From positions 1 through 64,000 of the forward strand of contig NZ_JADQTO010000014.1 in NCBI RefSeq assembly GCF_015704865.1: 64,000 nt of DNA, given 5' to 3'. Below are positions 1-64,000 of the stretch, piece after piece. This DNA comes from Actinoplanes aureus (GTDB taxonomy: Bacteria > Actinomycetota > Actinomycetes > Mycobacteriales > Micromonosporaceae). The notes beneath the pieces were generated by a model. The model searched no databases and was not told where the DNA came from. It worked only from the letters and a program-made list of their open reading frames with translations. Position numbers and translations under genes: made by a program. How positions within the stretch are numbered: position 1 is the first letter of the stretch; each line of letters opens with the position of its first letter.

Positions 1-376
1 GCCGCCGCGGCACCCGCACCGACCACGTCCGGTCCCGGAAATGCCGCTTGATCTCACCGATGACCGTCGGAATCGCATAACCCGCGAAATCGACACCACG
101 CTCCGGATCGAACTTGTCCACCGCCTTGATCAACCCAACCGTCGCGGTCTGGATCAGATCATCGGTCGGCTCGCCCCGGCCGGAATACCGGTGAGCCAGG
201 TGACGGGCGAGAGGCAACCACGCCTCGATAGCGCGGTCGCGAAGTGCGGCACGGGACGGGTGGCCTGCCGGCATGGCGGCCATCGCGTTGAGAAGCTCGG
301 CCGCGCTGTCTACCGGCGCCTGGGCGCTGGCGGCGGTCGACGACGGCAGTGCCGTCGAAGTCTCGGTGACGGTCAT
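1..376 (-). CDS. SigB/SigF-type RNA polymerase sigma factor, N-terminal part (runs off the window edge)
   Basis: This is the first 125 codons of an alternative sigma factor; the 3' part lies outside the window. After a low-complexity N-terminus of about 35 residues comes sigma region 2: RHLAHRYSGRGEPTDDLIQ, then VGLIKAVDKFDPERGVDFAGYA and the start of region 2.4/3 (EIKRHFRDRTWSVRVPRR). These match the SigB/SigF/SigG family of stress and development sigma factors, which direct RNA polymerase to their own promoter class and are normally held by anti-sigma kinases of the SpoIIAB/RsbW type. The ATG at 376 has a strong GGGAGG Shine-Dalgarno eight bases upstream. The family call is firm; which stress it serves cannot be told. 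Confidence 0.93.
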   Translation of the reverse strand, partial: MTVTETSTALPSSTAASAQAPVDSAAELLNAMAAMPAGHPSRAALRDRAIEAWLPLARHLAHRYSGRGEPTDDLIQTATVGLIKAVDKFDPERGVDFAGYAIPTVIGEIKRHFRDRTWSVRVPRR

Positions 377-752
377 GTCGTTGGTCCTCCCTGGAACCTT
401 CCGGAGAGCCGGCCCCTTTTGGGACCCGGTCGGTCGGGTGTCCATATCTGTGGGGCAGCGAGAATCCGCCGCCCAGGCACGCTTTAGCCGTTCGGTTACG
501 GAGACTCTATCCGACAGGTCGAGAGAAGACTAGCCGAAAGTATGAGTCTTTTATAGGGCGAGAATGGCATTAAACGGACGTCCAGAGCGATGCTCCGAGA
601 GGGGAAGCGCTCAAAAAGGGGATCGGAAACGACCCCTGTGGTGTACGCCACGTGAAGATCGACAGCGACCGGACGGCGATCCGAAAGGTCTGACCCGGCT
701 TACCGAACAGGTCGGTGCGGTGACACTCCCGGCTGGAGCTAACGTGTAGCGG
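377..752. other. Intergenic region between divergent sigma factor and DedA genes
   Basis: This 376-base stretch is less GC-rich than its surroundings (for example around 500-570) and must carry the promoters of the sigma gene on the minus strand and of the dedA-SDR pair on the plus strand. I looked for the GTTT...GGGTA promoter type used by SigB/SigF-like factors and found no convincing copy. No coding frame with a ribosome-binding site and family motif is visible. Confidence 0.5.
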
Positions 753-1415
753 ATGCCTCCTACAGCCTCCCTTCCAGGACTCCTGGACAATGTCGCCCCG
801 ATCCTGGACCGGTGGGGTTACCTGGCGATCGGGGGAGTGATCGTCGTGGAGAGCTTCGGCGTTCCGGCTCCCGGCCAGACGATCATGGTGGCCGCCTCCA
901 TCTACGCCGGCGCCGGACGGATGAACATCTACATCGTCGCGATCGTCTCGTTCGTGACGGCGGTGATCGGCGACAACATCGGCTACTGGATCGGCCTGCG
1001 CGGCGGTCGCAAGATCGTGCACCGGTGGGGGAAGTACATCTTCGTCACCCCGGAGCGGCTGGAGAAGGCCGAGAAGTTCTTCGCCAAGCGCGGCGCCCGG
1101 ATCATCGTGGTGGCCCGGTTCATCGACGGGTTGCGGCAGCTCAACGGCGTGATCGCGGGCATCACCAGGATGCCCTGGAAGACGTTTCTGATCTACAACG
1201 CGATCGGCGCGCTGCTGTGGGTGGGCTGGTGGTGCACGGTGGCGTACCTGCTCGGCGTCCACCTCGTGGAGATCATGGGGCACGCTCACAAGTACAAGTG
1301 GATCGCGATCGGCGTCGTCCTGGTCGCGGTCGCGACCTACGTGACGCTGCATGTCCGGCACGTCCGGCGCCGGCGGGCACGTTCCGCGGCCGCCGTCGAA
1401 GAAGCCCAGACCTGA
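753..1415 (+). CDS. DedA family (VTT domain) integral membrane protein
   Basis: A 220-residue polytopic inner-membrane protein of the DedA/SNARE-associated (VTT) family. Members are proposed lipid scramblases or transporters that maintain envelope homeostasis and proton motive force. Family marks are the re-entrant motif with E33 and GVPAPGQ (36-42), and the second motif ARFIDGLRQLNGVIAG, which contains the conserved F-x2-G-x-R and AG. Hydrophobic segments lie near residues 22-60, 65-85, 125-150, 155-180 and 190-210, and the C-terminus is basic and cytosolic. The stop lies 21 bases before the start of the next gene, so the two are probably cotranscribed. The exact substrate is unknown. Confidence 0.92.
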   Translation: MPPTASLPGLLDNVAPILDRWGYLAIGGVIVVESFGVPAPGQTIMVAASIYAGAGRMNIYIVAIVSFVTAVIGDNIGYWIGLRGGRKIVHRWGKYIFVTPERLEKAEKFFAKRGARIIVVARFIDGLRQLNGVIAGITRMPWKTFLIYNAIGALLWVGWWCTVAYLLGVHLVEIMGHAHKYKWIAIGVVLVAVATYVTLHVRHVRRRRARSAAAVEEAQT

Positions 1416-1435
1416 GACGTACGAGGCGCGGAGCT

Positions 1436-2272
1436 GTGCAGCGGTTCACCTTCGCGGGGCGTACCTGCGTGATCACCGGGGCGGCTAGTGGCATCGGGGC
1501 GGCGCTTGCTCTGAACCTCGCGAAACGCCGGGCGGTGCTGGATCTGGTCGACAAGGACGGTGCCGGACTGGACCGGGTGGCCGGGATGGCCCGGGAGCTC
1601 GGGGCGGGCGACGTCTGCGCGTACCCCGTCGATTTGAGCGATGGCGGCGATCGCCGCGACCTGGCCGCCGAGATCGCGTCCCGCCATGGTGGTGCCGATC
1701 TTTTGATCAACAACGCCGGGGTGACGCTGACCGGCACGTTCGAGCAGAACAGCAGCGCCGACATCGACTGGCTGCTGGAGATCAACCTGCATGCGGTGGT
1801 GCGGCTGACGAAGGCGTTCCTGCCCCAGCTGCTGGCCCGGCCCGGCTCGCACGTGATCAACATGTCCAGCCTGTTCGGGCTGATCGCGCCGCCGGGCCAG
1901 GTGGCGTACGCGACGAGCAAGTACGCCGTGCGCGGTTTCACCGAGGCCCTCCGGCACGAGCTGGCGCCGCGCGGCGTCGGTGTCACCGTCGTGCATCCCG
2001 GCGGCATCCGCACGAACATCGCCGCCAACGCCCGGGTCAGCGGCCTCGACCCGGACGGCGAGCAGGCGGCGCAGGCCCGCCGGTTCGCCGAGGCCGCGCT
2101 GACCATGCCGCCTGAGGAGGCGGCCCGCCAGATCGTCGCCGCGATCCAGGCCCGCCGCCCCCGCCTGGTGATCACACCGGCCGCCAAGGCCGGCGACTGG
2201 TTGGCCCGCCTGACCCCCACCCGCTACTGGGCCATCAGCGAACGCTTCGCCCGCCGCCGAAACCTAACCTGA
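1436..2272 (+). CDS. Short-chain dehydrogenase/reductase (SDR)
   Basis: A classical SDR oxidoreductase of 278 residues using NAD(P)H. The cofactor motif TGAASGIG is at 14-21, the structural NNAG at 92-95, the catalytic serine in INMSS (about 144), and the active-site YATSK at 158-162, followed by the PG motif (HPGGIRTNI). The reading frame stays open far upstream inside dedA, so I chose the GTG at 1436: the SDR fold begins directly after it, and AGG/GGAG stretches sit in front. The C-terminal tail (RRPRLVITPAAKAGDWLARL) resembles SDRs linked to lipid or membrane substrates. It probably shares a transcript with dedA. Substrate not assignable. Confidence 0.92.
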   Translation: MQRFTFAGRTCVITGAASGIGAALALNLAKRRAVLDLVDKDGAGLDRVAGMARELGAGDVCAYPVDLSDGGDRRDLAAEIASRHGGADLLINNAGVTLTGTFEQNSSADIDWLLEINLHAVVRLTKAFLPQLLARPGSHVINMSSLFGLIAPPGQVAYATSKYAVRGFTEALRHELAPRGVGVTVVHPGGIRTNIAANARVSGLDPDGEQAAQARRFAEAALTMPPEEAARQIVAAIQARRPRLVITPAAKAGDWLARLTPTRYWAISERFARRRNLT

Positions 2273-2420
2273 AACCAATTCAGAGGTACGCGCCCGCAAA
2301 GTCCCGCCCTGCCCGCGACCCAGCAACCACACCAGCCCTCACCGCGCCCGCCGGGCCAAGCAAAACGCAAGCTCACCCCAACTGCCACACCACACCGCAC
2401 GACGCCCGCCGGCTTCGAGA

Positions 2421-2623
2421 CGCGCAATGCCCGCGAGCCGAGATGCGCACAACCACACCGCATTGCGGCGTCACCAAGATGCCCCCAATGCCGCGGGCGG
2501 GGGTAACCGCAACCACATCGCATTGCGCCCGCCGGCGTCGAGGGTGCCGAAAACGGCTAGCGAAGCGTGGTCGTTTTCGGTGCCCTCGACGCCGGCGTCA
2601 AAGGGCGCAATGCCCGCGAGCCG
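2421..2623. repeat. Intergenic repeat cluster with long imperfect hairpin
   Basis: The 363-base gap 2273-2635 separates two convergent genes and holds short repeats. GCGCAATGCCCGCGAGCCG occurs at 2422-2440 and 2605-2623. AACCACAYCGCATTGCG occurs at 2451-2467 and again at 2511-2527, exactly 60 bases apart. A large inverted repeat is built from arms 2531-2555 and 2572-2596 (25 bases, two adjacent mismatches, 16-base loop). It is extended by CATTGCGCCC (2521-2530) pairing with GGGCGCAATG (2603-2612). As RNA or DNA it would form one long stem, so it may end transcription from both sides. I see no other copy in this window; it could be a dispersed genomic repeat. Confidence 0.7.
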
Positions 2624-2635
2624 GAGGCGAAGCCA

Positions 2636-3766
2636 TCAAGCACTGCCGGTTAGCACAGCGAATCTGGGGTGTTCGGCGCCGCCGATTGTGGTGAAGTCTC
2701 CGCCTGCGCTGATCGTGCCGGCGGGGTTCGCGGAGAGGACGCGGACGCCGATGACGCCGTTGGCCTGCGGCGCCCAGGCTGTGAGGCGGCCGGCGCCGGT
2801 CATCGCGGCGAGCTTCACCCTCGGCATGGATCCGTCCAGGCAGGTGCCCTGCGGGCCGTTGCGCGGGGTGAGGCAGGCCCGGTCGAAGTGGCCGCCGACG
2901 TAGGTGACGCCGTTCAGCGTGGTGATCGCGACCGCGTCGCCGTCGAAGACCCGTTGCCAGCGCATCGACCCGTCGAGCGCGTTGTACGCCACCGCCCGTC
3001 CACCCTGCCCACCCGTTGCCGCGTACACCCTGGAGCCGTCGACCGCGATCGCGTTGACCTCGGCCGTCACCTTCGGCCGGAAGTATGGGTCGAGAACGCC
3101 GGTGCGTCCGCTCACCGCGGCCAGGCGCAGTGTGCTGCTGACCCCGTTCACCTTGTGGAACGCGCCGCCGAGGAAGAGTTGGGCGCCGGTCACCGCGAGG
3201 GTGTGCACGCGGTCGTCGGCGTGTGCCCGCCAGGCGCGGTCGAGTCGCCCGGTGGCCAGCGAGAAGGCGGCCAGGTTGCGGCGCTTGCTGCCGTTCACCG
3301 CGGTGAAGCTGCCGCCCAGGTAGAGGCGGCCGTTGCCGGCGGCGAGGGCGTACGGGGTGCCGTCGACCGCGTGGTTGAACCGGCCGACGGCGCCGGTGAC
3401 CGGGTCGAGCTGGGCGATCGAGTCGCGTTTCTGGCCGGCGACGGAGTGGAAGTAGCCGGCCGCATAGACACCGCCGGCCGTGGCGGCGAGTGCGCGTACC
3501 GTGCTGTCGGCGGCCGGTGACCAGCCGAGCAGCTCGCCGGTGCGCGCGTCGAAGGCGGCGAGCCGCAGGCGCGGATAGGTACGCCCGCCCCAGCTCGCCT
3601 TGGTGAACGACCCCCCGACATAGACCGTGCTTCCCCGGTAGGCGATCGCGTAGACGGTGCCGTTGAACGTGGGCGCGGAGCGGGCGGTGCCGTTGACCGC
3701 CTGTGCCGGTGCCGCGACGAACATCAGGGTCAGGACGGCGACGAGGGCCAGGCGGAGAGAGCGCAC
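2636..3766 (-). CDS. Secreted beta-propeller-like repeat protein
   Basis: A 376-residue exported protein. The N-terminus is a typical Sec signal peptide (MRSLRLALVAVLTLMFVAA, then cleavage after AQA, about residue 23). The mature part is made of repeats about 45-55 residues long carrying a signature such as VYVGGSFT, LYLGGSFTAVNG, LFLGGAFHKVNG, TYVGGHFD and AGGDFTTIGG. Each is followed by an AAF/LAAV...G strand pattern, as in delta-60-type or PQQ-like beta-propellers. Such proteins are often attached to other extracellular domains; here none is present. It lies six bases downstream of the phosphodiesterase gene on the same strand and may be read from the same transcript. Molecular role unknown. 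Confidence 0.75.
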   Translation of the reverse strand: MRSLRLALVAVLTLMFVAAPAQAVNGTARSAPTFNGTVYAIAYRGSTVYVGGSFTKASWGGRTYPRLRLAAFDARTGELLGWSPAADSTVRALAATAGGVYAAGYFHSVAGQKRDSIAQLDPVTGAVGRFNHAVDGTPYALAAGNGRLYLGGSFTAVNGSKRRNLAAFSLATGRLDRAWRAHADDRVHTLAVTGAQLFLGGAFHKVNGVSSTLRLAAVSGRTGVLDPYFRPKVTAEVNAIAVDGSRVYAATGGQGGRAVAYNALDGSMRWQRVFDGDAVAITTLNGVTYVGGHFDRACLTPRNGPQGTCLDGSMPRVKLAAMTGAGRLTAWAPQANGVIGVRVLSANPAGTISAGGDFTTIGGAEHPRFAVLTGSA

Positions 3767-3772
3767 ATTCGG

Positions 3773-5806
3773 TTAACCATCCCGACTTGGGGAAAGTCGC
3801 GCCGATATGTCCGGATCGAGATCTTCGGCACGCAACGGCTCGCCGGCCTCCAGCGGAGCCGGTTCGGGCTCGCGCAGGCCGAGCATGGTGAGCCATCGGA
3901 GGAGCTGCCGGTGCACCGCGTCCGGCCCGTCCAGGTCGTCGTCGACCGGCCAGCCGGCCGGGTGGACCAGGACCGCTTCGGTCTGCCAGCCGCCCAGTCC
4001 GCCGTGTGAGCCGACCAGTTCCTCGAAGGCGGCGACCTCCTGCGTCGCCGGGCCCATCGAACTGATCACCACGAGGTCGCCGATGTGCGCGGAGCTCTGG
4101 TGGCGCAGCAGGTCGCGGCGGGCCCGCGGGCCGTACGGCAGGAGCGGGTCGGTGCCGGTGACCGCGCCGTCCCGCAGTCGCTGGGAGCCGCCCGAGCCGT
4201 ACACGACCGGCCCGTCGTCGTCCTGCACCACGACCAGTCCGACTCCCGGGTGCGCGGCCAGCCCGCTGATCAGCCGCGGGTACGCATGCTCGACCGCGGC
4301 CCGCTTCAGCCGGTGCGGAAAGCGGGTCAGATAGATCATCGACAGGTTGCCCGAGGAGACCACGAGCACCGGGGCGGGCGCGGGTTCCTCCTCCACCGCG
4401 GCCGCGTAGTCCGGGGCGGCGAGCCGGTCGACCACCTCGTCCAGGGTCTCGCCGTACCGCTGCCGGAAGGTGGCGCCCTGGCTCTGCCCGTGATCGGAGA
4501 GGACCACCAGGTGGTAGCGGCGGGCCGCCTCCGGAGCGAGCCGTTCCAGGACGCCGAGCATCCGGTCCAGGTTCTCCAGCTGGCGCATCGACTCCGGGCG
4601 GGCCGGTCCGGCGTGGTGCGCGACCTCGTCGTAGTCGACCAGGTCGCAGTAGATCGCCGGGACGCCGCGGGCCATCTGCTCGGCGACCAGCGAGACGTTC
4701 ACGTCTCGCAGCAGCATCGACGCCGGGCGCAGCGCCAGGAACGCGCCGGAGCGGCTGACCCGGGGTTGCAGGTTGCGCCGGCGCTGGAGGCGGGCCTGGT
4801 GCAACTCGGTGAACACCTCGGCGACACCGAGTACGAGGGCGCGGGTGAACCCGTACGGCGAGGCCATGAACGCCGCCCAGCCGCGGGCGGACCGGCCGGG
4901 CAGGGCCGCGTGGCTGACCGTGAGCAGGTTGGTCACCGCGTCCCCGCTGAACGCGTTGCTGATGCTCACGCCCCCGTCCCGGAGCAGCCCTTTGCCGTCG
5001 CTGATCCGGCCTTCGATGATCGCCGCGTCCCGGGGGCGGCTGGAGACCATCAGTTTGCCGGTCTCCTTCTCGTACCAGCGGAAACCTGGAACCTGCCGGG
5101 TCGCGCCGTGCAGGATCCCGGCCTGAGAGGCGGGCGTGGTGGACGGCAGTCCGGTGTGCCAGGGGTGCACGACGTGGCTGCCGGTACGCAGCCAGTGCCC
5201 GAGGACGGGCAGGTTGCCGGCCCGGACGGCCCACCGCAGCACCGGCTCCGCCACCCCGTCCAGCTGGACCATGAGCAGCCCGGGTTCGGTGCCCGGGGCG
5301 GGCCGGCGGAAGGTCAGCAGCGGCCCACCGTCCCGGCGGGCGGCCCGGCGGCGTACCGCCCGCATCAGCCGGCGCGCCTCCCGGACGAAGGTGTCGTCGC
5401 TGCCGCTGTCCGCCATCCAATCCAGCAGGGCGGCGACCACGACGGCGAGGACGGCGGCGGTCACCAGCGTGGGCAGGCCGCTGATCTGCTCCGCCGGGTC
5501 CAGTTCGAGGGCGACGGTCATCACGACGACCTGCGCGACCACACCGAGGAGCATCGCGCCCCAGCCGCCGAGCGCGGTGATCCCGACCAGCAGCAGCGGA
5601 CGCAGCACCGCGCCGACCACCGCGACCAGCACCACGAGACCGAGAACGTCGATGATGTCGGTGCTGGCCACACCCGGCATCAGCCACAGAGTGAGGGTCA
5701 GCACCACGAAGGTGGTGAGGGCGCTGCGCAGCACGGCCCGCATCCGGTTGAGGACGCGGCGCCAGGCGAACAGGGCGCGCACCTCGTCGCGCGGGCTTAC
5801 GGCCAC
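3773..5806 (-). CDS. Membrane-anchored alkaline-phosphatase-superfamily phosphodiesterase
   Basis: A fusion of an N-terminal membrane part (four hydrophobic segments within about residues 25-140, similar to small holin-like or PhnA-type membrane modules) with a C-terminal type I phosphodiesterase/nucleotide pyrophosphatase domain. The metal-site set is complete: D in MVQLDGVAEP, the nucleophile Thr in GLPSTTPASQAG, D/H in CDLVDYDEVAHHAG, DH in LSDHGQSQG, and a late H in GSHGGLGGW. The catalytic domain probably faces outside and hydrolyses phosphodiesters or phospho-headgroups. The frame is open to 5884; I used GTG at 5806, but an ATG at about 5743, just before the first membrane segment, is also possible. 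Its substrate is unknown, and despite the holin-like helices it is not a phage lysis gene. Confidence 0.82.
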   Translation of the reverse strand: MAVSPRDEVRALFAWRRVLNRMRAVLRSALTTFVVLTLTLWLMPGVASTDIIDVLGLVVLVAVVGAVLRPLLLVGITALGGWGAMLLGVVAQVVVMTVALELDPAEQISGLPTLVTAAVLAVVVAALLDWMADSGSDDTFVREARRLMRAVRRRAARRDGGPLLTFRRPAPGTEPGLLMVQLDGVAEPVLRWAVRAGNLPVLGHWLRTGSHVVHPWHTGLPSTTPASQAGILHGATRQVPGFRWYEKETGKLMVSSRPRDAAIIEGRISDGKGLLRDGGVSISNAFSGDAVTNLLTVSHAALPGRSARGWAAFMASPYGFTRALVLGVAEVFTELHQARLQRRRNLQPRVSRSGAFLALRPASMLLRDVNVSLVAEQMARGVPAIYCDLVDYDEVAHHAGPARPESMRQLENLDRMLGVLERLAPEAARRYHLVVLSDHGQSQGATFRQRYGETLDEVVDRLAAPDYAAAVEEEPAPAPVLVVSSGNLSMIYLTRFPHRLKRAAVEHAYPRLISGLAAHPGVGLVVVQDDDGPVVYGSGGSQRLRDGAVTGTDPLLPYGPRARRDLLRHQSSAHIGDLVVISSMGPATQEVAAFEELVGSHGGLGGWQTEAVLVHPAGWPVDDDLDGPDAVHRQLLRWLTMLGLREPEPAPLEAGEPLRAEDLDPDISARLSPSRDG

Positions 5807-5910
5807 GAATCGAGGTTTGCACAGCCGTGCACAGCAGACCACGTTCAAGGTCACACTCGTACGGGGGAACGACGGCCCGCTCACCCGGTTCTGCGGTTAC
5901 CTTCGTGCCG

Positions 5911-7106
<1,196 letters not shown>

Positions 7107-7110
<4 letters not shown>

Positions 7111-7838
7111 CCGATACGCACCCAGACGTTGTCGAGGATGCCGTTGAACTGGTCGTTGTCGCGGTAGGCGCCCTTCGACCCGATACTGAGCGGCTGGTTG
7201 TTGCGCACCGACAGGCCGGCCGGCACCAGGGTCCGGCCACGCAGCACGCCGTCGACGTAGATGTCCAGGATGGTGCGGGTGCGCTGGCAGCGGATCCGAT
7301 GCCAGCGGCCGTCCGCGGTGGTGACGGCGCTGCGGGCGATCCGGATGGTGGGCCGCCGCACGTCGACCAGCACGCAACTGGGCCGGCCCGCGAAGCCGTC
7401 GATCTGGAGTTTGTACTGGCTACTGGTGGTGGAGTAGCCCTTCTGGAGGACGTTCTGGCCCTGGCTGGTCTGGCCGGGCGGTAGCAGTACGTCGGCGCCG
7501 AAGGCGATGTCGCGGGTGCCCGGGTTCAGGTCGGCGGAGTTGCCGCTCTGCAGGACCACGTGCGGGCAGATCCGCTGGGTGCACTTCCCGGGGAACGCGA
7601 TGGCGCTGCCCGGGCCGTGCGCGACCGGGCGTACCCGGCCGCCCTGGATGGACAGGACGCGCAGCGTGTGCCCGTTACCGGACTCGTCGATGAGTGAACT
7701 CGGCTGCCCGTTGAACCCGTACCGGACGATGAACGCCGGCGTCGGGGCAGCCTGCTGGCCCGGCGTAGGGTCGTTTGCCTGCGCCGGGGCGGCAACGGTC
7801 ACGATGGCCAAAAGCGCAGCGGGCAAACATGATCGCAT
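7107..7838 (-). CDS. Secreted LamG/concanavalin A-like domain protein
   Basis: A 243-residue secreted protein: a signal peptide (MRSCLPAALLAIVTVAAPAQA), a short linker, then one jelly-roll domain of the LamG/ConA-like type. Visible marks are YGFNGQPSSLIDESGNGHTL, the central WHRIRCQRT (typical W-x-x-V-x-C strand), IYVDGVLRGRTL and LSIGSKGAYRDNDQFNGILD. Two Cys pairs may form disulfides. This fold usually binds carbohydrate. It converges on the chitinase and overlaps it by four bases, so they are not cotranscribed. The frame continues upstream to 7925, but the signal peptide fixes the start at ATG 7838. Confidence 0.82.
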
Positions 7839-7964
7839 GCCCGAATTATTACTTCTAGGGTGTTCTGTCCGGTCCGGAATGGCCTCGCCTAAAGACTGAA
7901 GCTGCCAACTGAACGGATTAACCACTCCAAAACGGGTTAAACCTGTACACCCTAACGAGGTATG

Positions 7965-8699
7965 TCAGGGACGGTGCTCCTCCGGCCGTACCGGCTTGCT
8001 GTCCTCCTTGCGGCCGAAGAGCTTCCAGCCCCGCTTCTTCTTCTCCACCACCGGTACGGCCTCGCCGTTCAACACGTCCAGCCGATGCTTGGCCACCGGG
8101 TTCCCCGGCTCGAGGCGCAGCGAGGTGAGCAGTGCCTGCCGGGCCTGGTCGACGTGGCCGAGAGCCGCCAGTGCGACGCCGTGCGTGAAGTAGTAGTGCG
8201 CCTCGGTCGGGTCCAGCCCGATGGCGGTACGCGCGGCCTGCTCGGCGTCGGCGAGTTGCCGGTCGGCGGCGAGCAGCGCCCAGGCCACCCGGTCGTGCCA
8301 GAGCGGGTTCTTCGGCTCCACGATGACCGCCCGGTACGCCATGCCCATCGCCTCGTCGTGCCGGCCCAGCAGGGTCAGCGCGCGGCTCGCGATCGCCAGC
8401 GGGCGCGGGTCGTCCGGCACCAGATCGACCGCGCGGGTCGCCGCGTCCAGGGCCGGCTCCACCTGATCCAGCGCGAGCCGTACCCGGGCCATCAGGATCC
8501 AGCCGGGCGCCGAGTCCGGACGCGCGGCCAGCACCGGCGCCAGCATCTCGGCCGCCTTCTCCGGCTGGAGGTGCTCGAAGAGCGCGGCGGCCCGGGCGAC
8601 GGCGAGGTCGGTGGGGTCGGCGAAGGCACGCGCCGAGGCACCGTCCGGGTCACCGAGCGGGACTGCCGGGACAGCGGTGGAGGCGGGGGTAGAGGTCAC
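7965..8699 (-). CDS. TPR-repeat protein
   Basis: A soluble 244-residue protein made of about five tetratricopeptide repeats (for example AEMLAPVLAARPDSAPGWIL, ALDAATRAVDLVPDDPRPLA, AEQAARTAIGLDPTEAHYYF, ARQALLTSLRLEPGNPVAKH). It ends in a basic tail with VEKKKRGWKLFGRKE. TPRs mediate protein-protein contacts. The GTG start has GAGG upstream. It follows a second TPR gene of the same organisation by 112 bases, and the two are about equally alike across the repeats, so a tandem duplication is likely. No enzymatic motif is present. Confidence 0.85.
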   Translation of the reverse strand: MTSTPASTAVPAVPLGDPDGASARAFADPTDLAVARAAALFEHLQPEKAAEMLAPVLAARPDSAPGWILMARVRLALDQVEPALDAATRAVDLVPDDPRPLAIASRALTLLGRHDEAMGMAYRAVIVEPKNPLWHDRVAWALLAADRQLADAEQAARTAIGLDPTEAHYYFTHGVALAALGHVDQARQALLTSLRLEPGNPVAKHRLDVLNGEAVPVVEKKKRGWKLFGRKEDSKPVRPEEHRP

Positions 8700-8811
8700 G
8701 CGGACCTCTTCGGCCGTTCCCGGCGGAAACTGAGACGAATGCCGGCGGTAGCGGCGAAGCCGGGGAGGGTCCGGCTTCTGGTGGGAGTCGCAGGCGTACC
8801 GCGCAGGGTTT

Positions 8812-10026
8812 TCAGCGTCCTGCGCGCCGGCGGCGGAAGACTACGAAGAGACAGCCCGCAGCGGCCGCGAGCGCGGCCGCCACGGCGGCCGGGCGCCACC
8901 CGGCGTCGGCCACGTCGGTGGCCGCCAGGCCGGTGGCCACCGCGATGCAGACGCCGGCGACCAGCCAGAGGGAGTACGTGGAGAGGCCGCGTCCCTTGTC
9001 GCCCGGCTCGTCGGCCGGCGCGGTGAGCAGGCGCACCGCGAAGCCGGCCGCGGTGGCCGTGCCGAGCAGCGCGGTGAGCCAGCCGGACGGGGCCACGACC
9101 GCGAGCAGCAGCAGGCAGAGGGCGAGACCAGCGGCGAGGACGGCCACCCGCTGGCGGCCGTGGGTGAGCAGATCGCGCAGGTAGCGGCGCAGGGCGGGAT
9201 CCAGCCGGGCGAGGAAGAAGCCGGCGTACGCGGCCGGGGTGAGCACCGCCAGGGCCGCCACGATCCGGGCCCCGCCGGCCGACCCCTCGGCCAGACGCCA
9301 GCCGACGTACGCGAGCAGCACCAGAATGATCGAGGTGTAGACCAGGAACTGGCGCAGCGCGACGTCCAGCAGGAACCGGCTGGCCTCCTGCCGCGGGTCC
9401 GCTCGCAGCGCGCCGACCAGCCCGGACGCGCCCCGGGCCAGCCGGCTGAGCGCGAACGGGTGATGGTGCACCACATCGAGCGCGGCCAGTTCGTGCTGGG
9501 CGACCGCGTTGTCCGGTTCCAGGCTCAATGCGTCGCGCAGCGCCTGCCGAGCCCGGTCGAGCAGGTTGAGCTGCTTCATCACCATGGCGTAGGTGAGCCG
9601 GAAGTCGGCCTCGTCCGGGCCGTGCCGCACGGCCTCGCGCGCCGCGTGCTCCGCCTCGACCGGATGCCGGCCCTCCTCCAGGTACGCCCACGCCAGCCGG
9701 TTGTGCCGGTACGGGTTCTCCGGCTGGCGCCGCACCGCCTCCCGGGCCGTGGCGATCGCCTCGTCGTGCCGTTCCAGCGCGGTGAGCGCCCGGCTCAGCG
9801 CGGAGAGCGCGTCCGGCCACTCGGGGGCGTGCCGGACCGCCCGCCGGGCTGTCTCCTCGGCGAGCACCGGCCGCTTCAGCGCCAGCTGGGCGTGGGTCAT
9901 CAGAACCAGGGCCGTGACGTCGTCCGGCTCGGTCGCGAGCACCGGACCGAGGAGCTCCGCGGCGGCGCCCGGATCGCCGCGGAGCAACTGGGCCCGGGCC
10001 ATCTCGACGGACCGGTCTTGCGGCAC
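8812..10026 (-). CDS. TPR protein with C-terminal membrane domain
   Basis: A 404-residue protein with five TPR units in residues 1-190 (such as AELLGPVLATEPDDVTALVL, AEETARRAVRHAPEWPDALS, ARQALRDALSLEPDNAVAQH). About six transmembrane segments follow from residue 225 to 395, with a short basic end. The soluble half closely parallels the neighbouring 244-residue TPR protein, so the pair probably works together, one in the membrane and one in the cytosol. GTG start with GGGGAG five bases upstream. It sits ten bases after the Mn exporter gene on the same strand, so part of its expression may come from the riboswitch-controlled transcript. Function unknown. Confidence 0.83.
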   Translation of the reverse strand: MPQDRSVEMARAQLLRGDPGAAAELLGPVLATEPDDVTALVLMTHAQLALKRPVLAEETARRAVRHAPEWPDALSALSRALTALERHDEAIATAREAVRRQPENPYRHNRLAWAYLEEGRHPVEAEHAAREAVRHGPDEADFRLTYAMVMKQLNLLDRARQALRDALSLEPDNAVAQHELAALDVVHHHPFALSRLARGASGLVGALRADPRQEASRFLLDVALRQFLVYTSIILVLLAYVGWRLAEGSAGGARIVAALAVLTPAAYAGFFLARLDPALRRYLRDLLTHGRQRVAVLAAGLALCLLLLAVVAPSGWLTALLGTATAAGFAVRLLTAPADEPGDKGRGLSTYSLWLVAGVCIAVATGLAATDVADAGWRPAAVAAALAAAAGCLFVVFRRRRAGR

Positions 10027-10036
10027 AGCGACTCCC

Positions 10037-10624
10037 CTACCGAAGTTCGATCACGCCTTCGGTGATCAGCCAGATGCCGAAGATAGCGAAGAGCGCGGCG
10101 GCGCCGTACTTGATGACCTTCTCCGGCAGGTGCCGGCCGAGGTAACGGCCGACCACGATGGCCAGCGCGTCGGCGGCCACCATGCCGATCGTCGAGCCGA
10201 TCCAGACGCCGAACCAGCCGTGCTGGGTGGCCAGGGTGATGGTGGCGAGCATGGTCTTGTCGCCGAGCTCGGCCAGGAAGAACGCGCCGCCCACGGCCAG
10301 GATGGCCGAGCCGGTGGAGCGTTCGGCCTTGCCCTTCTCCTCGTCGGTGAGGCTGTCGCCGCGTAGCGTCCAGGCACCGAAACCCAGGAAGGCGATGCCG
10401 GCGATCAGCGAGATCCAGCCGGTCGGAAGGGTCGCGCCGAGGCCGTAACCGATGCCGACCGAGACCAGGTGAACCACCGCGGTGGCCACGGTGATGCCGA
10501 TCAGCACCGGCATGGTCTTGAATCGAGTGGCGAAAGTCATCGCCATGAGCTGCGATTTGTCGCCCAGCTCGGCCACGAAGATGACCGCGAAGCTGATGGC
10601 CAGAGCGGCCAGGAAACCTTCCAC
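10037..10624 (-). CDS. GDT1/TMEM165 (UPF0016) family cation exporter, probably Mn2+
   Basis: A 195-residue membrane protein with the duplicated UPF0016 signature: VFVAELGDKSQLMA in the first half and FFLAELGDKTMLATI in the second (E-x-G-D-K-[TS]). These acidic motifs form the ion site. Family members export Mn2+ or exchange Ca2+/Mn2+ for protons. Six hydrophobic segments are visible. The start is GTG at 10624, with GGGAG six bases in front. Upstream lies a yybP-ykoY riboswitch, the sensor class for Mn2+, which supports a role in removing excess manganese. Translation appears blocked by a hairpin over the ribosome site until the aptamer acts. Confidence 0.93.
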   Translation of the reverse strand: MEGFLAALAISFAVIFVAELGDKSQLMAMTFATRFKTMPVLIGITVATAVVHLVSVGIGYGLGATLPTGWISLIAGIAFLGFGAWTLRGDSLTDEEKGKAERSTGSAILAVGGAFFLAELGDKTMLATITLATQHGWFGVWIGSTIGMVAADALAIVVGRYLGRHLPEKVIKYGAAALFAIFGIWLITEGVIELR

Positions 10625-10630
10625 AAACTT

Positions 10631-10653
10631 CTCCCGGTAAGCACGACCGGGAG
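10631..10653 (-). promoter_or_regulatory. Shine-Dalgarno-sequestering hairpin (riboswitch expression platform)
   Basis: On the minus strand CTCCCGGT and ACCGGGAG form a perfect 8-bp stem with a 7-base loop. The 3' arm contains the GGGAG ribosome-binding site of the GDT1-family gene, six bases before its GTG. This is the expected layout for a translational riboswitch. The stem geometry is read directly; its coupling to the aptamer is inference. Confidence 0.78.
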
Positions 10654-10693
10654 GGGGCGCAGGGCGACCTCGACCCGGCCGTAATGAATACAG

Positions 10694-10798
10694 CCTGGTC
10701 GAAGGTCTCGCTCGCCTTGGAAAAGGCCGCGCGGCCGGACCCCGGTAAACCGTGATCAGTATGTCGACCGCGACATTGAGAGCTACTCCCCTTCGCGG
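10694..10798 (-). promoter_or_regulatory. yybP-ykoY manganese riboswitch aptamer
   Basis: The minus-strand leader of the GDT1-type exporter has the conserved parts of the yybP-ykoY aptamer. The 5' element is GGGGAGUAGC (10782-10791) and the 3' element is GCGAGACCUUCGACC (10697-10711), separated by variable stems including a GGUCCGGCCGCGCGGCC arm. These are the two cross-helix loops that bind Mn2+. Known switches of this class sit in front of MntP and UPF0016/GDT1 exporters, exactly as here. The expression platform is most likely the SD hairpin 40 bases further on. Confidence 0.9.
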
Positions 10799-10832
10799 GG
10801 ACGAGCATAGCTCACCGCGAAGGGGAGCAGCT
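10781..10832 (-). terminator. Stem-loop after the tripeptidyl aminopeptidase gene, overlapping the Mn aptamer
   Basis: Six bases after the upstream gene's stop, minus-strand AGCTGCTCCCCTTCGCGG (10832-10815) can pair with CCGCGAAGGGGAGTAGCT (10798-10781). That is 18 base pairs with one G-U, across a 16-base loop. The 3' arm is also the 5' conserved strand of the yybP-ykoY aptamer. A TATGCT (10809-10804), which could be a -10 element, lies in the loop. So the structure may terminate or insulate read-through transcripts, while transcripts starting in the loop region fold the free aptamer. Confidence 0.65.
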
Positions 10833-10838
10833 CCCAGG

Positions 10839-12446
10839 TCAGCGACCGGTGATCAACCGCTGGAGGCGGAGCCGGTCGTTCGGCGTACCGGCCCGCTTGC
10901 CGGCCGGAGCCGGAACGGTGGTGGCGGCCGGCGTCGGCTGCGCGATCGGTTCGCACTGTTTGTCGGAGCGGTTGGCCTTCACCCGCTTCGGCAGCTTGCC
11001 GGAGCCCAGATAGTCGGCGATCGCGTCGTCGACGCAGGTGTTGCCGAAGAGCGAGCCGGCGTGGGTGGTGCCGCCCACTCCCTCGATCAGGGCGGAGCGC
11101 GGGAACCGGCGGCGTACCTCGAGGCTGCCGGAGTACGGCGTGGCCGCGTCCAGCGTCTCGCTGATCAGCAGGACCGGCGGCACCTTGGCGCCGCTCACCA
11201 CGACCGGCTTGCCGGCACGGCCCGCCCAGTGCCGGCACGGCGCGTTGTACCAGGCGTTGCCCCAGGTCTCGAACGGCGCCTTGCGGTGCACCCGCCAGTT
11301 GTCCCGGGTCCAGGTGCCCCAGCTGCGCGGCCACGGCGCGTCGGTGCACTGCACGCCGAGATAGATGGCGTAGCCGTTGTCCGAGCCGGCGGTCTGCGGG
11401 TGCTGCTCGTCGTAGAGCTTCTTGAGCGGCTGCGCGTCCTGCTTACCGACCCAGGCGGCGAACGCCTGCGCGGTCGCCTCCCAGCCGAAGATGTAGTAGC
11501 CCGGCTGCAGGAAGATGTCGGTCCACTCGGCCGGGCCGATCAGCCCGCCGGCCGGCTTGGCGGCCAGCAGGTCGAGCTGCTTGTAGTAGAGCTTCTCCAC
11601 GGCCCGGGCGGTCTTGCCCAGGTGGTAGACCGAGTCGTGCTTGGCCAGCCAGGCGAAGTAGACCTTGATGCTGCGGTCGAAGGCGACGTCCTGGTCGAGG
11701 TTCGAGCGATACCAGACCCGGGTGGGGTCCACCACGCCGTCCAGGACCATCCGGTGCACCCGGGTGGGGTAGCGGGTGGCGAAGACCTGGGCGAGGTACG
11801 TGCCGTACGAGAAGCCGTAGAAGCTGACCTTCTCGACTCCGAGCGCCTGCCGGATGCTGTCCACGTCCCGCACCGAGTCCTCGGTACGCAGGTGGTTCAG
11901 CAGGTCCTTGCCGGCCCGGGCGCAGGCGGCCGCGTACCCGCGGGTCCGGGCGTGCCAGGCCTTCTCGATCGAGGCGGAGGACGGCACGTACGCCGGCCGG
12001 TTGTACCCCTGGTAGTCGCTGTCGCAGGTGAGCTTCGGCTTGCTGGTGCCCACCCCGCGCGGGTCGAAGCCGATCCAGTCGTACGCCGCTCCGGCGTCCT
12101 TCGGCACGTGCGAACCGAGCGTCGCCATGCTCAGCCCGGGTCCGCCCGGACCGCCCGGGTTGACCAGGATGACGCCCTGGTAGTCGGCGGCGGGCACGGT
12201 GTGCTTGATCCGCGAGACGGCCAGCTGGATCTTGGTGCCGCTCGGCTTGCGGTAGTCCATCGGCACGCTCACGAAGCCGCACTCGGCGCTCCGAGCCTTC
12301 AGCGTCGCGTCGGTGCAGGGGCCCCAGGCGATTGCCGCCGGTCCGTGCTTACGCCCGCCACCCTGCGGCCCGGCCTGTGCCGCCGTGACCGCGACCCCCA
12401 CCGCGCAGAGTGCGACCGCGGTGGCAGTCGCCCAGAATCTTCTCAT
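10839..12446 (-). CDS. Secreted tripeptidyl aminopeptidase-type alpha/beta hydrolase (S33)
   Basis: A 535-residue exported serine peptidase of the Streptomyces Tap/SlpD type, which removes N-terminal tripeptides from extracellular proteins. A signal peptide (MRRFWATATAVALCAVGVAV, cleaved near AQA) is followed by an alpha/beta-hydrolase core. The oxyanion region is LVNPGGPGGPG, the nucleophile elbow is FYGFSYGTYL, the acid is Asp in SETLDAATP, and the base is His in GGTTHAGSL. Cysteines in CGF, CDSD, CRHW, CVDD and QCEP suggest disulfides in the secreted form. The C-terminal TAP-like domain carries the Asp and His. It ends in a proline/alanine-rich tail. Its transcript ends at the stem-loop that overlaps the Mn riboswitch. 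Confidence 0.9.
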   Translation of the reverse strand: MRRFWATATAVALCAVGVAVTAAQAGPQGGGRKHGPAAIAWGPCTDATLKARSAECGFVSVPMDYRKPSGTKIQLAVSRIKHTVPAADYQGVILVNPGGPGGPGLSMATLGSHVPKDAGAAYDWIGFDPRGVGTSKPKLTCDSDYQGYNRPAYVPSSASIEKAWHARTRGYAAACARAGKDLLNHLRTEDSVRDVDSIRQALGVEKVSFYGFSYGTYLAQVFATRYPTRVHRMVLDGVVDPTRVWYRSNLDQDVAFDRSIKVYFAWLAKHDSVYHLGKTARAVEKLYYKQLDLLAAKPAGGLIGPAEWTDIFLQPGYYIFGWEATAQAFAAWVGKQDAQPLKKLYDEQHPQTAGSDNGYAIYLGVQCTDAPWPRSWGTWTRDNWRVHRKAPFETWGNAWYNAPCRHWAGRAGKPVVVSGAKVPPVLLISETLDAATPYSGSLEVRRRFPRSALIEGVGGTTHAGSLFGNTCVDDAIADYLGSGKLPKRVKANRSDKQCEPIAQPTPAATTVPAPAGKRAGTPNDRLRLQRLITGR

Positions 12447-12466
12447 TTTCGCCCCTTGTATCCAGA

Positions 12467-12491
12467 TTCACCCCTTATGTTGTGGGGTGAA
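12467..12491. other. Perfect 8-bp inverted repeat in a divergent promoter region
   Basis: TTCACCCC (12467-12474) and GGGGTGAA (12484-12491) are separated by nine bases, in the 144-base region between the aminopeptidase gene and the divergent 170-residue protein gene. The site lies 21 bases before the aminopeptidase ATG. It could be a dyad operator or an mRNA hairpin; nothing further supports either. Confidence 0.4.
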
Positions 12492-12590
12492 CCGGACACA
12501 GGCACCCGTCCACGCCGGAAGCGCTCGCAATTTCCTCCACCCCGACGCGCGTGCCCGGAATGCCCACAGACGGGGGAATCGCCTGTCACC

Positions 12591-13103
12591 ATGCGAACCA
12601 TGGACGAGTTCTGGCTCCACCCACGGCTGGGGACGGCAACTCGGGACGGCCGGGCACCGCGGCACTACCTGGTGGCCCTCCAGCACGCCGTACAGACACT
12701 GGACGCCGACCCGCGCTGGCAGCAGTGGTGGCGCGGCTCAGGCTTCGCCGGCTGCGAACTCGGCATCGTCACCGAGGGGCAGTACGACCATCTGCGCCCC
12801 AGTGCCGACATCCGCCGTGTCGACGACCAGCTGCGCGCCAATTTCACCTGTGAGCTCCCGCCACCCGGCAGCGACCGGGAGGAGCTGGCGCGACGGGCGA
12901 CCACCGAGGTACGGACCATGTTCGAGGTGATCCGCGAGGCGATGGCGCTGCCCGACCTGCCGCCGACGCCGGAGCCGTCCACGCCGCCTGCCGACGCCGA
13001 CGACGACGTACCGGTGACCGCGAAGGGGCTGCCCTCCATCCCGCGCGAGCTGGAACAGCAGGGCTACCTGACGCTCACTCAGGTCCAGGACTTCTTCGGC
13101 TGA
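12591..13103 (+). CDS. Conserved hypothetical protein, about 170 residues
   Basis: I do not recognise the family. The predicted protein (MRTMDEFWLHPRLG...) is hydrophilic, with a Trp-rich stretch (DPRWQQWWRGSGFAG), an Asp/Pro-rich linker near 125-145, and a C-terminal FxxxQVQDFFG-like end. There is no signal peptide or membrane segment. The frame is open much further upstream, but GGGGGAA before ATG 12591 and base composition make this start likely; a second ATG is at 12600. Its last 29 bases overlap the convergent permease gene. Codon usage is as in its neighbours, so it is probably real. Confidence 0.65.
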   Translation: MRTMDEFWLHPRLGTATRDGRAPRHYLVALQHAVQTLDADPRWQQWWRGSGFAGCELGIVTEGQYDHLRPSADIRRVDDQLRANFTCELPPPGSDREELARRATTEVRTMFEVIREAMALPDLPPTPEPSTPPADADDDVPVTAKGLPSIPRELEQQGYLTLTQVQDFFG

Positions 13104-14658
13104 GCTCGACCCGCTCCGGCCGGTGGGCGCCCGGCGTCCGTTGCCGCGGGATCCGCGGCGGCTCGGGCTCCGCAGGCGGCTGCGGCGTGATCACCACGGC
13201 CGCGCCACCCAGCCCGATGCCGGCGTAGACCACCGGGTTCCGGGCGCGCAGCACGGCCGCGTGGCACAGGCCGAGCAGCAGGCAGCCGGCCAGCGCCCCG
13301 GGCACCGCCCGGACCAGCGCATATCCGGCGGGCAGATCGAGCAGGCCGGGCAGGTCGCGGAACGCCAGGTAGGCGATGCTGGTCAAGGACACAGTGGACA
13401 GAACGGGCGCAAGAAAGCGGGTCCAGGCGCCTTCGACCCCCGGGTTCCGGTTGAGGTGCAGCAGAGCGGCAAGCGACGTGAGCACGTACAACACCAGGAT
13501 GCTGAGCGCGCCACCGACGATCAGCCAGCGGGCGGTGCCCGGACCCGGATCGGCGCCGGCGGCCCAGGCGCCGGCCAGGGCCGCCCCCGCGACCAGCGAC
13601 TGGGTCAGGGAGGCGGTGCGCGGCGCGCCGGTCCGCCTGCCGGTGCGTCCCAGTACGCCGGGAAGTACCTGCTCACGGCCCATGGCGTAGAGGTAGCGGG
13701 CGATCGCGTGATGCAGCGCCAGCAGACCGGCCAGTACGCCGACGAAGAACACCGCCCGAGCCAGGGTCACCGCCCACGGGTCCGTCCGCTCGGCCGCCAG
13801 GGCGAAGACCAGCTCAGTGCCGTGGCCGCCGGCCCGCCCGGCGATCGATCCCGGCCCGGCGGCGACGATCATCGACCAGGAGAGCCCGCCGAGCAGCAGG
13901 ACGATCAGCACCACCGCGCCGAACCCGGCCAGGCCGGTGGAGCGGCGCGGGCGCAGGGCCTCCTCGGCGTACGTGCCCGTGGTCTCGAAACCGGCGAAGG
14001 CCAGCACGCCGACGGCGAGCAACAGCCCGAGCATCGGCCGGTCGACCGCGGCGGGGTCACCGATTGTGATCGACTCGGTGGTCACCCGTCCGGCGTACGG
14101 CTTCACGACGTTGACGGCGGTCAGCACGGCCAGCACGGCCGCTTCCGCGCCGGCCAGCAGAGCCAGAACGCCGGCCGCGATCTCCACCCGCATGGTGCCG
14201 CAGAGCACGACGAACGCCCAGCAAGCCGCGGCGACGGCCCACCACGGGACGGCCACGCCGGACCAGCTCCGCAACAGCGGCGCCGCGGCGACACCGGTGA
14301 TGACGTATAGACCGAACTGGATCGCTTGGTAGCCGGCCACGGCGAGCCAGGCGGCGGTCAGGCCGGCCGGGCGGCCGAGGCCGCGAGCGACATACGCGTA
14401 CGCCGCGCCGGCACTCGGGGCACGCCGGGTCATCGCCGCGTACCCGGTGCAGAAGAGGAGAAGGACCACCGCCACCGCGGCGAAGGCCAGCGGCAGAAGC
14501 GATCCCGCGCCGCCTGCCAGCGCGGACGGGAGAACCGTGACGGCGGTGACGATCGGGGCGGCCGCAGCCAGGCCCAGAACGGCGACGAAGGCCGCACCGA
14601 TGCGGCCGGGGGCGAGGGCGTTCGACGGATCATCCTCGGGCGTACCCACGGACTCCAT
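13075..14658 (-). CDS. APC-superfamily amino acid permease
   Basis: A 527-residue secondary transporter with about 12-13 hydrophobic segments between residues 20 and 490. The early APC signature is seen in VLGLAAAAPIVTAVTVLP and the SAGAAYAYVARGLG motif after TM2 (the conserved G-G/A-x-Y-x-Y region). FAGFETTGTYAEEA in TM6-7 carries the conserved F-x-G-F-E. APC permeases take up amino acids or polyamines by proton symport. The last 40 residues are a charged, proline-rich cytosolic tail. Its 3' end overlaps the convergent 170-residue protein gene. Substrate cannot be read from sequence. Confidence 0.87.
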   Translation of the reverse strand: MESVGTPEDDPSNALAPGRIGAAFVAVLGLAAAAPIVTAVTVLPSALAGGAGSLLPLAFAAVAVVLLLFCTGYAAMTRRAPSAGAAYAYVARGLGRPAGLTAAWLAVAGYQAIQFGLYVITGVAAAPLLRSWSGVAVPWWAVAAACWAFVVLCGTMRVEIAAGVLALLAGAEAAVLAVLTAVNVVKPYAGRVTTESITIGDPAAVDRPMLGLLLAVGVLAFAGFETTGTYAEEALRPRRSTGLAGFGAVVLIVLLLGGLSWSMIVAAGPGSIAGRAGGHGTELVFALAAERTDPWAVTLARAVFFVGVLAGLLALHHAIARYLYAMGREQVLPGVLGRTGRRTGAPRTASLTQSLVAGAALAGAWAAGADPGPGTARWLIVGGALSILVLYVLTSLAALLHLNRNPGVEGAWTRFLAPVLSTVSLTSIAYLAFRDLPGLLDLPAGYALVRAVPGALAGCLLLGLCHAAVLRARNPVVYAGIGLGGAAVVITPQPPAEPEPPRIPRQRTPGAHRPERVELSRRSPGPE

Positions 14659-14779
14659 TCAGTCGCACCGGACCCTCGATGACAACCTTACGTATTGAGC
14701 CAATGACCGTTCGTGACCAGATTGGCACGCGGCCGCGAGATTTCCTCAACTGGCCGCCGAGTTCGCCGACAGCAACCAT

Positions 14780-17032
14780 GTGCTCGCCTCTCAGCAACTG
14801 ACGGAGTTCCTGTCCGTCGTCGCCGACCGGCCCGACGAGGCCGCCGCGCAGCACGCCGCCGTCGAGTGCGCGGTCCGCGCGCTCGAGGCCGACCTCGCGG
14901 TGCTGATGGTCGACGGTGGCGTGGTCGCGGCCGTCGGGCTGCCCGTCGACCAGATTCCGGCCCACCCGCTCACCGAGATCGCCGCCGGCCGCCGAACCGT
15001 GCTCGAGGCCGGCGAGTCCAGGTACGCCGTCGCCGTCGCACCACTCGGCAGCCCGTCGACCGGTCTGCTCGCCCTGGGCCGTCGCGAGGGCACGTTCACC
15101 GTCGAAGAGGTGTGCCTGCTGCGCGGCATGGCCCGGGTGCTCGAACTGAGCCTCCAGGCACTCCACCTGGTGGAGGCCGAGCGCCGGCAGGCCGAGGAGA
15201 ACACCCGGCTGATCGACTCGCTACAGCGGCGGCAGCGCCTCTTCGACGAGCTGAGCACGGTGCAGCGGGCGATCGCCCGGCGGGAGCCGCTCCAGCGGAT
15301 CGTCGACATGATCACGAAATCCGCCGCCGAGCTGATGGACGTCGAGATGGCCGGGCTGACCCTGCTGGACGCCGACGACCAGAGCCGGACCAGCCTGATC
15401 GCCTCGCAGGGCATCCCGGAGGAGGGCGTGTCCCGGATGCAGCGGGTCCCGGTCGCCGCGCTCGGCGCCGCCGGCCTGGCGATCATGGGGAACGAGCTGG
15501 TCGCCGTCGACGACTACGCCAACTCGCCGATCGCCGTTCCCGAGGTGGTCCGCGCCCGGCTGAAGAGCGTCATGGCTCTCCCGGTGCACGAGAACGGCGT
15601 GGTGATCGGGGCGATGTTCGTCGGCTCGTACACCGACCTGCGGGAATGGGACAAGCCGTCCCAGGAGATCCTGCAAGCCTTCGCCGAGCACGTGAGCCTG
15701 GCCATCACCGACGCCCGGACGTTGCACGAGATGAACCAGGCGTTCCACGACACGCTGACCGGGCTTGCCAGCCGATCGCTGTTCGTGACCCGGATGGAGA
15801 CCGCGCTCGCCACCGCGCGTACCGGCGGGGCGGCCGCTCTGCTGATCGACCTCGACCGGTTCAAGGTGATCAACGACGCGCTCGGGCACCTCGCCGGCGA
15901 CCGGTTGCTGGTCGCGGTCGCCGACCGGCTGCGGGAGTGCCTGCGCACCGACGACACCGCCGCTCGGCTGGGCGGCGACGAGTTCGCGGTGTTGCTGCCG
16001 GAGCTGACCGGCGTGGAGGCGGCGATCCCGGTGGCCCGGCGGATCGTGACGGCCCTGCGGGAGCCGTTCGACCTGGACGGCCGGGAGACCTTCGTGACCT
16101 GCAGCGTCGGGATCGCGTACGGCGAGGCGGACGCCGTGGACGCCCAGGAACTGCTGGTCCGCGCCGACCTGGCGATGTTCGAGGCGAAGAAGCAGGGCAA
16201 GGACCAGCACGCCGTCTTCGAGCCGGTGATGCGCGAGTCCTTCCAGCGGCACCTGGAGATGGAGGCCGACCTGCGGCGCGCCGTGCTGCGGCACGAGTTC
16301 CAGCTGCGGTTCCAGCCGATCGTGCGGCTGCGCACCGGGGAGATCTCCGGACTGGAGGCGCTGGTCCGCTGGCAGCATCCGGAACGCGGGATGATCCCGC
16401 CGCTCGACTTCATCCCGCTCGCCGAGGAGACCGGCATGATCGTGCCGATCGGCGAGTGGGTGCTGCGCGAGGCGTGCCGGCAGGCGGCCTCGTGGAACGC
16501 CCAGCGCGGCGACGAGCAGCCGCTGTCGGTGAGCGTGAACCTCTCCGCCGTCCAGCTCGACCGTGCCGACCTGCCCGACGTGGTGCGTTCAGCGCTCACC
16601 GAGAGTGGTCTGCCGCCGCACTGCCTGGTCATCGAGCTGACCGAGTCGCTGATCGTCGATCATCGCCCGGAGACGCTGCGCCGGCTCCAGGCGATCAAGG
16701 CGCTCGGGGTACGCCTGGCGATCGACGACTTCGGCACCGGGTATTCCTCGCTGGCGTACCTGCGCCGTTTCCCGGTCGACATCATCAAGATTGACAAGTC
16801 GTTCGTGGACGACGTCGGTGACGTGCCGGCCGCGGCGGCTCTGACCCACGGCATCATCCAGCTCGGCCAGGCACTCCAGCTCTCCACCGTCGCGGAGGGC
16901 ATCGAGGACGCCGGACAACTCAGCGAGCTGGCGGACGGAAACTGCGAGCTGGGCCAGGGTTACTACTTCGCCGAGCCGCTGACCTCCGACGCCATGCACG
17001 CCCTGCTGTTCCCCGGAGACGTAGCTACCTGA
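14780..17032 (+). CDS. GAF-GAF-GGDEF-EAL cyclic di-GMP turnover protein
   Basis: A 750-residue signalling protein. Two GAF-type sensor regions (about 10-130 and 155-310) precede a GGDEF cyclase domain (about 320-475) with DLDRFKVINDALGHLAGDRLL and an intact active site RLGGDEFAVLL. An EAL phosphodiesterase domain follows (about 490-740) with GLEALVRWQHPERG, VNLSAVQL, ELTESLI, and DDFGTGYSSLAYLRRFPVD. All catalytic motifs look intact, so it may make and degrade c-di-GMP. There is no membrane segment, so sensing is cytosolic. The only start in frame after the last stop is GTG 14780; the readable sequence before it (FPQLAAEFADSNH) hints at a non-standard earlier start such as CTG 14750. Confidence 0.94.
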   Translation: MLASQQLTEFLSVVADRPDEAAAQHAAVECAVRALEADLAVLMVDGGVVAAVGLPVDQIPAHPLTEIAAGRRTVLEAGESRYAVAVAPLGSPSTGLLALGRREGTFTVEEVCLLRGMARVLELSLQALHLVEAERRQAEENTRLIDSLQRRQRLFDELSTVQRAIARREPLQRIVDMITKSAAELMDVEMAGLTLLDADDQSRTSLIASQGIPEEGVSRMQRVPVAALGAAGLAIMGNELVAVDDYANSPIAVPEVVRARLKSVMALPVHENGVVIGAMFVGSYTDLREWDKPSQEILQAFAEHVSLAITDARTLHEMNQAFHDTLTGLASRSLFVTRMETALATARTGGAAALLIDLDRFKVINDALGHLAGDRLLVAVADRLRECLRTDDTAARLGGDEFAVLLPELTGVEAAIPVARRIVTALREPFDLDGRETFVTCSVGIAYGEADAVDAQELLVRADLAMFEAKKQGKDQHAVFEPVMRESFQRHLEMEADLRRAVLRHEFQLRFQPIVRLRTGEISGLEALVRWQHPERGMIPPLDFIPLAEETGMIVPIGEWVLREACRQAASWNAQRGDEQPLSVSVNLSAVQLDRADLPDVVRSALTESGLPPHCLVIELTESLIVDHRPETLRRLQAIKALGVRLAIDDFGTGYSSLAYLRRFPVDIIKIDKSFVDDVGDVPAAAALTHGIIQLGQALQLSTVAEGIEDAGQLSELADGNCELGQGYYFAEPLTSDAMHALLFPGDVAT

Positions 17033-17079
17033 CAACTGGGGTTCCCCTCGGCTTCACCAAGACAGCCGACCGTGGGCCC

Positions 17080-18144
17080 ATGGATCTTCTGCTGACCGTC
17101 GTGGTGCCGGTCTACGCGGTCGAGCGCTACCTCCACCAGTGTCTGGACTCGATCCGGGCCGGACTGACCGAGGAGGAGAACGACCAGGTCGAGGTGATCG
17201 CCGTCGATGACGCGTCGCCCGACTCGTGCGGCGCTCTGCTGGACGACTACGCGGCACGGCACGGTGGTCCGCGTGTGCTCCACCTCGCCGCGAACGTGGG
17301 GCTGGGTCAGGCCCGGAACGCCGGCCTGGCCGAGACCCGGGGACGCTACGTCTGGTTCGTCGACAGTGACGACTGGCTGCCCGAGGGGTCGGTTCGTGCG
17401 GTACTCGAGCGGCTGCGCGCCACCGAGCCCGACGTGCTCGTCGTCGACCACCTGCGGGTCTACCAGGACGGCAGCAGCAGGCCGGACGACAGCTCGCCCC
17501 TGCTGCGCGGAGCGCCGACGCTGGACCGGCTGCTCGGCGTACAGCACACCGCCTGGAACCGGATCATGCGCCGGGAGTTCCTGGCCGGCCACGATCTGCG
17601 GTTCCCGCCCGGCTGGTACGAGGACGTCGCGTTCAGCAACCCGGTCCTGATCGCCGCCGACCGCATCGACGCGCTGAACCGGGTCTGCTACCACTATCGG
17701 ATCGGACGCACCGGCGCGATCACCGCGACCCCGAGCGCACGGCACTTCGAGGTCTTCGAGCAGTACGAACGTCTGCACGAGTCGCTGGACCGGCTTGGTG
17801 CGGGGCCTGTCGTGCGTACCCGGATCTTCTCTTTGATGATCAGCCACCTGCTGGTCGTGGCCGGCAACGAGGGCCGGGTCCACCCGAGCCGGCGGCGTGC
17901 GTTCTTCCGCAGAATCGCCGAGTTGTACCGGCAGCATCGGCCGGACGGCTACCTGCCGCCGAGCGGCCTTCCCGGCATGCGGCATCGCCTGGTCGCGCTC
18001 AACAGCTACACCGCGTACGCCGCCCTGCGAGCCGGCTACCGGCTCGCCGGGGCGGCGCGGCGGCGCTCACCGGAACCGGTCCCGGCGGCCTCCGCGCAGT
18101 CGGCCGCGACGCCGCAACCGGTGAGTGCGGCACATCCCGGCTGA
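17080..18144 (+). CDS. Family 2 glycosyltransferase
   Basis: A 354-residue GT-A fold transferase. The N-terminus has the GT2 pattern LLLTVVVPVYAVERYLHQCLDSI, then VEVIAVDDASPD, NVGLGQARNAGLAETRG and the metal-binding FVDSDDWL (D-x-D). A later GWYEDVAFSNP is typical of the acceptor side in WcaA/TagF-related enzymes that act on cell-surface glycans or teichoic acid-like polymers. It likely uses a nucleotide-sugar donor in the cytosol. The C-terminus is an Ala/Pro-rich tail. No other wall-polymer gene is adjacent, so the product remains open. ATG 17080 is 47 bases after the GGDEF-EAL stop. Confidence 0.88.
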   Translation: MDLLLTVVVPVYAVERYLHQCLDSIRAGLTEEENDQVEVIAVDDASPDSCGALLDDYAARHGGPRVLHLAANVGLGQARNAGLAETRGRYVWFVDSDDWLPEGSVRAVLERLRATEPDVLVVDHLRVYQDGSSRPDDSSPLLRGAPTLDRLLGVQHTAWNRIMRREFLAGHDLRFPPGWYEDVAFSNPVLIAADRIDALNRVCYHYRIGRTGAITATPSARHFEVFEQYERLHESLDRLGAGPVVRTRIFSLMISHLLVVAGNEGRVHPSRRRAFFRRIAELYRQHRPDGYLPPSGLPGMRHRLVALNSYTAYAALRAGYRLAGAARRRSPEPVPAASAQSAATPQPVSAAHPG

Positions 18145-18167
18145 GGCTGATTCCGCCCGATCGATCA

Positions 18168-18194
18168 CGAATCTCCGATCGGTGGTGAGATTCG
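18168..18194. terminator. Stem-loop downstream of the glycosyltransferase gene
   Basis: CGAATCTC (18168-18175) and GAGATTCG (18187-18194) form a perfect 8-bp stem with an 11-base loop, 24 bases after the glycosyltransferase stop. It is followed by no clear T-run, so termination is plausible but not certain. The rest of the 198-base gap to crcB shows no fluoride-riboswitch consensus. Confidence 0.45.
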
Positions 18195-18342
18195 ACCGAC
18201 CACCCCGGGCGCCCTTTCAAGATCTTCCCCTACAGTGGACGGTCAGAACGCTCCGGCGGCCTGGTCGTGAGCGCCCGGAACCGGTCGGGGGGACGCCGCC
18301 ACGTCTCTCCGGCCGCCGGACCTCGGTGGGCTAACGTCCCAG

Positions 18343-18690
18343 GTGATGAATCTCGACGTGGACCGGCGCGCCCTGGTGGCCGTCGCGGCCGGTGGCGTAC
18401 TCGGCGCGGTCGCCCGCTACGGCATCTCCGTGGCCTGGCCGGGTACCCCCTGGGCCACCTGGGTGGTCAACATCTCCGGTTGCTTCCTGATCGGCGTGCT
18501 CTACACCGCCGTCGACCGCAGACTGCCACGCCTGTTCCTCGGCACCGGTGTGCTGGGCGGCTACACCACCTTCTCCACGGCCACCGTCCAGGTCGCCGAG
18601 GCCGGCCTGGGCTATCTGGCCGCAACCCTGATCGGCACGCTGCTGGCGGCCTGGGCCGGCAGCGCTCTGGCCTCGGCTGTCCGCCGGTGA
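18343..18690 (+). CDS. crcB: CrcB/Fluc fluoride channel subunit 1
   Basis: A small (115-residue) membrane protein of the CrcB/Fluc family, which exports fluoride as a dual-topology dimer. Marks are GGVLGAVARYGIS, the pore motif WVVNISGCFLIGVLY with the conserved Asn, and the GYTTFSTATVQ stretch with the Phe-Thr-Phe region and the Na+ site. Four transmembrane segments are visible. The start could be GTG 18343 or the next codon ATG 18346. A TAACGT at 18332 sits at the -10 position for a leaderless message, which is inference. It overlaps the second crcB gene by GTGA. Confidence 0.93.
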   Translation: MMNLDVDRRALVAVAAGGVLGAVARYGISVAWPGTPWATWVVNISGCFLIGVLYTAVDRRLPRLFLGTGVLGGYTTFSTATVQVAEAGLGYLAATLIGTLLAAWAGSALASAVRR

Positions 18691-19046
18691 CCGTCCTGCT
18701 GGTCGCCCTGGGCGCGGCCGTCGGAGCTCCGCTGCGCTACCTGACCGACCGGTACTTCCAGGCACGCTACGGTCCCGGCTTCCCCTGGGGCACGCTCGTG
18801 GTGAACGTGACCGGCTCGCTGCTGCTCGGGCTCCTGCTCGGCCTGCCCCTCGACCCGGGCCTGGTCGCGCTGCTCGGCACCGGGTTCTGCGGAACGCTTA
18901 CCACGTACTCGACGTTCAGCTGGGAGACACTCACCCTGGCCCGGCGTGGTGAGATCGGCGCCGCCCTGGGCTATCCCCTGCTCAGCATCACCGCGGGAAT
19001 GGGCGCCGCCCTGCTGGGCGGCGCCCTCGCTCCACTGGTCAGCTGA
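18687..19046 (+). CDS. crcB: CrcB/Fluc fluoride channel subunit 2
   Basis: A 119-residue paralogue of the preceding gene with the same plan: GAAVGAPLRYLTDRYF, the Asn motif TLVVNVTGSLLLGLLLG, and TGFCGTLTTYSTFSWETL. Tandem crcB genes usually encode the two oppositely oriented subunits of a heterodimeric fluoride channel. GTG 18687 overlaps the previous stop (GTGA), so translation is likely coupled, which suits equal stoichiometry. Its 3' end overlaps the convergent MMPL gene by eight bases. Confidence 0.93.
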   Translation: MTVLLVALGAAVGAPLRYLTDRYFQARYGPGFPWGTLVVNVTGSLLLGLLLGLPLDPGLVALLGTGFCGTLTTYSTFSWETLTLARRGEIGAALGYPLLSITAGMGAALLGGALAPLVS

Positions 19047-21237
19047 CCCGGGTGAGCTCCCGCTCGACCGGCGGCGGGGTGACCGCCGCGGGCGGCTCGT
19101 GAGCGATCTCCGGCAGCCAGCGCAAGCCGCGCGGCAGCCACCAGTTCGCCTTACCGAGCAGCGCCATCACGGCCGGCAGCAGGACCGCGCGGATGATCGT
19201 GGCGTCCAGCAGGACCGCGGCGGCCAGGCCCACGCCCAGCTCCTTGGTGGCGGTCAGCGGCAGCGTGGCGAAGAGCGCGAAGACCGCGACCATGACCAAC
19301 GCCGCGCTGGTGATCACGCCGGCCGTGCTGCCGATGCCCTCCCGGACCGCCTCGCGGATCGGCAGGCCCCGGTCGTGCCCCTCGCGTATCCGGCTGACCA
19401 CGAAGACGTGGTAGTCCATCGACAGGCCGAACAGGATGACGAACAGGAACAGCGGCATCCAGTTGGTGATCCCCCCGCCGGAGACGAAGTTGAGCTGCTC
19501 CTCGAAGTGGCCGTACTGGAAGACGAAGACCAGCATGCCGTACGCGGCCGCGACCGAGAACAGGTTCAGCACCACACCGGTGATCGCGATGACCACCGAG
19601 CGGAACGACACCAGCAGCAGGATGAAGGCCAGGCCCAGCACGAAGGTGAAGACCCAGGGCAGGCTCTGCTCCAGCCGCTCGTTGTAGTCGACGCTGCTCG
19701 CGGTCGCGCCGGTGACGTTCGCGGTCGTCCCGGAAAGTCGCCCGAACGTGTCCGGCACGACCTCGCCGCGCAGCATCTCGAGAGCGGCGATCGCGGTGCT
19801 GTCGGTCTCCTTGCCGCTCAGACCCACCGAGACCACCGCGACGTCACCGCGCGGGTTGACCTCCACGTCGATCGGCTCGACGAGCTTGCCGTCACTGGCC
19901 GCGACAGCGGACCGGAAACCGGCCAGCGCCTGGTCGAACTCCTCGCCCTTGACGTCGTCACCGTGCACCACGACCCGGGCCGGCGTGGTCTTGCTCGGGA
20001 AGGCCTCGCCGATCGCCACCATGGCCAGCACCACCGGTGCGTCCGCCGAGACGTCCTGGATGCCCTGCCCCTTGGTCTTCAGGTCCATGGCCGGAGCGGC
20101 GAGCGCACCGAGGGCGGCGACCGCGATCACCGCGGAGACCAGCGGCTTGGCGAGCACGACGCGCAGCAGCGCGTTCCACACCCGGCCCTCGCTGTTCCGG
20201 CGGTAGAGACCGGGGATCTTGATCGCGTCGACCCGGTCACCGAGCGCCGAGAGCAGAGCGGGCAACACCGTCAGCGAGCCGAGAACCGCGGTGGCGACGA
20301 CCAGGATCGTGCCGGTGGCGAAGCTGACGAACGTGACGTCCCGGGTGAAGAACATGCCGGCCATGGCCACGATGACGGTGAGACCGGAGATCCAGATCGA
20401 CCGGCCCGAGGTCTGCGCCGCGATCATCAGGGCCCGGTGCGGATCGGCGCCCTTGCGCCGCTCGTCGCGTTCGCGCCGGATGTAGAAGAGGCAGTAGTCC
20501 ACCCCGACCGCCAGGCCGATCAGCAGCATGACGTGGGTGGTCTCGTCCACCGCGGGCGCCAGCCGGCTGGCCGCGGCCATCAAACCGATCGCGGCGACCA
20601 CCGACATGACCGCCAGCGCCACCGGCAGCAGGGCAGCCACCACGGCGCCGAAGGCGATCAGGAGGATGCCGAGGGTCACCGGGATGGAGAGCAGCGACAG
20701 CCGGGTCAGCCCCTCCTCCAGCTCGTCGCCGATGAGCTTGTCCCCGCTCGCGTCACCGGCCTCGGCGATGAACAGGTCCGGGTGGGCGGTCTGCACCTTG
20801 GCCACCGCGTCCAGCGCGGGACCGACCCGCTCGCTCGCCGTCTCCGGGTCGCCGCTGATGCTGAAGGTGATCAGCGTGGACCGGCCGTCCGGCGACTCGA
20901 TCGGCGCCTGAACGTCCGTGACGCCGCTCGTCGCCTTGAGCGCCCGCGTGGCCTCCCCCGCAGCGGTCACCCGGTCACTACCGGCCCGGTTCTGGATCAG
21001 CACCATCTCGCCGGCCGGCTGCTCCGGGAAGCCGGCCTCCTCGACGATCCGGTCCGCCTTGCCCGAGTCGCCGTGCCCGGCCAGCGCGTAGTTCGCGTCC
21101 TTGGTGGCGACCTGCATGCTGAGCAGCACCGTGGCCGCGACGAAGGCGATCCAGCCGATGATCGCGAGCGCCCGGTGGCGGGCGCTCCAGATCGCGACAC
21201 GAGCCGCGATCCCCTTGACGTTCCCCCTGTTGTCCAT
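19039..21237 (-). CDS. MMPL/RND-family transporter
   Basis: A 732-residue transporter of the MMPL branch of RND proteins, which export lipids, siderophores or drugs using the proton gradient. Layout: TM1 (AIIGWIAFVAATVLL), a first periplasmic loop, five helices with the key motif VGVDYCLFYIRRERDER (GxDY), then TM7, a second loop, and five helices containing FGLSMDYHVFVVSRIRE (the matching D-Y motif). ATG 21237 is chosen over an upstream in-frame start because the cytosolic basic segment begins there. It lies 71 bases after the response regulator gene, so the two-component pair probably controls it. Confidence 0.92.
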   Translation of the reverse strand: MDNRGNVKGIAARVAIWSARHRALAIIGWIAFVAATVLLSMQVATKDANYALAGHGDSGKADRIVEEAGFPEQPAGEMVLIQNRAGSDRVTAAGEATRALKATSGVTDVQAPIESPDGRSTLITFSISGDPETASERVGPALDAVAKVQTAHPDLFIAEAGDASGDKLIGDELEEGLTRLSLLSIPVTLGILLIAFGAVVAALLPVALAVMSVVAAIGLMAAASRLAPAVDETTHVMLLIGLAVGVDYCLFYIRRERDERRKGADPHRALMIAAQTSGRSIWISGLTVIVAMAGMFFTRDVTFVSFATGTILVVATAVLGSLTVLPALLSALGDRVDAIKIPGLYRRNSEGRVWNALLRVVLAKPLVSAVIAVAALGALAAPAMDLKTKGQGIQDVSADAPVVLAMVAIGEAFPSKTTPARVVVHGDDVKGEEFDQALAGFRSAVAASDGKLVEPIDVEVNPRGDVAVVSVGLSGKETDSTAIAALEMLRGEVVPDTFGRLSGTTANVTGATASSVDYNERLEQSLPWVFTFVLGLAFILLLVSFRSVVIAITGVVLNLFSVAAAYGMLVFVFQYGHFEEQLNFVSGGGITNWMPLFLFVILFGLSMDYHVFVVSRIREGHDRGLPIREAVREGIGSTAGVITSAALVMVAVFALFATLPLTATKELGVGLAAAVLLDATIIRAVLLPAVMALLGKANWWLPRGLRWLPEIAHEPPAAVTPPPVERELTRVS

Positions 21238-21308
21238 GGTGAGAACGCTATGAAGTCCGAAGTGGCGGAACGATCCAGCAAGCACCCGAGTCCGGGGTAG
21301 TGCTAGCC

Positions 21309-21953
21309 CTACGTCTGCAGGTAGGCCAGCACTGCCAGCACCCGGCGGTGCTGCTCCTCGTCCTGGTGCAGGCCCAGCTTGGTGAAGATGTTGCGGACGT
21401 GCTTCTCCACCGCGCCCTCGGTCACCACCATCTTGCGGGCGACCGCGGTGTTCGACATGCCCTCGGCCATCAGGCCCAGCACCTCGCGCTCGCGCGGCGT
21501 CAGGCTGCGCAGCGGGTCGTCGCGGCGGCGGCGCACGAGCAACTGGCCGACCACCTCGGGGTCGAGCACGGTGCCACCCTCGGCGACCCGCTGCAGGCCG
21601 TCCAGGAAATCGGCGACCAGCGACACCCGGTCCTTGAGCAGATAGCCGACCGCCCCACGGCGGTCGGCCAGCAGATCGTCGGCGTACGAGACCTCGACGT
21701 ATTGGGAGAGCACCAGGATCGGAGTGCCCGGAACCGCGCTGCGCGCCTCGACGGCGGCGCGGAGTCCCTCATCGGTGTGGGACGGCGGCATCCGGACGTC
21801 CACGATGGAGACGTCCGGACGGTGTTCCTTGATCGCCTCGACCAGGGACGGCCCGTCGCCGACGGCCGCCACCACAGTGTGGCCGTTCTCCTCGACGAGC
21901 CGTACCAGGCCTTCTCGCAACAGCACCGCATCGTCGGCAATAACCACACGCAT
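21309..21953 (-). CDS. NarL/LuxR-family response regulator
   Basis: A 214-residue two-domain regulator. The receiver domain (1-120) has the acidic pair in VVIADDAVLL, the phospho-acceptor Asp in VSIVDVRMPP (about D52), the Ser/Thr position in LVLSQY, and Lys in YLLKDRV. The LuxR-type helix-turn-helix (about 150-205) reads LTPREREVLGLMAEGMSN, then AVARKMVVTEGAVEKHVRNI. It is encoded 12 bases after its cognate kinase gene and upstream of the MMPL transporter gene, so the three form a likely sensing and export operon. Confidence 0.94.
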   Translation of the reverse strand: MRVVIADDAVLLREGLVRLVEENGHTVVAAVGDGPSLVEAIKEHRPDVSIVDVRMPPSHTDEGLRAAVEARSAVPGTPILVLSQYVEVSYADDLLADRRGAVGYLLKDRVSLVADFLDGLQRVAEGGTVLDPEVVGQLLVRRRRDDPLRSLTPREREVLGLMAEGMSNTAVARKMVVTEGAVEKHVRNIFTKLGLHQDEEQHRRVLAVLAYLQT

Positions 21954-21965
21954 GCGGCCATGCTG

Positions 21966-23270
21966 TCAGATCGGCAGTGCCGCCGTGAGCCGCGTCCCCT
22001 CGCCCTCGGCGCTTTCCACGGCGAGCACGCCGCCGGCCGCGCGTACCCGGTCGTCGAGGCCGGCCAGGCCGTGCCCCTTGGCCAGGCTCGCACCGCCCAC
22101 CCCGTCGTCGGCGACGGTGACCAGCAGGCCGGTGGCGATCCGCTGCACGGTCACCTGCACCTCGGTCGCGTGGCTGTGCTTGGCGACGTTGGTCAGCGCC
22201 TCGGCCACCACGAAGTACGCGGTCGACTCGACGGCCGGGTCGAGCCGCTCGATCGGCGGGGCGTCGAGGTCCACCGGCACCGTGCACCGGCCGGCGAGGG
22301 CGGTCAGCGCCGCCTGGAGGCCGCGGTCGACCAGGATCGGCGGGGCGATGCCGCGGGAGAGCGCCCGCAGCTCGTCCAGGGTCTCCCGGGTCTGGGAGAG
22401 CGCCTCGGCGACGGTGGCCCGGGCGGCGTCCGGGTCGGTGGCGAACTGCTGCTCGGCGCGTCCCAGGTCCATGGCGAGCCGGACCAGCCGCTGCTGCGGG
22501 CCGTCGTGGATGTCCCGCTCCAGCCGGCGCAGCGCGACCGCCTCGGCGGAGACCGCGGCCGCCTTCTGCTGCTGCGCGACGTCCCGTTCGGCGTGTGCCT
22601 GGATGACCTGCTGGCGCAGCTCGAAGACGCCACTGAGCAGGCCACGGGCGAAGAGCGCTTCGAACATCGCGGAGGCGCGGACGACCGGGTAGAGCGTGGC
22701 CGCGAAGATCACGCCGATGGCCAGGTTCAGGAAGATCCGGTTACCGGCGCTGTCCTGGAAGCCGAGGAGTTCGACGAGCTCGTAGTTGCCTTCCGGGTGC
22801 GGCAGCGCCCAGTCGTACAGCGGGTACAGCAGGCCGGCCAGCGTGACCGACCACCAGGTGATGACGAAGCAGAACGCCAGGGTGCTCGGGATGAAGCGGA
22901 ACATCCCGTGCAGCAGGTCGAGCCAGTACTGCACGTCGGCGAGCGGGACGAAGGTGCGCTGCACCCAGCCGCCGTTACGGGCGGTGCGGTAGACCGGGTG
23001 CGGCACCTTCCGGCGCAGCACCGGACCGACCCGGGCCCGTTCCACGGTGGCGAATCCGCGGGACATCCCGAGCGTGGCGACCATGATCGGCAGGCCGATC
23101 CAGATGATCGCGGTGCCGATGCCGAGCGCGAAGCCGGTCATGCACAGCACGATCGTGATCAGGCCGATCGGGAACCCGAGCAGCACGTACTGGGTATCGA
23201 TGCCCAGCTGGCGCAGGTAGCGCCCGGCCGGACTCGTGTGGTCCGCCGTACCGGCGTAGGTCGTCGTCAT
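21966..23270 (-). CDS. Sensor histidine kinase (NarX/LiaS class) with membrane sensor domain
   Basis: A 434-residue kinase. An N-terminal four-helix membrane sensor (about 25-75 and 130-200) of the type found in actinobacterial sensors is followed by a HisKA_3 dimerisation region with the phospho-acceptor in RRLERDIHDGPQQ (His255). The HATPase domain has the N box EALTNVAKHS and the G box DDGVGGASLAKGHGLAGLDDRV. ATG 23270 is used; the open frame continues far upstream over the next gene but is non-coding there. It partners the NarL regulator encoded just downstream. The broad membrane sensor suggests envelope stress or membrane-active compounds, though this is inference. Confidence 0.93.
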   Translation of the reverse strand: MTTTYAGTADHTSPAGRYLRQLGIDTQYVLLGFPIGLITIVLCMTGFALGIGTAIIWIGLPIMVATLGMSRGFATVERARVGPVLRRKVPHPVYRTARNGGWVQRTFVPLADVQYWLDLLHGMFRFIPSTLAFCFVITWWSVTLAGLLYPLYDWALPHPEGNYELVELLGFQDSAGNRIFLNLAIGVIFAATLYPVVRASAMFEALFARGLLSGVFELRQQVIQAHAERDVAQQQKAAAVSAEAVALRRLERDIHDGPQQRLVRLAMDLGRAEQQFATDPDAARATVAEALSQTRETLDELRALSRGIAPPILVDRGLQAALTALAGRCTVPVDLDAPPIERLDPAVESTAYFVVAEALTNVAKHSHATEVQVTVQRIATGLLVTVADDGVGGASLAKGHGLAGLDDRVRAAGGVLAVESAEGEGTRLTAALPI

Positions 23271-23347
23271 GCCACTTACGCTAGGCAAACGGGTCCTCCC
23301 CTCCGATCCCGCGAGCCGCCCGATCGACAGTAGGGTTAACCCGACCG

Positions 23348-24358
23348 TCAGCTCAACTCGATGACCACCTTGCCGACCGCGTGGTTCTCGACCGCCTCGT
23401 GCGCCTCGGCGATCCGGTCCAGCGGGAAGCGGATGATCGGCAGGCCGGCGTCCGCGCCGACCCGGAATGCTTTCGCGTTCACCGCCTCGGCGACCGCGGC
23501 GACCGCGTCCGCCTTCTCCTGCGGCGTCGTGGTGTAGGTCAGCACGAAATCGAGGCTGGCGTTCTTCAGCATCGCCTTGAAGCTGGGCACGCTGAACCGG
23601 CCGGCCACGTAGATCGCGATGTTGCCACCCGGCGCGACGACGTCCAGGTCCAGGTCCAGGTTGTCGGTGCTGACCTCGACGATGACGTGCGGACCGGTTC
23701 CGCTCAGCTCGCGGACCCGCGCGGCCACGTCCTCGTCCCGGTAATTGATCACCGCGTCGGCGCCGGCGGCGGCCGCCAGCTCGGCCTTCTCCTTCGAGCT
23801 GACCGTGGTCAGCACCGTCGCGCCGGCCCACTTCGCCAGCTGGATCGCCGCGTTTCCGACCGCACCCGCGCCACCGGCGACCAGCACCGTCCGGCCGGCC
23901 AGAGCGCCCGGGCCGAGCCGGGCCGGACCGTCGGCGGCCACGGTCAGGCAGCGGTGCGCGGTGAGCGCCGGAATACCCAGCGCGGCGCCGACTTCGAACG
24001 GGATGTCGTCGTTCATCCGGACCACTTGGTGGCGGGGCAGCACCACGTATTCCTGAGCGGTCCCGTCGGCCCGGCCGTAACCCGCGTCCCACACCCAGAC
24101 CCGGTCCCCCGGCTCCAGGTCCCGTACGCCCTCCCCGAGCGCGTCGACCACGCCGGTGCCGTCCTGGTTCGGGATCCGGGGCGGGGAGACCCCGTCCGGC
24201 ACGCCCCGGCCGGCTCGCGTACCGGTGTCGGTCGGGTTGACGGCGGAGAGCACGATGCGGACGCGTACCTCCCCGGCGCCGGCCAGCGGCAGGTCCCGAT
24301 CGACGATCCGGAGAACGGACGGAGCTGGGCCTGACTCGTGGAAGACGGCAGCGCGCAT
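23348..24358 (-). CDS. Zinc-free quinone oxidoreductase (zeta-crystallin-like MDR)
   Basis: A 336-residue medium-chain reductase. The GroES-like half contains VLSAVNPTDTGTRAG and PNQDGTGVVDALGEGV, without the catalytic zinc Cys/His set, so it belongs to the quinone reductase/zeta-crystallin branch. The Rossmann half has the dinucleotide motif VLVAGGAGAVGNAAIQLAKWAG and SSKEKAELAAAAGADAVINY. These enzymes reduce quinones or enones with NADPH. ATG 24358 begins the conserved MRAAVFHESG. It runs toward the histidine kinase gene, 77 bases away; no functional link is evident. Confidence 0.93.
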   Translation of the reverse strand: MRAAVFHESGPAPSVLRIVDRDLPLAGAGEVRVRIVLSAVNPTDTGTRAGRGVPDGVSPPRIPNQDGTGVVDALGEGVRDLEPGDRVWVWDAGYGRADGTAQEYVVLPRHQVVRMNDDIPFEVGAALGIPALTAHRCLTVAADGPARLGPGALAGRTVLVAGGAGAVGNAAIQLAKWAGATVLTTVSSKEKAELAAAAGADAVINYRDEDVAARVRELSGTGPHVIVEVSTDNLDLDLDVVAPGGNIAIYVAGRFSVPSFKAMLKNASLDFVLTYTTTPQEKADAVAAVAEAVNAKAFRVGADAGLPIIRFPLDRIAEAHEAVENHAVGKVVIELS

Positions 24359-24367
24359 GCCCCAACC

Positions 24368-24883
24368 CTATGAGCCGTCCGGAAGATCGCAGCGCATGGC
24401 CAGACGGGGCCAGCGGTCCAGGCCGTGCGCGGCCTCCTCGGCCCGGATCCGGCGGAGCCCGGGGGTCAGCTCGTCGCCGGCCAGCCGGCGGAATCCCAGC
24501 CGCTCGTAGTAGGGCGCGTTCCAGGCCACGTCGGCGAACGTGGTGAGCGTCAGCGCGGCTGAGCCGTGCTCCCGCGCCCACCCGGCCACGTGCTCGATCA
24601 GGCTCTTGCCGAGACCGCGGCCGGCACACGCCGGATCGACGGAGACCTGCTCGACGTGCACCACGTCGTCCACCCACTTCGCGATCAGGTACGCCACCGG
24701 CCGATCCGCCCGATCCACGGCCACCCAGGCCCGCCCGTCCCGCTGGTAATCCAGCAGCTCAGCCGCGGGCAACGGCTCGTCGCGGGCGATCTGGGTCATG
24801 CCGATCTCAGCGAACATCCGCCCGGCCGCCACCTCGATCTCGCGCATCCGGTCGATCTCGCCGGCATGGGCCACCCTGATCAT
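24368..24883 (-). CDS. GNAT-family N-acetyltransferase
   Basis: A 171-residue acetyltransferase. The acetyl-CoA site is in VEQVSVDPACAGRGLGKSLI (V-x-P-x2-x-G-x-G-x-G/A), followed by the beta-5 region LTLTTFADVAWNAPYYERLGF with the typical N-x-x-Y-Y-x-x-x-G-F end motif. Substrate not inferable; many relatives modify small amines. The start is ATG 24883, where homology to GNAT strand 1 begins; the frame is open to 25234 without coding character. The gene is ten bases from the quinone reductase, so they may form one unit. Confidence 0.9.
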   Translation of the reverse strand: MIRVAHAGEIDRMREIEVAAGRMFAEIGMTQIARDEPLPAAELLDYQRDGRAWVAVDRADRPVAYLIAKWVDDVVHVEQVSVDPACAGRGLGKSLIEHVAGWAREHGSAALTLTTFADVAWNAPYYERLGFRRLAGDELTPGLRRIRAEEAAHGLDRWPRLAMRCDLPDGS

Positions 24884-24998
24884 CCGTCCATCGAACAGCT
24901 CGCCGGCCCTGGCAGCCAGCGAAATACCCGCGTTGCGCTCAGCGGAGCAGCCTGGTTGCCGAATTGGAGTGCACAAGCGCAGTGTCCTGGAGGTTCCC

Positions 24999-25490
24999 GT
25001 GCCTACCGTGCTGATCGCCGATGACGAGATCGACCATCGGGAATTGTTGAAGCTGGCCCTGCACCGCCTCGGTTTCGATGTCGTGACCGCCTGCGACTCG
25101 CGCACCGCGGTACAGGCCCTGTCCCACGGTGGCATCGACGCCGCCCTGATCGACGTACGGATGCCCGGTGACTCCGGGATCGACCTGTGCCGCCGCATCC
25201 GCAATGACCCGGACACCGCGGATCTCCCGATCATGGTGGTCAGCGCCGACGTGCACCAGCATCAGATCATGACGGCACTGCACGCCGGAGCCGACGACTT
25301 CCTGGCCAAGCCGTTCACCCGGGCCGAGCTGACCAGTCGCCTGGAGGCGCTGCTGCGGCCGCGTAACAACGCCGCCGTCCGGTCGGCGGCCGCGGCGCGG
25401 GCCGCACTGCTGGCCGCCCGGCAGGCCGTGCCTCCCGTGGCCTCGATCCAGCGCGAGGAGAAGCAGGTCTCCTACCGGCACACGGCCTGA
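24999..25490 (+). CDS. Single-domain response regulator with C-terminal tail
   Basis: A 163-residue protein with a complete receiver domain: VLIADDEIDHRE, phospho-acceptor Asp in AALIDVRMPGDSG, Ser in VVSADVHQ, and Lys in DDFLAKPFTRAEL. After residue 120 there is only an Ala-rich, charged tail and no output domain. It may act like CheY-type or phosphorelay proteins by direct binding. GTG 24999 has a perfect GGAGG six bases upstream. No kinase gene is next to it. The gene is divergent from the GNAT gene and ends four bases before the convergent S66 peptidase gene. Confidence 0.9.
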   Translation: MPTVLIADDEIDHRELLKLALHRLGFDVVTACDSRTAVQALSHGGIDAALIDVRMPGDSGIDLCRRIRNDPDTADLPIMVVSADVHQHQIMTALHAGADDFLAKPFTRAELTSRLEALLRPRNNAAVRSAAAARAALLAARQAVPPVASIQREEKQVSYRHTA

Positions 25491-25494
25491 CCTT

Positions 25495-26535
25495 TCAGAA
25501 GTGGGCGACGATCCGGCGAGCCGGGCCGTCGATCGTGATCCCTCCGCCGTACGGCAGCACCCACTGCGGGCTGGTATGCCCGAAATCCACGCCGAACACC
25601 ACCATCGCCCCCGGGTTGTACGCCTCCAGCGCCCGAAGCACCGCCGCCCGCTGATCCTCGCGGTACCGCTGCCTCTCCCCCGGCGGCCGCGGCGCCTCGA
25701 TGTAGGTGGCCTTCGCCGTCGCCACCAGCACCGCCGGGAACTGCCGCAGCAACCCCCGCTCGCCGGCGTCACGCAGCATCCGGAAGACCGCCTCGGCCGT
25801 CGGCATCTCCTCGGACGTCTCCAGCAGCAGCACGCAACCGGCGTAGTCCTCCACCGGCCGGATCCATCGCCCCACTGCCAGGTTGCAGTGCAGGAGCTCC
25901 AGGTTTCCGCCCCAGGCCGGCCCGGTGACCACCCGGTCCGGCTGGTGCCACACCCAGCCGGGGCTCGGGATCGTCGGCGCCGACTCGGTGAGCGAACGCG
26001 GATCCGCCCAGTCCACCTCCTCCTCGCTGAACTCGCCGACCGGCCGGATCGCCAGGTCGCCGGTCTCGAAGAGGGCGGCACGCAGGGACTCGAGGTGCTC
26101 CGGCCAGATCCCCCTGCCCTGCGCCAGGTGCACCTGGGTCGATCCACCGTGATAGGCCGCGACCCCGTGGTGCCAGAGCCAGTTCAGCAGGTTGGTGTTG
26201 TCCGAGTAGCCGAAGAACGGCTTCGGATCGGCTCGGAACGGCGCCGGGTCCAGGTGCGGCAGGACCGTGATCTGGTCGTCTCCGCCGATCGTCGCGAAGA
26301 CCGCGCGGATCGCCGGGTCCGCGTACGCCGCCATCAGATCGGCGGCCCGGTCGGCCGGCGGCGCGTCGAGCCGCCGGGTGGTCGGGAACTCGACCGGCTC
26401 CAGCCCCAGCTCCGAGCGGATCCGCCGCATCGCCTGCTCGTGCAGCGCCGGGAAGAGTGCCGGCGCGGCGAAGGCGGGCGAGACCACCGCGACGCGGTCA
26501 CCGGAGCGCAGTTTGGCGGCCACACGGAATCTCAT
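25495..26535 (-). CDS. S66 peptidase (MccF/LD-carboxypeptidase family)
   Basis: A 346-residue serine peptidase of family S66. The nucleophile elbow is FFGYSDNTNLLNWL (Ser111), preceded by the conserved ATIGGDDQ (84-87). The family holds LD-carboxypeptidases that trim peptidoglycan tetrapeptides and MccF-type enzymes that cleave microcin-like aminoacyl-sulfamoyl-adenylates. The length and the NT after GYSD fit the MccF subgroup better. No signal peptide is visible, so it acts in the cytosol. Its ATG overlaps the stop of the anti-sigma gene by ATGA, making it the third gene of the sigma operon. Recycling of wall peptides or self-immunity are both possible. Confidence 0.88.
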   Translation of the reverse strand: MRFRVAAKLRSGDRVAVVSPAFAAPALFPALHEQAMRRIRSELGLEPVEFPTTRRLDAPPADRAADLMAAYADPAIRAVFATIGGDDQITVLPHLDPAPFRADPKPFFGYSDNTNLLNWLWHHGVAAYHGGSTQVHLAQGRGIWPEHLESLRAALFETGDLAIRPVGEFSEEEVDWADPRSLTESAPTIPSPGWVWHQPDRVVTGPAWGGNLELLHCNLAVGRWIRPVEDYAGCVLLLETSEEMPTAEAVFRMLRDAGERGLLRQFPAVLVATAKATYIEAPRPPGERQRYREDQRAAVLRALEAYNPGAMVVFGVDFGHTSPQWVLPYGGGITIDGPARRIVAHF

Positions 26536-27254
26536 GTCACGGACGCGGTGCCGAGCACTTTTCCGTCCCGGTCGGTGATCAGTACGGCGTCCACATCACC
26601 GATCTTGAAGGAGCTCGCACCGTTCACCTTGGCGCTGCCGTTGCCGGTGTCGCCCCAGACCGCGGACTGTTCCGTACCGCCGCCCTTGCTGCGCATCAGG
26701 CAGAGGAACGGCCCGTTGCCGGACATCCGGCTCACATCCAGCGCGATGGCCACGCCCCACTCCTTCGGGGTGAGGACCGCCGAACCGGTCAGCCCGCTGC
26801 CGGGCGCCGACTCGAACTGTGTGGTCACCAGTTCCACGCTCGGCAGGGCCTCCGGCGTCGTACCCTGCGGAACCCGGCCGTTGGTGAAGATGCCGTAGCC
26901 GATCGCGGCGGCCGCGATCATCACCACCGCGGCGGCGGCCAGCCACCGCACCCGGTTCACCCGGGTCTCCTTGGTCTTCTCCGCCCGCATCCGGCTCAGC
27001 AGACCCTCGATGTTCTGCTGGGTGGGCCGCGCGGTCGGCGAGACCGCGAGCGGTGCGCCGCCACCCAGGTGCCGCGCGTCTGGCAGACGTTGCAGCATTT
27101 CCGGTACGGGTGCCAGCCGGTCCAGCTCGGCGCGGCAGTCCGCGCAGTCGTGCAGGTGCTCGTCGAGCCGATCGGTGTCCGCCTCGTCGAGCCCGCCCAG
27201 GAGATAGCCGCCCAGCAACCGGTGCAGGGCGTCGTGTTCCTCGAGGTCGCTCAT
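26532..27254 (-). CDS. Zinc-binding anti-sigma factor, membrane-bound
   Basis: A 240-residue ECF anti-sigma factor. The N-terminal cytosolic zinc-binding domain has the motif H-x3-C-x2-C in LDEHLHDCADC (about residues 30-41). A single transmembrane helix follows (WLAAAAVVMIAAAAIGYGIF, about 105-124), then an extracytoplasmic domain that resembles the RskA C-terminal type, with LPSVELVTTQFESAPG and VAIALDVSRM. It would hold the sigma factor encoded just upstream and release it on an envelope signal, probably by regulated proteolysis. The start is ATG 27254, overlapping the sigma gene stop. Confidence 0.92.
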   Translation of the reverse strand: MSDLEEHDALHRLLGGYLLGGLDEADTDRLDEHLHDCADCRAELDRLAPVPEMLQRLPDARHLGGGAPLAVSPTARPTQQNIEGLLSRMRAEKTKETRVNRVRWLAAAAVVMIAAAAIGYGIFTNGRVPQGTTPEALPSVELVTTQFESAPGSGLTGSAVLTPKEWGVAIALDVSRMSGNGPFLCLMRSKGGGTEQSAVWGDTGNGSAKVNGASSFKIGDVDAVLITDRDGKVLGTASVT

Positions 27255-27772
27255 CGCAGCATCCCCATCTCCTCGAAGACGGTGCGCAGCGCGCGTACCG
27301 CGTAGTAGGCGCGCGATTTCACCGTGCCCTCCGGCACCGACAGTTTCCGCGCCGCGTCGGCCACGCTCTGCCCCTCGTAATACATCGCCTGGATGACGGC
27401 CCGGTGTTCCGGGGAGAGACGCTCCAGCGCCTCGGCCACCAGCCACCCTTCCACCATCTGATCCACATTGTCCGCCGACGGCACTGAGTTGACCGCGTTC
27501 TCATCGGCGACCAGCCGGGGACGGCGCTGTTCCGCGCGCCAGGCGTTGGTCACCACGTTACGGGCGATGGTCAGCAAGTACGACCTGGTCCGGCCCGGTT
27601 CCGGGTCCAGATGGTCGATGTGTTTCCAAGCCCGTAAGAGTGTCTCCTGTACGAGGTCCTCAGCCTTGTGCCGATCCGATACGTATCGCGACACGAAGTT
27701 GATCAGGACTGAGTAGTGCTCGGTATAGAGCGCGGTCATCAGCTGCTCGTCGGGGCTCACCCGTCGCTTCAT
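27251..27772 (-). CDS. ECF RNA polymerase sigma factor
   Basis: A 173-residue group-4 sigma factor with region 2 (YVSDRHKAEDLVQETLLRAW) and region 4 (RLSPEHRAVIQAMYYEGQSVADAARKLSVPEGTVKSR). The pattern matches the SigK/SigL-like ECF groups that pair with RskA-type anti-sigma factors, and such a gene follows with a 4-base overlap. ATG 27772 has GGGAG upstream. Because the anti-sigma and an S66 peptidase lie in the same operon, the regulon probably includes envelope functions. I could not fix its own promoter. Confidence 0.94.
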   Translation of the reverse strand: MKRRVSPDEQLMTALYTEHYSVLINFVSRYVSDRHKAEDLVQETLLRAWKHIDHLDPEPGRTRSYLLTIARNVVTNAWRAEQRRPRLVADENAVNSVPSADNVDQMVEGWLVAEALERLSPEHRAVIQAMYYEGQSVADAARKLSVPEGTVKSRAYYAVRALRTVFEEMGMLR

Positions 27773-27867
27773 CGGCGCCAGCTCCCATCGGGTTCCGCCC
27801 GGCCACCCGGATGTACATCGTGGCACGCGGATCGGTTCAGGGACCGTCCCGGAAAAGGAGAAAACAT

Positions 27868-27901
27868 CGATGCCCGGTCCCCATCCGGGGGCCGGGCATC
27901 G
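27868..27901 (-). terminator. Intrinsic-type terminator hairpin of the neprosin-type gene
   Basis: CGATGCCCGG (27868-27877) pairs perfectly with CCGGGCATCG (27892-27901), with an inner CCCC/GGGG extension, forming a strong GC stem 15 bases after the minus-strand neprosin stop. On that strand it is followed by TTTTCTCCTTTT, a good T-run. It ends the neprosin transcript and separates it from the sigma gene. Confidence 0.85.
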
Positions 27902-27915
27902 AGTTGATCTCCTGG

Positions 27916-29064
27916 TCAGCAGGCTCCGGCGCCGCCGTAGCGGAACGTACGGGAACTCAGCTTCGAGACGCTGTAGAGGTCGCTGGTGCTGCGGACCTTG
28001 AGGTCTACGGTGGGACCGTTGAGGTACGCGACGCTGCCGACCTTGGCCGAGGTGGTGTCGTCGCCGCCCTTGCCGTTGCCCATCTCCGTGCACGGCTTCT
28101 CGGTCGCCGCGGCCACCTCGCCGAAGACCTGCACCAGGCCGCTCCTGGTGAAGGTGCCGCCCCACAGGTCACCGGGGAAGTAACCGACCCACTCGGTGTC
28201 GTACGCGATCCACCAGTCGCCGTTGAAGTTCTGGATGCCGAAGCGCTTCTGGCTGTCCTGGACCAGCGTGTCCCCGGGCTGGATGTTCTTGCTGTACTGC
28301 ACGAAGCCGCAGCCGTTGTAGCAGCTCGTCTGCCGGTCGACCCAGTGGTAGACGAACAGGTGCGGGTCGTCGTCGCCGTTCACCACCCGGTCGACGTTCC
28401 AGCCGACCTCGACGATCTGCTTGCCGTCGGCGGACTGCACGGCCAGCTCGGCGAGCGTGTGGTAGTCACTGCGGGCCAGCTTCGGCTTGCTGATGGTGAG
28501 GTTCGCGTACGCCGCGTCGGCCTCGGCCTTCTGCGATCCCACGTTGTAGAGGAAGTGCACCGTCGGCCGGGCCGGCGCCACGCCGTCGGTCGGCTCCGGC
28601 GCCGGCTCCGGCGGGACGACGTTGGTCTTCTCCGACTGCAGGAAGGTGGTCCGCGACGTCCGCCCCTTGGGTGCCCGGTCCCGTCCCTCGTCGTCGGAGT
28701 GCGCCGCGCTGAGGCCGGCCACCTTGAGCGACTTGCTGGTGGCGTTGTGCCGGCCGGTGCGGACGCTGCGCGGCCGCTCGCCCCACGGCAGGTTGGTCGG
28801 CGGTTTGGCCGCCGGCGGGGAGGGGGGAGCCGCCACGTCCGTCTCGTCGGCCGGCACCGCCACGGGTGCCGGTGCGTCCGGGATCTGCTCCGCGCCCGCG
28901 TTGAGAGTCGACACGACTCCGATGGCGCCGATCACAGCGGCGCTCAGGCCGGCGGCAAGCAGTCCGCGGCGTGACTTCTGCACGGGTCCGTCCTCGTAGC
29001 TCGGGGCATCGGAGGTGGTAGGCGGGGCGCCCTCCGGCAACCGGTTCTCGGCGGCGCCGCTCAC
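27916..29064 (-). CDS. Secreted neprosin-domain glutamic peptidase, probably Tat-exported
   Basis: A 382-residue exported protein. After a hydrophilic leader is a twin-arginine-like signal (KSRRGLLAAGLSAAVIGAIG), then a Pro-rich linker. The C-terminal domain matches the neprosin (DUF239) fold known from pitcher-plant prolyl endopeptidases: VEVGWNVD, DDDPHLFVYHWVDRQ, SCYNGCGFVQYS, FNGDWWIAYDTEWVGYFPGDLW and the end GLVQVFGEVAA. Glutamates in VEVGW and VFGEVA stand where the catalytic pair lies. GTG 29064 gives a normal leader; the frame opens to 29211. It probably digests proline-rich external proteins; expression is monocistronic. Confidence 0.83.
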   Translation of the reverse strand: MSGAAENRLPEGAPPTTSDAPSYEDGPVQKSRRGLLAAGLSAAVIGAIGVVSTLNAGAEQIPDAPAPVAVPADETDVAAPPSPPAAKPPTNLPWGERPRSVRTGRHNATSKSLKVAGLSAAHSDDEGRDRAPKGRTSRTTFLQSEKTNVVPPEPAPEPTDGVAPARPTVHFLYNVGSQKAEADAAYANLTISKPKLARSDYHTLAELAVQSADGKQIVEVGWNVDRVVNGDDDPHLFVYHWVDRQTSCYNGCGFVQYSKNIQPGDTLVQDSQKRFGIQNFNGDWWIAYDTEWVGYFPGDLWGGTFTRSGLVQVFGEVAAATEKPCTEMGNGKGGDDTTSAKVGSVAYLNGPTVDLKVRSTSDLYSVSKLSSRTFRYGGAGAC

Positions 29065-29354
29065 GATATAGCTTTCTCGATTGACCAGGCACCGGCTGAC
29101 CAGCAATTCCTCCGTTACGGCGGACCTGGGTAGGCCGAACTGGTGACTGACGGGCCACTTTGGTGTACGCAGCGTATTGATACCGTCGCGTATCGAAGTT
29201 TTTCGCACCACAGACGGAAAGAGGCATAGCTCGTGAAGCCTCTTTCGGGTACGGCCGCCGCCCGATATCGAATTCGCGAAACCGGAACCATCCGACGCGA
29301 TCGTGTGGTAAAACCTATCAAGCCCATAGGTTATGTATGTCAGTTGGAGTCGTC
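29065..29354. promoter_or_regulatory. Divergent control region with two dyads between neprosin-type and cysteine dioxygenase genes
   Basis: Unusually AT-rich for this window. It holds GAAAGAGGC (29217-29225) / GCCTCTTTC (29238-29246), a perfect 9-bp inverted repeat. It also holds AACCTAT (29312-29318) / ATAGGTT (29326-29332), a perfect 7-bp dyad with a 7-base spacer that ends 22 bases before the chosen dioxygenase start. The second has the shape of a repressor or activator operator. No coding frame is evident. Confidence 0.55.
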
Positions 29355-29828
29355 ATGCCCCTCGCCGAGGTCCGCCTCGATCACCTCGCCATCGCCCGGC
29401 AGTTCGGCGACGCAGCCGACCGGTGGCCGGTGGCGCCCCGCTTCGATCCCGTCGAGCGGTGGTACCACCGTCTGGCCAGCGCCGAGGACCACGAGGTCTG
29501 GCTGCTCACCTGGCTACCCGGGCAGACGACCGAGATCCACGACCACGGCGGTTCGGCAGGCGCGTTCCACGTGTACGGCGGCACACTGACCGAGGACACC
29601 GTGACCACCGGTGGCTCCGGTGCTCCCCGGATCGTCTCCCGCGAGCTGGGTGAGGGCGCCGGGCGGCGGTTTGGCAGCCACCACATCCACCGGATCGTCA
29701 ACCGCTCGGACCGGCCGGCGATCAGCATCCACGTCTACGGGCCGGCCCTGACCACCATGACCAAGTACCGGATCGGCCCGGCGGGTCTGGAAGTGCTCAC
29801 CGTCGAGCGAGCCGGTGCGCAGTGGTGA
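29355..29828 (+). CDS. Cysteine dioxygenase-type cupin
   Basis: A 157-residue thiol dioxygenase of the CDO cupin family, which oxidises cysteine (or a related thiol) to its sulfinate with ferrous iron. The metal ligands are in TEIHDHGGSAGAFHV (two His) and SHHIHRIVNRS (third His); WLPGQTTEIHDHG and the RFGSHHIHRI stretch are family signatures. ATG 29355 has GGAG six bases upstream, while an ATG at 29337 has none. It overlaps the rhodanese gene by GTGA, and together they fit cysteine breakdown: sulfinate formation and sulfur handling. Confidence 0.92.
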   Translation: MPLAEVRLDHLAIARQFGDAADRWPVAPRFDPVERWYHRLASAEDHEVWLLTWLPGQTTEIHDHGGSAGAFHVYGGTLTEDTVTTGGSGAPRIVSRELGEGAGRRFGSHHIHRIVNRSDRPAISIHVYGPALTTMTKYRIGPAGLEVLTVERAGAQW

Positions 29829-30232
29829 CCGCGGCACCTGCCGGCTCCCGGGGCATCGCCGAGATCCTGGCCGACGCGCGTACCCGGCTGCGACGCCTGG
29901 GCCCGGCCGAGACGGACGCCGCGATGCGCGACGGCGCGATCCTGGTGGACATCCGCCCGGCCGCCCAGCGTGCCGAGTTCGGTGAGATCCCCGGTGCGGT
30001 GGTGATCGAGCGCAACGTCCTGGAGTGGCGCCTGGACCCGCGGTCCGACGCCCGGCTTCCGTTCGCGAACGACTACGGGCTGGCCGTGATCGTCACCTGC
30101 CAGGAGGGCTACACCAGCAGCCTGGCCGCCTCCGCGCTGCAGGACCTGGGACTGCACCGGGCCACCGACCTGGCCGGTGGCTTCGCCGCCTGGCGGGACG
30201 CCGGCCTGCCCACCACCGGCGGCGGCCGCTAG
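29825..30232 (+). CDS. Rhodanese-like sulfurtransferase
   Basis: A 135-residue single rhodanese domain. The active-site loop begins CQEGYTSSLAA, with the catalytic Cys in IVTCQEG, and EIPGAVVIERN and DLAGGFAAWRDAGLP frame the fold. Rhodaneses move sulfane sulfur as a persulfide on the cysteine. GTG 29825 overlaps the cysteine dioxygenase stop, so translation is coupled and the pair probably acts in one sulfur pathway. Its stop overlaps the convergent lipoprotein gene by four bases. Confidence 0.92.
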   Translation: MTAAPAGSRGIAEILADARTRLRRLGPAETDAAMRDGAILVDIRPAAQRAEFGEIPGAVVIERNVLEWRLDPRSDARLPFANDYGLAVIVTCQEGYTSSLAASALQDLGLHRATDLAGGFAAWRDAGLPTTGGGR

Positions 30233-30792
30233 AGCGGGTAGACGATGCCGGAGCGGCCGCTGTAAAGGTGCCGGGTGCCGTCGCGCTCGTGGCCGGTGTC
30301 CGGCGCGTCCAGCCAGACGATGTAGGCCGCGCCCGACTCCAGGCCGGTGATCGTGGTGGTCATGCTGCAACCGGTGCCGGCCGCGACGGTCTTCCAGACC
30401 GGCTCCGGCTGGGCACCGGAGACCAGGGCCTGCGGTACGGCGGTCACCCGGTAGCCGGAGTCGTACTGGGTCGGCCATTCGACCTTGAGCGAGCCGGCGC
30501 CCGGAGTCACCTCGACCGGGATCATCACCTTCTCGGTGCGTGGCCAGATCCTGGTGCAGTTCGGATCCGGGCTGGGCGCCGCGGCCGTGACGTCCGGCGA
30601 CGGAGCGGCCGACCGGCCCCGCGACGGGACCGGGCTGGGCGTCGCCTCACCCACCTCGACCAGCATCCAGGGCTCACCGGCGCCCTCGACTCCCGGCGAG
30701 GAGCCCGGCGTGTCACCGACACCGAGAGCGGCGCAGCCGCCGAGCCCCAGCGAGAGTACGGCCAGAGCGATCGCGGTCCTGGTATGGCGCAT
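30229..30792 (-). CDS. Lipoprotein with fibronectin-like domain
   Basis: A 187-residue protein with a lipoprotein signal (LAVLSLGLGGC, lipid Cys about residue 20). A Ser/Pro/Thr-rich linker follows, then a beta-sandwich-like domain near 90-185 with SLKVEWPTQYDSGYRVTAVP and TTTITGLESGAAYIVWL, whose strand pattern resembles fibronectin type III. No catalytic motif. It faces the rhodanese gene, with which it shares four bases. Function unknown. Confidence 0.7.
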   Translation of the reverse strand: MRHTRTAIALAVLSLGLGGCAALGVGDTPGSSPGVEGAGEPWMLVEVGEATPSPVPSRGRSAAPSPDVTAAAPSPDPNCTRIWPRTEKVMIPVEVTPGAGSLKVEWPTQYDSGYRVTAVPQALVSGAQPEPVWKTVAAGTGCSMTTTITGLESGAAYIVWLDAPDTGHERDGTRHLYSGRSGIVYPL

Positions 30793-30823
30793 GCTTCCTG
30801 GATCGACCGGCGCTCCGCCGGCC

Positions 30824-31204
30824 TTAGGAGCCGGCCGGGAGCAGGCGATGGCCGGCCATCTCGAGTTCGCCGTCGTACACGGTCACCGGGGTGTTCAGCC
30901 CGGAGTCGTCGCGGAGCAGCATGGACACGCCGTCGATCTGGTAGGTGCCCCGGGCCGGCCGGCGGCGGCCGGCGACCGCACCGGCATAGGTGCCGTCGGA
31001 GCGGAGCTGGAGCCGGACCACGCCGTCGGTGCTGCGCCAGGCTCCGGCCACGGCCGCTCCGGTCACCACCTTCGGGCGGCTCGCCGGCAGCGACGTTCCG
31101 GAGTCGGCCGCCCCGCCCATGGCGATGGCGAGCAACGCTGTGGAGTCGAGCACAGTGGTGTCGAGCACAGTCGCGTCGGCGCAGGCTTGGCTGAGAGAGG
31201 TCAT
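30824..31204 (-). CDS. Small Atu4866-domain protein
   Basis: A 126-residue protein. The C-terminal 75 residues follow the Atu4866 beta-barrel pattern: GAWRSTDGVVRLQLRSDGTY, GTYQIDGVSMLLRDDSGL and DGELEMAGHRLLPAG. These small domains are found in many bacteria with no known function. The start is ATG 31204, with GGAGAAG directly in front; a longer frame to 31309 has no such site. No signal peptide is clear. It lies 31 bases before the lipoprotein gene on the same strand. Confidence 0.75.
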   Translation of the reverse strand: MTSLSQACADATVLDTTVLDSTALLAIAMGGAADSGTSLPASRPKVVTGAAVAGAWRSTDGVVRLQLRSDGTYAGAVAGRRRPARGTYQIDGVSMLLRDDSGLNTPVTVYDGELEMAGHRLLPAGS

Positions 31205-31321
31205 CTTCTCCGGCTCCGGGGGTCGGTCGGGGTCAGCCCCTTCCTTCGGTCTCCAGAGCTCGGAGCGCAGAGGTTCCTGAGTTGCGAACGGGTGCGATTC
31301 GGGAAGCACCCGGATGCGCCC

Positions 31322-31924
31322 TCAGTCGCTGCTCGCCCTCAGCGCCGCCGTGACGGCCGCTGCCAGCTTCTCCAGGTCGTCGTCGCCCAGCGGCTGCCGC
31401 GCGACGGCCAGACGCCAGTAGAGCGGGCCGAGGATCAGGTCCACTGCGAGGTCCGCGTCGGTGTCCTCGGGCAGCTCGCCGCGAGCGACGGCCTGGCCCA
31501 CCAGTTTCTCGCCGACCGCCTGCTGATGGGTGCGGAGCGCCCGTTGCAGGGTCTCGGCGATCTGCGGATTGCGGGCCGCCTCGGCCATCAGGTCCGGGAT
31601 GATCTGCGAGGCGATGCGATGTTGCAACGCCCGGCTCACGATCATCATGAGGAGCTCGAGATCGCCGGCGAAGCTGCCAGTGTCGGGGAGCGGAACCTTC
31701 CGCTCCGCCACGTCCGAGATGATCTCCAGAACCATCTCGAGCTTGTTGCTCCACCGCCGGTAGATCGCGGTCTTGCCGACCCCCGCGCGGCGGGCCACCG
31801 CCTCGATGGACAATCGGCCGTAACCGACTTCCGCCAACTCGTTCATGACCGCGGTGCGGATCGCCACGGTGATGTCGCCTCGGAGCACCGCCGCTCCGGC
31901 AGGTGCGCGCTTTACTGTCGCCAC
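31322..31924 (-). CDS. TetR-family regulator (leaderless start likely)
   Basis: A 200-residue repressor with the TetR helix-turn-helix in YGRLSIEAVARRAGVGKTAIYRRW (about 36-60) and a C-terminal TetR_C domain. GTG 31924 lacks a ribosome site but is preceded by a TATAGT (31931-31936, minus strand) ending six bases upstream, so the message probably begins at the start codon. It is divergent from the Wzm/Wzt export genes, which it may control, although a perfect operator is not seen; AACGG/CCGTT pairs lie in the 188-base gap. Confidence 0.88.
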   Translation of the reverse strand: MATVKRAPAGAAVLRGDITVAIRTAVMNELAEVGYGRLSIEAVARRAGVGKTAIYRRWSNKLEMVLEIISDVAERKVPLPDTGSFAGDLELLMMIVSRALQHRIASQIIPDLMAEAARNPQIAETLQRALRTHQQAVGEKLVGQAVARGELPEDTDADLAVDLILGPLYWRLAVARQPLGDDDLEKLAAAVTAALRASSD

Positions 31925-31930
31925 ACGGTC

Positions 31931-31936
31931 ACTATA
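31931..31936 (-). promoter_or_regulatory. Candidate -10 element (TATAGT) of the TetR gene
   Basis: TATAGT on the minus strand lies six bases before the GTG start of the TetR gene, where a -10 box would place transcription at or just beside the start codon. No TTGACA-like -35 stands at the normal distance. AACGG and CCGTT motifs around 31937-31963 may form part of the operator. Confidence 0.5.
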
Positions 31937-32112
31937 ACGGTACGACGTAACGGTTGCGTTCCGCCGTTTGGTCAGCTACCGTCTACATACACGTCGATAC
32001 GAACCCGTTCCATCGGTGTCGGTGGGTGCCTGTCATGCTGCTAGCTGTGTTCTCGCGCAAGTCACCGGAACCCGCTGCCTCCTACGGGCCGACAAGATCG
32101 GAGCACCACCCC

Positions 32113-33009
32113 ATGCCAGAGACGGCGGTCGCCGACACCGGCGCCGGGCTCTCTCTCAAGGAGCTGGCCCGGCGACACGGCCTGAGTGCATCGGGACGGC
32201 TGCCCAGCCTCCCGGAGTACACCCGGTATCTGTGGTCCTACCGGCACTTCATCCGCGCGCACTCGAGCGCCCGGACGAGCTCGGCACTGGGCCACACCAG
32301 GCTCGGCATGCTGTGGCAGGTCCTCACTCCGATGATCAACGCCGCGGTCTACTACGTGATCTTCGGCGTGATCCTGGGCGGCCGGAACGGTGTCGACAAC
32401 TTCATCGCGTACCTCTGCGCCGGCGTCTTCGTCTTCGGCTTCACCCAGGCCGTGGTGGGGCAGGGCAGCAACGCGATCACCGGCAACCTCGGCCTGATCC
32501 GGGCTCTGCACTTCCCGCGGGGCAGCCTGCCGCTGTCGGTGGTCCTGGTGGAGGTCCGCAACTACGTCGTGGCGCTGTTGGTGCTGATGGGGATCGTGCT
32601 GCTCACCGGTGAGCCGATCACCCCGCAGTGGCTGCTGCTCATCCCGGTGGTGTTCCTGCACTCGATCTTCAACACCGGCCTGACGATGTTCATGGCCCGC
32701 TTCGGCTCCAAGGTCCGCGACATCAAGCAGCTGATCCCGTTCATCATGCGGTTCTGGCTGTACGGGTCGGCAGTGCTCTACCCGGTGACCCTGTTCGAGC
32801 AGCACCTCGACGGCTGGGCGCTCGCCCTGGTCGAGGCGAATCCGCTGCTCATCTTCATCGAGCTGACGCGGCACTCGCTGATGGAGGACGTCCCGCTGGC
32901 CGGTAACCCGACCCTGCTCTGGATCCAGGCGGTCGTCTGGACCGTCGTGGTGAGCATCGGCGGCTACATCTACTTCTGGCGCGGAGAGAAGGGCTACGGC
33001 CGTGGCTGA
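32113..33009 (+). CDS. ABC-2 type polysaccharide exporter permease (Wzm/TagG-like)
   Basis: A 298-residue membrane subunit with six hydrophobic segments from residue 70 to 290. The N-terminus is long and cytosolic (YRHFIRAHSSARTSSALGHTRLGMLW, typical of Wzm/TagG/RfbA-type permeases), and ALHFPRGSLPLSVVLVEVRN after TM3 is a family signature. With the ATPase it would pass a lipid-linked glycan or teichoic acid-like polymer over the membrane. ATG 32113 has GGAG nine bases upstream; the frame is open to 31954. The ATPase gene overlaps its 3' end by eight bases. Confidence 0.92.
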   Translation: MPETAVADTGAGLSLKELARRHGLSASGRLPSLPEYTRYLWSYRHFIRAHSSARTSSALGHTRLGMLWQVLTPMINAAVYYVIFGVILGGRNGVDNFIAYLCAGVFVFGFTQAVVGQGSNAITGNLGLIRALHFPRGSLPLSVVLVEVRNYVVALLVLMGIVLLTGEPITPQWLLLIPVVFLHSIFNTGLTMFMARFGSKVRDIKQLIPFIMRFWLYGSAVLYPVTLFEQHLDGWALALVEANPLLIFIELTRHSLMEDVPLAGNPTLLWIQAVVWTVVVSIGGYIYFWRGEKGYGRG

Positions 33010-33775
33010 GACCGAACGCGTTCCCACCGTCATCTCGGACAACGCCCATGTGATCTACCAGGTGCACGGCTCGTCGGGACCGGGCAACAACAGCCCGCTG
33101 GCCAGCCTCAAGCGGCTGGTGACCAACACCAAGGCGGCGAACGTACGCGAGGTGCACGCCGTCAAGGGCGTCAGCTTCGTGGCGTACCGGGGTGAGGCGA
33201 TCGGTCTGATCGGCAGCAACGGTTCGGGCAAGTCGACCCTGCTGCGCGCGGTCGCCGGCCTGCTCCCGGTCGCCAAGGGCAAGATCTACGCGGCCGGCCA
33301 GCCCTCGCTGCTGGGCGTGAACGCGGCGCTGATGAACGATCTGCCCGGCGAGCGCAACGTCGAGCTGGGCTGCCTGGCGATGGGCATGTCCCCGGCCGAG
33401 GTGAAGGCGAAGAAGGACGACATCATCGCGTTCTCCGGCATCAACGAGCGGGGCGACTTCTCCTCGCTGCCGATGCGGACCTACTCCTCCGGCATGGCCG
33501 CGCGCCTCAAGTTCTCCATCGCCGCCGCGAAGCAGCACGACGTCCTGCTCATCGACGAGGCGCTGGCCACCGGCGACGCGAAGTTCCGCCGCCGCAGTGA
33601 GCAGCGGGTGCGTGAGCTACGCGCTCAGGCCGGCACGGTGTTCCTGGTGAGCCACAGCGAGCAGTCGATCCGGGACACCTGCGACCGCTGCATCTGGCTC
33701 GAGTCGGGTCTGATCCGGGCCGACGGCCCGACCGAGGACGTGCTGCGGGAGTACGAGGCCTTCGCTCGCAAGTAA
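33002..33775 (+). CDS. ABC transporter ATPase (Wzt/TagH-like)
   Basis: A 257-residue ATPase with Walker A GSNGSGKST (71-79), ABC signature TYSSGMAARLKF, Walker B DVLLIDEALATGD and switch His in LVSHSEQS. This pattern (RTYSSGMAARL, DEALATGD) belongs to the O-antigen and teichoic acid export ATPases. It lacks the C-terminal glycan-binding domain of long Wzt proteins. GTG 33002 overlaps the permease gene. The last codons form the 5' arm of a terminator hairpin. Confidence 0.94.
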   Translation: MAETERVPTVISDNAHVIYQVHGSSGPGNNSPLASLKRLVTNTKAANVREVHAVKGVSFVAYRGEAIGLIGSNGSGKSTLLRAVAGLLPVAKGKIYAAGQPSLLGVNAALMNDLPGERNVELGCLAMGMSPAEVKAKKDDIIAFSGINERGDFSSLPMRTYSSGMAARLKFSIAAAKQHDVLLIDEALATGDAKFRRRSEQRVRELRAQAGTVFLVSHSEQSIRDTCDRCIWLESGLIRADGPTEDVLREYEAFARK

Positions 33776-33785
33776 GGCCTCGTAC
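33751..33785. terminator. Bidirectional terminator overlapping the ATPase stop codon
   Basis: GTACGAGGCCTT (33751-33762) pairs perfectly with AAGGCCTCGTAC (33774-33785) over an 11-base loop that holds the last sense codons and the first base of the TAA stop. With one bulge the stem extends by GGGA/TCCC. It stands between the convergent ATPase and coiled-coil genes and could stop transcription from both sides. Confidence 0.72.
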
Positions 33786-33799
33786 CTCCCGCCGCGCAC

Positions 33800-34852
33800 T
33801 CAGTTGACCGAGAGATGCACGTGGTTGGTGTGGTCGCTGGACGGGTCACCACCCGCCCCGCTGTACGACTTCCAGCCACTGCTCGGCAGCCAGATCCGGC
33901 GGAACCAGATCACGTAGAGCACCTGCAACTCGTCGGCGTTGTTGATGAAGTAGTTCGCCAGGTTGTTGCCGTAGGTCTTGTCGCCACCCGTGGCATCGCC
34001 GCCGAAGGTGTTCTTCTCGGCGGAGAAGTCACAGGCCCGGCCCTTCGGATGCTCACCGCTGTTCTGCTCGCGGAAGCACCGCGTGAACCGGGTGAACCCG
34101 TCCTGCCTTGCCTGCTTGAGCGCGTGCAGCATGCGCGGCGTGAGACAGCCGCTGGTGGTCGGGTCGCCCTCGGTGCAACCGCCGCCGCCGCTCGGCGCCG
34201 GGTCGGCCGAGGCGCTGCCTCCGCCGCTGCTGCTGCCGCCGCCGTCGCCGGGCTCGGAGGCGTCCTCGCCCTGGTTCGCCGCCTTGAGCGCGGTCTCCGC
34301 CTGAGCCTTCCGCTTGGCCATCACGTTGACCTGCTTCTGCTCGTCACGGACCGCCGCGTCGATGGCGATCTTGGCGCGCTGCTGAGCCTCGCGGGTGTTC
34401 TTCAGGTCGGCGATCGCCGCGTTCTGCTGCGCTGCCACCGTGGCGAGCGTTTCGGCCCGGTCCAGGAAGGTGTCGGTGGAGTTCGCGGTGATCAGGGCGG
34501 ACATCGGGCCGAGCCGGCCCGAGGTGTACGCCTGCTGCGCGATCTCGTCCAGGGCCTTCTGCTGCGGACCGAGGGAGGCGTCGAGCCGCTTCAGCTCCGC
34601 GGCCAGATCGGCCTGCCGCTGCTTGGACTTCTTCAGCTTGGCCTTGGCGTCGACGAAACCGCTGGAGGCCGCTTCGAGTTGTTCGATGAGGGACTTGGAA
34701 CCGCCCTCACCGTCGTCGCCGGTGTCGCCCGGCGCAGCGAGGGGATGGGGGGCAGCGGTGGCCGGCGTCGCCGCGACGGCCAGCCCGCACACGGCGACGA
34801 GCAGCGCCATCAACGCTGCTAATCGCCGCGCAGTCGAATCCTGCACAGGCAT
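33800..34852 (-). CDS. Secreted coiled-coil protein with LAS-peptidase-like C-terminal domain (c-di-AMP riboswitch-controlled)
   Basis: A 350-residue exported protein: signal peptide (to about 34), a long coiled coil (about 50-205) as in CwlO/RipA-like wall hydrolases, a Gly/Ser-rich linker, and a C-terminal domain of the ARB_07466-like type. The domain has CLTPRMLHALKQAR, GEHPKGRACDF and DHTNHVHLSVN. Histidine and aspartate in H-x6-D plus H-x-H stand exactly as the zinc ligands of LAS peptidases (VanX, MEROPS M15/M74), so it may cut peptidoglycan; that is inference. The ATG lies only two bases after GGAAGG, and GTG 34846 is better spaced. The leader is a c-di-AMP riboswitch. A divergent paralogue starts at 35336. 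Confidence 0.82.
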   Translation of the reverse strand: MPVQDSTARRLAALMALLVAVCGLAVAATPATAAPHPLAAPGDTGDDGEGGSKSLIEQLEAASSGFVDAKAKLKKSKQRQADLAAELKRLDASLGPQQKALDEIAQQAYTSGRLGPMSALITANSTDTFLDRAETLATVAAQQNAAIADLKNTREAQQRAKIAIDAAVRDEQKQVNVMAKRKAQAETALKAANQGEDASEPGDGGGSSSGGGSASADPAPSGGGGCTEGDPTTSGCLTPRMLHALKQARQDGFTRFTRCFREQNSGEHPKGRACDFSAEKNTFGGDATGGDKTYGNNLANYFINNADELQVLYVIWFRRIWLPSSGWKSYSGAGGDPSSDHTNHVHLSVN

Positions 34853-34864
34853 TTCCTTCCGTCG

Positions 34865-34981
34865 GCCGCCGACCGGGTTAGCTGACGGGTTCGGGACGAA
34901 GGAAATCCCTACCGCATTCGCGGATTCACCCCGGAGAAATGTGGTTCCCCGGCTCGCCGCAACGGGCGATTAGGCGGCGGT
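34865..34981 (-). promoter_or_regulatory. c-di-AMP (ydaO-yuaA) riboswitch, minus-strand copy
   Basis: Read on the minus strand, the leader shows the ydaO-yuaA aptamer core in order: GAGCCGGGGAACCA, CCGGGGTGAATCCGCG, GCGGTAGGGA, then CCCGAACCCGTCAGCTAACC and closing GGTCGGCGG, which can pair with the 5' CCGCC. The last blocks are the most conserved of the family. Class members bind cyclic di-AMP, and in actinobacteria they stand before wall-remodelling enzymes such as Rpf and NlpC/P60. Only about 13 bases separate it from the start codon, leaving no room for a downstream terminator. Confidence 0.92.
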
Positions 34982-35198
34982 CCCCGGGTGGGAACCGGAT
35001 CCGACCATACCGACTACATCGACAGATCGACAGTTCTCGTACGCTCGGCTATTACCTGAACACGGCACGTGATTCGATTACAGAAAGTCGTTGTCCGGTA
35101 ACTCTTTTTGTAGTTCCGTGGGTCCTGATGCACGGCGATATCTCGGGTAAACTGGCCGCCGGTCCTGCCAGGACGGCACCGCCCCCGAGTTGCCGGCA

Positions 35199-35313
35199 GG
35201 CCGCCGCCCAATCGTCGAAAGGCGAGCCGGGGAACCAGGTCACTGGGGTGAATCCGCTTTACGCGGTAGGGATTGCTTCCGTCCCGAACCCGTCAGCTAA
35301 CTCGGTCGGCGGT
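35199..35313 (+). promoter_or_regulatory. c-di-AMP (ydaO-yuaA) riboswitch, plus-strand copy
   Basis: The second copy faces the other way: GAGCCGGGGAACCAGG, TGGGGTGAATCCGC, GCGGTAGGGATTGC, CCCGAACCCGTCAGCTAACT and closing GGTCGGCGG. It aligns over its full length with the minus-strand copy, with small indels in the variable loops only. The AAGGAAGGA ribosome site of the 342-residue gene starts four bases after it. The region between the two aptamers (34982-35198) must hold both promoters. Confidence 0.93.
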
Positions 35314-35335
35314 GACAAGGAAGGAACAACTGTTG

Positions 35336-36364
35336 ATGACCGCAAGTCCCCGCCGGTGGCTGACGTTTGCCCTGGCACCGCTCGTGGCCGTTGCGCTGTT
35401 CGTGGCACCCGTCACAATGGCGTCCGCGGCTCCCGGTGGCAGTACACCGACTGCCGAGGACGAGGAAGACGCCCTGATGTCGGACCTGATGGAGTCGACG
35501 AACCGTCGCTTCGTCAACGCGAAGGCTGCCGTCACCGTGTCCCGGAAGAACCAGAAGAAGCTGGCCGCCGACATGGCGGCCGCCGAGGCCCGGCGCGACG
35601 TCCTCATTCCCGAGGTCAACTCGATCGCCCGGCAGCAGTACCAGACCGGCGACCTCAGCGCCGTCGGCTTCCTGCTCAACGCCAGCACGTCGGACGATTT
35701 CATGAGCAAGGCGATCTCCCTGGAGGAGATCAACCGGTTGCACGACGGAAAGCTGCGCGAGCTCAACCAGGCGATCGCCACGGTCACCGAGAAGAAGACC
35801 GCGCTCGACGCCGAGGTCAAGAACGAGCAGCAGCAGCTGACCGCGCTGGCCAAGCAGAAGTCCGCCGCCGAGAAACAGATCGACCTGCTGGGCGGCTCGA
35901 CCGGCATCAACCGGACCATCAACGAAGGCCTGGTCGACGCCAAGTCGAAGGAAGCCGCCCCGGCTCCGCGCAACGCCAACGGCGGGTTCTCCGCCGAGGG
36001 GTGCACCGAGCGGGACGAGACCACCAGCGGCTGTGTGACCAAACGCACTCTGCACATGTACAAGGAAGTGCGCAAGGCCGGCTTCAAACGCTTCGTCGGC
36101 TGTCACCGCAACGGCGGACCGTTCGAGCATCCCAAGGGCCGGGCCTGCGACTGGTCCCTGCAGAAGAGCGGCTTCTCCTCGGCGGACAGCACCGACGAGA
36201 TGAAGTACGGCAACAACCTGACCGCGTTCCTGGTGCGCAACGCCGACCGTCTCGGCATCTACTACGTCATCTGGTACAAGCAGATCTGGTTCCCGGCGAC
36301 CGGCTGGGATTCGTACAGCGGGGTCAGTGACCACACCGACCACGTCCACGTCTCGATGCTCTAG
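35336..36364 (+). CDS. Secreted coiled-coil protein with LAS-peptidase-like C-terminal domain, paralogue (c-di-AMP riboswitch-controlled)
   Basis: A 342-residue paralogue of the divergent gene at 33800-34852. Signal peptide (RRWLTFALAPLVAVALFVAP, cleaved after ASA), coiled coil about 45-200 (VNAKAAVTVSRKNQKKLAAD and more), then a C-terminal domain with CVTKRTLHMYKEVRKAGF, FEHPKGRACDWS, YGNNLTAFLVRN and DHTDHVHVSML. The H-x6-D and H-x-H ligand set is kept. It lacks the Gly/Ser-rich linker of its partner. ATG 35336 is preceded by AAGGAAGGA. Both the coding and riboswitch parts were duplicated and inverted. A terminator follows the stop at once. Confidence 0.85.
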   Translation: MTASPRRWLTFALAPLVAVALFVAPVTMASAAPGGSTPTAEDEEDALMSDLMESTNRRFVNAKAAVTVSRKNQKKLAADMAAAEARRDVLIPEVNSIARQQYQTGDLSAVGFLLNASTSDDFMSKAISLEEINRLHDGKLRELNQAIATVTEKKTALDAEVKNEQQQLTALAKQKSAAEKQIDLLGGSTGINRTINEGLVDAKSKEAAPAPRNANGGFSAEGCTERDETTSGCVTKRTLHMYKEVRKAGFKRFVGCHRNGGPFEHPKGRACDWSLQKSGFSSADSTDEMKYGNNLTAFLVRNADRLGIYYVIWYKQIWFPATGWDSYSGVSDHTDHVHVSML

Positions 36365-36380
36365 CCGTCAGACGAACGAG

Positions 36381-36413
36381 AACGGCCCCCGACCTTGAAG
36401 GTCGGGGGCCGTT
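36381..36413. terminator. Strong bidirectional terminator hairpin
   Basis: AACGGCCCCCGACCTT (36381-36396) and AAGGTCGGGGGCCGTT (36398-36413) are perfect complements around a single base; the real loop is about TTGA. It lies between the convergent coiled-coil and GH65 genes, 17 bases after one stop and 14 after the other. There is no long T-run, but the stem is long and GC-rich. Confidence 0.88.
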
Positions 36414-36426
36414 CCGTGTCGCGGGC

Positions 36427-38790
36427 TCAGTGCACGGCGCGGCGCACCGGTGCCCGGCCGGCCGGCTGGGCCGGCGCCGGGCCCACCGGGATCGGCGGCG
36501 GGATCGCCATGGTCACCGGCCGCACCTGGGTCACCTCGACCTCTTTGCCGTGGTGCAGCAGGGTGAGCCGGGCCTGGCCACCGCCGTTGCGCAGCGAGTA
36601 GGTGACCTCCTCTGCGGTCACGTTCACCCGCAGTCGCAGGCCGCGCCAGAGCAGCGAGAACTCCAGGTTGTTGATCCGGCTGGGCAGGCGCGGGGCGAAG
36701 CTGAGCTGACCGTTGAAGTCACGCATGCCACCGAGGCCGGCGACCAGCGCGATCCAGGACCCGGCCAGCGACGCCACGTGCACGCCGTCACGGGCGTTGC
36801 GGTGCAGGTCGTGCAGGTCCATCAGGGCGGCCTCGCCCAGGTAGTCGTGCGCCAGCTCCAGGTGCCCGGTCTCGGCGGCCAGCACGGCCTGGATGCAGGC
36901 GGACAGCGACGAGTCCCGTACGGTCCGCGCGTCGTAGTAGGCGAAGTTGCGCGCCTTCTCCTCCGGCGTGAACGCGTCACCCCGGATGTACATCGCCATC
37001 ACCAGGTCGGCCTGCTTGATCACCTGCTTGCGGTACAGGTCGAAGTACGGGTAGTTCAGCAGCAGCGGGTACCCCTCCGGCGGAGTGTTCTCGAAGTCCC
37101 ACTCCTGCAGCCGGGTGAAGCCCTCGCACTGCTGGTGCACGCCCAGCTCCCGGTCGTACGGGATGTGCACGGCGGCCGCCGCGTCCCGCCAGGACGCCGC
37201 CTCCTCGTCGTCCACCCCGAACCGGCGGGCCAGGTCCGGGTGCCGCTTGCAGGCGTCCACCGCGGTCATCAGGTTCTGCTGGGCCATCAGGTTGGTGTAG
37301 ATGTTGTCGTTCACCACGGCGGTGTACTCGTCCGGCCCGGTGACGCCGTCGATGTGGAAGCGCCCGTGCCGGTCGTGGTGCCCGAGCGAGCGCCACAGCC
37401 GGGCGGTCTCGATCAGCAGCTCCAGGCCGACCTCACGCTCGAAGTCGTAGTCGCCGGTGGCCTGGACGTACCGGCGGACCGCGTCGGCGATGTCGGCGCC
37501 GATGTGGAAGCCGGCCGTACCGGCCGGCCAGTACCCCGAGCACTCCTGGCCACGGATCGTCCGCCAGGGGAACGCGGCGCCGTGCAGGCCGAGCGTCTGG
37601 GCCCGCTCCCGGGCCAGGTCCAGCGTCGAGTGACGCCAGCGCAGCACGTCGGCCGCGGCCGAGGGCTGGGTGTAGGTGAGGGCGGGCAGGACGAACGTCT
37701 CGGCGTCCCAGAACGTGTGTCCGTCGTACCCCGGCCCGGTGAGACCCTTCGAACCGATCGGGCGCTTCTCGGCCCGGGCACCGGCCTGGAGGGTGTGGAA
37801 GAGGCCGAAGCGGACCGCCTGCTGCACCTCGGGGTCGCCCTCGACCCGGACGTCGGAGTGGTCCCAGAACGCGTCCAGGTAGTCCTTCTGCTGCTGGACC
37901 AGCCCGTCCCAGCCGTCCAGGCGGGCACTGGCCAGAGCCGCGCCGACCTGGTCACGCAGCGCGGGCAGCGAGCGCATGCTGGACCACCCGTACGCCGCCA
38001 GCTTGACCACCCGCAGCTTCTGCCCCGGCTCCAGCCGGCAGGCGACCGTGGTCCGCAGCCAGTCGGGGTGCCCCTCGGTGGTGATGGCGTGCCGGCCCGG
38101 CGTCTCCACCAGATGTTCCATGGCCGAGGCCATCCGCAGGTCGCTCGCCTTGGTCCGGTGGATGAGGATGCCGCCGGCGGGCTGCTCCATCATCTCCTCG
38201 GCCTGCAGCGGCCGGTCCAGCACCGCCGCCACGCGCGGGTCCTTGCTCATCGGCGGGAGCTGCTCGTTCGCCACCAGCTCGGACTGCAGGATGAGCCGGG
38301 CCGCGCCGTCCAGCGGCTCCACCTCGTAGAGGAACGCGACCACCGCACGCTGGGTGAACGAGACCAGCCGCACGGTACGAACGCGCACACCCTGACCCGA
38401 CGGGGACACCCACTCGACGACCCGCTCCAGCGTGCCGGCCCGCAGGTCCAGGCAGCGCTCGTGGGAGCGCAGCTCGCCGTACCGCACGTCGAACGGCTCG
38501 TCGTCCACCAGCAGGCGCATCAGCTTGGCGTTGGTGACGTTGACCATGGTCTGGCCGGATTCCGGGAAGCCGTACCCGCCCTCGGCGTGCGGCAGTGGCC
38601 GCAGCTCGTAGAACGAGTTGAGGTAGCTGCCGGGCAGGCCGTGCGGCTCGCCCTCGTCCAGGTTTCCCCGTATCCCGATGTGGCCGTTCGAGAGCGCGAA
38701 CACCGACTCGGACTGGGCCAGCAGGTCCAGATCCAGCCGGGTCTCCCGGATGTGCCAAGGGTCGACGGGGTAGGCCCGTTCACGGATCAC
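36427..38790 (-). CDS. GH65 disaccharide phosphorylase (maltose/trehalose/kojibiose type)
   Basis: A 787-residue family GH65 enzyme, which cleaves alpha-glucosides with phosphate and releases beta-glucose 1-phosphate. The general acid Glu lies in GVTGPDEYTAVVNDN. Other conserved points are SNGHIGIRGNLDEG at the N-terminal beta-sandwich, GYDGHTFWDAETFVLP in the (alpha/alpha)6 barrel, and KQVIKQADLVMAM before the C-terminal sheet. A proline-rich tail of about 30 residues is extra. GTG 38790 has GAGAGG upstream. The beta-phosphoglucomutase-type gene directly upstream would convert the product to glucose 6-phosphate. Which disaccharide it prefers cannot be read by eye. Confidence 0.93.
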   Translation of the reverse strand: MIRERAYPVDPWHIRETRLDLDLLAQSESVFALSNGHIGIRGNLDEGEPHGLPGSYLNSFYELRPLPHAEGGYGFPESGQTMVNVTNAKLMRLLVDDEPFDVRYGELRSHERCLDLRAGTLERVVEWVSPSGQGVRVRTVRLVSFTQRAVVAFLYEVEPLDGAARLILQSELVANEQLPPMSKDPRVAAVLDRPLQAEEMMEQPAGGILIHRTKASDLRMASAMEHLVETPGRHAITTEGHPDWLRTTVACRLEPGQKLRVVKLAAYGWSSMRSLPALRDQVGAALASARLDGWDGLVQQQKDYLDAFWDHSDVRVEGDPEVQQAVRFGLFHTLQAGARAEKRPIGSKGLTGPGYDGHTFWDAETFVLPALTYTQPSAAADVLRWRHSTLDLARERAQTLGLHGAAFPWRTIRGQECSGYWPAGTAGFHIGADIADAVRRYVQATGDYDFEREVGLELLIETARLWRSLGHHDRHGRFHIDGVTGPDEYTAVVNDNIYTNLMAQQNLMTAVDACKRHPDLARRFGVDDEEAASWRDAAAAVHIPYDRELGVHQQCEGFTRLQEWDFENTPPEGYPLLLNYPYFDLYRKQVIKQADLVMAMYIRGDAFTPEEKARNFAYYDARTVRDSSLSACIQAVLAAETGHLELAHDYLGEAALMDLHDLHRNARDGVHVASLAGSWIALVAGLGGMRDFNGQLSFAPRLPSRINNLEFSLLWRGLRLRVNVTAEEVTYSLRNGGGQARLTLLHHGKEVEVTQVRPVTMAIPPPIPVGPAPAQPAGRAPVRRAVH

Positions 38791-38824
38791 GGTCGTGCCT
38801 CTCGATACCAGAGAAGAGGAGGTC

Positions 38825-39565
38825 TTATTGAGGGAGTAGCTCGGACAGGTCCGTCACGACGATGTCGGCGCCGTTTTCCCGCAGCGCCTCGGCCTGACCG
38901 ACCCGGTCCACCCCGATCACGATGCCGAATCCGCCCGCCCGTCCGGCGGCCACACCGGCCAGGGCGTCCTCGAACACGGCACAGTTCTCCGGGGCGAGAT
39001 CGAGTAGCTTAGCTCCGTACAGGAACGTGTCGGGAGCGGGCTTGCCGGGCAGACCTAGCTCGCGTGCGACCAGGCCGTCCACACGGGCCTCCAGCAGGTC
39101 CGCGATCCCCGCCGCCGTCAGCACGTCCCGGCAGTTGGCGCTCGCCGACACGACGACGCGGCGCAGGCCGGCGGCCTTGACCGCCTTCAGGTACTCCACC
39201 GAGCCGGGGTAGACCTGGACCGCGCCTTCCTTGATCTTCTGCAGCACCAACACGTTCTTGCGGTTGCCGACGCCGTTGACGGTCTCCCGATCGGGGCCGT
39301 CGTCGTGGGTCCCCTCGGGCAGGGTGATGCCGCGGGAGGCGAGGAAAGTCCGGACACCGTCGGCGCGCTGCCGGCCGTCCACGTACTGGTGATAGTCGAA
39401 ACCGGAATCGAAGGGGACGAAGGGCGTGCCGTGGCGTGCCGCCCACGATTCCAAGAACGAATCGAACGTCTGTTTCCATGCGGCATTGTGCACCAACGCG
39501 GTTTGCGTGAGCACTCCGTCAAGATCGAAAAGGCAAGCGGTCACCTGCGAAGGAAGTCCGAGCAC
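38825..39565 (-). CDS. HAD-superfamily beta-phosphoglucomutase-like enzyme
   Basis: A 246-residue HAD protein. Motif I is ACLFDLDGVLTQT (nucleophile and acid Asp), the Thr/Ser of motif II is in VVSASANC, motif III is Lys in GLPGKPAPDTFLYGA, and motif IV is in AVFEDALAGVAAG. The large cap domain (about 25-110) with FVPFDSGFDYHQYVDGRQR fits the beta-phosphoglucomutase group. It would move phosphate from C1 to C6 of glucose. It lies 34 bases upstream of the GH65 phosphorylase gene, the standard arrangement. GTG 39565 is chosen. Confidence 0.9.
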   Translation of the reverse strand: MLGLPSQVTACLFDLDGVLTQTALVHNAAWKQTFDSFLESWAARHGTPFVPFDSGFDYHQYVDGRQRADGVRTFLASRGITLPEGTHDDGPDRETVNGVGNRKNVLVLQKIKEGAVQVYPGSVEYLKAVKAAGLRRVVVSASANCRDVLTAAGIADLLEARVDGLVARELGLPGKPAPDTFLYGAKLLDLAPENCAVFEDALAGVAAGRAGGFGIVIGVDRVGQAEALRENGADIVVTDLSELLPQ

Positions 39566-39656
39566 GCGCCCAATGTAGCCGGACGGGAAGGACGACGAGA
39601 GCGGAAGGGCGGCTTCACATTTCGACGATCGTTCGCACGCCGTTCAACCTGCTGTT

Positions 39657-40184
39657 TCAGCGAGAATCCGGCACGACATCCAAGGACATGCGCAATCCGA
39701 TCGAGGTACCGATCGGACCGGTCGCGGTGGTCACCTCGTCGCACAGCTGATGTGCCAGCCACAGTCCGCGGCCGCCGACCTCGAACGCCTCCGGCGCGCG
39801 CAGATCGTGCAGGCGCTCGCCGGGGATGCCTGGACCGGAATCGGTCACCACGCACCACACCGAACGGTCCTCGACCCGCAGCACCAGCCGCCCGTTGCCC
39901 CCGGCGTGCAGCACCACATTCGTGATCACTTCGTTGACGGCGAGCAGATAGCCGTCCCGGCGATCGCCGCCCAGGCCGAGCAATACCAGCCGACCGGCCA
40001 CCTCGTGCCGGAGAACGGTGATGTCGTCGTGCCCGAAGGAGCAGTCGAGCAAGACGGAATCCCCCGTTGGAGGGGCGGCATCGACCCTCGGCTCCCTCTC
40101 TGGAGCCGAGCGAACGCCGCGTCCGAACCTGTCCTCCACCGTCGTGCAGCCTACGCGCTGTGGCCGTCCGGTGGCGGGAGGCAT
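39657..40184 (-). CDS. HATPase anti-sigma/serine kinase-like protein (RsbW/SpoIIAB type)
   Basis: A 175-residue single HATPase_c_2 domain protein with a disordered 40-residue N-terminus. N box: LLAVNEVITNVVLHAG; G1 box: TDSGPGIPG; G2-like: VGGRGLWLAHQLC. Such proteins bind and inhibit SigB/SigF-type sigma factors or phosphorylate anti-anti-sigma partners. A SigB/SigF-type gene lies far off at the start of this window, but no anti-anti-sigma (STAS) gene is next to it here. ATG 40184 starts the frame with a weak ribosome site. Role inferred from family only. Confidence 0.87.
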   Translation of the reverse strand: MPPATGRPQRVGCTTVEDRFGRGVRSAPEREPRVDAAPPTGDSVLLDCSFGHDDITVLRHEVAGRLVLLGLGGDRRDGYLLAVNEVITNVVLHAGGNGRLVLRVEDRSVWCVVTDSGPGIPGERLHDLRAPEAFEVGGRGLWLAHQLCDEVTTATGPIGTSIGLRMSLDVVPDSR

Positions 40185-40220
40185 CGGCTATCCCGCTCAT
40201 AAGTGGCGCGTGTCGCGCAC

Positions 40221-41522
40221 TCAGCGCCAGCCAACATCAATCCGATCGCCTCGCTCGTCGAAGAAGTGCACCGCTTCCATCCGGACCGAGATCGCCAGTG
40301 GGTGGCCTGGCGAGACCTGTGGGTACGGTGCCAGCCGCACCGCCAGCTCGGCCGGCTTCCGGGCGTGCCGGCCCGGGTCGTTCAGCAGGCTGACCCGGTC
40401 CCGGGACCGCGGCGGTACGGGCAGCTCGGGTGCCGCCGGCCGGGTGAGCCGCTGCAACGCCCCACCGATGCGCTTGAGCGCACCCTCCGGCGGCGCCTGG
40501 TCCTGCACCGGCCCGCCCATCTCGTCCACCACGATCGCGGTGGCGCCGATGTCCAGGTACGCCAGCGACTCGTGCCCGTGGTGCTCGAGGTAGCGGATCC
40601 GGCCCTGGAGGATGTGACCCGGCGTCTGCGGGGTGACCGGGGTGAGCGCCTCGGCCCGGATCCCGACCACGATCCGTTCGCCGTGGTAACGGGTGATCGC
40701 CCGCGCCCGCGGATCGTTCCACGGCATGTAGAGGGTCTGCTCGCCGAAGTTCAGTGCGATGTACTGATCCAGGTGCACGTAGACCGAGGCCTCGAGCAGG
40801 TTCATCTTCGGTGAGCCGAGGAAGGCCGCGACGTAGAGGGTGGCGGGGCGCCGGTAGACGTCGGTGGGCGTACCGCAGTCCTGGAGAATGCCCTTCCGCA
40901 TGATCGCCACACGGTCCGCCATGGTCAGCGCCTCGGCCTGGTCGTGCGTGACGTACATGGTCGTCACGCCGAGCTCCCGGGTCATGCTGGTGATCTCGGC
41001 GCGCAGCTCGGCGCGCAGGCCGCTGTCCAGGTTGGACAACGGTTCGTCCATCAGGAAGAGCCCGGGGCGGCGGACGATGGCCCGGCCCATGGCGACGCGC
41101 TGACGTTGACCGCCGGAGAGCTGGCTCGGGCGGCGGCCGAGCACCTCGCCGATGCCGAGAGCGCCGGCGACGGCACCCACCCGGTCCTGGCGCGGTGCCG
41201 GCTCGACCCCGGAGAGTTTGAGCGGGAAGCCGATGTTCTCCGAGACGGTCATGTGCGGATAGAGCGCAAAATCCTGAAAGACCATGGCGATGCTGCGGTC
41301 GCGCGGAGGCAGTTCGAGGACGGGTTCGCCGTTCAGCAGGATCTCGCCCTCGCTGGGATCCTCCAGGCCGGCGATCATGCGAAGGACGGTCGACTTGCCA
41401 CAACCGGAGGGCCCGAGCAGGACCATGAACTCGCCGTCCTGCACCTCCAGGCTCAGGTTGTCTACGGCGTACGTGCCGTCTGGCCAGATCTTGGTGACGT
41501 CCTTGAGCGCGACGGTGGACAC
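40221..41522 (-). CDS. Sugar ABC transporter ATPase (MsmK/UgpC/MalK family)
   Basis: A 433-residue ATPase: Walker A GPSGCGKST (37-45), Q-loop VFQDFALYPHMT, signature LSGGQRQRVAMGRA, Walker B LFLMDEPLSNLD and switch THDQAEALTMAD. The OB-like TOBE regulatory domain (about 250-350) marks the carbohydrate CUT1 type that can serve several permeases. The C-terminus has an extra proline-rich insert (about 345-390) and then a TOBE-like end. GTG 41522 has GGGGAGG seven bases upstream. Near GH65 and beta-PGM genes, it may energise uptake of the phosphorylase substrate; permease and binding protein are not in this window. Confidence 0.93.
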   Translation of the reverse strand: MSTVALKDVTKIWPDGTYAVDNLSLEVQDGEFMVLLGPSGCGKSTVLRMIAGLEDPSEGEILLNGEPVLELPPRDRSIAMVFQDFALYPHMTVSENIGFPLKLSGVEPAPRQDRVGAVAGALGIGEVLGRRPSQLSGGQRQRVAMGRAIVRRPGLFLMDEPLSNLDSGLRAELRAEITSMTRELGVTTMYVTHDQAEALTMADRVAIMRKGILQDCGTPTDVYRRPATLYVAAFLGSPKMNLLEASVYVHLDQYIALNFGEQTLYMPWNDPRARAITRYHGERIVVGIRAEALTPVTPQTPGHILQGRIRYLEHHGHESLAYLDIGATAIVVDEMGGPVQDQAPPEGALKRIGGALQRLTRPAAPELPVPPRSRDRVSLLNDPGRHARKPAELAVRLAPYPQVSPGHPLAISVRMEAVHFFDERGDRIDVGWR

Positions 41523-41677
41523 CGTCAACCTCCCCGATCGAGTGTGATCCCGATCCCACGACGGTCGGCGATCGGGTACTGACTCTGCGAGTGGCTTCGA
41601 TGGTTCGCCATCGGGCGAAAGTGCCATTCGCACATAGTGATCATTCGATTACGGAGATCTGAACTTCAGAAGATCAG

Positions 41678-41695
41678 CTGTGCACGTGCACAGCA
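41678..41695. promoter_or_regulatory. Perfect 18-bp palindrome upstream of the sugar ABC ATPase gene
   Basis: GCTGTGCACGTGCACAGC is an uninterrupted perfect palindrome in the 205-base gap between the CDP-alcohol phosphotransferase gene and the ATPase gene, 156 bases before the ATPase start. A short CTGAA/TTCAG dyad is next to it. It could be an operator or part of a transcript end. Confidence 0.45.
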
Positions 41696-41727
41696 CGAAC
41701 CGACATAACCGACAACGACCCCGAGGG

Positions 41728-43581
41728 TTACCGGCTCGCCCGCCAGTCGCCGACCGCCGTCACCACGAACGCCCCGCCGACCAGCGCGGCAAGCACCGCT
41801 GTACCGGCCGTGGCGTACCCGAGCAGGGCAGCCAGGACCAGCAGCAACACCCGGCCGTCCCAGCCGAGCGGGGCACCGCCGGCACCGGTCGCCGGCGCGC
41901 CCTTCTCCATCCGGGCGGTCAGGTCGTAGTGCCGCATCGCGAGCATGAACAGCAGCAGGAACACCACCGGCGGCGGCACCGTGCCGTAGAGCCCGACGGC
42001 GGCCACGATCAGGTACTCGCCGGCGCGCAGGGCAGCAGGCACCAGCCAGTCCAGGGCGCCGCCGTGCCGCAGACGCGCCGGAAAACCGCCGATCAGTACG
42101 AAAACCGCGACCAGAGCGAGCAGCCACGGGTAGCGAGACGGCGCCATCAGTCCCACGGTGACCAGCGCGTACGCCGTGAACAGCGCCGCACACGGCAGAG
42201 GCCACCCGATACCGACCCGGCTCAGCACCACCCGCACCAGCGGACCGTCGTCGCGGTGACGCATGGTGTCGACGGTGTTCAGCACGCCGACCCGCATGGA
42301 GAGCGCGCGCAGCGACCGCAGTACCAGCGTGTACGCCGCCGCCAGCAGACCGAACCCGACGACGGCCGCAAGCGTGGTCCGGCCGTTCGTGAACGCGGCC
42401 AGCACGGCGATCAGCGCCCACCGCTCGCCGATCGGGAAGACCACGATCCGTTTCGCCCAGTAGATCAGGGAACCGCGCTGACTCTGCGCCTTCACCGACG
42501 CGGCGCTGAGCCGGGCACCGACGCCGCCCGCGGGCTGCGCGCCTGGATGCGCGGCGGCCTCGTCGTGCAGCGCCCCGTACCAGGTGTCGGTCATGTGCCG
42601 GGCGGTCTGGAGGACGATCGCGGTGATCGCCAGGGGCCACGCGTAGGGCAGGCCGATGCGTTCGGCGCCGGCCGCCAGACCGGCGTACACCGCGTACTCC
42701 TTGGCCCGGTCGGCCATGGTGTCCAGCCAGCCGCCGAACGCGTCGAACTGGCGTGTGTACCGGGCCAGCTGCCCGTCCACGCAGTCCAGCACGAAGCCGA
42801 GGTAGAGCAGCACCGCACCGGCGATCATCGCGATCCGGGAGGCCTGCCAGAACAGCAGGGCGGCTCCGGCCGCGAAGAGCACCGACAGGGCGGTCACCCC
42901 GGTGGGCGTCATCCGCAGCCGGGCGGCCGCCTTGGTCACCCGGGGCGACCAGGTGCTCACCGCGTACGTCGTGAAGAAGTCGTCCTGTTCCTTGACGGCG
43001 AGCCGCAGGCGCGCCGCGTCCTCGTCCACGGCGTCGACCGCGTGCCGTGCGGCGGTCAGCTCCGCCTCGCTGCTCACCTGTTCGGCATGCAGCAGCCGGG
43101 TCCGGGTGGCGACCGGGACCAGCCCGGCCTCGAGCAGGGCCGGCAGCAGCTCGGCCCGGTCGGCGACCTTGTCCAGCAGCGGCAGGTCGGCCGGGGCGAT
43201 ACACATCGCGCCGAGGAAACGCACGGTTCCGGTGCCCGCCGGGGCGGGCACCACCCGGCCGCGGTCCTCCGTCAGGTCGCCGCCCGGCTCGGGGGCGACC
43301 AGTACGGTGCTGCGCCTCGCCGGTTCGGTGGCCAGCATCCACAGCAGGCTCGCGTGGGCGACCAGGTTGTCCGAGCAGATCAGCAGCGGTTCGTTCGCGT
43401 CCCGGGCCTGCCGGGCCAGCTCGCGCAGATGGGTGGCCACCTCGCCCGGCCCGCCGGACCGCTCGACGACCGAGACGCCGGCGGCACGCATCGCCGCGGT
43501 CAGATCATCGGCGAGCCGGCCGGCTTCGGCATCGGGAATCGTCGTCTGAGCAGGGACGGCGCAGAGGAGGGCCAGGGTCAC
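41728..43581 (-). CDS. CDP-alcohol phosphatidyltransferase with N-terminal nucleotidyltransferase-like region
   Basis: A 617-residue fusion. The first 200 residues (TLALLCAVPAQTTIPDAEAG...) look like a degenerate nucleotidyltransferase fold. The CDP-OH-P motif follows at about 270: DCVDGQLARYTRQFDAFGGWLDTMAD, matching D-G-x2-A-R-x8-G-x3-D-x3-D. Many membrane helices then extend to the C-terminus, more than the usual six, so a second membrane module (DUF5941-like) is attached. CDP-OH-P enzymes transfer a phospho-alcohol head from a CDP donor. The order resembles bifunctional inositol-phosphate synthases, which join a cytidylyltransferase to a CDP-OH-P domain, but this N-terminal active site seems lost. 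GTG 43581 has GAGGAG upstream. Confidence 0.85.
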   Translation of the reverse strand: MTLALLCAVPAQTTIPDAEAGRLADDLTAAMRAAGVSVVERSGGPGEVATHLRELARQARDANEPLLICSDNLVAHASLLWMLATEPARRSTVLVAPEPGGDLTEDRGRVVPAPAGTGTVRFLGAMCIAPADLPLLDKVADRAELLPALLEAGLVPVATRTRLLHAEQVSSEAELTAARHAVDAVDEDAARLRLAVKEQDDFFTTYAVSTWSPRVTKAAARLRMTPTGVTALSVLFAAGAALLFWQASRIAMIAGAVLLYLGFVLDCVDGQLARYTRQFDAFGGWLDTMADRAKEYAVYAGLAAGAERIGLPYAWPLAITAIVLQTARHMTDTWYGALHDEAAAHPGAQPAGGVGARLSAASVKAQSQRGSLIYWAKRIVVFPIGERWALIAVLAAFTNGRTTLAAVVGFGLLAAAYTLVLRSLRALSMRVGVLNTVDTMRHRDDGPLVRVVLSRVGIGWPLPCAALFTAYALVTVGLMAPSRYPWLLALVAVFVLIGGFPARLRHGGALDWLVPAALRAGEYLIVAAVGLYGTVPPPVVFLLLFMLAMRHYDLTARMEKGAPATGAGGAPLGWDGRVLLLVLAALLGYATAGTAVLAALVGGAFVVTAVGDWRASR

Positions 43582-43753
43582 CGTTCAACTCCTCATAAGC
43601 GCCCGAAATCGGCACCCAGGTTAACAGCGGGCGTACTCCGGGTACGGGTCACCCGTACGGGAAGTTGGCCAGCGGTATCCACCTGTGGGCCGAGGGCCGC
43701 CCGTGCTCCCGTACTTACCGTCGAAGTGGCCGTGGCAGAACGCCACGACCAAA

Positions 43754-43832
43754 TGAGAATTATTCACGACCGCGGTGACCACCTGCGCCGCAAGCGCACC
43801 AAGGGTTCGAGCTAAGTCGTGAATAATTCTCA
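43754..43832. repeat. 17-bp inverted repeat (Fur-like) upstream of pspC-like gene
   Basis: TGAGAATTATTCACGAC (43754-43770) and GTCGTGAATAATTCTCA (43816-43832) are perfect inverted copies 45 bases apart. Each resembles half or more of a Fur-family box (compare TGATAATNATTATCA), with TGAGAAT-T-ATTC as the dyad core. The pair lies before the PspC-domain gene (second arm 15 bases ahead of its ATG) and 173 bases from the divergent phosphotransferase start. The middle holds a 20-codon ATG-TAA frame with no ribosome site. No target-site duplication is visible, so an operator is more likely than a mobile element. Confidence 0.6.
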
Positions 43833-43847
43833 CTGCTGAAGGAGCGG

Positions 43848-44054
43848 ATGATCGTGTCCTACAACCTCAAGACCCGTACTCTCACCCGCCCCCGTCACAA
43901 CCGCATGATCGCTGGCGTCTGTGCCGGCCTGGCCCGCCGTTTCGGCATGCGGCCCGGCACGGTGCGGCTGCTCTTCCTGGTCTCCTGCCTGCTGCCGGGC
44001 CCCCAGTTCATCGCCTACCTCGTCCTCTGGGCCCTGCTGCCGAACGAGAAGTGA
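43848..44054 (+). CDS. Small PspC-domain membrane protein
   Basis: A 68-residue single PspC domain: LTRPRHNRMIAGVCAGLARRFGMRPGTVRLLFLVSC and FIAYLVLWALLP. It has one or two hydrophobic helices. PspC domains act in envelope stress signalling, usually as membrane-side regulators. AAGGAG lies only three bases before ATG 43848 and nine before GTG 43854, so the shorter form may be the true start. Its control region holds the 17-bp inverted repeat. It ends one base before the convergent DUF4230 gene. Confidence 0.88.
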   Translation: MIVSYNLKTRTLTRPRHNRMIAGVCAGLARRFGMRPGTVRLLFLVSCLLPGPQFIAYLVLWALLPNEK

Positions 44055-44771
44055 TCAGGGGCTGGCGAACGTCACTGTGACAGTGGTGTAGCCGAGGCGG
44101 GCGAAAAGGCTCTCCAGCATGCGCTGGGTGTTCTCTTTCGCCCGCCGGTCCAGCTCACTGGCCCGGGCGGCCTCAGTGATCCGCTCCTGGGCGAGCTGAT
44201 AGACCCGCTGCTGCTTGTTGGGCTCGTCACCGAACGCGTCACCGATCCGGTTGAGCAGACCCCGCTCCTCCGCGACGACGTAGCTCTTGGCCATGTCGAG
44301 AGCGGCCGTGGACTGCTGCGGCGGCGGCAGCGTCAGCTCGATCGACTTCTTCCCCTCATCGATCTTGAGAGCGTCGCCGGCGAGCGCGCTGAAGTCGACA
44401 TAAGCCTCAACAGTGCCGGAGCCGACGAACAGGGTCCTCCGGTTCACCAGGAAGTCGGGGATGTTCTCCTTCTCCTGCTGGAGGTCGACGATGACTTGGA
44501 AGGTGCCGTCGGCGGCCACATAGCGGTGCAGGTCGCGCATCGACTGGAGCAGCACAGGCTGGCTGCGGTCGATGGTCCGATCCTCGAAGGGGTTGTCGAA
44601 GGAGGGCAGCACGTTTATCGCGCGCAGCCCGAAGCAGGCGAGGACGATCAGGGCGAAGACGAACCCCACGAAGATCAGGAGCCGGGCGAAGCCGTTCGGC
44701 CTGTGCCGCTCCTCGTCGGGAACAGTCGGGTACTCCCTGGTCGGGTCATCGACCTCCGGTGAGGTTGCCAT
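44055..44771 (-). CDS. DUF4230 domain membrane-anchored protein
   Basis: A 238-residue protein. A cytosolic acidic/proline N-terminus is followed by one transmembrane helix (ARLLIFVGFVFALIVLACF, about 29-47). The extracellular DUF4230 domain runs from about 65 to 230, with PVLLQSMRDLHRYVAADGTF and KSIELTLPPPQ. No enzymatic function is known for this domain. The gene ends against the pspC-like gene, sharing no bases but leaving no gap. Confidence 0.85.
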   Translation of the reverse strand: MATSPEVDDPTREYPTVPDEERHRPNGFARLLIFVGFVFALIVLACFGLRAINVLPSFDNPFEDRTIDRSQPVLLQSMRDLHRYVAADGTFQVIVDLQQEKENIPDFLVNRRTLFVGSGTVEAYVDFSALAGDALKIDEGKKSIELTLPPPQQSTAALDMAKSYVVAEERGLLNRIGDAFGDEPNKQQRVYQLAQERITEAARASELDRRAKENTQRMLESLFARLGYTTVTVTFASP

Positions 44772-44948
44772 GACTCAACGGTAAGGAGGGGGTACGACAT
44801 CCGCATCCCCTGGACCCGGTCTCCTGCCGGTAACGCTTCTTCGGGGTACGCGTAACTGGCGTCCCGCCGAAGCCGACCCCGTCCCCCGCTCTCCCGGCGC
44901 GAGCCCGGCTTCCCCTCACCGCCCCAGCGCGACCACCGGGAAACAGCA

Positions 44949-46124
44949 TCACCGCGCGAACGCGTTCAACCCGGTCAACTTCTGGCCGATCGACAGTTGG
45001 TGGATCTCCGACGTCCCCTCGTACGTCAGCACGCTCTCCAGGTTGCTGGCATGCCGCATCACCGGGTACTCGTGCAGAATCCCGTTCCCGCCGAGGATCG
45101 TCCGGCACTCCCGAGCGATCTTGATGGCTTCCCGCACGTTGTTCAGCTTGCCGATGCTGACCTGCTCCGGCCGCAGCGGCCCGTCCGCCGCGTCCCGCAT
45201 CCGGCCCAGGTGCAGCGCGAGCAGGAAGCCCTTCTGCAGTTCCAGAGCCATGTCGGCGAGTTTCGCCTGGGTGAGCTGGAAACCCGAGATCGGCCGGCCG
45301 AACTGCTCCCGGCGGGCCGCGTAGTCGAGCGCCGTGTCCAGGCAGTCCCGCGCCGCGCCGAGCACCCCGAAGATGATGCTCAGCCGCGCCTCGGTCAGGC
45401 AGGACAGCGGCGCCATCAGGCTGCGCACCCCGGGCAGCCGGGCGCTCTCCGGCAGCCGGACCCCGTCCAGGACGATCTCGCCGGTGCTCGACGCGCGCAA
45501 CGACATCTTGTGGCCGATCTCCCGGACCGCGAGACCCGGGGTGCCGGCCGGTACGGCGAACCCGGTCACACCCTTCTCCGCCCGCGCCCAGATGACGGCC
45601 ACATCGGCGATCGGGGCGTTGAGAATCCACGTCTTGACCCCGTCGAGCACCCAGTCGTCGCCGTCCCGGCGGGCCCGGGTCGACATGCCGGTCGGGTCCG
45701 AGCCGTGATCCGGCTCGGCCAGGCCGAAGCAGCCGAGCAGCCGGCCGGCGGCCATCCCGGGCAGCCAGCGCGCCTTCTGCTCCTCCGAGCCGTATCTCCA
45801 GATGGCGTACATCACCAGGGAACCCTGCACGGAGACCAGCGACCGGACACCGGAATCGGCGGCTTCCAGTTCCATGCAGGCGAGGCCGAGGCTGACCGCC
45901 GAGGAACCGGGGCACCCGTACCCCTTCAGCTGCATGCCCAGCAGGCCCGCATCGCCGAACGCGGCGGCCAGGTCGCGAACCGGGGTGTTGCCGTTCTCGT
46001 ACCACCCGGCCACGTGCGGCCTTACATGATCGTCGGCCACCCGGCGGGCCTGAGCGCGGATCTCGCGCTCGTCATCGGTGAGCAGTTCGTCAAGATCCAG
46101 CAGGTCAAGCGGTCTGACACCCAT
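44949..46124 (-). CDS. Acyl-CoA dehydrogenase, glutaryl-CoA dehydrogenase-like
   Basis: A 391-residue FAD enzyme. Marks of the glutaryl-CoA dehydrogenase branch are SLVSVQGSLVMYAIWRYGSEEQK, GCFGLAEPDHGSDPTGMSTR and the catalytic-loop YEGTSEIHQLSIG, with the Glu base in YEGT. RREQFGRPISGFQLTQAKLADM binds FAD. In the lysine/tryptophan route this enzyme oxidises and decarboxylates glutaryl-CoA to crotonyl-CoA. I cannot exclude another short dicarboxyl acyl-CoA. ATG 46124 starts right at the conserved end. It is a single gene with a 177-base gap downstream. Confidence 0.9.
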   Translation of the reverse strand: MGVRPLDLLDLDELLTDDEREIRAQARRVADDHVRPHVAGWYENGNTPVRDLAAAFGDAGLLGMQLKGYGCPGSSAVSLGLACMELEAADSGVRSLVSVQGSLVMYAIWRYGSEEQKARWLPGMAAGRLLGCFGLAEPDHGSDPTGMSTRARRDGDDWVLDGVKTWILNAPIADVAVIWARAEKGVTGFAVPAGTPGLAVREIGHKMSLRASSTGEIVLDGVRLPESARLPGVRSLMAPLSCLTEARLSIIFGVLGAARDCLDTALDYAARREQFGRPISGFQLTQAKLADMALELQKGFLLALHLGRMRDAADGPLRPEQVSIGKLNNVREAIKIARECRTILGGNGILHEYPVMRHASNLESVLTYEGTSEIHQLSIGQKLTGLNAFAR

Positions 46125-46159
46125 GGATGCACGCTAATGGAAAGCGTGACTCAGCGAAA

Positions 46160-46456
46160 TCAGCCCTCTACTACCAGTACACGGGCGTGGATCTGATTGC
46201 GCTGTTGCAGAGCCGCACGGAGCGCCCGGTGCAGACCGTCCTCCAGGTAGAGCGCCCCCTGGTACTCCACCACGTGCGGGAAGAGGTCTCCGTAGAACGT
46301 GGAATCCTCGGCGAGGAGCTTGTCGAGTGCCAGCTCCCGTTTCGTGGTGATCAGGTCAGCGAGCCGGATCGGCCGCGGCGGGATCTCGGCCCACGCCTTC
46401 AGCGTCGTGTGGTGATCGGGGTACGGGGCTCCGTCCCGGACCGCTTTGAAGATCAC
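46160..46456 (-). CDS. Small conserved ParB/Srx-like protein
   Basis: A 98-residue protein that I recognise only by shape. RPIRLADLITTKRELALDKL and VVEYQGALYLEDGLHRALRAA resemble the central strand-helix and the D-G-x-H-R element of the ParB/sulfiredoxin fold, which binds nucleotides. It is very common in actinobacteria as a single gene. GTG 46456 has GGAAAGGGG upstream. It is 35 bases before the acyl-CoA dehydrogenase gene, but a link is not evident. No function assigned. Confidence 0.7.
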   Translation of the reverse strand: MIFKAVRDGAPYPDHHTTLKAWAEIPPRPIRLADLITTKRELALDKLLAEDSTFYGDLFPHVVEYQGALYLEDGLHRALRAALQQRNQIHARVLVVEG

Positions 46457-46513
46457 GGCGGCTGCCCCTTTCCGTCAGAACGTTTCTCGCCTGTCAGCCT
46501 AGCCGCGCGCCGG

Positions 46514-47131
46514 TCAGACCTCGCCGGCCGAAGCCCACCGGCCATGATGCACCACATCTGCCACCGGACGGCGCCCGCGGCGTAGTGACGGGGACCTCTT
46601 GTCGGCGCCCGGGTAGCCGACCGTGAGCGCACCGATCGGGGTGAACTCGTCCGGCACACCGAACGCGTTCTTGAAGTCACCCACGGTGGCGGCCGGCAGG
46701 CCGATGAAACACGAGCCCAGCCCTTCGTTCACCGCGGTCAGATGCATGAGCAGAGCGGCGAACCCGGTGTCGATGTCCCAGTACGGAACCGGCCAGCGCG
46801 CCTCGTCCCGATCCGTCCAGCCCTTGTCCGACTCGGCGTAACGGTCCAGATAGACCGATTTGTTGGAGAAGGCGACGATGATCAAGGGTGCCGTGGACAT
46901 CCGCCGCAGCCAGCCGTCGGGCGCGCCACCGGCCGAAGCGGTGCTGGCCCAGAACCGGTCCCGGTCCTCGGCCGCGGTGAGCACCAGAAAGCTCCAGCCC
47001 TGGGAGAAACCGGCCGACGGCGCACGCAGCCCGTGCCGCACGATCTTGTCGACCAGTTCCGGCGGCAGCGGGCGATCCGGGTCGTAGCCGCGTACCATCC
47101 GCCGCCGGCGGACCACCTCGTCGAACTCCAT
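46514..47131 (-). CDS. Nitroreductase-family flavoprotein
   Basis: A 205-residue FMN-dependent reductase. The FMN site is marked by RRRRMVRGYDPDRPLP at the N-terminus, APSAGFSQGWSFLVL, and GLGSCFIGLPAA near 150. The protein could reduce nitroaromatics, quinones or a flavin. Its ATG overlaps the stop of the aldose epimerase gene in TGATG, so translation is coupled. No other neighbour helps. Confidence 0.88.
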   Translation of the reverse strand: MEFDEVVRRRRMVRGYDPDRPLPPELVDKIVRHGLRAPSAGFSQGWSFLVLTAAEDRDRFWASTASAGGAPDGWLRRMSTAPLIIVAFSNKSVYLDRYAESDKGWTDRDEARWPVPYWDIDTGFAALLMHLTAVNEGLGSCFIGLPAATVGDFKNAFGVPDEFTPIGALTVGYPGADKRSPSLRRGRRPVADVVHHGRWASAGEV

Positions 47132-48051
47132 CAGGCGCGGATGCCCCAGGAGGTCGTCCAGGTCTCGCCAGGTGTCAGCACGACCAGATCGCGGCCGGTC
47201 CGGAAGGCGTCCGGCGGGCAGGTCATCGGCTCGACCGCGACCGACCGGCGGAACCGCTCGCCGTGCAGGGTGTCACCGGAGTAGACCTGCCAGTAGCGGA
47301 ACTTCTCGTCGGCCCAGACCACGATCCGCCGGTCCGAACCCGGGTCGGCCAGGGTGACCGCGGTGATCCCGTCGGCGTCGAAGTCGATGTCGCCGAACGT
47401 CACGTCCAGGACCGCGGTGCCGATCCGGCGGGGCTCGGCGTAGTCGTACTCGGTGCCGGCGACCTTGACGGCGCCGATCGGCAGCAGCCGGTTGTCGGCC
47501 ATGATCCGGCTCTTGGCCGGCACCTGGAGCACGGTGTCCTCCACCGTCACGCCGGGCAGCCGCAGGTACGGGTGAACCGAGTACCCCCACGGCGCGTTCG
47601 CCTCGGACGTGTTCACCACCTCCTGCACGCAGCGCAGCCCGTCCGCCGAGACCGACCAGCGGGTACGCAGCCGCAGCGACCACGGGTAGCCGACCTGGGC
47701 GGGCAGGTCGAACTCCAGCGTCACGGCGTCGGCGGCCTGCTCGACGGCCCGCCACCGGGACCAGTTCACCAGGCCGTGGATCGCGTTGTGCCGAGCCGGC
47801 TCGGTCAGCCCGAGCTGGTACTCCACGCCCTCGAAGACGTACCGCCCGTCCCGGATCCGGTTCGGCCAGGGCGCGAGGATCTGGCCCGCGGACCCCGGGG
47901 AGATCTCGTCGGTGCCGAACCCGTCCAGCAGCTCGACGCCGTCGACGGCGTAGGCGCGGAGCGTGCCTCCGATCTCCGCCAGGACGGCACGATGCCCGTC
48001 CGCCTCGATGGACCACTGGATCCCGGACTTCGCGGCTGCCTCTGCGCTCAT
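47131..48051 (-). CDS. Aldose 1-epimerase family protein
   Basis: A 306-residue galactose-mutarotase-like enzyme, which interconverts anomers of aldoses. Characteristic parts are WPNRIRDGRYVFEG, HNAIHGLVNWSRW (first catalytic His), WGYSVHPYLRLPG (second His) and VAVEPMTCPPDAF (Glu). The frame extends to 48162, but ATG 48051 begins the family homology. It precedes the nitroreductase gene with a one-base overlap. Substrate not assigned, though sugar handling fits the region. Confidence 0.92.
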   Translation of the reverse strand: MSAEAAAKSGIQWSIEADGHRAVLAEIGGTLRAYAVDGVELLDGFGTDEISPGSAGQILAPWPNRIRDGRYVFEGVEYQLGLTEPARHNAIHGLVNWSRWRAVEQAADAVTLEFDLPAQVGYPWSLRLRTRWSVSADGLRCVQEVVNTSEANAPWGYSVHPYLRLPGVTVEDTVLQVPAKSRIMADNRLLPIGAVKVAGTEYDYAEPRRIGTAVLDVTFGDIDFDADGITAVTLADPGSDRRIVVWADEKFRYWQVYSGDTLHGERFRRSVAVEPMTCPPDAFRTGRDLVVLTPGETWTTSWGIRA

Positions 48052-48061
48052 GACGCCGACA

Positions 48062-49348
48062 CTATCGGTCCTCGGATCCGTCCCGATCGGGCCGGTAGCG
48101 AACCAGTGCCGGAGAGGCCACGGCGAGTAGCACGGCCAGGCCCGCGGCGGCGAATCCACCACCCGCCCAGGAGGCGGTCACGCTGGTCAGGTCGGCCGTC
48201 GCGCCGGCACGCAGGTCACCCAGCCGGGGGCCGCCGGCCACCACGACCGTGAACACGCCCTGTAGCCGCCCGCGCAGCCGGTCCGGCGCGAAAGTCTGCA
48301 TGATCGACTGCCGGTAGACCGCGCTCACCAGGTCGGCCGCACCGGCGACGGCGAGCAGCACCACCATGAGCCAGAGCTGGTTCGCCAGCCCGGAGAAGCC
48401 GATCGCGATCCCCCAGCCGACCACCGCGACCACCAGGGCCAGGCCTTGCCGGCGTACCCGGCCGATCCAGCCCGAGGTGAGACCACCGAGCACCGAGCCG
48501 ATCGCGATGGCGCTGTACAGCCAGCCCACCGCCGCGCCGCCGCCGAACTGCTCCTCGGCCACCGCCGGAAACAGGGCCCGCGGCATGGCGAACACCATCG
48601 CGATCAGGTCGATCGCGAAGGAGAGCAGCAGCACCGGCTGCGTGACCAGGTACTTCAGGCCGACCGCGATACCGCGCAGACCGGCGGTCGGCTTCTCCTC
48701 ACCGTCGGCGTGCTGGACCGGCGGGATCGCCGGGAGCCGCCAGGTCGCCCAGAAGGTCACGGTGAAGAGCAGGGCGTCCACGGCGTACGCCACGGTGACA
48801 CCCGAACCGGTCGACCAGATCCCCATGATCAACCCGGCGAGGAGCGGTCCCAGCACGCCACCGGCGGTCGTGGTCGTGTAGTTCAGCGTGTTGGCGGCCG
48901 GTACCAGGCCGGCCGGGACGATCCGCGGGATGATCGCGTGCCGGGCCGGTGAACTGATCGCGAACCCGGCCGATTGCAGGGCGGTGAGCGCCAGCAGCAG
49001 GTGGCCGCTGCGGACCCCGAGCAGCGCCTGCGCCAGCAGGCCGAGCGTGGTCACCCAGGTCAGCACCGAGCTGGCCAGCAGCAGCCGGCGCCGGTCCACC
49101 ACGTCGGCGACCGCGCCACCCCACAACCCGAAGATCAGCAACGGTACGAGACCGGCCACGCCCAGCAGGCCCACCCAGGTCGGCGAGTCCGTGATGGCGA
49201 ACATCTGCACCGGTACGGCCACCGCGGTGAACTGAAATCCGAAGTACGACGCCCCGTTGCCGATCCACGTCCGCCGGAACGTCGGAACGCTCAGCGGGCG
49301 GGTGTCGATCATCCACGACTTCGTCTTCCGCTCGGTGGCCCCGCTCAC
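48062..49348 (-). CDS. MFS transporter (EntS-like)
   Basis: A 428-residue major facilitator with 12 hydrophobic segments. The inter-TM2-3 signature is in GLWGGAVADVVDRRRLLLASS, and FAISSPARHAIIPRIVP and YRQSIMQTFAPDRLRGRLQ are typical of the EntS/enterobactin exporter-type DHA3 family. GTG 49348 overlaps the pdxH stop by four bases, so translation is coupled. Export of small molecules or drugs is likely; substrate unknown. Confidence 0.9.
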   Translation of the reverse strand: MSGATERKTKSWMIDTRPLSVPTFRRTWIGNGASYFGFQFTAVAVPVQMFAITDSPTWVGLLGVAGLVPLLIFGLWGGAVADVVDRRRLLLASSVLTWVTTLGLLAQALLGVRSGHLLLALTALQSAGFAISSPARHAIIPRIVPAGLVPAANTLNYTTTTAGGVLGPLLAGLIMGIWSTGSGVTVAYAVDALLFTVTFWATWRLPAIPPVQHADGEEKPTAGLRGIAVGLKYLVTQPVLLLSFAIDLIAMVFAMPRALFPAVAEEQFGGGAAVGWLYSAIAIGSVLGGLTSGWIGRVRRQGLALVVAVVGWGIAIGFSGLANQLWLMVVLLAVAGAADLVSAVYRQSIMQTFAPDRLRGRLQGVFTVVVAGGPRLGDLRAGATADLTSVTASWAGGGFAAAGLAVLLAVASPALVRYRPDRDGSEDR

Positions 49349-50001
49349 GGGGCGAGCCTCTCCACCACCCAGTCGTCGGGCCCGGTCCGCCGGAACCGGA
49401 GCCGGTCGTGCAGCCGGTTGCTCCGGCCCTGCCAGAACTCCACGGTCTCCGGCCGGACCCGTAGGCCACCCCAGTGCGGCGGCGCCGGGACCGGGCCGTC
49501 ACCGAAGCGCTCGACCGCCTCGGCCAGCCCGGCCTCCACCGCCTCCCGCCCGGGCAGCACCCGGGACTGCGGGCTGGCCCAGGCACCGAGCTGGGAACCG
49601 TGCGGCCGGGACGCGAAGTACTCCTCGGTCTCCGCCCTGGAGACCCGCTCCACCGGCCCGGCCACGATCACCTGACGCTGCATCGGGAACCAGGGGAAGA
49701 CGAGGCTCGCGTACGGGTTCGCGGCGAGGTCCGTACCCTTCCGGGACTCGTAGTTCGTGAAAAACACGAAACCGTCAGAGTCATACCCTTTGAGCAGCAC
49801 GGTCCGCGCCGACGGCCGGCCCTGCGCATCGGCCGTGGCCAGCACCATCGCGTTCGGTTCGGGCAGCCCGTACCCGGTCGCCTCGGCGAACCACTCGGCG
49901 AACTGCCCGGTCCACTCCGCGGCCAGCACGCCCTCCAGCAGCGGCGCCCGCTCGGTGTAGTCCCGGCGCATCCCGGCAGGCGACGGCGGTTCGACGGCCA
50001 C
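49345..50001 (-). CDS. pdxH: Pyridoxamine 5'-phosphate oxidase
   Basis: A 218-residue FMN enzyme that makes pyridoxal 5'-phosphate from the pyridoxamine or pyridoxine form. Strong marks are NAMVLATADAQGRPSARTVLLKG, FFTNYESRKGTDLAANP, FPWFPMQRQVIVAGPVERV, RPHGSQLGAWASPQS and the end WQGRSNRLHDRLRF with the conserved Arg-x-His region. GTG 50001 has GGGAG upstream. The gene is divergent from citrate synthase and serC, and serC also touches vitamin B6 metabolism. Confidence 0.95.
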   Translation of the reverse strand: MAVEPPSPAGMRRDYTERAPLLEGVLAAEWTGQFAEWFAEATGYGLPEPNAMVLATADAQGRPSARTVLLKGYDSDGFVFFTNYESRKGTDLAANPYASLVFPWFPMQRQVIVAGPVERVSRAETEEYFASRPHGSQLGAWASPQSRVLPGREAVEAGLAEAVERFGDGPVPAPPHWGGLRVRPETVEFWQGRSNRLHDRLRFRRTGPDDWVVERLAP

Positions 50002-50203
50002 GGGCTCTCCCTGTCTCTTTCTGGTGCAACGAACTTAAGTCGGCGACCCTCATTCGTCAGGTCAACCACCATGGGTGTCATCGAGAGCACAATCGGGACG
50101 GGTCGACCGTGCGGTTACCCGGCGGGCAAGATGAATCACCCACCGCACACCGGCTACACCGTTTGCTTCTTGTTCGCTTCCCGTTCGCTTCACAGGGAGT
50201 GCC

Positions 50204-51310
50204 GTGTCCGACTTCAAGCCGGGACTCGATGGCGTGATCGCCTTCGAGACCCAGATCGCCGAGCCCGACCGGGACGGTGGCGCGCTGCGGTACCGCGGCG
50301 TCGACATCGAGGATCTGATCGGCCAGGTCTCCTTCGGCAATGTCTGGGGCCTGCTGGTCGACGGCAAGTTCGGGCCCGGGCTGCCGCCGGCCGAGCCGTT
50401 CCCGGTGCCGGTGCACTCCGGTGACATCCGGGTGGACGTGCAGTCGGCGGTCGCGATGCTGGCGCCGTACTGGGGGCTGTCCCAGATGCTCGACATCAGC
50501 GACGAGCAGGCCCGGTCGGACCTGGCCCGGGTGTCGGTGACCGCGCTCTCCTTCGTCGCCCAGGCGGCCCGCGGGCTGGGTCTGCCGGCCGTACCGCAGA
50601 AGGACATCGACAAGGCCGAGACCATCGTGGAGCGGTTCATGCGCCGGTGGCGCGGCGAGCCGGACCCGCGGCACGTCAAGGCCGTCGATGCGTACTTCAT
50701 CTCGGCCGCCGAGCACGGGCTGAACGCCTCCACGTTCACCACCCGGATCGTGGCCTCCACCGGCGCGGACACGGCCGCCTGCGTGTCCTCCGGGATCGGT
50801 GCGCTCTCCGGCCCGCTGCACGGCGGCGCGCCCACCCGGGTGCTGCACATGATCGAGGCGGTGGAGCGCAGCGGCGACGCCACGACGTACGTGCGGGACG
50901 TCCTCGACCGCGGCGACCGGCTGATGGGCTTCGGCCACCGGGTGTACCGGGCCGAGGACCCGCGGGCCCGGGTGCTCCGCCGGATCGCGAAGGACCTCGG
51001 CGCCCCCCGCTACGAGGTGGCCGCCGCACTCGAGTCGGCCGCGATGACCGAGCTCCGCGAGCGCCGCCCGGACCAGGATCTGTGGACGAACGTCGACTTC
51101 TGGGCCGCCGTGGTGCTCGACTTCGCCGAGGTGCCGGCGCACATGTTCACCTCGATGTTCACCTGCGCCCGGGTGGCCGGGTGGAGCGCGCACATCCTGG
51201 AGCAGAAACGGCTCGGCCGCATCCTGCGACCCAGCCTCCACTATGTGGGACCGGAGCCGCGCAAGCCGCAGGAGGTCGAGGGCTGGAATCAGCTCACGCA
51301 TAATGTGTGA
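50204..51310 (+). CDS. Citrate synthase (type 2, CitA-like)
   Basis: A 368-residue citrate synthase of the shorter actinobacterial type. Catalytic histidines are in GPLHGGAPTRVL and GFGHRVYRAEDPRA, and the Asp/Arg set is in VDFWAAVVLD and the C-terminal AHILEQKRLGRILRPS. It joins acetyl-CoA to oxaloacetate. GTG 50204 has GGGAG five bases upstream. It overlaps serC by four bases. A 202-base region to pdxH holds both promoters. Confidence 0.93.
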   Translation: MSDFKPGLDGVIAFETQIAEPDRDGGALRYRGVDIEDLIGQVSFGNVWGLLVDGKFGPGLPPAEPFPVPVHSGDIRVDVQSAVAMLAPYWGLSQMLDISDEQARSDLARVSVTALSFVAQAARGLGLPAVPQKDIDKAETIVERFMRRWRGEPDPRHVKAVDAYFISAAEHGLNASTFTTRIVASTGADTAACVSSGIGALSGPLHGGAPTRVLHMIEAVERSGDATTYVRDVLDRGDRLMGFGHRVYRAEDPRARVLRRIAKDLGAPRYEVAAALESAAMTELRERRPDQDLWTNVDFWAAVVLDFAEVPAHMFTSMFTCARVAGWSAHILEQKRLGRILRPSLHYVGPEPRKPQEVEGWNQLTHNV

Positions 51311-52431
51311 CCGTGGCTGATATCCGGATTCCTGACGCGATCAAACCGGTAGACGGACGGTTCGGCTCCGGGCCGAGCAAGGTCCGGCCCGAGGGTGTCG
51401 AGGCGCTCTCCGCGGTCTCCCGCACCTTCATGGGCACCTCCCACCGGCAGAAGACGGTGAAGGACCAGGTGGCCCGGCTGCGCCGCGGCCTCGCCGACTT
51501 CTTCTCCGCGCCGGACGGCTACGAGGTGATCCTGTCCAACGGCGGTACCAGCGCGTTCTGGGAGACCGCCACGTTCGGCCTGGTCCGGAACAAGGCGCAG
51601 TTCGCCGAGTTCGGCGAGTTCGGCGCCAAGTTCGTACAGGCCGTCGCCAGCGCGCCGTTCCTGGACCAGCCGACCGTGCACAAGGCGCCCGCCGGGCAGG
51701 CCGCGTTCCTGACCGCCGAGGCCGGCGTGGACGTCTACGCCAGCGTGCACAACGAGACCTCCACCGGCGTGGCCGTACCGGTTCGCCGCGTCGAGGGCGC
51801 CGACCCGGGCGCGCTGGTGCTCACCGACGCCACCTCGGGCGGCGGCAGCCTCGACGTCGACCTGCGCGAGACCGACGTCTACTACCTGGCGCCGCAGAAG
51901 GCGCTCGGCTCCGACGGCGGTATCTGGCTGGCCATGATGTCGCCGGCCGCGATCGAACGGGCCTTCCAGATCAAGGCGACCGGGCGGTACATCCCGCAGT
52001 TCCTCGACCTGGTCACCGCCATCGAGCAGTCCCGGCTCGAGCAGACCTACAACACGCCGGCCCTGGCCACGGTCTTCCTCGCGGCCGAGCAGGTGGACTG
52101 GATGAACGCGCAGGGCGGCCTCTCCTGGGCGGTCAAGCGCAGCGCGGAGAGCGCCGCCGCGATCTACGGCTGGGCCGACCGCTCCTCGTTCGCCGAGCCG
52201 TTCGTCACCGACCCCGCACTCCGCTCCGCCGCCGTGGCCACGATCGACTTCGCCGACGGCATCGACGCGGCGGCCATCGCGAAGGTCCTGCGCGCCAACG
52301 ACATCGTGGACACCGAGCCGTACCGGAAGCTGGGCCGCAACCAGCTCCGCATCGCCCTCTACCCCACGGTCGACCCGGCCGACGTGGCAGCCGTCACCGC
52401 CTGCATCGACTACGTCGCCGAACGCCTCTGA
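51307..52431 (+). CDS. serC: Phosphoserine aminotransferase
   Basis: A 374-residue PLP enzyme that makes 3-phosphoserine in serine biosynthesis; the same activity can serve PLP synthesis. The actinobacterial SerC pattern is visible: DGRFGSGPSKVRPEGVEAL, FFSAPDGYEVILSNGGTSAFWE, ATSGGGSLDVDLRETD, and the lysine in YLAPQKALGSDGG. GTG 51307 overlaps the citrate synthase stop; GTG 51313 is an alternative. A nested stem-loop follows the stop. Confidence 0.95.
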   Translation: MTVADIRIPDAIKPVDGRFGSGPSKVRPEGVEALSAVSRTFMGTSHRQKTVKDQVARLRRGLADFFSAPDGYEVILSNGGTSAFWETATFGLVRNKAQFAEFGEFGAKFVQAVASAPFLDQPTVHKAPAGQAAFLTAEAGVDVYASVHNETSTGVAVPVRRVEGADPGALVLTDATSGGGSLDVDLRETDVYYLAPQKALGSDGGIWLAMMSPAAIERAFQIKATGRYIPQFLDLVTAIEQSRLEQTYNTPALATVFLAAEQVDWMNAQGGLSWAVKRSAESAAAIYGWADRSSFAEPFVTDPALRSAAVATIDFADGIDAAAIAKVLRANDIVDTEPYRKLGRNQLRIALYPTVDPADVAAVTACIDYVAERL

Positions 52432-52442
52432 CCCCATTCGGC

Positions 52443-52519
52443 GCCTCTCCGGCCACCCCGGCCCAACCCCACTGCTGCCTCACGCCGGTTGAGGCAGCAC
52501 CACCGTTGGGCCGAGAGGC
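52443..52519 (+). terminator. Three-tier nested stem-loop after serC
   Basis: Three perfect stems lie inside each other: GCCTCTC (52443-52449)/GAGAGGC (52513-52519), GGCCCAAC (52460-52467)/GTTGGGCC (52505-52512), and TGCTGCCTCA (52473-52482)/TGAGGCAGCA (52490-52499) over a 7-base loop. It begins 12 bases after the serC stop. It can end transcription, though no T-run follows. Confidence 0.75.
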
Positions 52520-52816
52520 TGCGGCAGACTGCTTGAGCCCGGCGGCGGCGCTGCGGCCCGGCCTGGCAGACGGTCGCCCCGGAGAGGGCGTGACAGGGTT
52601 CATTCGAGTTGACTACCGGATACCCGTACCTCTAAAAGGGTCTGTTGGGTTTGAATGGATCTCGAAATCGGAACTGAAGATCATCATCGCTGGCCAGCTA
52701 GTTTGACGGCGTGGCTTACCCCCATAGGGTGACCAAGGCGCGTACCGTGTTCCGAAACGCGCCCGGGTGGCTGACTCTCGGGAGCACAGGCCAACGCGAC
52801 GGGACGGAGGCAACGC
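52520..52816. other. Intergenic region upstream of sepH
   Basis: With the stem-loop, 385 bases separate serC from sepH. The last part is less GC-rich (about 52610-52710) and must hold the sepH promoter; I see no certain -35/-10 pair, tRNA or small gene. GGACGGAGG lies before the sepH ATG as its ribosome site. Confidence 0.5.
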
Positions 52817-53875
52817 ATGCGGCCGGTACGCTTCGTCGCCCTCTCCGAGGACGGTCAGGCTCTGGTGCTCGCCGACGAGGTCGGCCGGCTCCTGGCCCTT
52901 CCCATTGACGACCGGATCTCCGGAGCGCTCCACGAAGGTCCTGCGACGCCCGGTTCGGCAGTCGCGGTCATGGCTCCGGAGGCGGCGGCACCGCCGTCGC
53001 TGTCCCCTCGGGACATCCAGGCGCGCATCCGCCAGGGCGAGTCCGCCGAGGACGTCGCCCGGATCGCCGGCGTGCCGGTCGACCGGGTGCTGCGTTACGC
53101 CGGTCCGGTGCTGCAGGAGCGCGCCATGCTGGCGCAGCACGCCCGCCGCACCCGGCTGAAGACGTCGGATTCCGGGCAGCCGCTCGCCGAGGTGGTGGAC
53201 AGCCGGCTCGCACAGCACGGCATCGACACCGAGAAGATCTCCTGGGACGCGTTCCGCAAGGACGACGGCACCTGGCGCATCGTCGCCACCTGGCCGTCCG
53301 GCAAGGCCACCGCGCAGGCCATCTGGGACCTGGACAAGGGCCGTCAGGTGGTCTCCCCGCACGACGACATGGCTCAGTACCTGTGTGCTGAACGCCCCAC
53401 CCAGATCCTCGGGCAGGAGCCGGCTCCGGAGCGCGGCGGGCACGGCCTGCCCGGTCCGGCCCGCAGCTCCGAGCCCACCCGGGGCGGCCACGGCCTGCCT
53501 AGCGCCGACCCGGCTCCCGCGCGGCCGACTCGCGACCCGATCCGAGCCGGGCGGGACGCCCTGCTCGCCTCCCTGGACCGGCCGCTCGAGGGCAGCTCCG
53601 GCCGCAGCCTCGAGCCGGCGCCGCGCCGTCCGGTCGCCGGTGGCGCTGCCGCGCTGCTCGGTGGTGGTTCCGGCTCCGCCTTCGACGATGACGCCGACCT
53701 GCCGAAAGAGGTGCCGGCCGTGCCGTCGCTGGCGGTCCTGCGGCCGCGCCGCACGGTGGGCCAGCCCGCCCCGGCCAACTCGGAGTCCGAGGAAGGCAGC
53801 AAGCCCCGCAAGCGGCTGCCGAGTTGGGACGATGTGCTGTTCGGGGGCGGCCCGGCAGCCCGGGAGTCCTCCTGA
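52817..53875 (+). CDS. sepH: Septation protein SepH (DUF3071)
   Basis: A 352-residue actinobacterial cell-division protein that binds FtsZ and promotes its assembly into rings. The N-terminal DUF3071 domain runs to about 190: RPVRFVALSEDGQALVLADE, SPRDIQARIRQGESAEDVARIAGV (helix-turn-helix-like) and GTWRIVATWPSGKATAQAIW. The C-terminal half is disordered and carries two copies of RGGHGLP and an end KRLPSWDDVLFGG. ATG 52817 has GGAGG upstream. The thpR gene overlaps its stop. Confidence 0.94.
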   Translation: MRPVRFVALSEDGQALVLADEVGRLLALPIDDRISGALHEGPATPGSAVAVMAPEAAAPPSLSPRDIQARIRQGESAEDVARIAGVPVDRVLRYAGPVLQERAMLAQHARRTRLKTSDSGQPLAEVVDSRLAQHGIDTEKISWDAFRKDDGTWRIVATWPSGKATAQAIWDLDKGRQVVSPHDDMAQYLCAERPTQILGQEPAPERGGHGLPGPARSSEPTRGGHGLPSADPAPARPTRDPIRAGRDALLASLDRPLEGSSGRSLEPAPRRPVAGGAAALLGGGSGSAFDDDADLPKEVPAVPSLAVLRPRRTVGQPAPANSESEEGSKPRKRLPSWDDVLFGGGPAARESS

Positions 53876-54375
53876 GCCTGTTCGTGGCCGTCTTCCCCGC
53901 GGAGGACGCTCGGCTCCACCTGAAACGCCACCTGCCCGCTGTCGGCGGGCTCACCCGGCCGGAGAAGTGGCACATCACCCTCGCCTTCCTCGGTGAGGTG
54001 CCGGACGAGGGCACGGACCATGCCGCCGGCGTCCTGGACGACGTGCCTCCGCCCGGCCCGATCACGCTGCGGCTGGCCGGTGGCGGCCGGTTCGGCACAG
54101 TGCTCTGGGCCGGTCTGGCCGGAGACGTCGAACCGCTGGAGGCGTTCCGGGAGGATGTCCGATCGGCGTTGGTGGGAGCGGGTTTCGCGGTTGACGGGCG
54201 ACCGTTCCGGCCGCACTTGACGGTCTCCTACCGGTTCGACCGCGGCGTCCAGCAGGCGCTGGCCGGATATGCCGGGCCGTCCTGGCCGGTGACCGAGTTC
54301 GCGCTGGTGCAGAGCACGGCCGGGGAGTATCACCGGCTGCGCGCCTGGCCGGCCGGATCAGCGGAGGGCCGCTAG
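53872..54375 (+). CDS. thpR: RNA 2',3'-cyclic phosphodiesterase (LigT/ThpR)
   Basis: A 167-residue 2H phosphoesterase. The two H-x-T/S motifs are HITLAFLGE and HLTVSYRFD. It cleaves 2',3'-cyclic phosphates of RNA ends to 2'-phosphates. The family starts with (M)xLFVAVFP; here that strand is read from CTG 53872, which overlaps the sepH stop as CTGA. GTG 53884 would cut off the first strand residues and TTG 53824 lies inside sepH. So a non-standard CTG start by coupled translation is the best reading, though not proven. The gene converges on the TetR gene, sharing four bases. Confidence 0.85.
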   Translation: MSLFVAVFPAEDARLHLKRHLPAVGGLTRPEKWHITLAFLGEVPDEGTDHAAGVLDDVPPPGPITLRLAGGGRFGTVLWAGLAGDVEPLEAFREDVRSALVGAGFAVDGRPFRPHLTVSYRFDRGVQQALAGYAGPSWPVTEFALVQSTAGEYHRLRAWPAGSAEGR

Positions 54376-54974
54376 TCACGGTCCGGTTCGGCCCTGATCC
54401 CGTTGATCATGAGGCGGAGGCCGTACCGGAACTGTTCCGGTGAGCCGACCACCGGCAGTTCTTCGCCGGGCAGCCCGGTCAGCGCCCGGCTCACCCGGTG
54501 CCAGCGTTCGTCGCGTACCCCGGCGTTGACCGCCATCGCCAGCGCCGCCGCCACGTACGCGATCAGCGCCTGCCCGGCATGGACGACACCGGTGGGCGAC
54601 AGCCCCGATTCGGCGAGGGCCCGGTTGAGTTCTGCGGCCAGCCGGAGCCCGTGCGGTCCGAGGGGCGGCCGCGCCGAGACGTGCGCCGCGATGCCCGGAT
54701 GCCGCAGTGCTTCAGCCCGCACCGAGGTCAGGATCTCCCGTACCCGATCGTCCCAGCTCACCGAAGGCGGCGGGACGGTCACGCCGGCCAGGGCCAGGTC
54801 GGCGACCGCGTCGAGCAACGCCTCCCGGTTCGGGAAGTGCCGGTAGATCGCCATCGGATCGCAGCCGAGCTCGGCGGCGATGCGGCGCATGGACATCGCC
54901 GCCTGGCCGTCCCGGTCACCGAGCCGGAGCGCTGCCTCGGCGATGAAAGCGGCGGTCAGCGATCGTTTCGGCAC
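54372..54974 (-). CDS. TetR-family regulator with twin operator
   Basis: A 200-residue repressor with an N-terminal HTH (SMRRIAAELGCDPMAIYRHFPNREALLDAVADL) and a TetR_C_1-type ligand domain (VREILTSVRAEALRHPGIAAH...). The two 15-bp dyads upstream (54982-55026) are almost certainly its binding sites, so it represses itself and the divergent small membrane protein. ATG 54974 starts at MPKRSL. The inducer is unknown. Confidence 0.92.
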   Translation of the reverse strand: MPKRSLTAAFIAEAALRLGDRDGQAAMSMRRIAAELGCDPMAIYRHFPNREALLDAVADLALAGVTVPPPSVSWDDRVREILTSVRAEALRHPGIAAHVSARPPLGPHGLRLAAELNRALAESGLSPTGVVHAGQALIAYVAAALAMAVNAGVRDERWHRVSRALTGLPGEELPVVGSPEQFRYGLRLMINGIRAEPDRD

Positions 54975-54981
54975 TGCTGGA

Positions 54982-55026
54982 GTCTACGCCGTAGACATAC
55001 GCGCATCGCATGTCTACGGTGTAGAC
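54982..55026. promoter_or_regulatory. Twin TetR operators
   Basis: GTCTACGCCGTAGAC (54982-54996) and GTCTACGGTGTAGAC (55012-55026) are near-perfect 15-bp dyads whose centres are 30 bases apart, about three helical turns, on one face of the DNA. The second dyad ends directly at the ATG of the membrane protein gene, and the first lies eight bases before the TetR start, so both genes are likely repressed together. Confidence 0.85.
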
Positions 55027-55389
55027 ATGCGACTCCTTCTCGTGGGTCGCGTCGCCGCGGCCGTCCTGAGCCTGAGCACCTTCGTCTTTCTCTTCCTGCA
55101 CGATTCCTGGCACCGGGACAACATGTTCCTGGTCCCCGACCTGATCCTGTGCGCGATCCTGCTGGCCGGCGCCCTGTTGCCGGCACGGGCGGCGGTCGCC
55201 ACCCTCACCGTGGGCTTCGGCTACACGGCAGGCGTGCTGACGACCTCGGTCCTCTCGTACGCGGTACGCGACGAACTAGGCCTGCCCAGCCTGATCGGCG
55301 CACTCGCCGCAGCGGTACTGGCCGTGGCGCTGGCCCGCGGTCAGCGGTCGTCCGGACGGCGCAGCGTCAACCCGGCCGCCTCCAGCTGA
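55027..55389 (+). CDS. Small four-helix membrane protein
   Basis: A 120-residue protein with four hydrophobic segments (about 5-25, 35-55, 58-80, 88-105) and a short basic tail. I do not recognise the family. ATG 55027 lies directly after the operator without a leader, so leaderless translation is likely (TACGGT at 55015 is in -10 position). The divergent TetR gene probably controls it. Its last 49 bases overlap the convergent 155-residue gene. It may be an efflux or membrane-homeostasis protein, but that is guesswork. Confidence 0.72.
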   Translation: MRLLLVGRVAAAVLSLSTFVFLFLHDSWHRDNMFLVPDLILCAILLAGALLPARAAVATLTVGFGYTAGVLTTSVLSYAVRDELGLPSLIGALAAAVLAVALARGQRSSGRRSVNPAASS

Positions 55390-55808
55390 CCCTCGACCCG
55401 GACCCGCTCGATCTCCCGGTCCAGACCGTCCAGCGGCTGCAGGTGCTCGGTCACGCCGAGGCGGCGGCAGGCCAGCTGCAGCCGAGCGTCATACGCCCGG
55501 AGCACGGCGGCGAGCCACACCGCCGAGCATCGCGTCGGCCCACTCCGCCGCTGGTGGTCGAGGCGCTGCAGATCGAACGCGATCTGCTCGATCGCCGGGT
55601 CGTCCAGCGCGGCCAGACGCGGACCCGGGTCCAGGACCCGCAGAGTCCGGTCGAGGGTGCGCAGCGCCCGTAATTCCTGCCGCCCGCGGCGGGTGAACAG
55701 CCGGCGCACGTGGCGCGTTTCCGGGCTGAGCAGGGCTGCCGCTGCGCACGGAAGTATCAGCAACGCTGACAGCGCCGCCGAGAGCACAGCAATGTGCGCG
55801 ATAGCCAC
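55341..55808 (-). CDS. Hypothetical protein with one N-terminal membrane helix
   Basis: A 155-residue protein. GTG 55808 begins VAIAHIAVLSAALSALLILP, a membrane anchor, then a helical, Arg/Leu/Asp-rich part (RALRTLDRTLRVLDPGPRLAAL, RAYDARLQLACRRLGVTEHLQ). The family is not recognised. The frame opens to 55892, but the membrane segment makes the later start likelier. It overlaps the convergent membrane protein gene by 49 bases. Confidence 0.6.
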   Translation of the reverse strand: MAIAHIAVLSAALSALLILPCAAAALLSPETRHVRRLFTRRGRQELRALRTLDRTLRVLDPGPRLAALDDPAIEQIAFDLQRLDHQRRSGPTRCSAVWLAAVLRAYDARLQLACRRLGVTEHLQPLDGLDREIERVRVEGQLEAAGLTLRRPDDR

Positions 55809-55901
55809 GGATTCGACGCTAAACGCTGCCCGGGCGGGCCGGAATACCCGTTTGGTGGAGGTGCTCTGCCAGGTTCCGCAGCGCGGATACAAATCTTGGA
55901 T

Positions 55902-57278
55902 TCAGACCCGGGCCACCGGTCCGGACCGGGCGAGCGGCTCGGCGTGGCCACGGACCGCGCCGGAGCGGGCATCCGGAATCTTGCCGGCCCCGGCCGCCGC
56001 GGGAGGTTCCGCCGCCGAGACCAGGCGCACGCTCGGCCGCGGCCGTATCCGTACCTCAATCCGCTCCTTGCTCACCCGCAGCTGCCAGATCAGCGCGCCC
56101 ACCGCGGCGGCGAAGCTGACCAGGCCGGCCGCCCAGATGCTCGACGGCACCCCGAAGTGCTCGCCCCACCAACCGGCGAGCGTCGCGCCGATCGGGGTGG
56201 TGCCGAGGAAGACCAGCACGTAGAGGGCCATCACGCGACCCCGGAACGCCGGGTCCACGCCCATCTGCACCCGGTGGTTGGCGCCCTGGGCCAGGTAGAT
56301 GGAGAAGAAGCCGGTGGGCACCAGGAGCAGCGCGGCCACGACGAAGTTCGGCGCGAACCCGACGGCGAACTCGAAGACTCCGAAGATCAGGGCGGCGCCG
56401 ATCACCCGGTGGACGCCGGGCCGGCTGCGGCGCCGCGTGCCGGCCAGCGCACCACCCAGCGAGCCGATCGCGAGCGCGGTGGTGAGCAGGCCGAACGTCG
56501 ACGGGCCGGCCTCAAAGTTGATCTTCGCGAGGGCGGCGAGGGTGACCGGGAAGTTGAAGCCGATCATGCCGATGACGGCCATCAGGCAGATCGGCAGCAG
56601 CAGGTCGTGGCGCTTTCCGACGTAGCGCAGGCCGTCGATCACCCGGGCACTGCCCCGGTCCTTGCGCTCGGTGCGGAGCAGCTCGGCCGGGCGCATCCAG
56701 ATGTAGGTGAAGACCGGGGCGACCGCCAGCGCGGTCGAGATCAGGAACACGCCCGGGGTGGAGAGCACCGCGAGCAGCACGCCGGCCAGCGCCGGCCCGC
56801 TGATCCGGGCGACGTTGAAGGTGGCCGCGGACAGCGCCAGGGCGTTCGGCAGCAGCCGCAACTCCACCAGCTCGGAGACGAAGGACTGCCGGACCGGGGT
56901 CTCGACCGCGTTCGCGATGCCGAGCAGGAAAGCGAAGACGAAGACGTGCCAGAGCACCACCACGCCGGTGGTGACCAGCACCGCGAAGGCGATCGCGAAC
57001 ACCGCGAACGCGGCGTTCGCCACGATCAGCAACTTGCGCTTGTCGTACCGGTCGGCCAGGCGGCCGCTCCAGAGAGTGAGAAGCATGACCGGTACGAACT
57101 GGAGCGCCGTCACCGCACCAAGAGCACCCGGTGAGTTGTCGGAGAGTTCCAGCACCAGCCAGTCCTGGGCCGTGAACATCATCCACACGCCGATCAGCTT
57201 CACCAGTTGCCCGCCGGTGAAGAGGCGGTAGTTCGGGACCTGCAGAGATCGGAATGTGGAGTTCAGGCCTGCCCGCAC
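55902..57278 (-). CDS. MFS transporter (MarR-controlled)
   Basis: A 458-residue major facilitator with 12 segments. GRLADRYDKRKLLIVANA is the TM2-3 signature, and the MFS-3/EntS-like ANAVETPVRQSFVSELV and DPAFRGRVMALYVLVFLGTTPIG follow. The tail beyond 400 is hydrophilic. GTG 57278 is used. It follows a MarR gene by 93 bases on the same strand, so it is probably a drug or metabolite efflux pump induced when the MarR ligand appears. Confidence 0.9.
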   Translation of the reverse strand: MRAGLNSTFRSLQVPNYRLFTGGQLVKLIGVWMMFTAQDWLVLELSDNSPGALGAVTALQFVPVMLLTLWSGRLADRYDKRKLLIVANAAFAVFAIAFAVLVTTGVVVLWHVFVFAFLLGIANAVETPVRQSFVSELVELRLLPNALALSAATFNVARISGPALAGVLLAVLSTPGVFLISTALAVAPVFTYIWMRPAELLRTERKDRGSARVIDGLRYVGKRHDLLLPICLMAVIGMIGFNFPVTLAALAKINFEAGPSTFGLLTTALAIGSLGGALAGTRRRSRPGVHRVIGAALIFGVFEFAVGFAPNFVVAALLLVPTGFFSIYLAQGANHRVQMGVDPAFRGRVMALYVLVFLGTTPIGATLAGWWGEHFGVPSSIWAAGLVSFAAAVGALIWQLRVSKERIEVRIRPRPSVRLVSAAEPPAAAGAGKIPDARSGAVRGHAEPLARSGPVARV

Positions 57279-57371
57279 GTGGCTGCGCCCCCTCGGGTTC
57301 GGTCGTACGCGTCATCGTCGTGTGACGAAGCGGAACGACCGGGTGGGCCTGTCGCGGGGCTAGCCCAGTCC

Positions 57372-57806
57372 TCAGCCCCGGGCGACGCGCTGCAGGATCT
57401 CCGCAGCCTGTGCCAGGGTGGCCCGTTCCTCCGGGGTCAGCTGCTCCAATTGCTTGGCCAGCCACTCGTTACGTGCCCGCTCGTACTGTGCGTACACCGC
57501 CCGGCCCTCGTCGGTGGCGGCCAGGATGACCTGGCGCCCGTCGGTCGGGTGCGGCGTACGCCCCACGAGCCCACGTTCCTCCAGCTTCCCAACGATCTTG
57601 GTCATCGTCGGGGGCTGGACCCGCTCCACATCGGCGAGCTCACGAGGAGTCAGCGCACCGGCCAGTTGGAGGCTGGTCAGCGCGGAGAGCTGACTGAACG
57701 TGAGATCGCCGACCGGCCGGGCCTGGCGGACTCGGCGGCCGAGCCGGGTGATCGCGTCCCGCAGCGTCTTGGCCAGCGGTTCCGCTGTCGGAGGCTCCGT
57801 CGTCAT
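57372..57806 (-). CDS. MarR-family regulator
   Basis: A 144-residue winged-helix protein: LTFSQLSALTSLQLAGALTPRELADVERVQPPTMTKIVGKLEERG (HTH) and the wing VGRTPHPTDGRQVILAATDEG. ATG 57806 has GGAG six bases upstream, better than GTG 57821. The TTAGCCTAGCTAA dyad at 57827-57839, 20 bases before the start, is the likely operator. Together with the downstream MFS gene it forms a typical ligand-responsive efflux unit. Confidence 0.92.
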   Translation of the reverse strand: MTTEPPTAEPLAKTLRDAITRLGRRVRQARPVGDLTFSQLSALTSLQLAGALTPRELADVERVQPPTMTKIVGKLEERGLVGRTPHPTDGRQVILAATDEGRAVYAQYERARNEWLAKQLEQLTPEERATLAQAAEILQRVARG

Positions 57807-57826
57807 CACCCGCTCCATCACAATAT

Positions 57827-57839
57827 TTAGCCTAGCTAA
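57827..57839. promoter_or_regulatory. Candidate MarR operator (TTAGCCTAGCTAA)
   Basis: TTAGC-CTA-GCTAA is a perfect 5-3-5 dyad directly before the MarR gene, with a further GGCTAA downstream near 57846. This is the expected size and AT-rich look of MarR sites and stands out in a GC-rich region. Confidence 0.6.
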
Positions 57840-57928
57840 TGAGCATGGCTAACGACATCCGAGACGACTGAGACCACCGTCACCGGCACGGTAGCGCAGC
57901 CGGCGACGGTGGTCATCAACCCGCCGAA

Positions 57929-59380
57929 TCAGAGAATCCAGGCCTCTAGCGGACCCCGGGCGAAATAGAGGACGAACAGGGCGGCGATGCCGTACATGAG
58001 CGGGTGGATCTCGCGCGCCCGGCCGACGGCGATCTTCAGCACGACGTACGAGATGACCCCGGCCCCGATGCCGTTGGAGATCGAGTACGTGAACGGCATC
58101 AACGTGACCGTCAGGAAGGCCGGCACGGCGATCGCGTAGTCCGACCAGTCGATCTGCCGGACCGTGCTGATCATCAGGAAGCCGACCACCACCAGCGCGG
58201 TCGAGGCGGCCTCGAACGGCACCACCTTGACCAGCGGCGCGAGGAACATCGCCAGCAGGAACAGCACACCGGTGACCAGGTTGGCCACACCGGTCCGGGC
58301 ACCCTCGCCGACACCGGAGGCGCTCTCCACGTACGAGGTGTTGCTGGACACGCTCGCCGCACCACCGGCCGCCGCGGCGACCGAGTCGACGAGCAGGATC
58401 TCCCGGGTACGCGGCGGCATGCCCTCCGAGTCGAGCAGGCCACCCTCCTGGCCGACCGCGACCATCGTGCCCATGGTGTCGAAGAAGTCGGTCACCAGCA
58501 GCGTGAAGATGAACATCAGCACGACCAGCACGCCGGCGTCCGACCACGAGTTCAGCACGTTGAACTGGCCGAGCAGCGACAGGTCCGGCTTGTCGATGAT
58601 CTTCTCGGGCAGGGTCGGCACGTTCAGCGACCAGCCGCTCGGGTTGGTGATCGACGGACCGAGCTTCGCGATCGCCTCAACGATGATCGCGAGAATCGTG
58701 GTGCCCAGGATGCCGATCAGGATCGCGCCCTTGACCTTGCGCACGAACAGCACCAGCGTGAAGAGCAGGCCGATCGCGAACACCAGGGTCGGCCAGGTCA
58801 TCAGCTTGCCGCCCAGGCCGAGCTCGACCGGGACGGTGGTGTTGGCGGCGTCCGGCACGCGGTGCACGAAGCCGGCGTCGACCAGACCGATGATCATCAG
58901 GAAGAGGCCGATGCCCACCCCGATCGCGGTCTTGAGCTGGGTCGGCACCGCCTTGAACACGGCGGTACGCAGCCCGGTCAGCACCAGGACGGCGATCAGC
59001 ACACCCTCGATGACCACCAGGCCCATCGCGTCGGCCCAGGTCATCTCCGGCGCGATCTCGTACGCGACGAGCGCGTTCACGCCCAGGCCGGCAGCCAGGG
59101 CCAGCGGGAAGCGGGCGACCACGCCCATCAGGATCGTCATCACACCGGCGACCAGCGCGGTGCCGGCGGCGAGCGCGGCGAGCGGCAGGTGCGCGCCCGT
59201 CTGGTCGGTGCCGCCCGCCAGGATCAGCGGGTTGAGCACCACGATGTAGGCCATGGTGAAGAACGTGACGAAGCCACCGCGGACCTCACGGCTGAGCGTG
59301 GATCCGCGCTTGGATATCTCGAAGTACCGGTCGAAGCCGTTCTTCGGTGTATATGACGGCGATTCGGTTTCCGTGGACAT
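57929..59380 (-). CDS. NCS2/AzgA-family purine permease
   Basis: A 483-residue nucleobase transporter with 13-14 segments. The AzgA pattern is visible: FDRYFEISKRGSTLSREVRGGFVTFFTMAYI, LNPLILA, FPLALAAGLGVNAL and FDTMGTMVAVGQEGGL and SSNTSYVESASGVGEGARTG. It takes up hypoxanthine, adenine or guanine with protons. ATG 59380 begins MSTETESP, although the frame is open to 59458. No purine riboswitch is evident in the 172-base leader. Confidence 0.93.
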   Translation of the reverse strand: MSTETESPSYTPKNGFDRYFEISKRGSTLSREVRGGFVTFFTMAYIVVLNPLILAGGTDQTGAHLPLAALAAGTALVAGVMTILMGVVARFPLALAAGLGVNALVAYEIAPEMTWADAMGLVVIEGVLIAVLVLTGLRTAVFKAVPTQLKTAIGVGIGLFLMIIGLVDAGFVHRVPDAANTTVPVELGLGGKLMTWPTLVFAIGLLFTLVLFVRKVKGAILIGILGTTILAIIVEAIAKLGPSITNPSGWSLNVPTLPEKIIDKPDLSLLGQFNVLNSWSDAGVLVVLMFIFTLLVTDFFDTMGTMVAVGQEGGLLDSEGMPPRTREILLVDSVAAAAGGAASVSSNTSYVESASGVGEGARTGVANLVTGVLFLLAMFLAPLVKVVPFEAASTALVVVGFLMISTVRQIDWSDYAIAVPAFLTVTLMPFTYSISNGIGAGVISYVVLKIAVGRAREIHPLMYGIAALFVLYFARGPLEAWIL

Positions 59381-59552
59381 GTGACCTTCCGGGGCGACAC
59401 ATCGGTGAGACTTGTGGAGACCAGGCGCGCCACCTTGCGCAGACCAGGACCCGCGCATGCTTTCAGATGCGACTACCTCGGCAAAAGCGAAGTGATGTTA
59501 CAACTCTCACGCGCTGCACCGATGCGGTGCGTAATGGCCTTACCCTGTCGGA

Positions 59553-59858
59553 GTGAGTGACCTGTCTCCCGCCACGCACACCGGCGACCCGCTGCCGGCC
59601 CTCACCGTGGTGACCGGGACGAAACCGCGGCCCGAACCACTGGACCCGCCGATGCTCCCGTTCGCGCTGGTCGGCGTGGCCGCCTTCGCGGTCGCCCTGC
59701 TGGCCACCTGGCTGGCCGAGGCACCGGACGAGTGGGTCGAGATCTGTCTGGCCGGCCTGCTCTGGGGCATCCCGGGCACGCTGACCATGGTCGTGCACGA
59801 CCGGAACCGCAAGCGCCGCCGGGCGCTCACGCACGCGGAGTTCCGCGTTGTCGAGTGA
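59553..59858 (+). CDS. DUF2530 membrane protein
   Basis: A 101-residue actinobacterial protein of the DUF2530 family, with two segments (LPFALVGVAAFAVALLATWL, VEICLAGLLWGIPGTLTMVV) and a basic end HDRNRKRRRA. GTG 59553 has no ribosome site, but TACCCT at 59541 stands at the -10 place of a leaderless transcript. It is divergent from the purine permease and converges on the DUF3027 gene with nine bases in between. Function unknown. Confidence 0.85.
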   Translation: MSDLSPATHTGDPLPALTVVTGTKPRPEPLDPPMLPFALVGVAAFAVALLATWLAEAPDEWVEICLAGLLWGIPGTLTMVVHDRNRKRRRALTHAEFRVVE

Positions 59859-59867
59859 GCTCCCGGC

Positions 59868-60689
59868 TCAGCTGTGACCGTAGTCCTCGGCCGGCTCACC
59901 GGACTCCACCGAGCCGTGGCCCCGGCTGACCGCCACGGTCTCCACCTCACTGTCGTCATACACCGTGGGTAGCTCCTCGACCGGCTGCTCGGCGGCGCTG
60001 AGCAGGGCCTCCGAGTGCGCGCCGCAGCCGTGGTCGGCGCTTACCGCACGGCCGTCGTCCGGCGCGTAGAGGTTGCCGCAGACGCCGAACATCTGCCGCA
60101 TCGATCCGGCGAGCGGCAGGTAGAAGCCGCAGGTGCCGCAGCGAGCGTTGCGCGGAGCGGCGGCGGAGATCGGCGCTTCCGGACCGGACTCCCCGTCGTA
60201 CCACCGCTGGGCGGTCTCCATCCGGCCCTCGCGCGACATGACCCGGGAGCGGCCCAGGCCGAGCTCCCAGGAGCCCTCCTCGATCGCGGCGTCGTCGCTG
60301 AGCACATAACCCGGAGTGAGCCGGTCGTCGTCCGGCGAGGTCGGCATGAGATCGCCCACACCGAGATCGCCGGGCTGCACCCGCTCGTTCCACGGCACCC
60401 AGCCGGGCGCGAGCAACGCGTCGGGGCCGGGCAGCAGGACGGTCTCACAGATGGTGACGTGGCGGCTGCGCGGGACCCGAGTCACGGTCACCGCCCACCG
60501 CCAGCCCTTGTAGCCGGCGAGGTGACTCTCGAAGAAATGAGTCACGACTCGGTCGCCTTCGGCGATCGCTTCGAGGTGCTCGCCCACGTCACTGGGGTCC
60601 ACATCGGTGATGGCACCGCGAGCCACCCCGACGGCATCGGCACAGACCTGGTCGAGTCGGGCGGCGCGGGAGGTGGTCCTGGAGGTCAC
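59868..60689 (-). CDS. DUF3027 protein
   Basis: A 273-residue actinobacterial protein of the DUF3027 family: AITDVDPSDVGEHLEAIAEGDRVVTHFFES, GYKGWRWAVTVTRVPRSR and LLPGPDALLAPGWVPWNERVQPGDLGVGD. A Zn-ribbon-like C-terminal part has CGTCGFYLPLAGSM, GVCGNLYAPDD and HGCGAHSE. GTG 60689 is chosen. Function unknown; it is cytosolic. It is divergent from the MFS-mqnB pair. Confidence 0.85.
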   Translation of the reverse strand: MTSRTTSRAARLDQVCADAVGVARGAITDVDPSDVGEHLEAIAEGDRVVTHFFESHLAGYKGWRWAVTVTRVPRSRHVTICETVLLPGPDALLAPGWVPWNERVQPGDLGVGDLMPTSPDDDRLTPGYVLSDDAAIEEGSWELGLGRSRVMSREGRMETAQRWYDGESGPEAPISAAAPRNARCGTCGFYLPLAGSMRQMFGVCGNLYAPDDGRAVSADHGCGAHSEALLSAAEQPVEELPTVYDDSEVETVAVSRGHGSVESGEPAEDYGHS

Positions 60690-60792
60690 CCGCCCATTGT
60701 TGCCTACCGAGCCGGGTAAGCCGCAACGGAGTCCCCAGATAGCCGGGCGCGGAACAAGGCATGGGTCGCCCACATCAGTCAGGATGGTTCCC

Positions 60793-62763
60793 ATGCCGTT
60801 GCTTCCCACACTCGGACGCACCGTCGGCACCGGTGTCCGGGCGGCTCGCCTGCTGGTGCGGAGTTCGGTGCGTGGCAGCGCCTGGGCGACCCGGCGGGTC
60901 GGCTCGGCCCGCGCCCGTGGCGCCGCCAACGAGATCGGCATGATCCGGCTCTTCGATCTGCACGCCATCTCCTGCGCGGGCGACGCGCTCATCGCGATCG
61001 GGCTGGCCGGGACGATCTTCAGCGTCCCGCTCGGCGAGGCCCGCAGCAAGGTGGCGCTCTACCTGCTCATCACGATGGTGCCGTTCGCGTTGCTGGCACC
61101 GGTGGTCGGCCCGCTGCTCGACCACTTCCGGCACGGCCGGCGGTACGCGCTGGCCACCACGATGCTCGGTCGCGCCTTCCTGGCCTACGTCATGGCCGAC
61201 AACCTGCTGGGCTGGGGACTCTATCCGGCCGCCTTCGGGGTGCTGGCCTTCTCCCGGGCGTACGGGGTGGCCCGCTCGGCCGCCGTGCCGCGCCTGCTCC
61301 CGGAGGGTGTGGGACTGTCCCAGGTGGGTGCCCGGGCCAGCGTGTACGGGACGTTCGCCGGCGCCCTCCTGGCCCCGATCGGCCTGCTCGCCTTCAAGTT
61401 CGGCCCACAGTGGCCGCTGCGGGTGGCCGCGATCATCTTCATGGTCGGCGTGGTCATCTCGCTGCGCCTGCCGCCCCGCGCCGACTCCGACCCGCCCGAG
61501 GCCATGCCCCGGCCCTGGCGGGCGGTGCTGCGGCTCGGCCGCGGCACGGAACGTCCGCTCGCCGGCCGCCTGGTCCTGGCCACCCTGATCGGCTCCGCGA
61601 GCCTGCGGCTGCTCTACGGCTTCCTGCTGCTCTTCCTGACCTTCGCGATCATGGGCGACGACCTGAACACCACCGCGCTCGGCACCGAGCTTAGCCGGGG
61701 CGCGGCGGTCGGCGTGGTCGGTGCGGCGCTCGCTCTCGGCACGTTCATCTCCACGGCGGCCGGGACCGGGCTCACCATCCGCCGCCCGCTCGCGCTCCAG
61801 TCCAGCGGCCTGGTGGTGACGGCCGGCGTGGCCGTGCTCGCCACCGTCTTCTACAACCTGGCGATGCTCACGCTGCTGGCGCTGCTCACCGCGGTCTTCA
61901 GCGGGATCGCCAAGCTGGCGGTCGACGCCAGCATCCAGGAACGGGTGCCGGAGAAACAGCGGGCCACCGCGTTCGCGCACTCCGAGACCGTGCTCATGCT
62001 GGCCTGGGTGGGTGGCGGCGGGATCGGCCTCATCCCGCTGACCGGCCGGCTCGGCGTGGGGCTGGCCGCCGTGCTGGCGGTGCTCGCGGCGGGCCGCGCG
62101 GCCTGGGCCGCGGCACGGTTGCACAACGAGCGCCTGGCCGGGCGCCCGGATGGCGAGGTACGTCCGGACGACGCCCCGGCGAAGACGAAACGCCGCCGGA
62201 CCGCACCGGCCGACGCGAAGGTGACCGATCCCGGGGCGTCGCCACGTCGTACGGCGAATTCCGAGGACTGGCTGGACGAGCGGCCGGACGCCTGGCCGGA
62301 GAGCGAGTTCGCGGCCGGGGCGCCGGCCGATCCGTGGCCGGAAGCGCCCACCGTGCCCGGACCGGGCAACACGGCCGCTCCCGCCCAGCGCGGCCCTCGA
62401 CCAGCCCGGGGGCACGCCACGGAGCCGGGCCGGACCGCCGAAAAAGGCGCGACCGGCCGCACCGGGACGAACCCACAGCGTGCGACAACCGACGCGGACG
62501 GCCTGGACCCGACCTTGGTGGAGCCGCCCGCGGGCCGGAAGTGGTGGCAGGGCCGCCGCAAGGACAAGGCAGCCGGAAGCCGGCCGAAAACCGAGGACCC
62601 GATCCGCCCTGCGGGGATCGATCCGGCCGAGGGCGGCGACCGCACGGAACGGACTGACCGTCCGGAACCTCCGGTGGCGCCACCGGGATACCACGTATAC
62701 CGGCCGTCCAGCGCAGGTTCGGGTACGCGGAACGGCGATCCTGGCCACGGCGAGGAGTCGTGA
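60793..62763 (+). CDS. MFS-like transporter with long disordered tail
   Basis: A 656-residue protein. About 12 membrane helices lie in residues 45-440 (LYLLITMVPFALLAPVVGPLLDHFRHGRRYAL is the signature loop). The last 215 residues are charged, Pro/Gly/Arg-rich, disordered and cytosolic, with TKRRRTAPADAKV and an end PPGYHVYRPSS. ATG 60793 has AGGA eight bases upstream; ATG 60784 is worse placed. The mqnB GTG overlaps its stop, so the two are coupled, which suggests a link to menaquinone or a simple operon. Substrate unknown. Confidence 0.87.
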   Translation: MPLLPTLGRTVGTGVRAARLLVRSSVRGSAWATRRVGSARARGAANEIGMIRLFDLHAISCAGDALIAIGLAGTIFSVPLGEARSKVALYLLITMVPFALLAPVVGPLLDHFRHGRRYALATTMLGRAFLAYVMADNLLGWGLYPAAFGVLAFSRAYGVARSAAVPRLLPEGVGLSQVGARASVYGTFAGALLAPIGLLAFKFGPQWPLRVAAIIFMVGVVISLRLPPRADSDPPEAMPRPWRAVLRLGRGTERPLAGRLVLATLIGSASLRLLYGFLLLFLTFAIMGDDLNTTALGTELSRGAAVGVVGAALALGTFISTAAGTGLTIRRPLALQSSGLVVTAGVAVLATVFYNLAMLTLLALLTAVFSGIAKLAVDASIQERVPEKQRATAFAHSETVLMLAWVGGGGIGLIPLTGRLGVGLAAVLAVLAAGRAAWAAARLHNERLAGRPDGEVRPDDAPAKTKRRRTAPADAKVTDPGASPRRTANSEDWLDERPDAWPESEFAAGAPADPWPEAPTVPGPGNTAAPAQRGPRPARGHATEPGRTAEKGATGRTGTNPQRATTDADGLDPTLVEPPAGRKWWQGRRKDKAAGSRPKTEDPIRPAGIDPAEGGDRTERTDRPEPPVAPPGYHVYRPSSAGSGTRNGDPGHGEES

Positions 62764-63392
62764 ACGCGTACCCCATCTTGATCGTGACCGCGGTGGCCGC
62801 TGAGGCCGATGCCCTTCGTGCCGAGCTCGACCCGGATCTTGTGGTGGTCGAGGCCGTCGGCGTCGGCCCGGCCGCCGCCGCCGCGGGAACCGCCCGGTTG
62901 CTCGCCGCGCGCACCTACCGTGCGGTGATCAGTGCCGGCATCGCCGGCGGCTTCCCCGGCCGGGCAGCCGTCGGCGGCACCGTGCTCGCCACCCGCAGCA
63001 TCGCGGCGGACCTGGGCGCCGAGACCCCCGACGGCTTCCTGCCGGTCGACGAACTGGGCTTCGGCAGCAGCGTCCTGGACTGCGACCCGGTGCTGGTCAA
63101 GGCGCTGCGCGCGGCCCTGCCCGGCGCGGTGACCGGCGACGTGCTCACGCTCAGCACGGTCACCGGCACGGCTGCGACCGCCGATCGGCTCGCGGCCCGC
63201 TTCCCGCAGGCGGTCGCTGAGGCGATGGAGGGGTACGGCGTGGCGTGCGCCGCCGCGGGCGCCGGCGTGCCGTTCGCCGAGCTCCGCACCGTCTCGAACC
63301 CGATCGGCCCACGCGACCGCGCCGCCTGGCGCCTCGCCGACGCCTTCGCCGCATTGCGTGCCGCCGCACCCGCCGTGGCCGCGCTGCCCTGA
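62760..63392 (+). CDS. mqnB: Futalosine hydrolase (menaquinone pathway)
   Basis: A 210-residue nucleosidase of the PNP/MTA-phosphorylase fold: LIVTAVAAEADALRAEL, VISAGIAGGFPGRAAVGG, and EAMEGYGVACAAAGAGVPFAELRTVSNPIGPRDRAAW, with the E-x-E/M-E-G active-site loop. In the futalosine route it frees hypoxanthine from futalosine to give dehypoxanthine futalosine. GTG 62760 overlaps the MFS stop. No other mqn gene is within the window. Confidence 0.92.
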   Translation: MNAYPILIVTAVAAEADALRAELDPDLVVVEAVGVGPAAAAAGTARLLAARTYRAVISAGIAGGFPGRAAVGGTVLATRSIAADLGAETPDGFLPVDELGFGSSVLDCDPVLVKALRAALPGAVTGDVLTLSTVTGTAATADRLAARFPQAVAEAMEGYGVACAAAGAGVPFAELRTVSNPIGPRDRAAWRLADAFAALRAAAPAVAALP

Positions 63393-63530
63393 CCGGACCG
63401 CCCTGACCGGACCGCCGGCCCGGGCGCCGGAATCCGTTACAGCGAAGCTGTTGCCGTTGTCGATCGAGACCGGCATGCTGCGCTGACAAGCCGTGGAACG
63501 GCGCGTGAACCATCGCGAGAGCGAGGCACG

Positions 63531-64000
63531 ATGAACGACGTGAGCGGGATCGGTATGACGCCTGCGGCCCGCGCCCGGCTGATCGGCGCCGGCTATGCCG
63601 CGCAGGGTCTGGGATACGCCGCGGTGGTCACCGCTCTGCCCACGTTCAAGGACCGGCAGGACATCGACGACACCTTCGTCTCGGTGATCCTGCTGGTGGT
63701 GTGCGTCGCCGCGGCCGCCGGCTCGGTACTGGCCGACCGGGTGGCCGCGCGCTGGGGCAGCCGGTACGCGCTGGCCTCCGGCCTGCTGCTGGTGGCGGCG
63801 GGGCTGGCCGGTGCCACGGTCGCCACGCCGAACGTGATCTTCACGGTGATCCTGCTGGCGTACGGCGTCGGTCTCGGTGCGGTGGACGCCTCGCTGAGCA
63901 TGCAGGGCGTGCTGGTACAGGCCCGGCTCGGGCGCAGTGTGATGAGCCGGCTCTTCGCCGCCTACACCGGCGCGGCGATCGTCGCGGCGCTGCTCATGTC
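63531..64000 (+). CDS. MFS transporter, 5' part (runs off the window edge)
   Basis: The first 156 codons of a major facilitator: MNDVSGIGMTPAARARL, then helices GAGYAAQGLGYAAVVTALP, VSVILLVVCVAAAAGSVLA, the loop ADRVAARWGSRYAL and LASGLLLVAAGLAGATVATP. ATG 63531 has GCGAGG upstream. The rest lies beyond the edge, so substrate and length are not known. It is 138 bases after mqnB and may be transcribed apart. Confidence 0.85.
   Translation, partial: MNDVSGIGMTPAARARLIGAGYAAQGLGYAAVVTALPTFKDRQDIDDTFVSVILLVVCVAAAAGSVLADRVAARWGSRYALASGLLLVAAGLAGATVATPNVIFTVILLAYGVGLGAVDASLSMQGVLVQARLGRSVMSRLFAAYTGAAIVAALLM

Follow-up and report, generated by a model that had tools for sequence, protein, structure and literature searches.

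Introduction

Riboswitches for c-di-AMP ahead of wall hydrolases are already known for actinobacteria, as for rpfA in Streptomyces coelicolor and nlpC in Corynebacterium glutamicum. These switches share with the locus studied here the aptamer class, the kind of target, and the lack of a canonical terminator (PMC9960051 and PMC10117811), and two modes are reported for such terminator-less switches, i.e., termination for Streptomyces rpfA and translation for Corynebacterium nlpC. The C. glutamicum relative is described as a c-di-AMP OFF switch, and its authors proposed, as theory, a pseudoknot between CTCC of the riboswitch and GGAG of the ribosome-binding site (PMC9960051).

The present locus lies in a window of 64,000 bases (the whole stretch of DNA that was analyzed). 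Here, two switches stand back to back over paralogous genes, M and P:

33800..34846, minus strand: gene M, coiled coil plus VldE-like domain (open reading frame, 348 aa when read from GTG 34846, its likely start)
35336..36364, plus strand: gene P, coiled coil plus VldE-type domain (open reading frame, 342 aa, start ATG 35336)

The targets of the rpfA and nlpC switches are Rpf or NlpC/P60 proteins, whereas those described here carry a VldE-type domain; moreover, the pairing that was theory for nlpC is tested here by covariation across a large set of aptamers, alongside control segments. The C-terminal domain of P and M shares its fold with that of VldE (Spr1875), an L,D-endopeptidase of Streptococcus pneumoniae. 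VldE-type activity is hydrolysis of the L-Ala-D-Glu bond. VldE has a putative wall-binding module where P and M have a coiled coil, and it is under VicRK control instead of a c-di-AMP switch. The N-terminal coiled coil resembles that of Mycobacterium RipC, an NlpC/P60 hydrolase solved with FtsEX (8idc chain E, E 5.9e-7 in a profile search), but the catalytic domain of RipC belongs to a different family.

What is new is how known parts are arranged here: as a conserved pair, with two enzymes that are unlike at a single residue of the active site. In the literature on c-di-AMP and paired riboswitches, no such pair appeared in titles or abstract openings among the matches listed, and we make no claim of its absence from print. 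The back-to-back switches probably each shut off translation of their own wall-cutting enzyme in response to c-di-AMP. As both belong to one class and act in the same cell from a shared promoter region with unequal pseudoknot strength, the pair offers a natural internal control, and its two target enzymes differ systematically at one catalytic residue.

Two full-length c-di-AMP aptamers in divergent orientation

All 64,000 bases of the window were searched on both strands with cmscan for 4227 families at gathering thresholds, revealing two divergent, full-length RF00379 (ydaO/yuaA) matches and nothing else above threshold:

34851..34986, minus strand: c-di-AMP riboswitch aptamer of gene M (RF00379, 89.5 bits, E 1.2e-19, model positions 1-134 of 134)
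35195..35326, plus strand: c-di-AMP riboswitch aptamer of gene P (RF00379, 90.7 bits, E 5.8e-20, model positions 1-134 of 134)

Two head-to-head ydaO-yuaA aptamers had been proposed in a sequence-only reading of this DNA, and the covariance model bears this out for both leaders: the proposed limits (35199-35313 and 34981-34865) fall within the matches, and both scores are more than twice the curated cut-off of 38 bits. Chance pairing is very unlikely, because the organism's own genome holds only six RF00379 matches in 10.74 Mb and the divergent pair recurs in relatives. All six switches found in this genome lead genes for predicted wall hydrolases, which applies to two NlpC/P60 proteins, two transglycosylase-like proteins with LysM (presumably Rpf-type), and the twins P and M. 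A diadenylate cyclase domain is also encoded (PF02457, one match).

Loop–tail pairing at the Shine–Dalgarno sequence

In both aptamers, the loop of the last hairpin is complementary to the tail just 3' of P1, giving a predicted pseudoknot whose 3' strand meets the Shine–Dalgarno tract:

34898..34905, minus strand: pseudoknot 5' strand of M, UUUCCUUC, hairpin loop
34852..34859, minus strand: pseudoknot 3' strand of M, GAAGGAAA, 8 Watson–Crick pairs
34860-34853, minus strand: Shine–Dalgarno tract of M, GGAAGGAA, overlapped by the pseudoknot 3' strand
35276..35280, plus strand: pseudoknot 5' strand of P, CUUCC, hairpin loop
35319..35323, plus strand: pseudoknot 3' strand of P, GGAAG, 5 Watson–Crick pairs
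35316-35325, plus strand: Shine–Dalgarno tract of P, CAAGGAAGGA, containing the pseudoknot 3' strand

Of 121 aptamers, 120 have a pseudoknot strand that overlaps the predicted anti-Shine–Dalgarno-binding site by 3 nt or more; the sole aptamer without this overlap is that on the minus strand of locus L079.

For the pairing tests, 90 of 95 aptamer matches were used after removal of duplicates and two cut-off matches. Among 24 representatives (under 75% identity), loops paired with their own tails over 5.54 bp, compared to 4.49 ± 0.22 bp with swapped tails, and none of 1000 shuffles reached the own value; a repeat with 500 shuffles gave 5.54 versus 4.48 bp, again with none as high. The same applied to all 90 aptamers (5.67 own versus 4.84 swapped; 0 of 500 shuffles). 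Four other aptamer segments show no such covariation in the same swap test, the own value being reached in 361, 71, 243, and 164 of 500 shuffles. The helix is kept by different pairs, including CUUCC/GGAAG, UUUCCUUC/GAAGGAAA, GUUCC/GGAAC, CCUCUC/GAGAGG, and AAAUCUUUC/GAAAGAUUU. The swap test does not correct for kinship, through which related aptamers have inherited their loops and tails together, and much of the complementarity (4.5 bp with swapped tails) would arise anyway because the Shine–Dalgarno sequence is purine-rich and the loop pyrimidine-rich. At least 5 Watson–Crick pairs were present in 76 of the 90 aptamers and only 3-4 in the other 14, including L004 and L006 of the own genome; in 6 of the 90, the longest pairing begins at tail position 15 or beyond, off the expected place.

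Slight differences in loop bases had been suggested beforehand as a possible source of different set-points; the concrete difference between the two leaders is this pseudoknot, with 8 Watson–Crick pairs in M and only 5 in P, the latter ending 12 nt ahead of the ATG. The calculated energies in the window are −10.5 (M) and −8.3 kcal/mol (P), and across 46 twin loci, which are related and hence not independent, the pseudoknot was stronger in M at 32, stronger in P at 11, and equal at 3. By nested folding, the P leader is no more stable than expected (z 0.33), and the M leader has a z of −2.35; these values are not counted as support, nested folding being blind to pseudoknots. For the crystal-structure RNA of Tte ydaO, a pseudoknot is reported in PMC5393176; in our own reading, its strands would be CUCCUUCG and, in the tail, CGAAGGAG, at places matching those in P and M.

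Promoters and mode of control

Footprinting of the 46 twin loci pointed to one promoter per gene, although a simple sigma-70 scan of 34700-35450 called none:

35004..35033, minus strand: footprinted promoter of M, CTGTCG (35033-35028), 18 nt, TATGGT (35009-35004)
35125..35153, plus strand: footprinted promoter of P, CTGATG (35125-35130), 17 nt, TAAACT (35148-35153)
35083..35102, plus strand: candidate activator box, GAAAGTCGTTG-N4-GTAAC, with one GTAAC half resembling the MtrA consensus

TANNNT was present in 46 of 46 loci for both promoters. In the first hexamer, C, T, and G of the P promoter occurred in 45, 46, and 45 of 46 loci, and each position of the M promoter in 37-45. Judging by the -10 hexamers, transcription would start near 35160 on the plus strand and near 34997 on the minus strand. 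The box is a lead only and a possible activator site: a strict form of it occurs at 26 of the 80 loci (20 among 45 twin loci), and relative to the MtrA consensus GTAACC-N5-GTAACC (PMC12323332), the window's GTCGTT-N5-GTAACT fits in the second half alone.

Building on the computed aptamers, loop–tail covariation, Shine–Dalgarno overlap, promoter-like hexamers, enzyme fold with metal site, and conservation, we infer c-di-AMP binding, the OFF direction, and translational rather than transcriptional control. Each of the divergent riboswitches would be transcribed from its own promoter, and c-di-AMP binding would stabilize the pseudoknot between the last-hairpin loop and the tail 3' of P1. Because the tail strand overlaps the Shine–Dalgarno sequence, this would mask the latter and block ribosomes, so that the enzyme is not made; upon a drop in c-di-AMP, P and M would be made together and the wall trimmed. 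We consider it likely that translation of both presumably secreted, endopeptidase-kind proteins is switched off in this way.

No terminator-like site was found in 34700-35450, and a terminator-based expression platform was rejected on this ground. The same two riboswitches might still end transcription prematurely by a route that needs no intrinsic terminator, perhaps through pausing or Rho, with the Shine–Dalgarno overlap as a by-product. The same class can indeed act otherwise in a relative, since c-di-AMP is reported to cause premature termination at S. coelicolor rpfA (PMC10117811), and the presence of the riboswitch alone lowered transcript levels (PMC9960051). For the present locus, however, we regard termination as rather unlikely, given the missing terminator-like site and the little room for a separate platform: only 9 (P) and 4 nt (M) lie between the end of the aptamer match and the start codon, and 1-18 nt in the four other switches of the own genome. 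Furthermore, the nlpC switch of C. glutamicum most likely acts on translation (PMC9960051). Under the preferred translational reading, the loop–tail covariation marks a concrete expression platform that is open to testing by compensatory mutations.

Proteins encoded by M and P

The open frame of M begins with ATG 34852, but comparison of loci favors GTG 34846 as the start because, e.g., locus L037 keeps the GTG without the ATG. M and P share 36% identity over 346 columns (BLASTP, E 1e-68). They had been described beforehand as paralogous exported coiled-coil proteins; the paralogy holds, and their hydrophobic N-termini suggest export. A wall-hydrolase kind had also been assigned to both, which now rests on the VldE-type endopeptidase domain:

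33803..34165, minus strand: VldE-like domain of M, residues 228-348 when counted from the GTG start, with Asn replacing D335
36014..36361, plus strand: VldE-type domain of P, residues 227-342, with R258, H265, D272, H333, D335, H336, and H338

Fold comparison with 9flm by VIA-align gave a Z of 11.1 for the P domain (102 aligned, rmsd 1.9) and 13.2 for the M domain (106 aligned, rmsd 2.0), at 26-27% identity. As coiled-coil matches reach similar Z in the same lists, weight is carried by the profile match of P to VldE (9flh, E 8.3e-10) and by the motifs. The VldE zinc ligands H301, D308, and H375 correspond to H265, D272, and H338 of P, and VldE H370, H373, and R294 to H333, H336, and R258, while VldE E368 has no counterpart. 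All 128 proteins retain the zinc ligands and also two other essential His residues. In fold and sequence, the domain thus resembles the VldE-type (MT3, LAS-like) zinc L,D-endopeptidases. No family reached the gathering score in Pfam or the cut-off in NCBIfam for either protein, Foldseek with the whole P model returned no match at E ≤ 0.001 (mostly coiled coils among the matches listed), and PADLOC found no system.

At position 335, equivalent to VldE D372, all 47 P twins carry Asp and all 46 M twins carry Asn. Residue counts and tree exclude the M protein of L039, whose frame is broken (121 aa). Since VldE requires Asp at this position, M is named VldE-like rather than a proven member, and enzyme activity, predicted for both proteins, is more doubtful for M. 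M might therefore be a catalytically altered or inactive partner, produced alongside active P to bind the wall, compete, or regulate. The invariant Asn speaks for this, and D372A is reported to have abolished VldE activity (PMC11667670, also the source of the residue roles). However, Ala differs from Asn, and D372 lies in the zinc-zipper loop of VldE, whose E368 is the residue without counterpart in P in our alignment. The zinc ligands and both further His are, moreover, retained in 46 of 46 M twins, and pseudoenzymes often lose such residues. We consider an altered or inactive M possible but somewhat unlikely. A wider scheme, still doubtful, would be a c-di-AMP-timed module in which a single signal releases both the canonical L,D-endopeptidase P and its conserved Asn-variant partner M, with different thresholds set by pseudoknot strength and the Shine–Dalgarno pseudoknot as a general platform of terminator-less actinobacterial c-di-AMP riboswitches.

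Origin and conservation of the pair

The sequence-only reading had explained the pair by a local inverted duplication that copied regulator and gene together. A recent event of this kind, leaving P and M as redundant dose copies, would fit the head-to-head paralogues and their paralogous leaders, but is very improbable: a tree uniting P and M twins in one clade was rejected (AU p = 0.00099, with 35 of 128 proteins sampled, the tree known beforehand, and long branches present), P twins group with single copies of other genera (Micromonospora and Plantactinospora), and the residue at 335, Asp or Asn, tells the two groups apart in every case. Joint copying of aptamer and gene may have occurred, but long ago. 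In an aptamer tree built from few columns and without the L004-L006 aptamers, 44 of 47 P and 37 of 46 M aptamers fall on their own side of the main split, which is weakly supported (40/78); the remaining 3 P and 9 M aptamers lie opposite. One fork of this tree (96/98) joins the P aptamer of L037 with the M aptamer of L072. With relatives from a different family of the class as outgroup, the protein tree places M twins beside the other copies, weakly (87/55) and with meeting long branches and an unsure root. Either Asp or Asn may be ancestral within the family; Asp is found at the D335-equivalent position in the five outgroup rows and in VldE.

Of 45 same-genus genomes, counting that of the organism itself, 44 carry a divergent RF00379 pair within 0.5 kb, as do 45 of the 80 related loci retrieved, and tblastn located the neighboring genes at most twin loci:

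32074..33775, plus strand: flanking ABC-2 permease and ABC ATPase genes (PF01061, PF00005; 43 of 45 twin loci)
36427..38790, minus strand: GH65 enzyme gene, convergent with P (PF03632; 42 of 45 twin loci)

Twin aptamers and their genes

The Rfam scan at curated thresholds matched a single family across the window, the c-di-AMP riboswitch RF00379 (ydaO/yuaA), and did so twice. The two aptamers are divergent, with 5′ ends 208 bp apart, and each leads a gene, P on the plus strand or M on the minus strand. The features are as follows:

34986–34851, minus: M aptamer, RF00379, 89.5 bits, model positions 1–134
35195–35326, plus: P aptamer, RF00379, 90.7 bits, model positions 1–134
34852 or GTG 34846 (the GTG by comparison with relatives) down to 33800, minus: gene M
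35336–36364, plus: gene P, open frame downstream of the P aptamer
35009–35004, minus: candidate M promoter TATGGT, with CTGTCG 18 nt upstream (gap alignment)
35148–35153, plus: candidate P promoter TAAACT, with CTGATG 17 nt upstream (gap alignment)
35083–35102: box between the two promoters (pattern comparison among loci)

The sequence-only reading had claimed two head-to-head ydaO-yuaA aptamers before paralogous genes and had proposed a covariance-model search of both leaders. Both matches are full-length and exceed the cut-off of 38 bits (90.7 on the plus and 89.5 on the minus strand), and the P and M proteins are indeed paralogues (36% identity across 346 columns). Their hydrophobic N-termini suggest that both are exported.

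Conservation of the pair

Both proteins were searched against named genomes, and aptamers were sought with a covariance model made from 22 aptamers in the best 80 of 445 relative-encoding stretches, a sample rather than a census. Both aptamers were found in 45 of these 80 loci (twin loci), where the P and M paralogues stand in matching order (tblastn). Hosts include Actinoplanes, Paractinoplanes, Winogradskya, Couchioplanes, Spirilliplanes, and other relatives. The synteny in relatives that had been proposed as a check extends to the flanks, i.e., an ABC exporter at 43/45 and a GH65 gene at 42/45 twin loci. Among the remaining 35 loci, 24 have a single aptamer with a single gene of this kind (in Micromonospora, Verrucosispora, Plantactinospora, and, at four loci, Asanoa), the covariance-model search gave no aptamer match in 10, and the last is L052. 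Within the genus, divergent RF00379 pairs at most 0.5 kb apart occur in 44 of 45 genomes, our own included (42 counted by eye from listed rows and two from a further search; aptamer pairs were counted irrespective of the genes they lead). The genome G228 has six RF00379 matches, each on a separate contig, and no pair.

Several loci deviate from this arrangement. L052 retains the M gene and the leader end with its Shine–Dalgarno tract, yet the covariance-model search found no M aptamer; this possible natural riboswitch deletion can be compared with its neighbours. At L099 (Micromonospora endophytica), the aptamer before a P-type gene, upstream of 5001, seems by eye to have an internal deletion; its 3′ portion survives ahead of the start codon, with no match to the model. 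Two M aptamers carry a large insert (L046, 4441–4654, minus, 214 nt; L110, 4439–4656, minus, 218 nt), most others being ~135 nt long. In two other genomes, at L017 (1–92 and 1501–1643) and L136 (360–511 and 1501–1641), two aptamer matches lie in tandem on the same strand, ~1.0–1.4 kb apart, and not divergently. Actinoplanes couchii, with a normal twin locus (L047), has two extra P-type copies with neither an aptamer match nor a divergent partner (L041 and L056).

Origin of the pair

The inverted duplication that the sequence-only reading had named as the source of the pair was not supported as a local event. The tree, built from 128 proteins, gathers the M twins into a single group (SH-aLRT 100) and places the P twins with single copies from Micromonospora, Plantactinospora, and Phytohabitans (support 99). 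Uniting P and M twins cost 77.6 log units and was rejected (p-AU = 0.00099; AU test rows 20 against 15, the hypothesis being that of the earlier reading and the tree having been seen before testing). In the aptamer tree, a split whose support is only 40/78 has 44/47 P aptamers on one side and 37/46 M aptamers on the other. VldE-type genes of another family of the class are also preceded by an aptamer (L151, L152, and L153), so the link between switch and gene is probably old; no aptamer match was found in front of three further VldE-type relatives within the class (L154, L155, and L156). The best reading of the pair is two ancient paralogues that have stayed in head-to-head order. The Asanoa loci L111, L112, and L113 hold single Asn-type copies with an aptamer, adjoining a GH65 gene like the neighbour of P at the twin locus; the locus position may therefore be older than the pair.

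VldE-type proteins with a fixed Asp/Asn difference

A profile built from 45 relatives matched two proteins of solved structure: pneumococcal VldE, over its C-terminal domain (PDB 9flh, E = 8.3e-10), and M. tuberculosis RipC, over its coiled coil (8idc, E = 5.9e-7). AlphaFold models of P (mean pLDDT 78.9) and M (81.3) aligned to 9flm with Z 11.1, rmsd 1.9, 102 residues, and 26% for P, and Z 13.2, rmsd 2.0, 106 residues, and 27% for M. Coiled-coil structure matches of the other half reach similar scores, so it is the sequence match and the motifs that matter.

VldE is described as a zinc L,D-endopeptidase that binds zinc by H301, D308, and H375, and requires H370, D372, and H373, with R294 as the presumed transition-state stabiliser (PMC11667670). 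The equivalents H265, D272, H338, H333, and H336 are kept in 128/128 proteins, and R258 (R294 in VldE) in 127/128. The D372 position is Asp in 47/47 P twins and Asn in 46/46 M twins; the 35 single copies comprise 27 Asp and 8 Asn. The twins thus show a constant difference at the position of a VldE residue whose replacement by Ala abolished activity (PMC11667670).

A predicted pseudoknot over the Shine–Dalgarno sequence

In the crystallised Tte ydaO RNA, one loop contains CUCCUUCG and the tail contains CGAAGGAG; its fold includes a pseudoknot (PMC5393176), which by our reading is formed by these two strands. At the corresponding places in the window, M has UUUCCUUC in the loop and GAAGGAAA in the tail, and P has CUUCC and GGAAG. 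Pairing was analyzed in 90 distinct aptamers from many genes and families, 24 of them below 75% identity. For these 24, own loop–tail pairing averaged 5.54 bp compared to 4.49 ± 0.22 bp for swapped tails (0/1000 shuffles as high; rerun with 500 shuffles, 5.54 vs. 4.48, 0 as high), and for all 90 it was 5.67 vs. 4.84 bp (0/500), a covariation result that shared descent is able to inflate. In control segments, comprising three other hairpin loops and one junction, the own value was reached in 361, 71, 243, and 164 of 500 shuffles. Both strands vary with pairing kept, as in GUUCC/GGAAC (Asanoa), CCUCUC/GAGAGG, and AAAUCUUUC/GAAAGAUUU. Against the pairing are 14/90 aptamers with just 3–4 pairs and 6/90 whose longest pairing falls elsewhere in the tail. 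In 120/121 aptamers, the tail strand shares at least 3 nt with the predicted anti-Shine–Dalgarno pairing site.

A tail strand paired over the Shine–Dalgarno sequence would shut off translation. For C. glutamicum nlpC, an OFF switch, most likely translational, has been described, and its authors proposed, on theory only, a pseudoknot like the loop–tail pairing computed here (PMC9960051). Premature termination was reported for S. coelicolor rpfA (PMC10117811); a site scan found no terminator-like site in 34700–35450. Based on the covariation over the Shine–Dalgarno sequence, the nlpC precedent, and this absence, we favour translational shut-off for P and M.

Candidate promoters and the intergenic box

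The gap was aligned across the 45 twin loci and the window, and all 46 sequences have a TANNNT hexamer on each strand, which points to a separate promoter for each gene; a consensus scan of the window called neither hexamer pair as a promoter. The strict box pattern was found in 26/80 loci (20 of them among the 45 twin loci, the rest being the single copies L083, L085, L111–L113, and L116), so the box is retained by only part of the group. Its GTAAC half is similar to the MtrA consensus GTAACC-N5-GTAACC (PMC12323332); the other half is unlike it, and a putative MtrA-like site is therefore only a lead.

Genome context

The A. aureus genome has one diadenylate cyclase domain match and six RF00379 matches. 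The other four switches lead two NlpC/P60 and two transglycosylase-like plus LysM proteins, and the twins therefore join an existing c-di-AMP wall-hydrolase regulon, as in Streptomyces, where seven and six such switched hydrolases have already been described (PMC10117811). The twin-switch locus is real, conserved, and known in kind. New, as far as our searches reach, are the stable back-to-back order of the switches, the assignment of the switch-led proteins to the VldE type, the constant Asp/Asn difference between the twins, and covariation that supports a pseudoknot overlying the Shine–Dalgarno sequence. No c-di-AMP aptamer match was found at L119 (C35:60518–61519), a third full-length paralogue of the A. 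aureus genome, which carries Asn at position 335, the equivalent of VldE D372.
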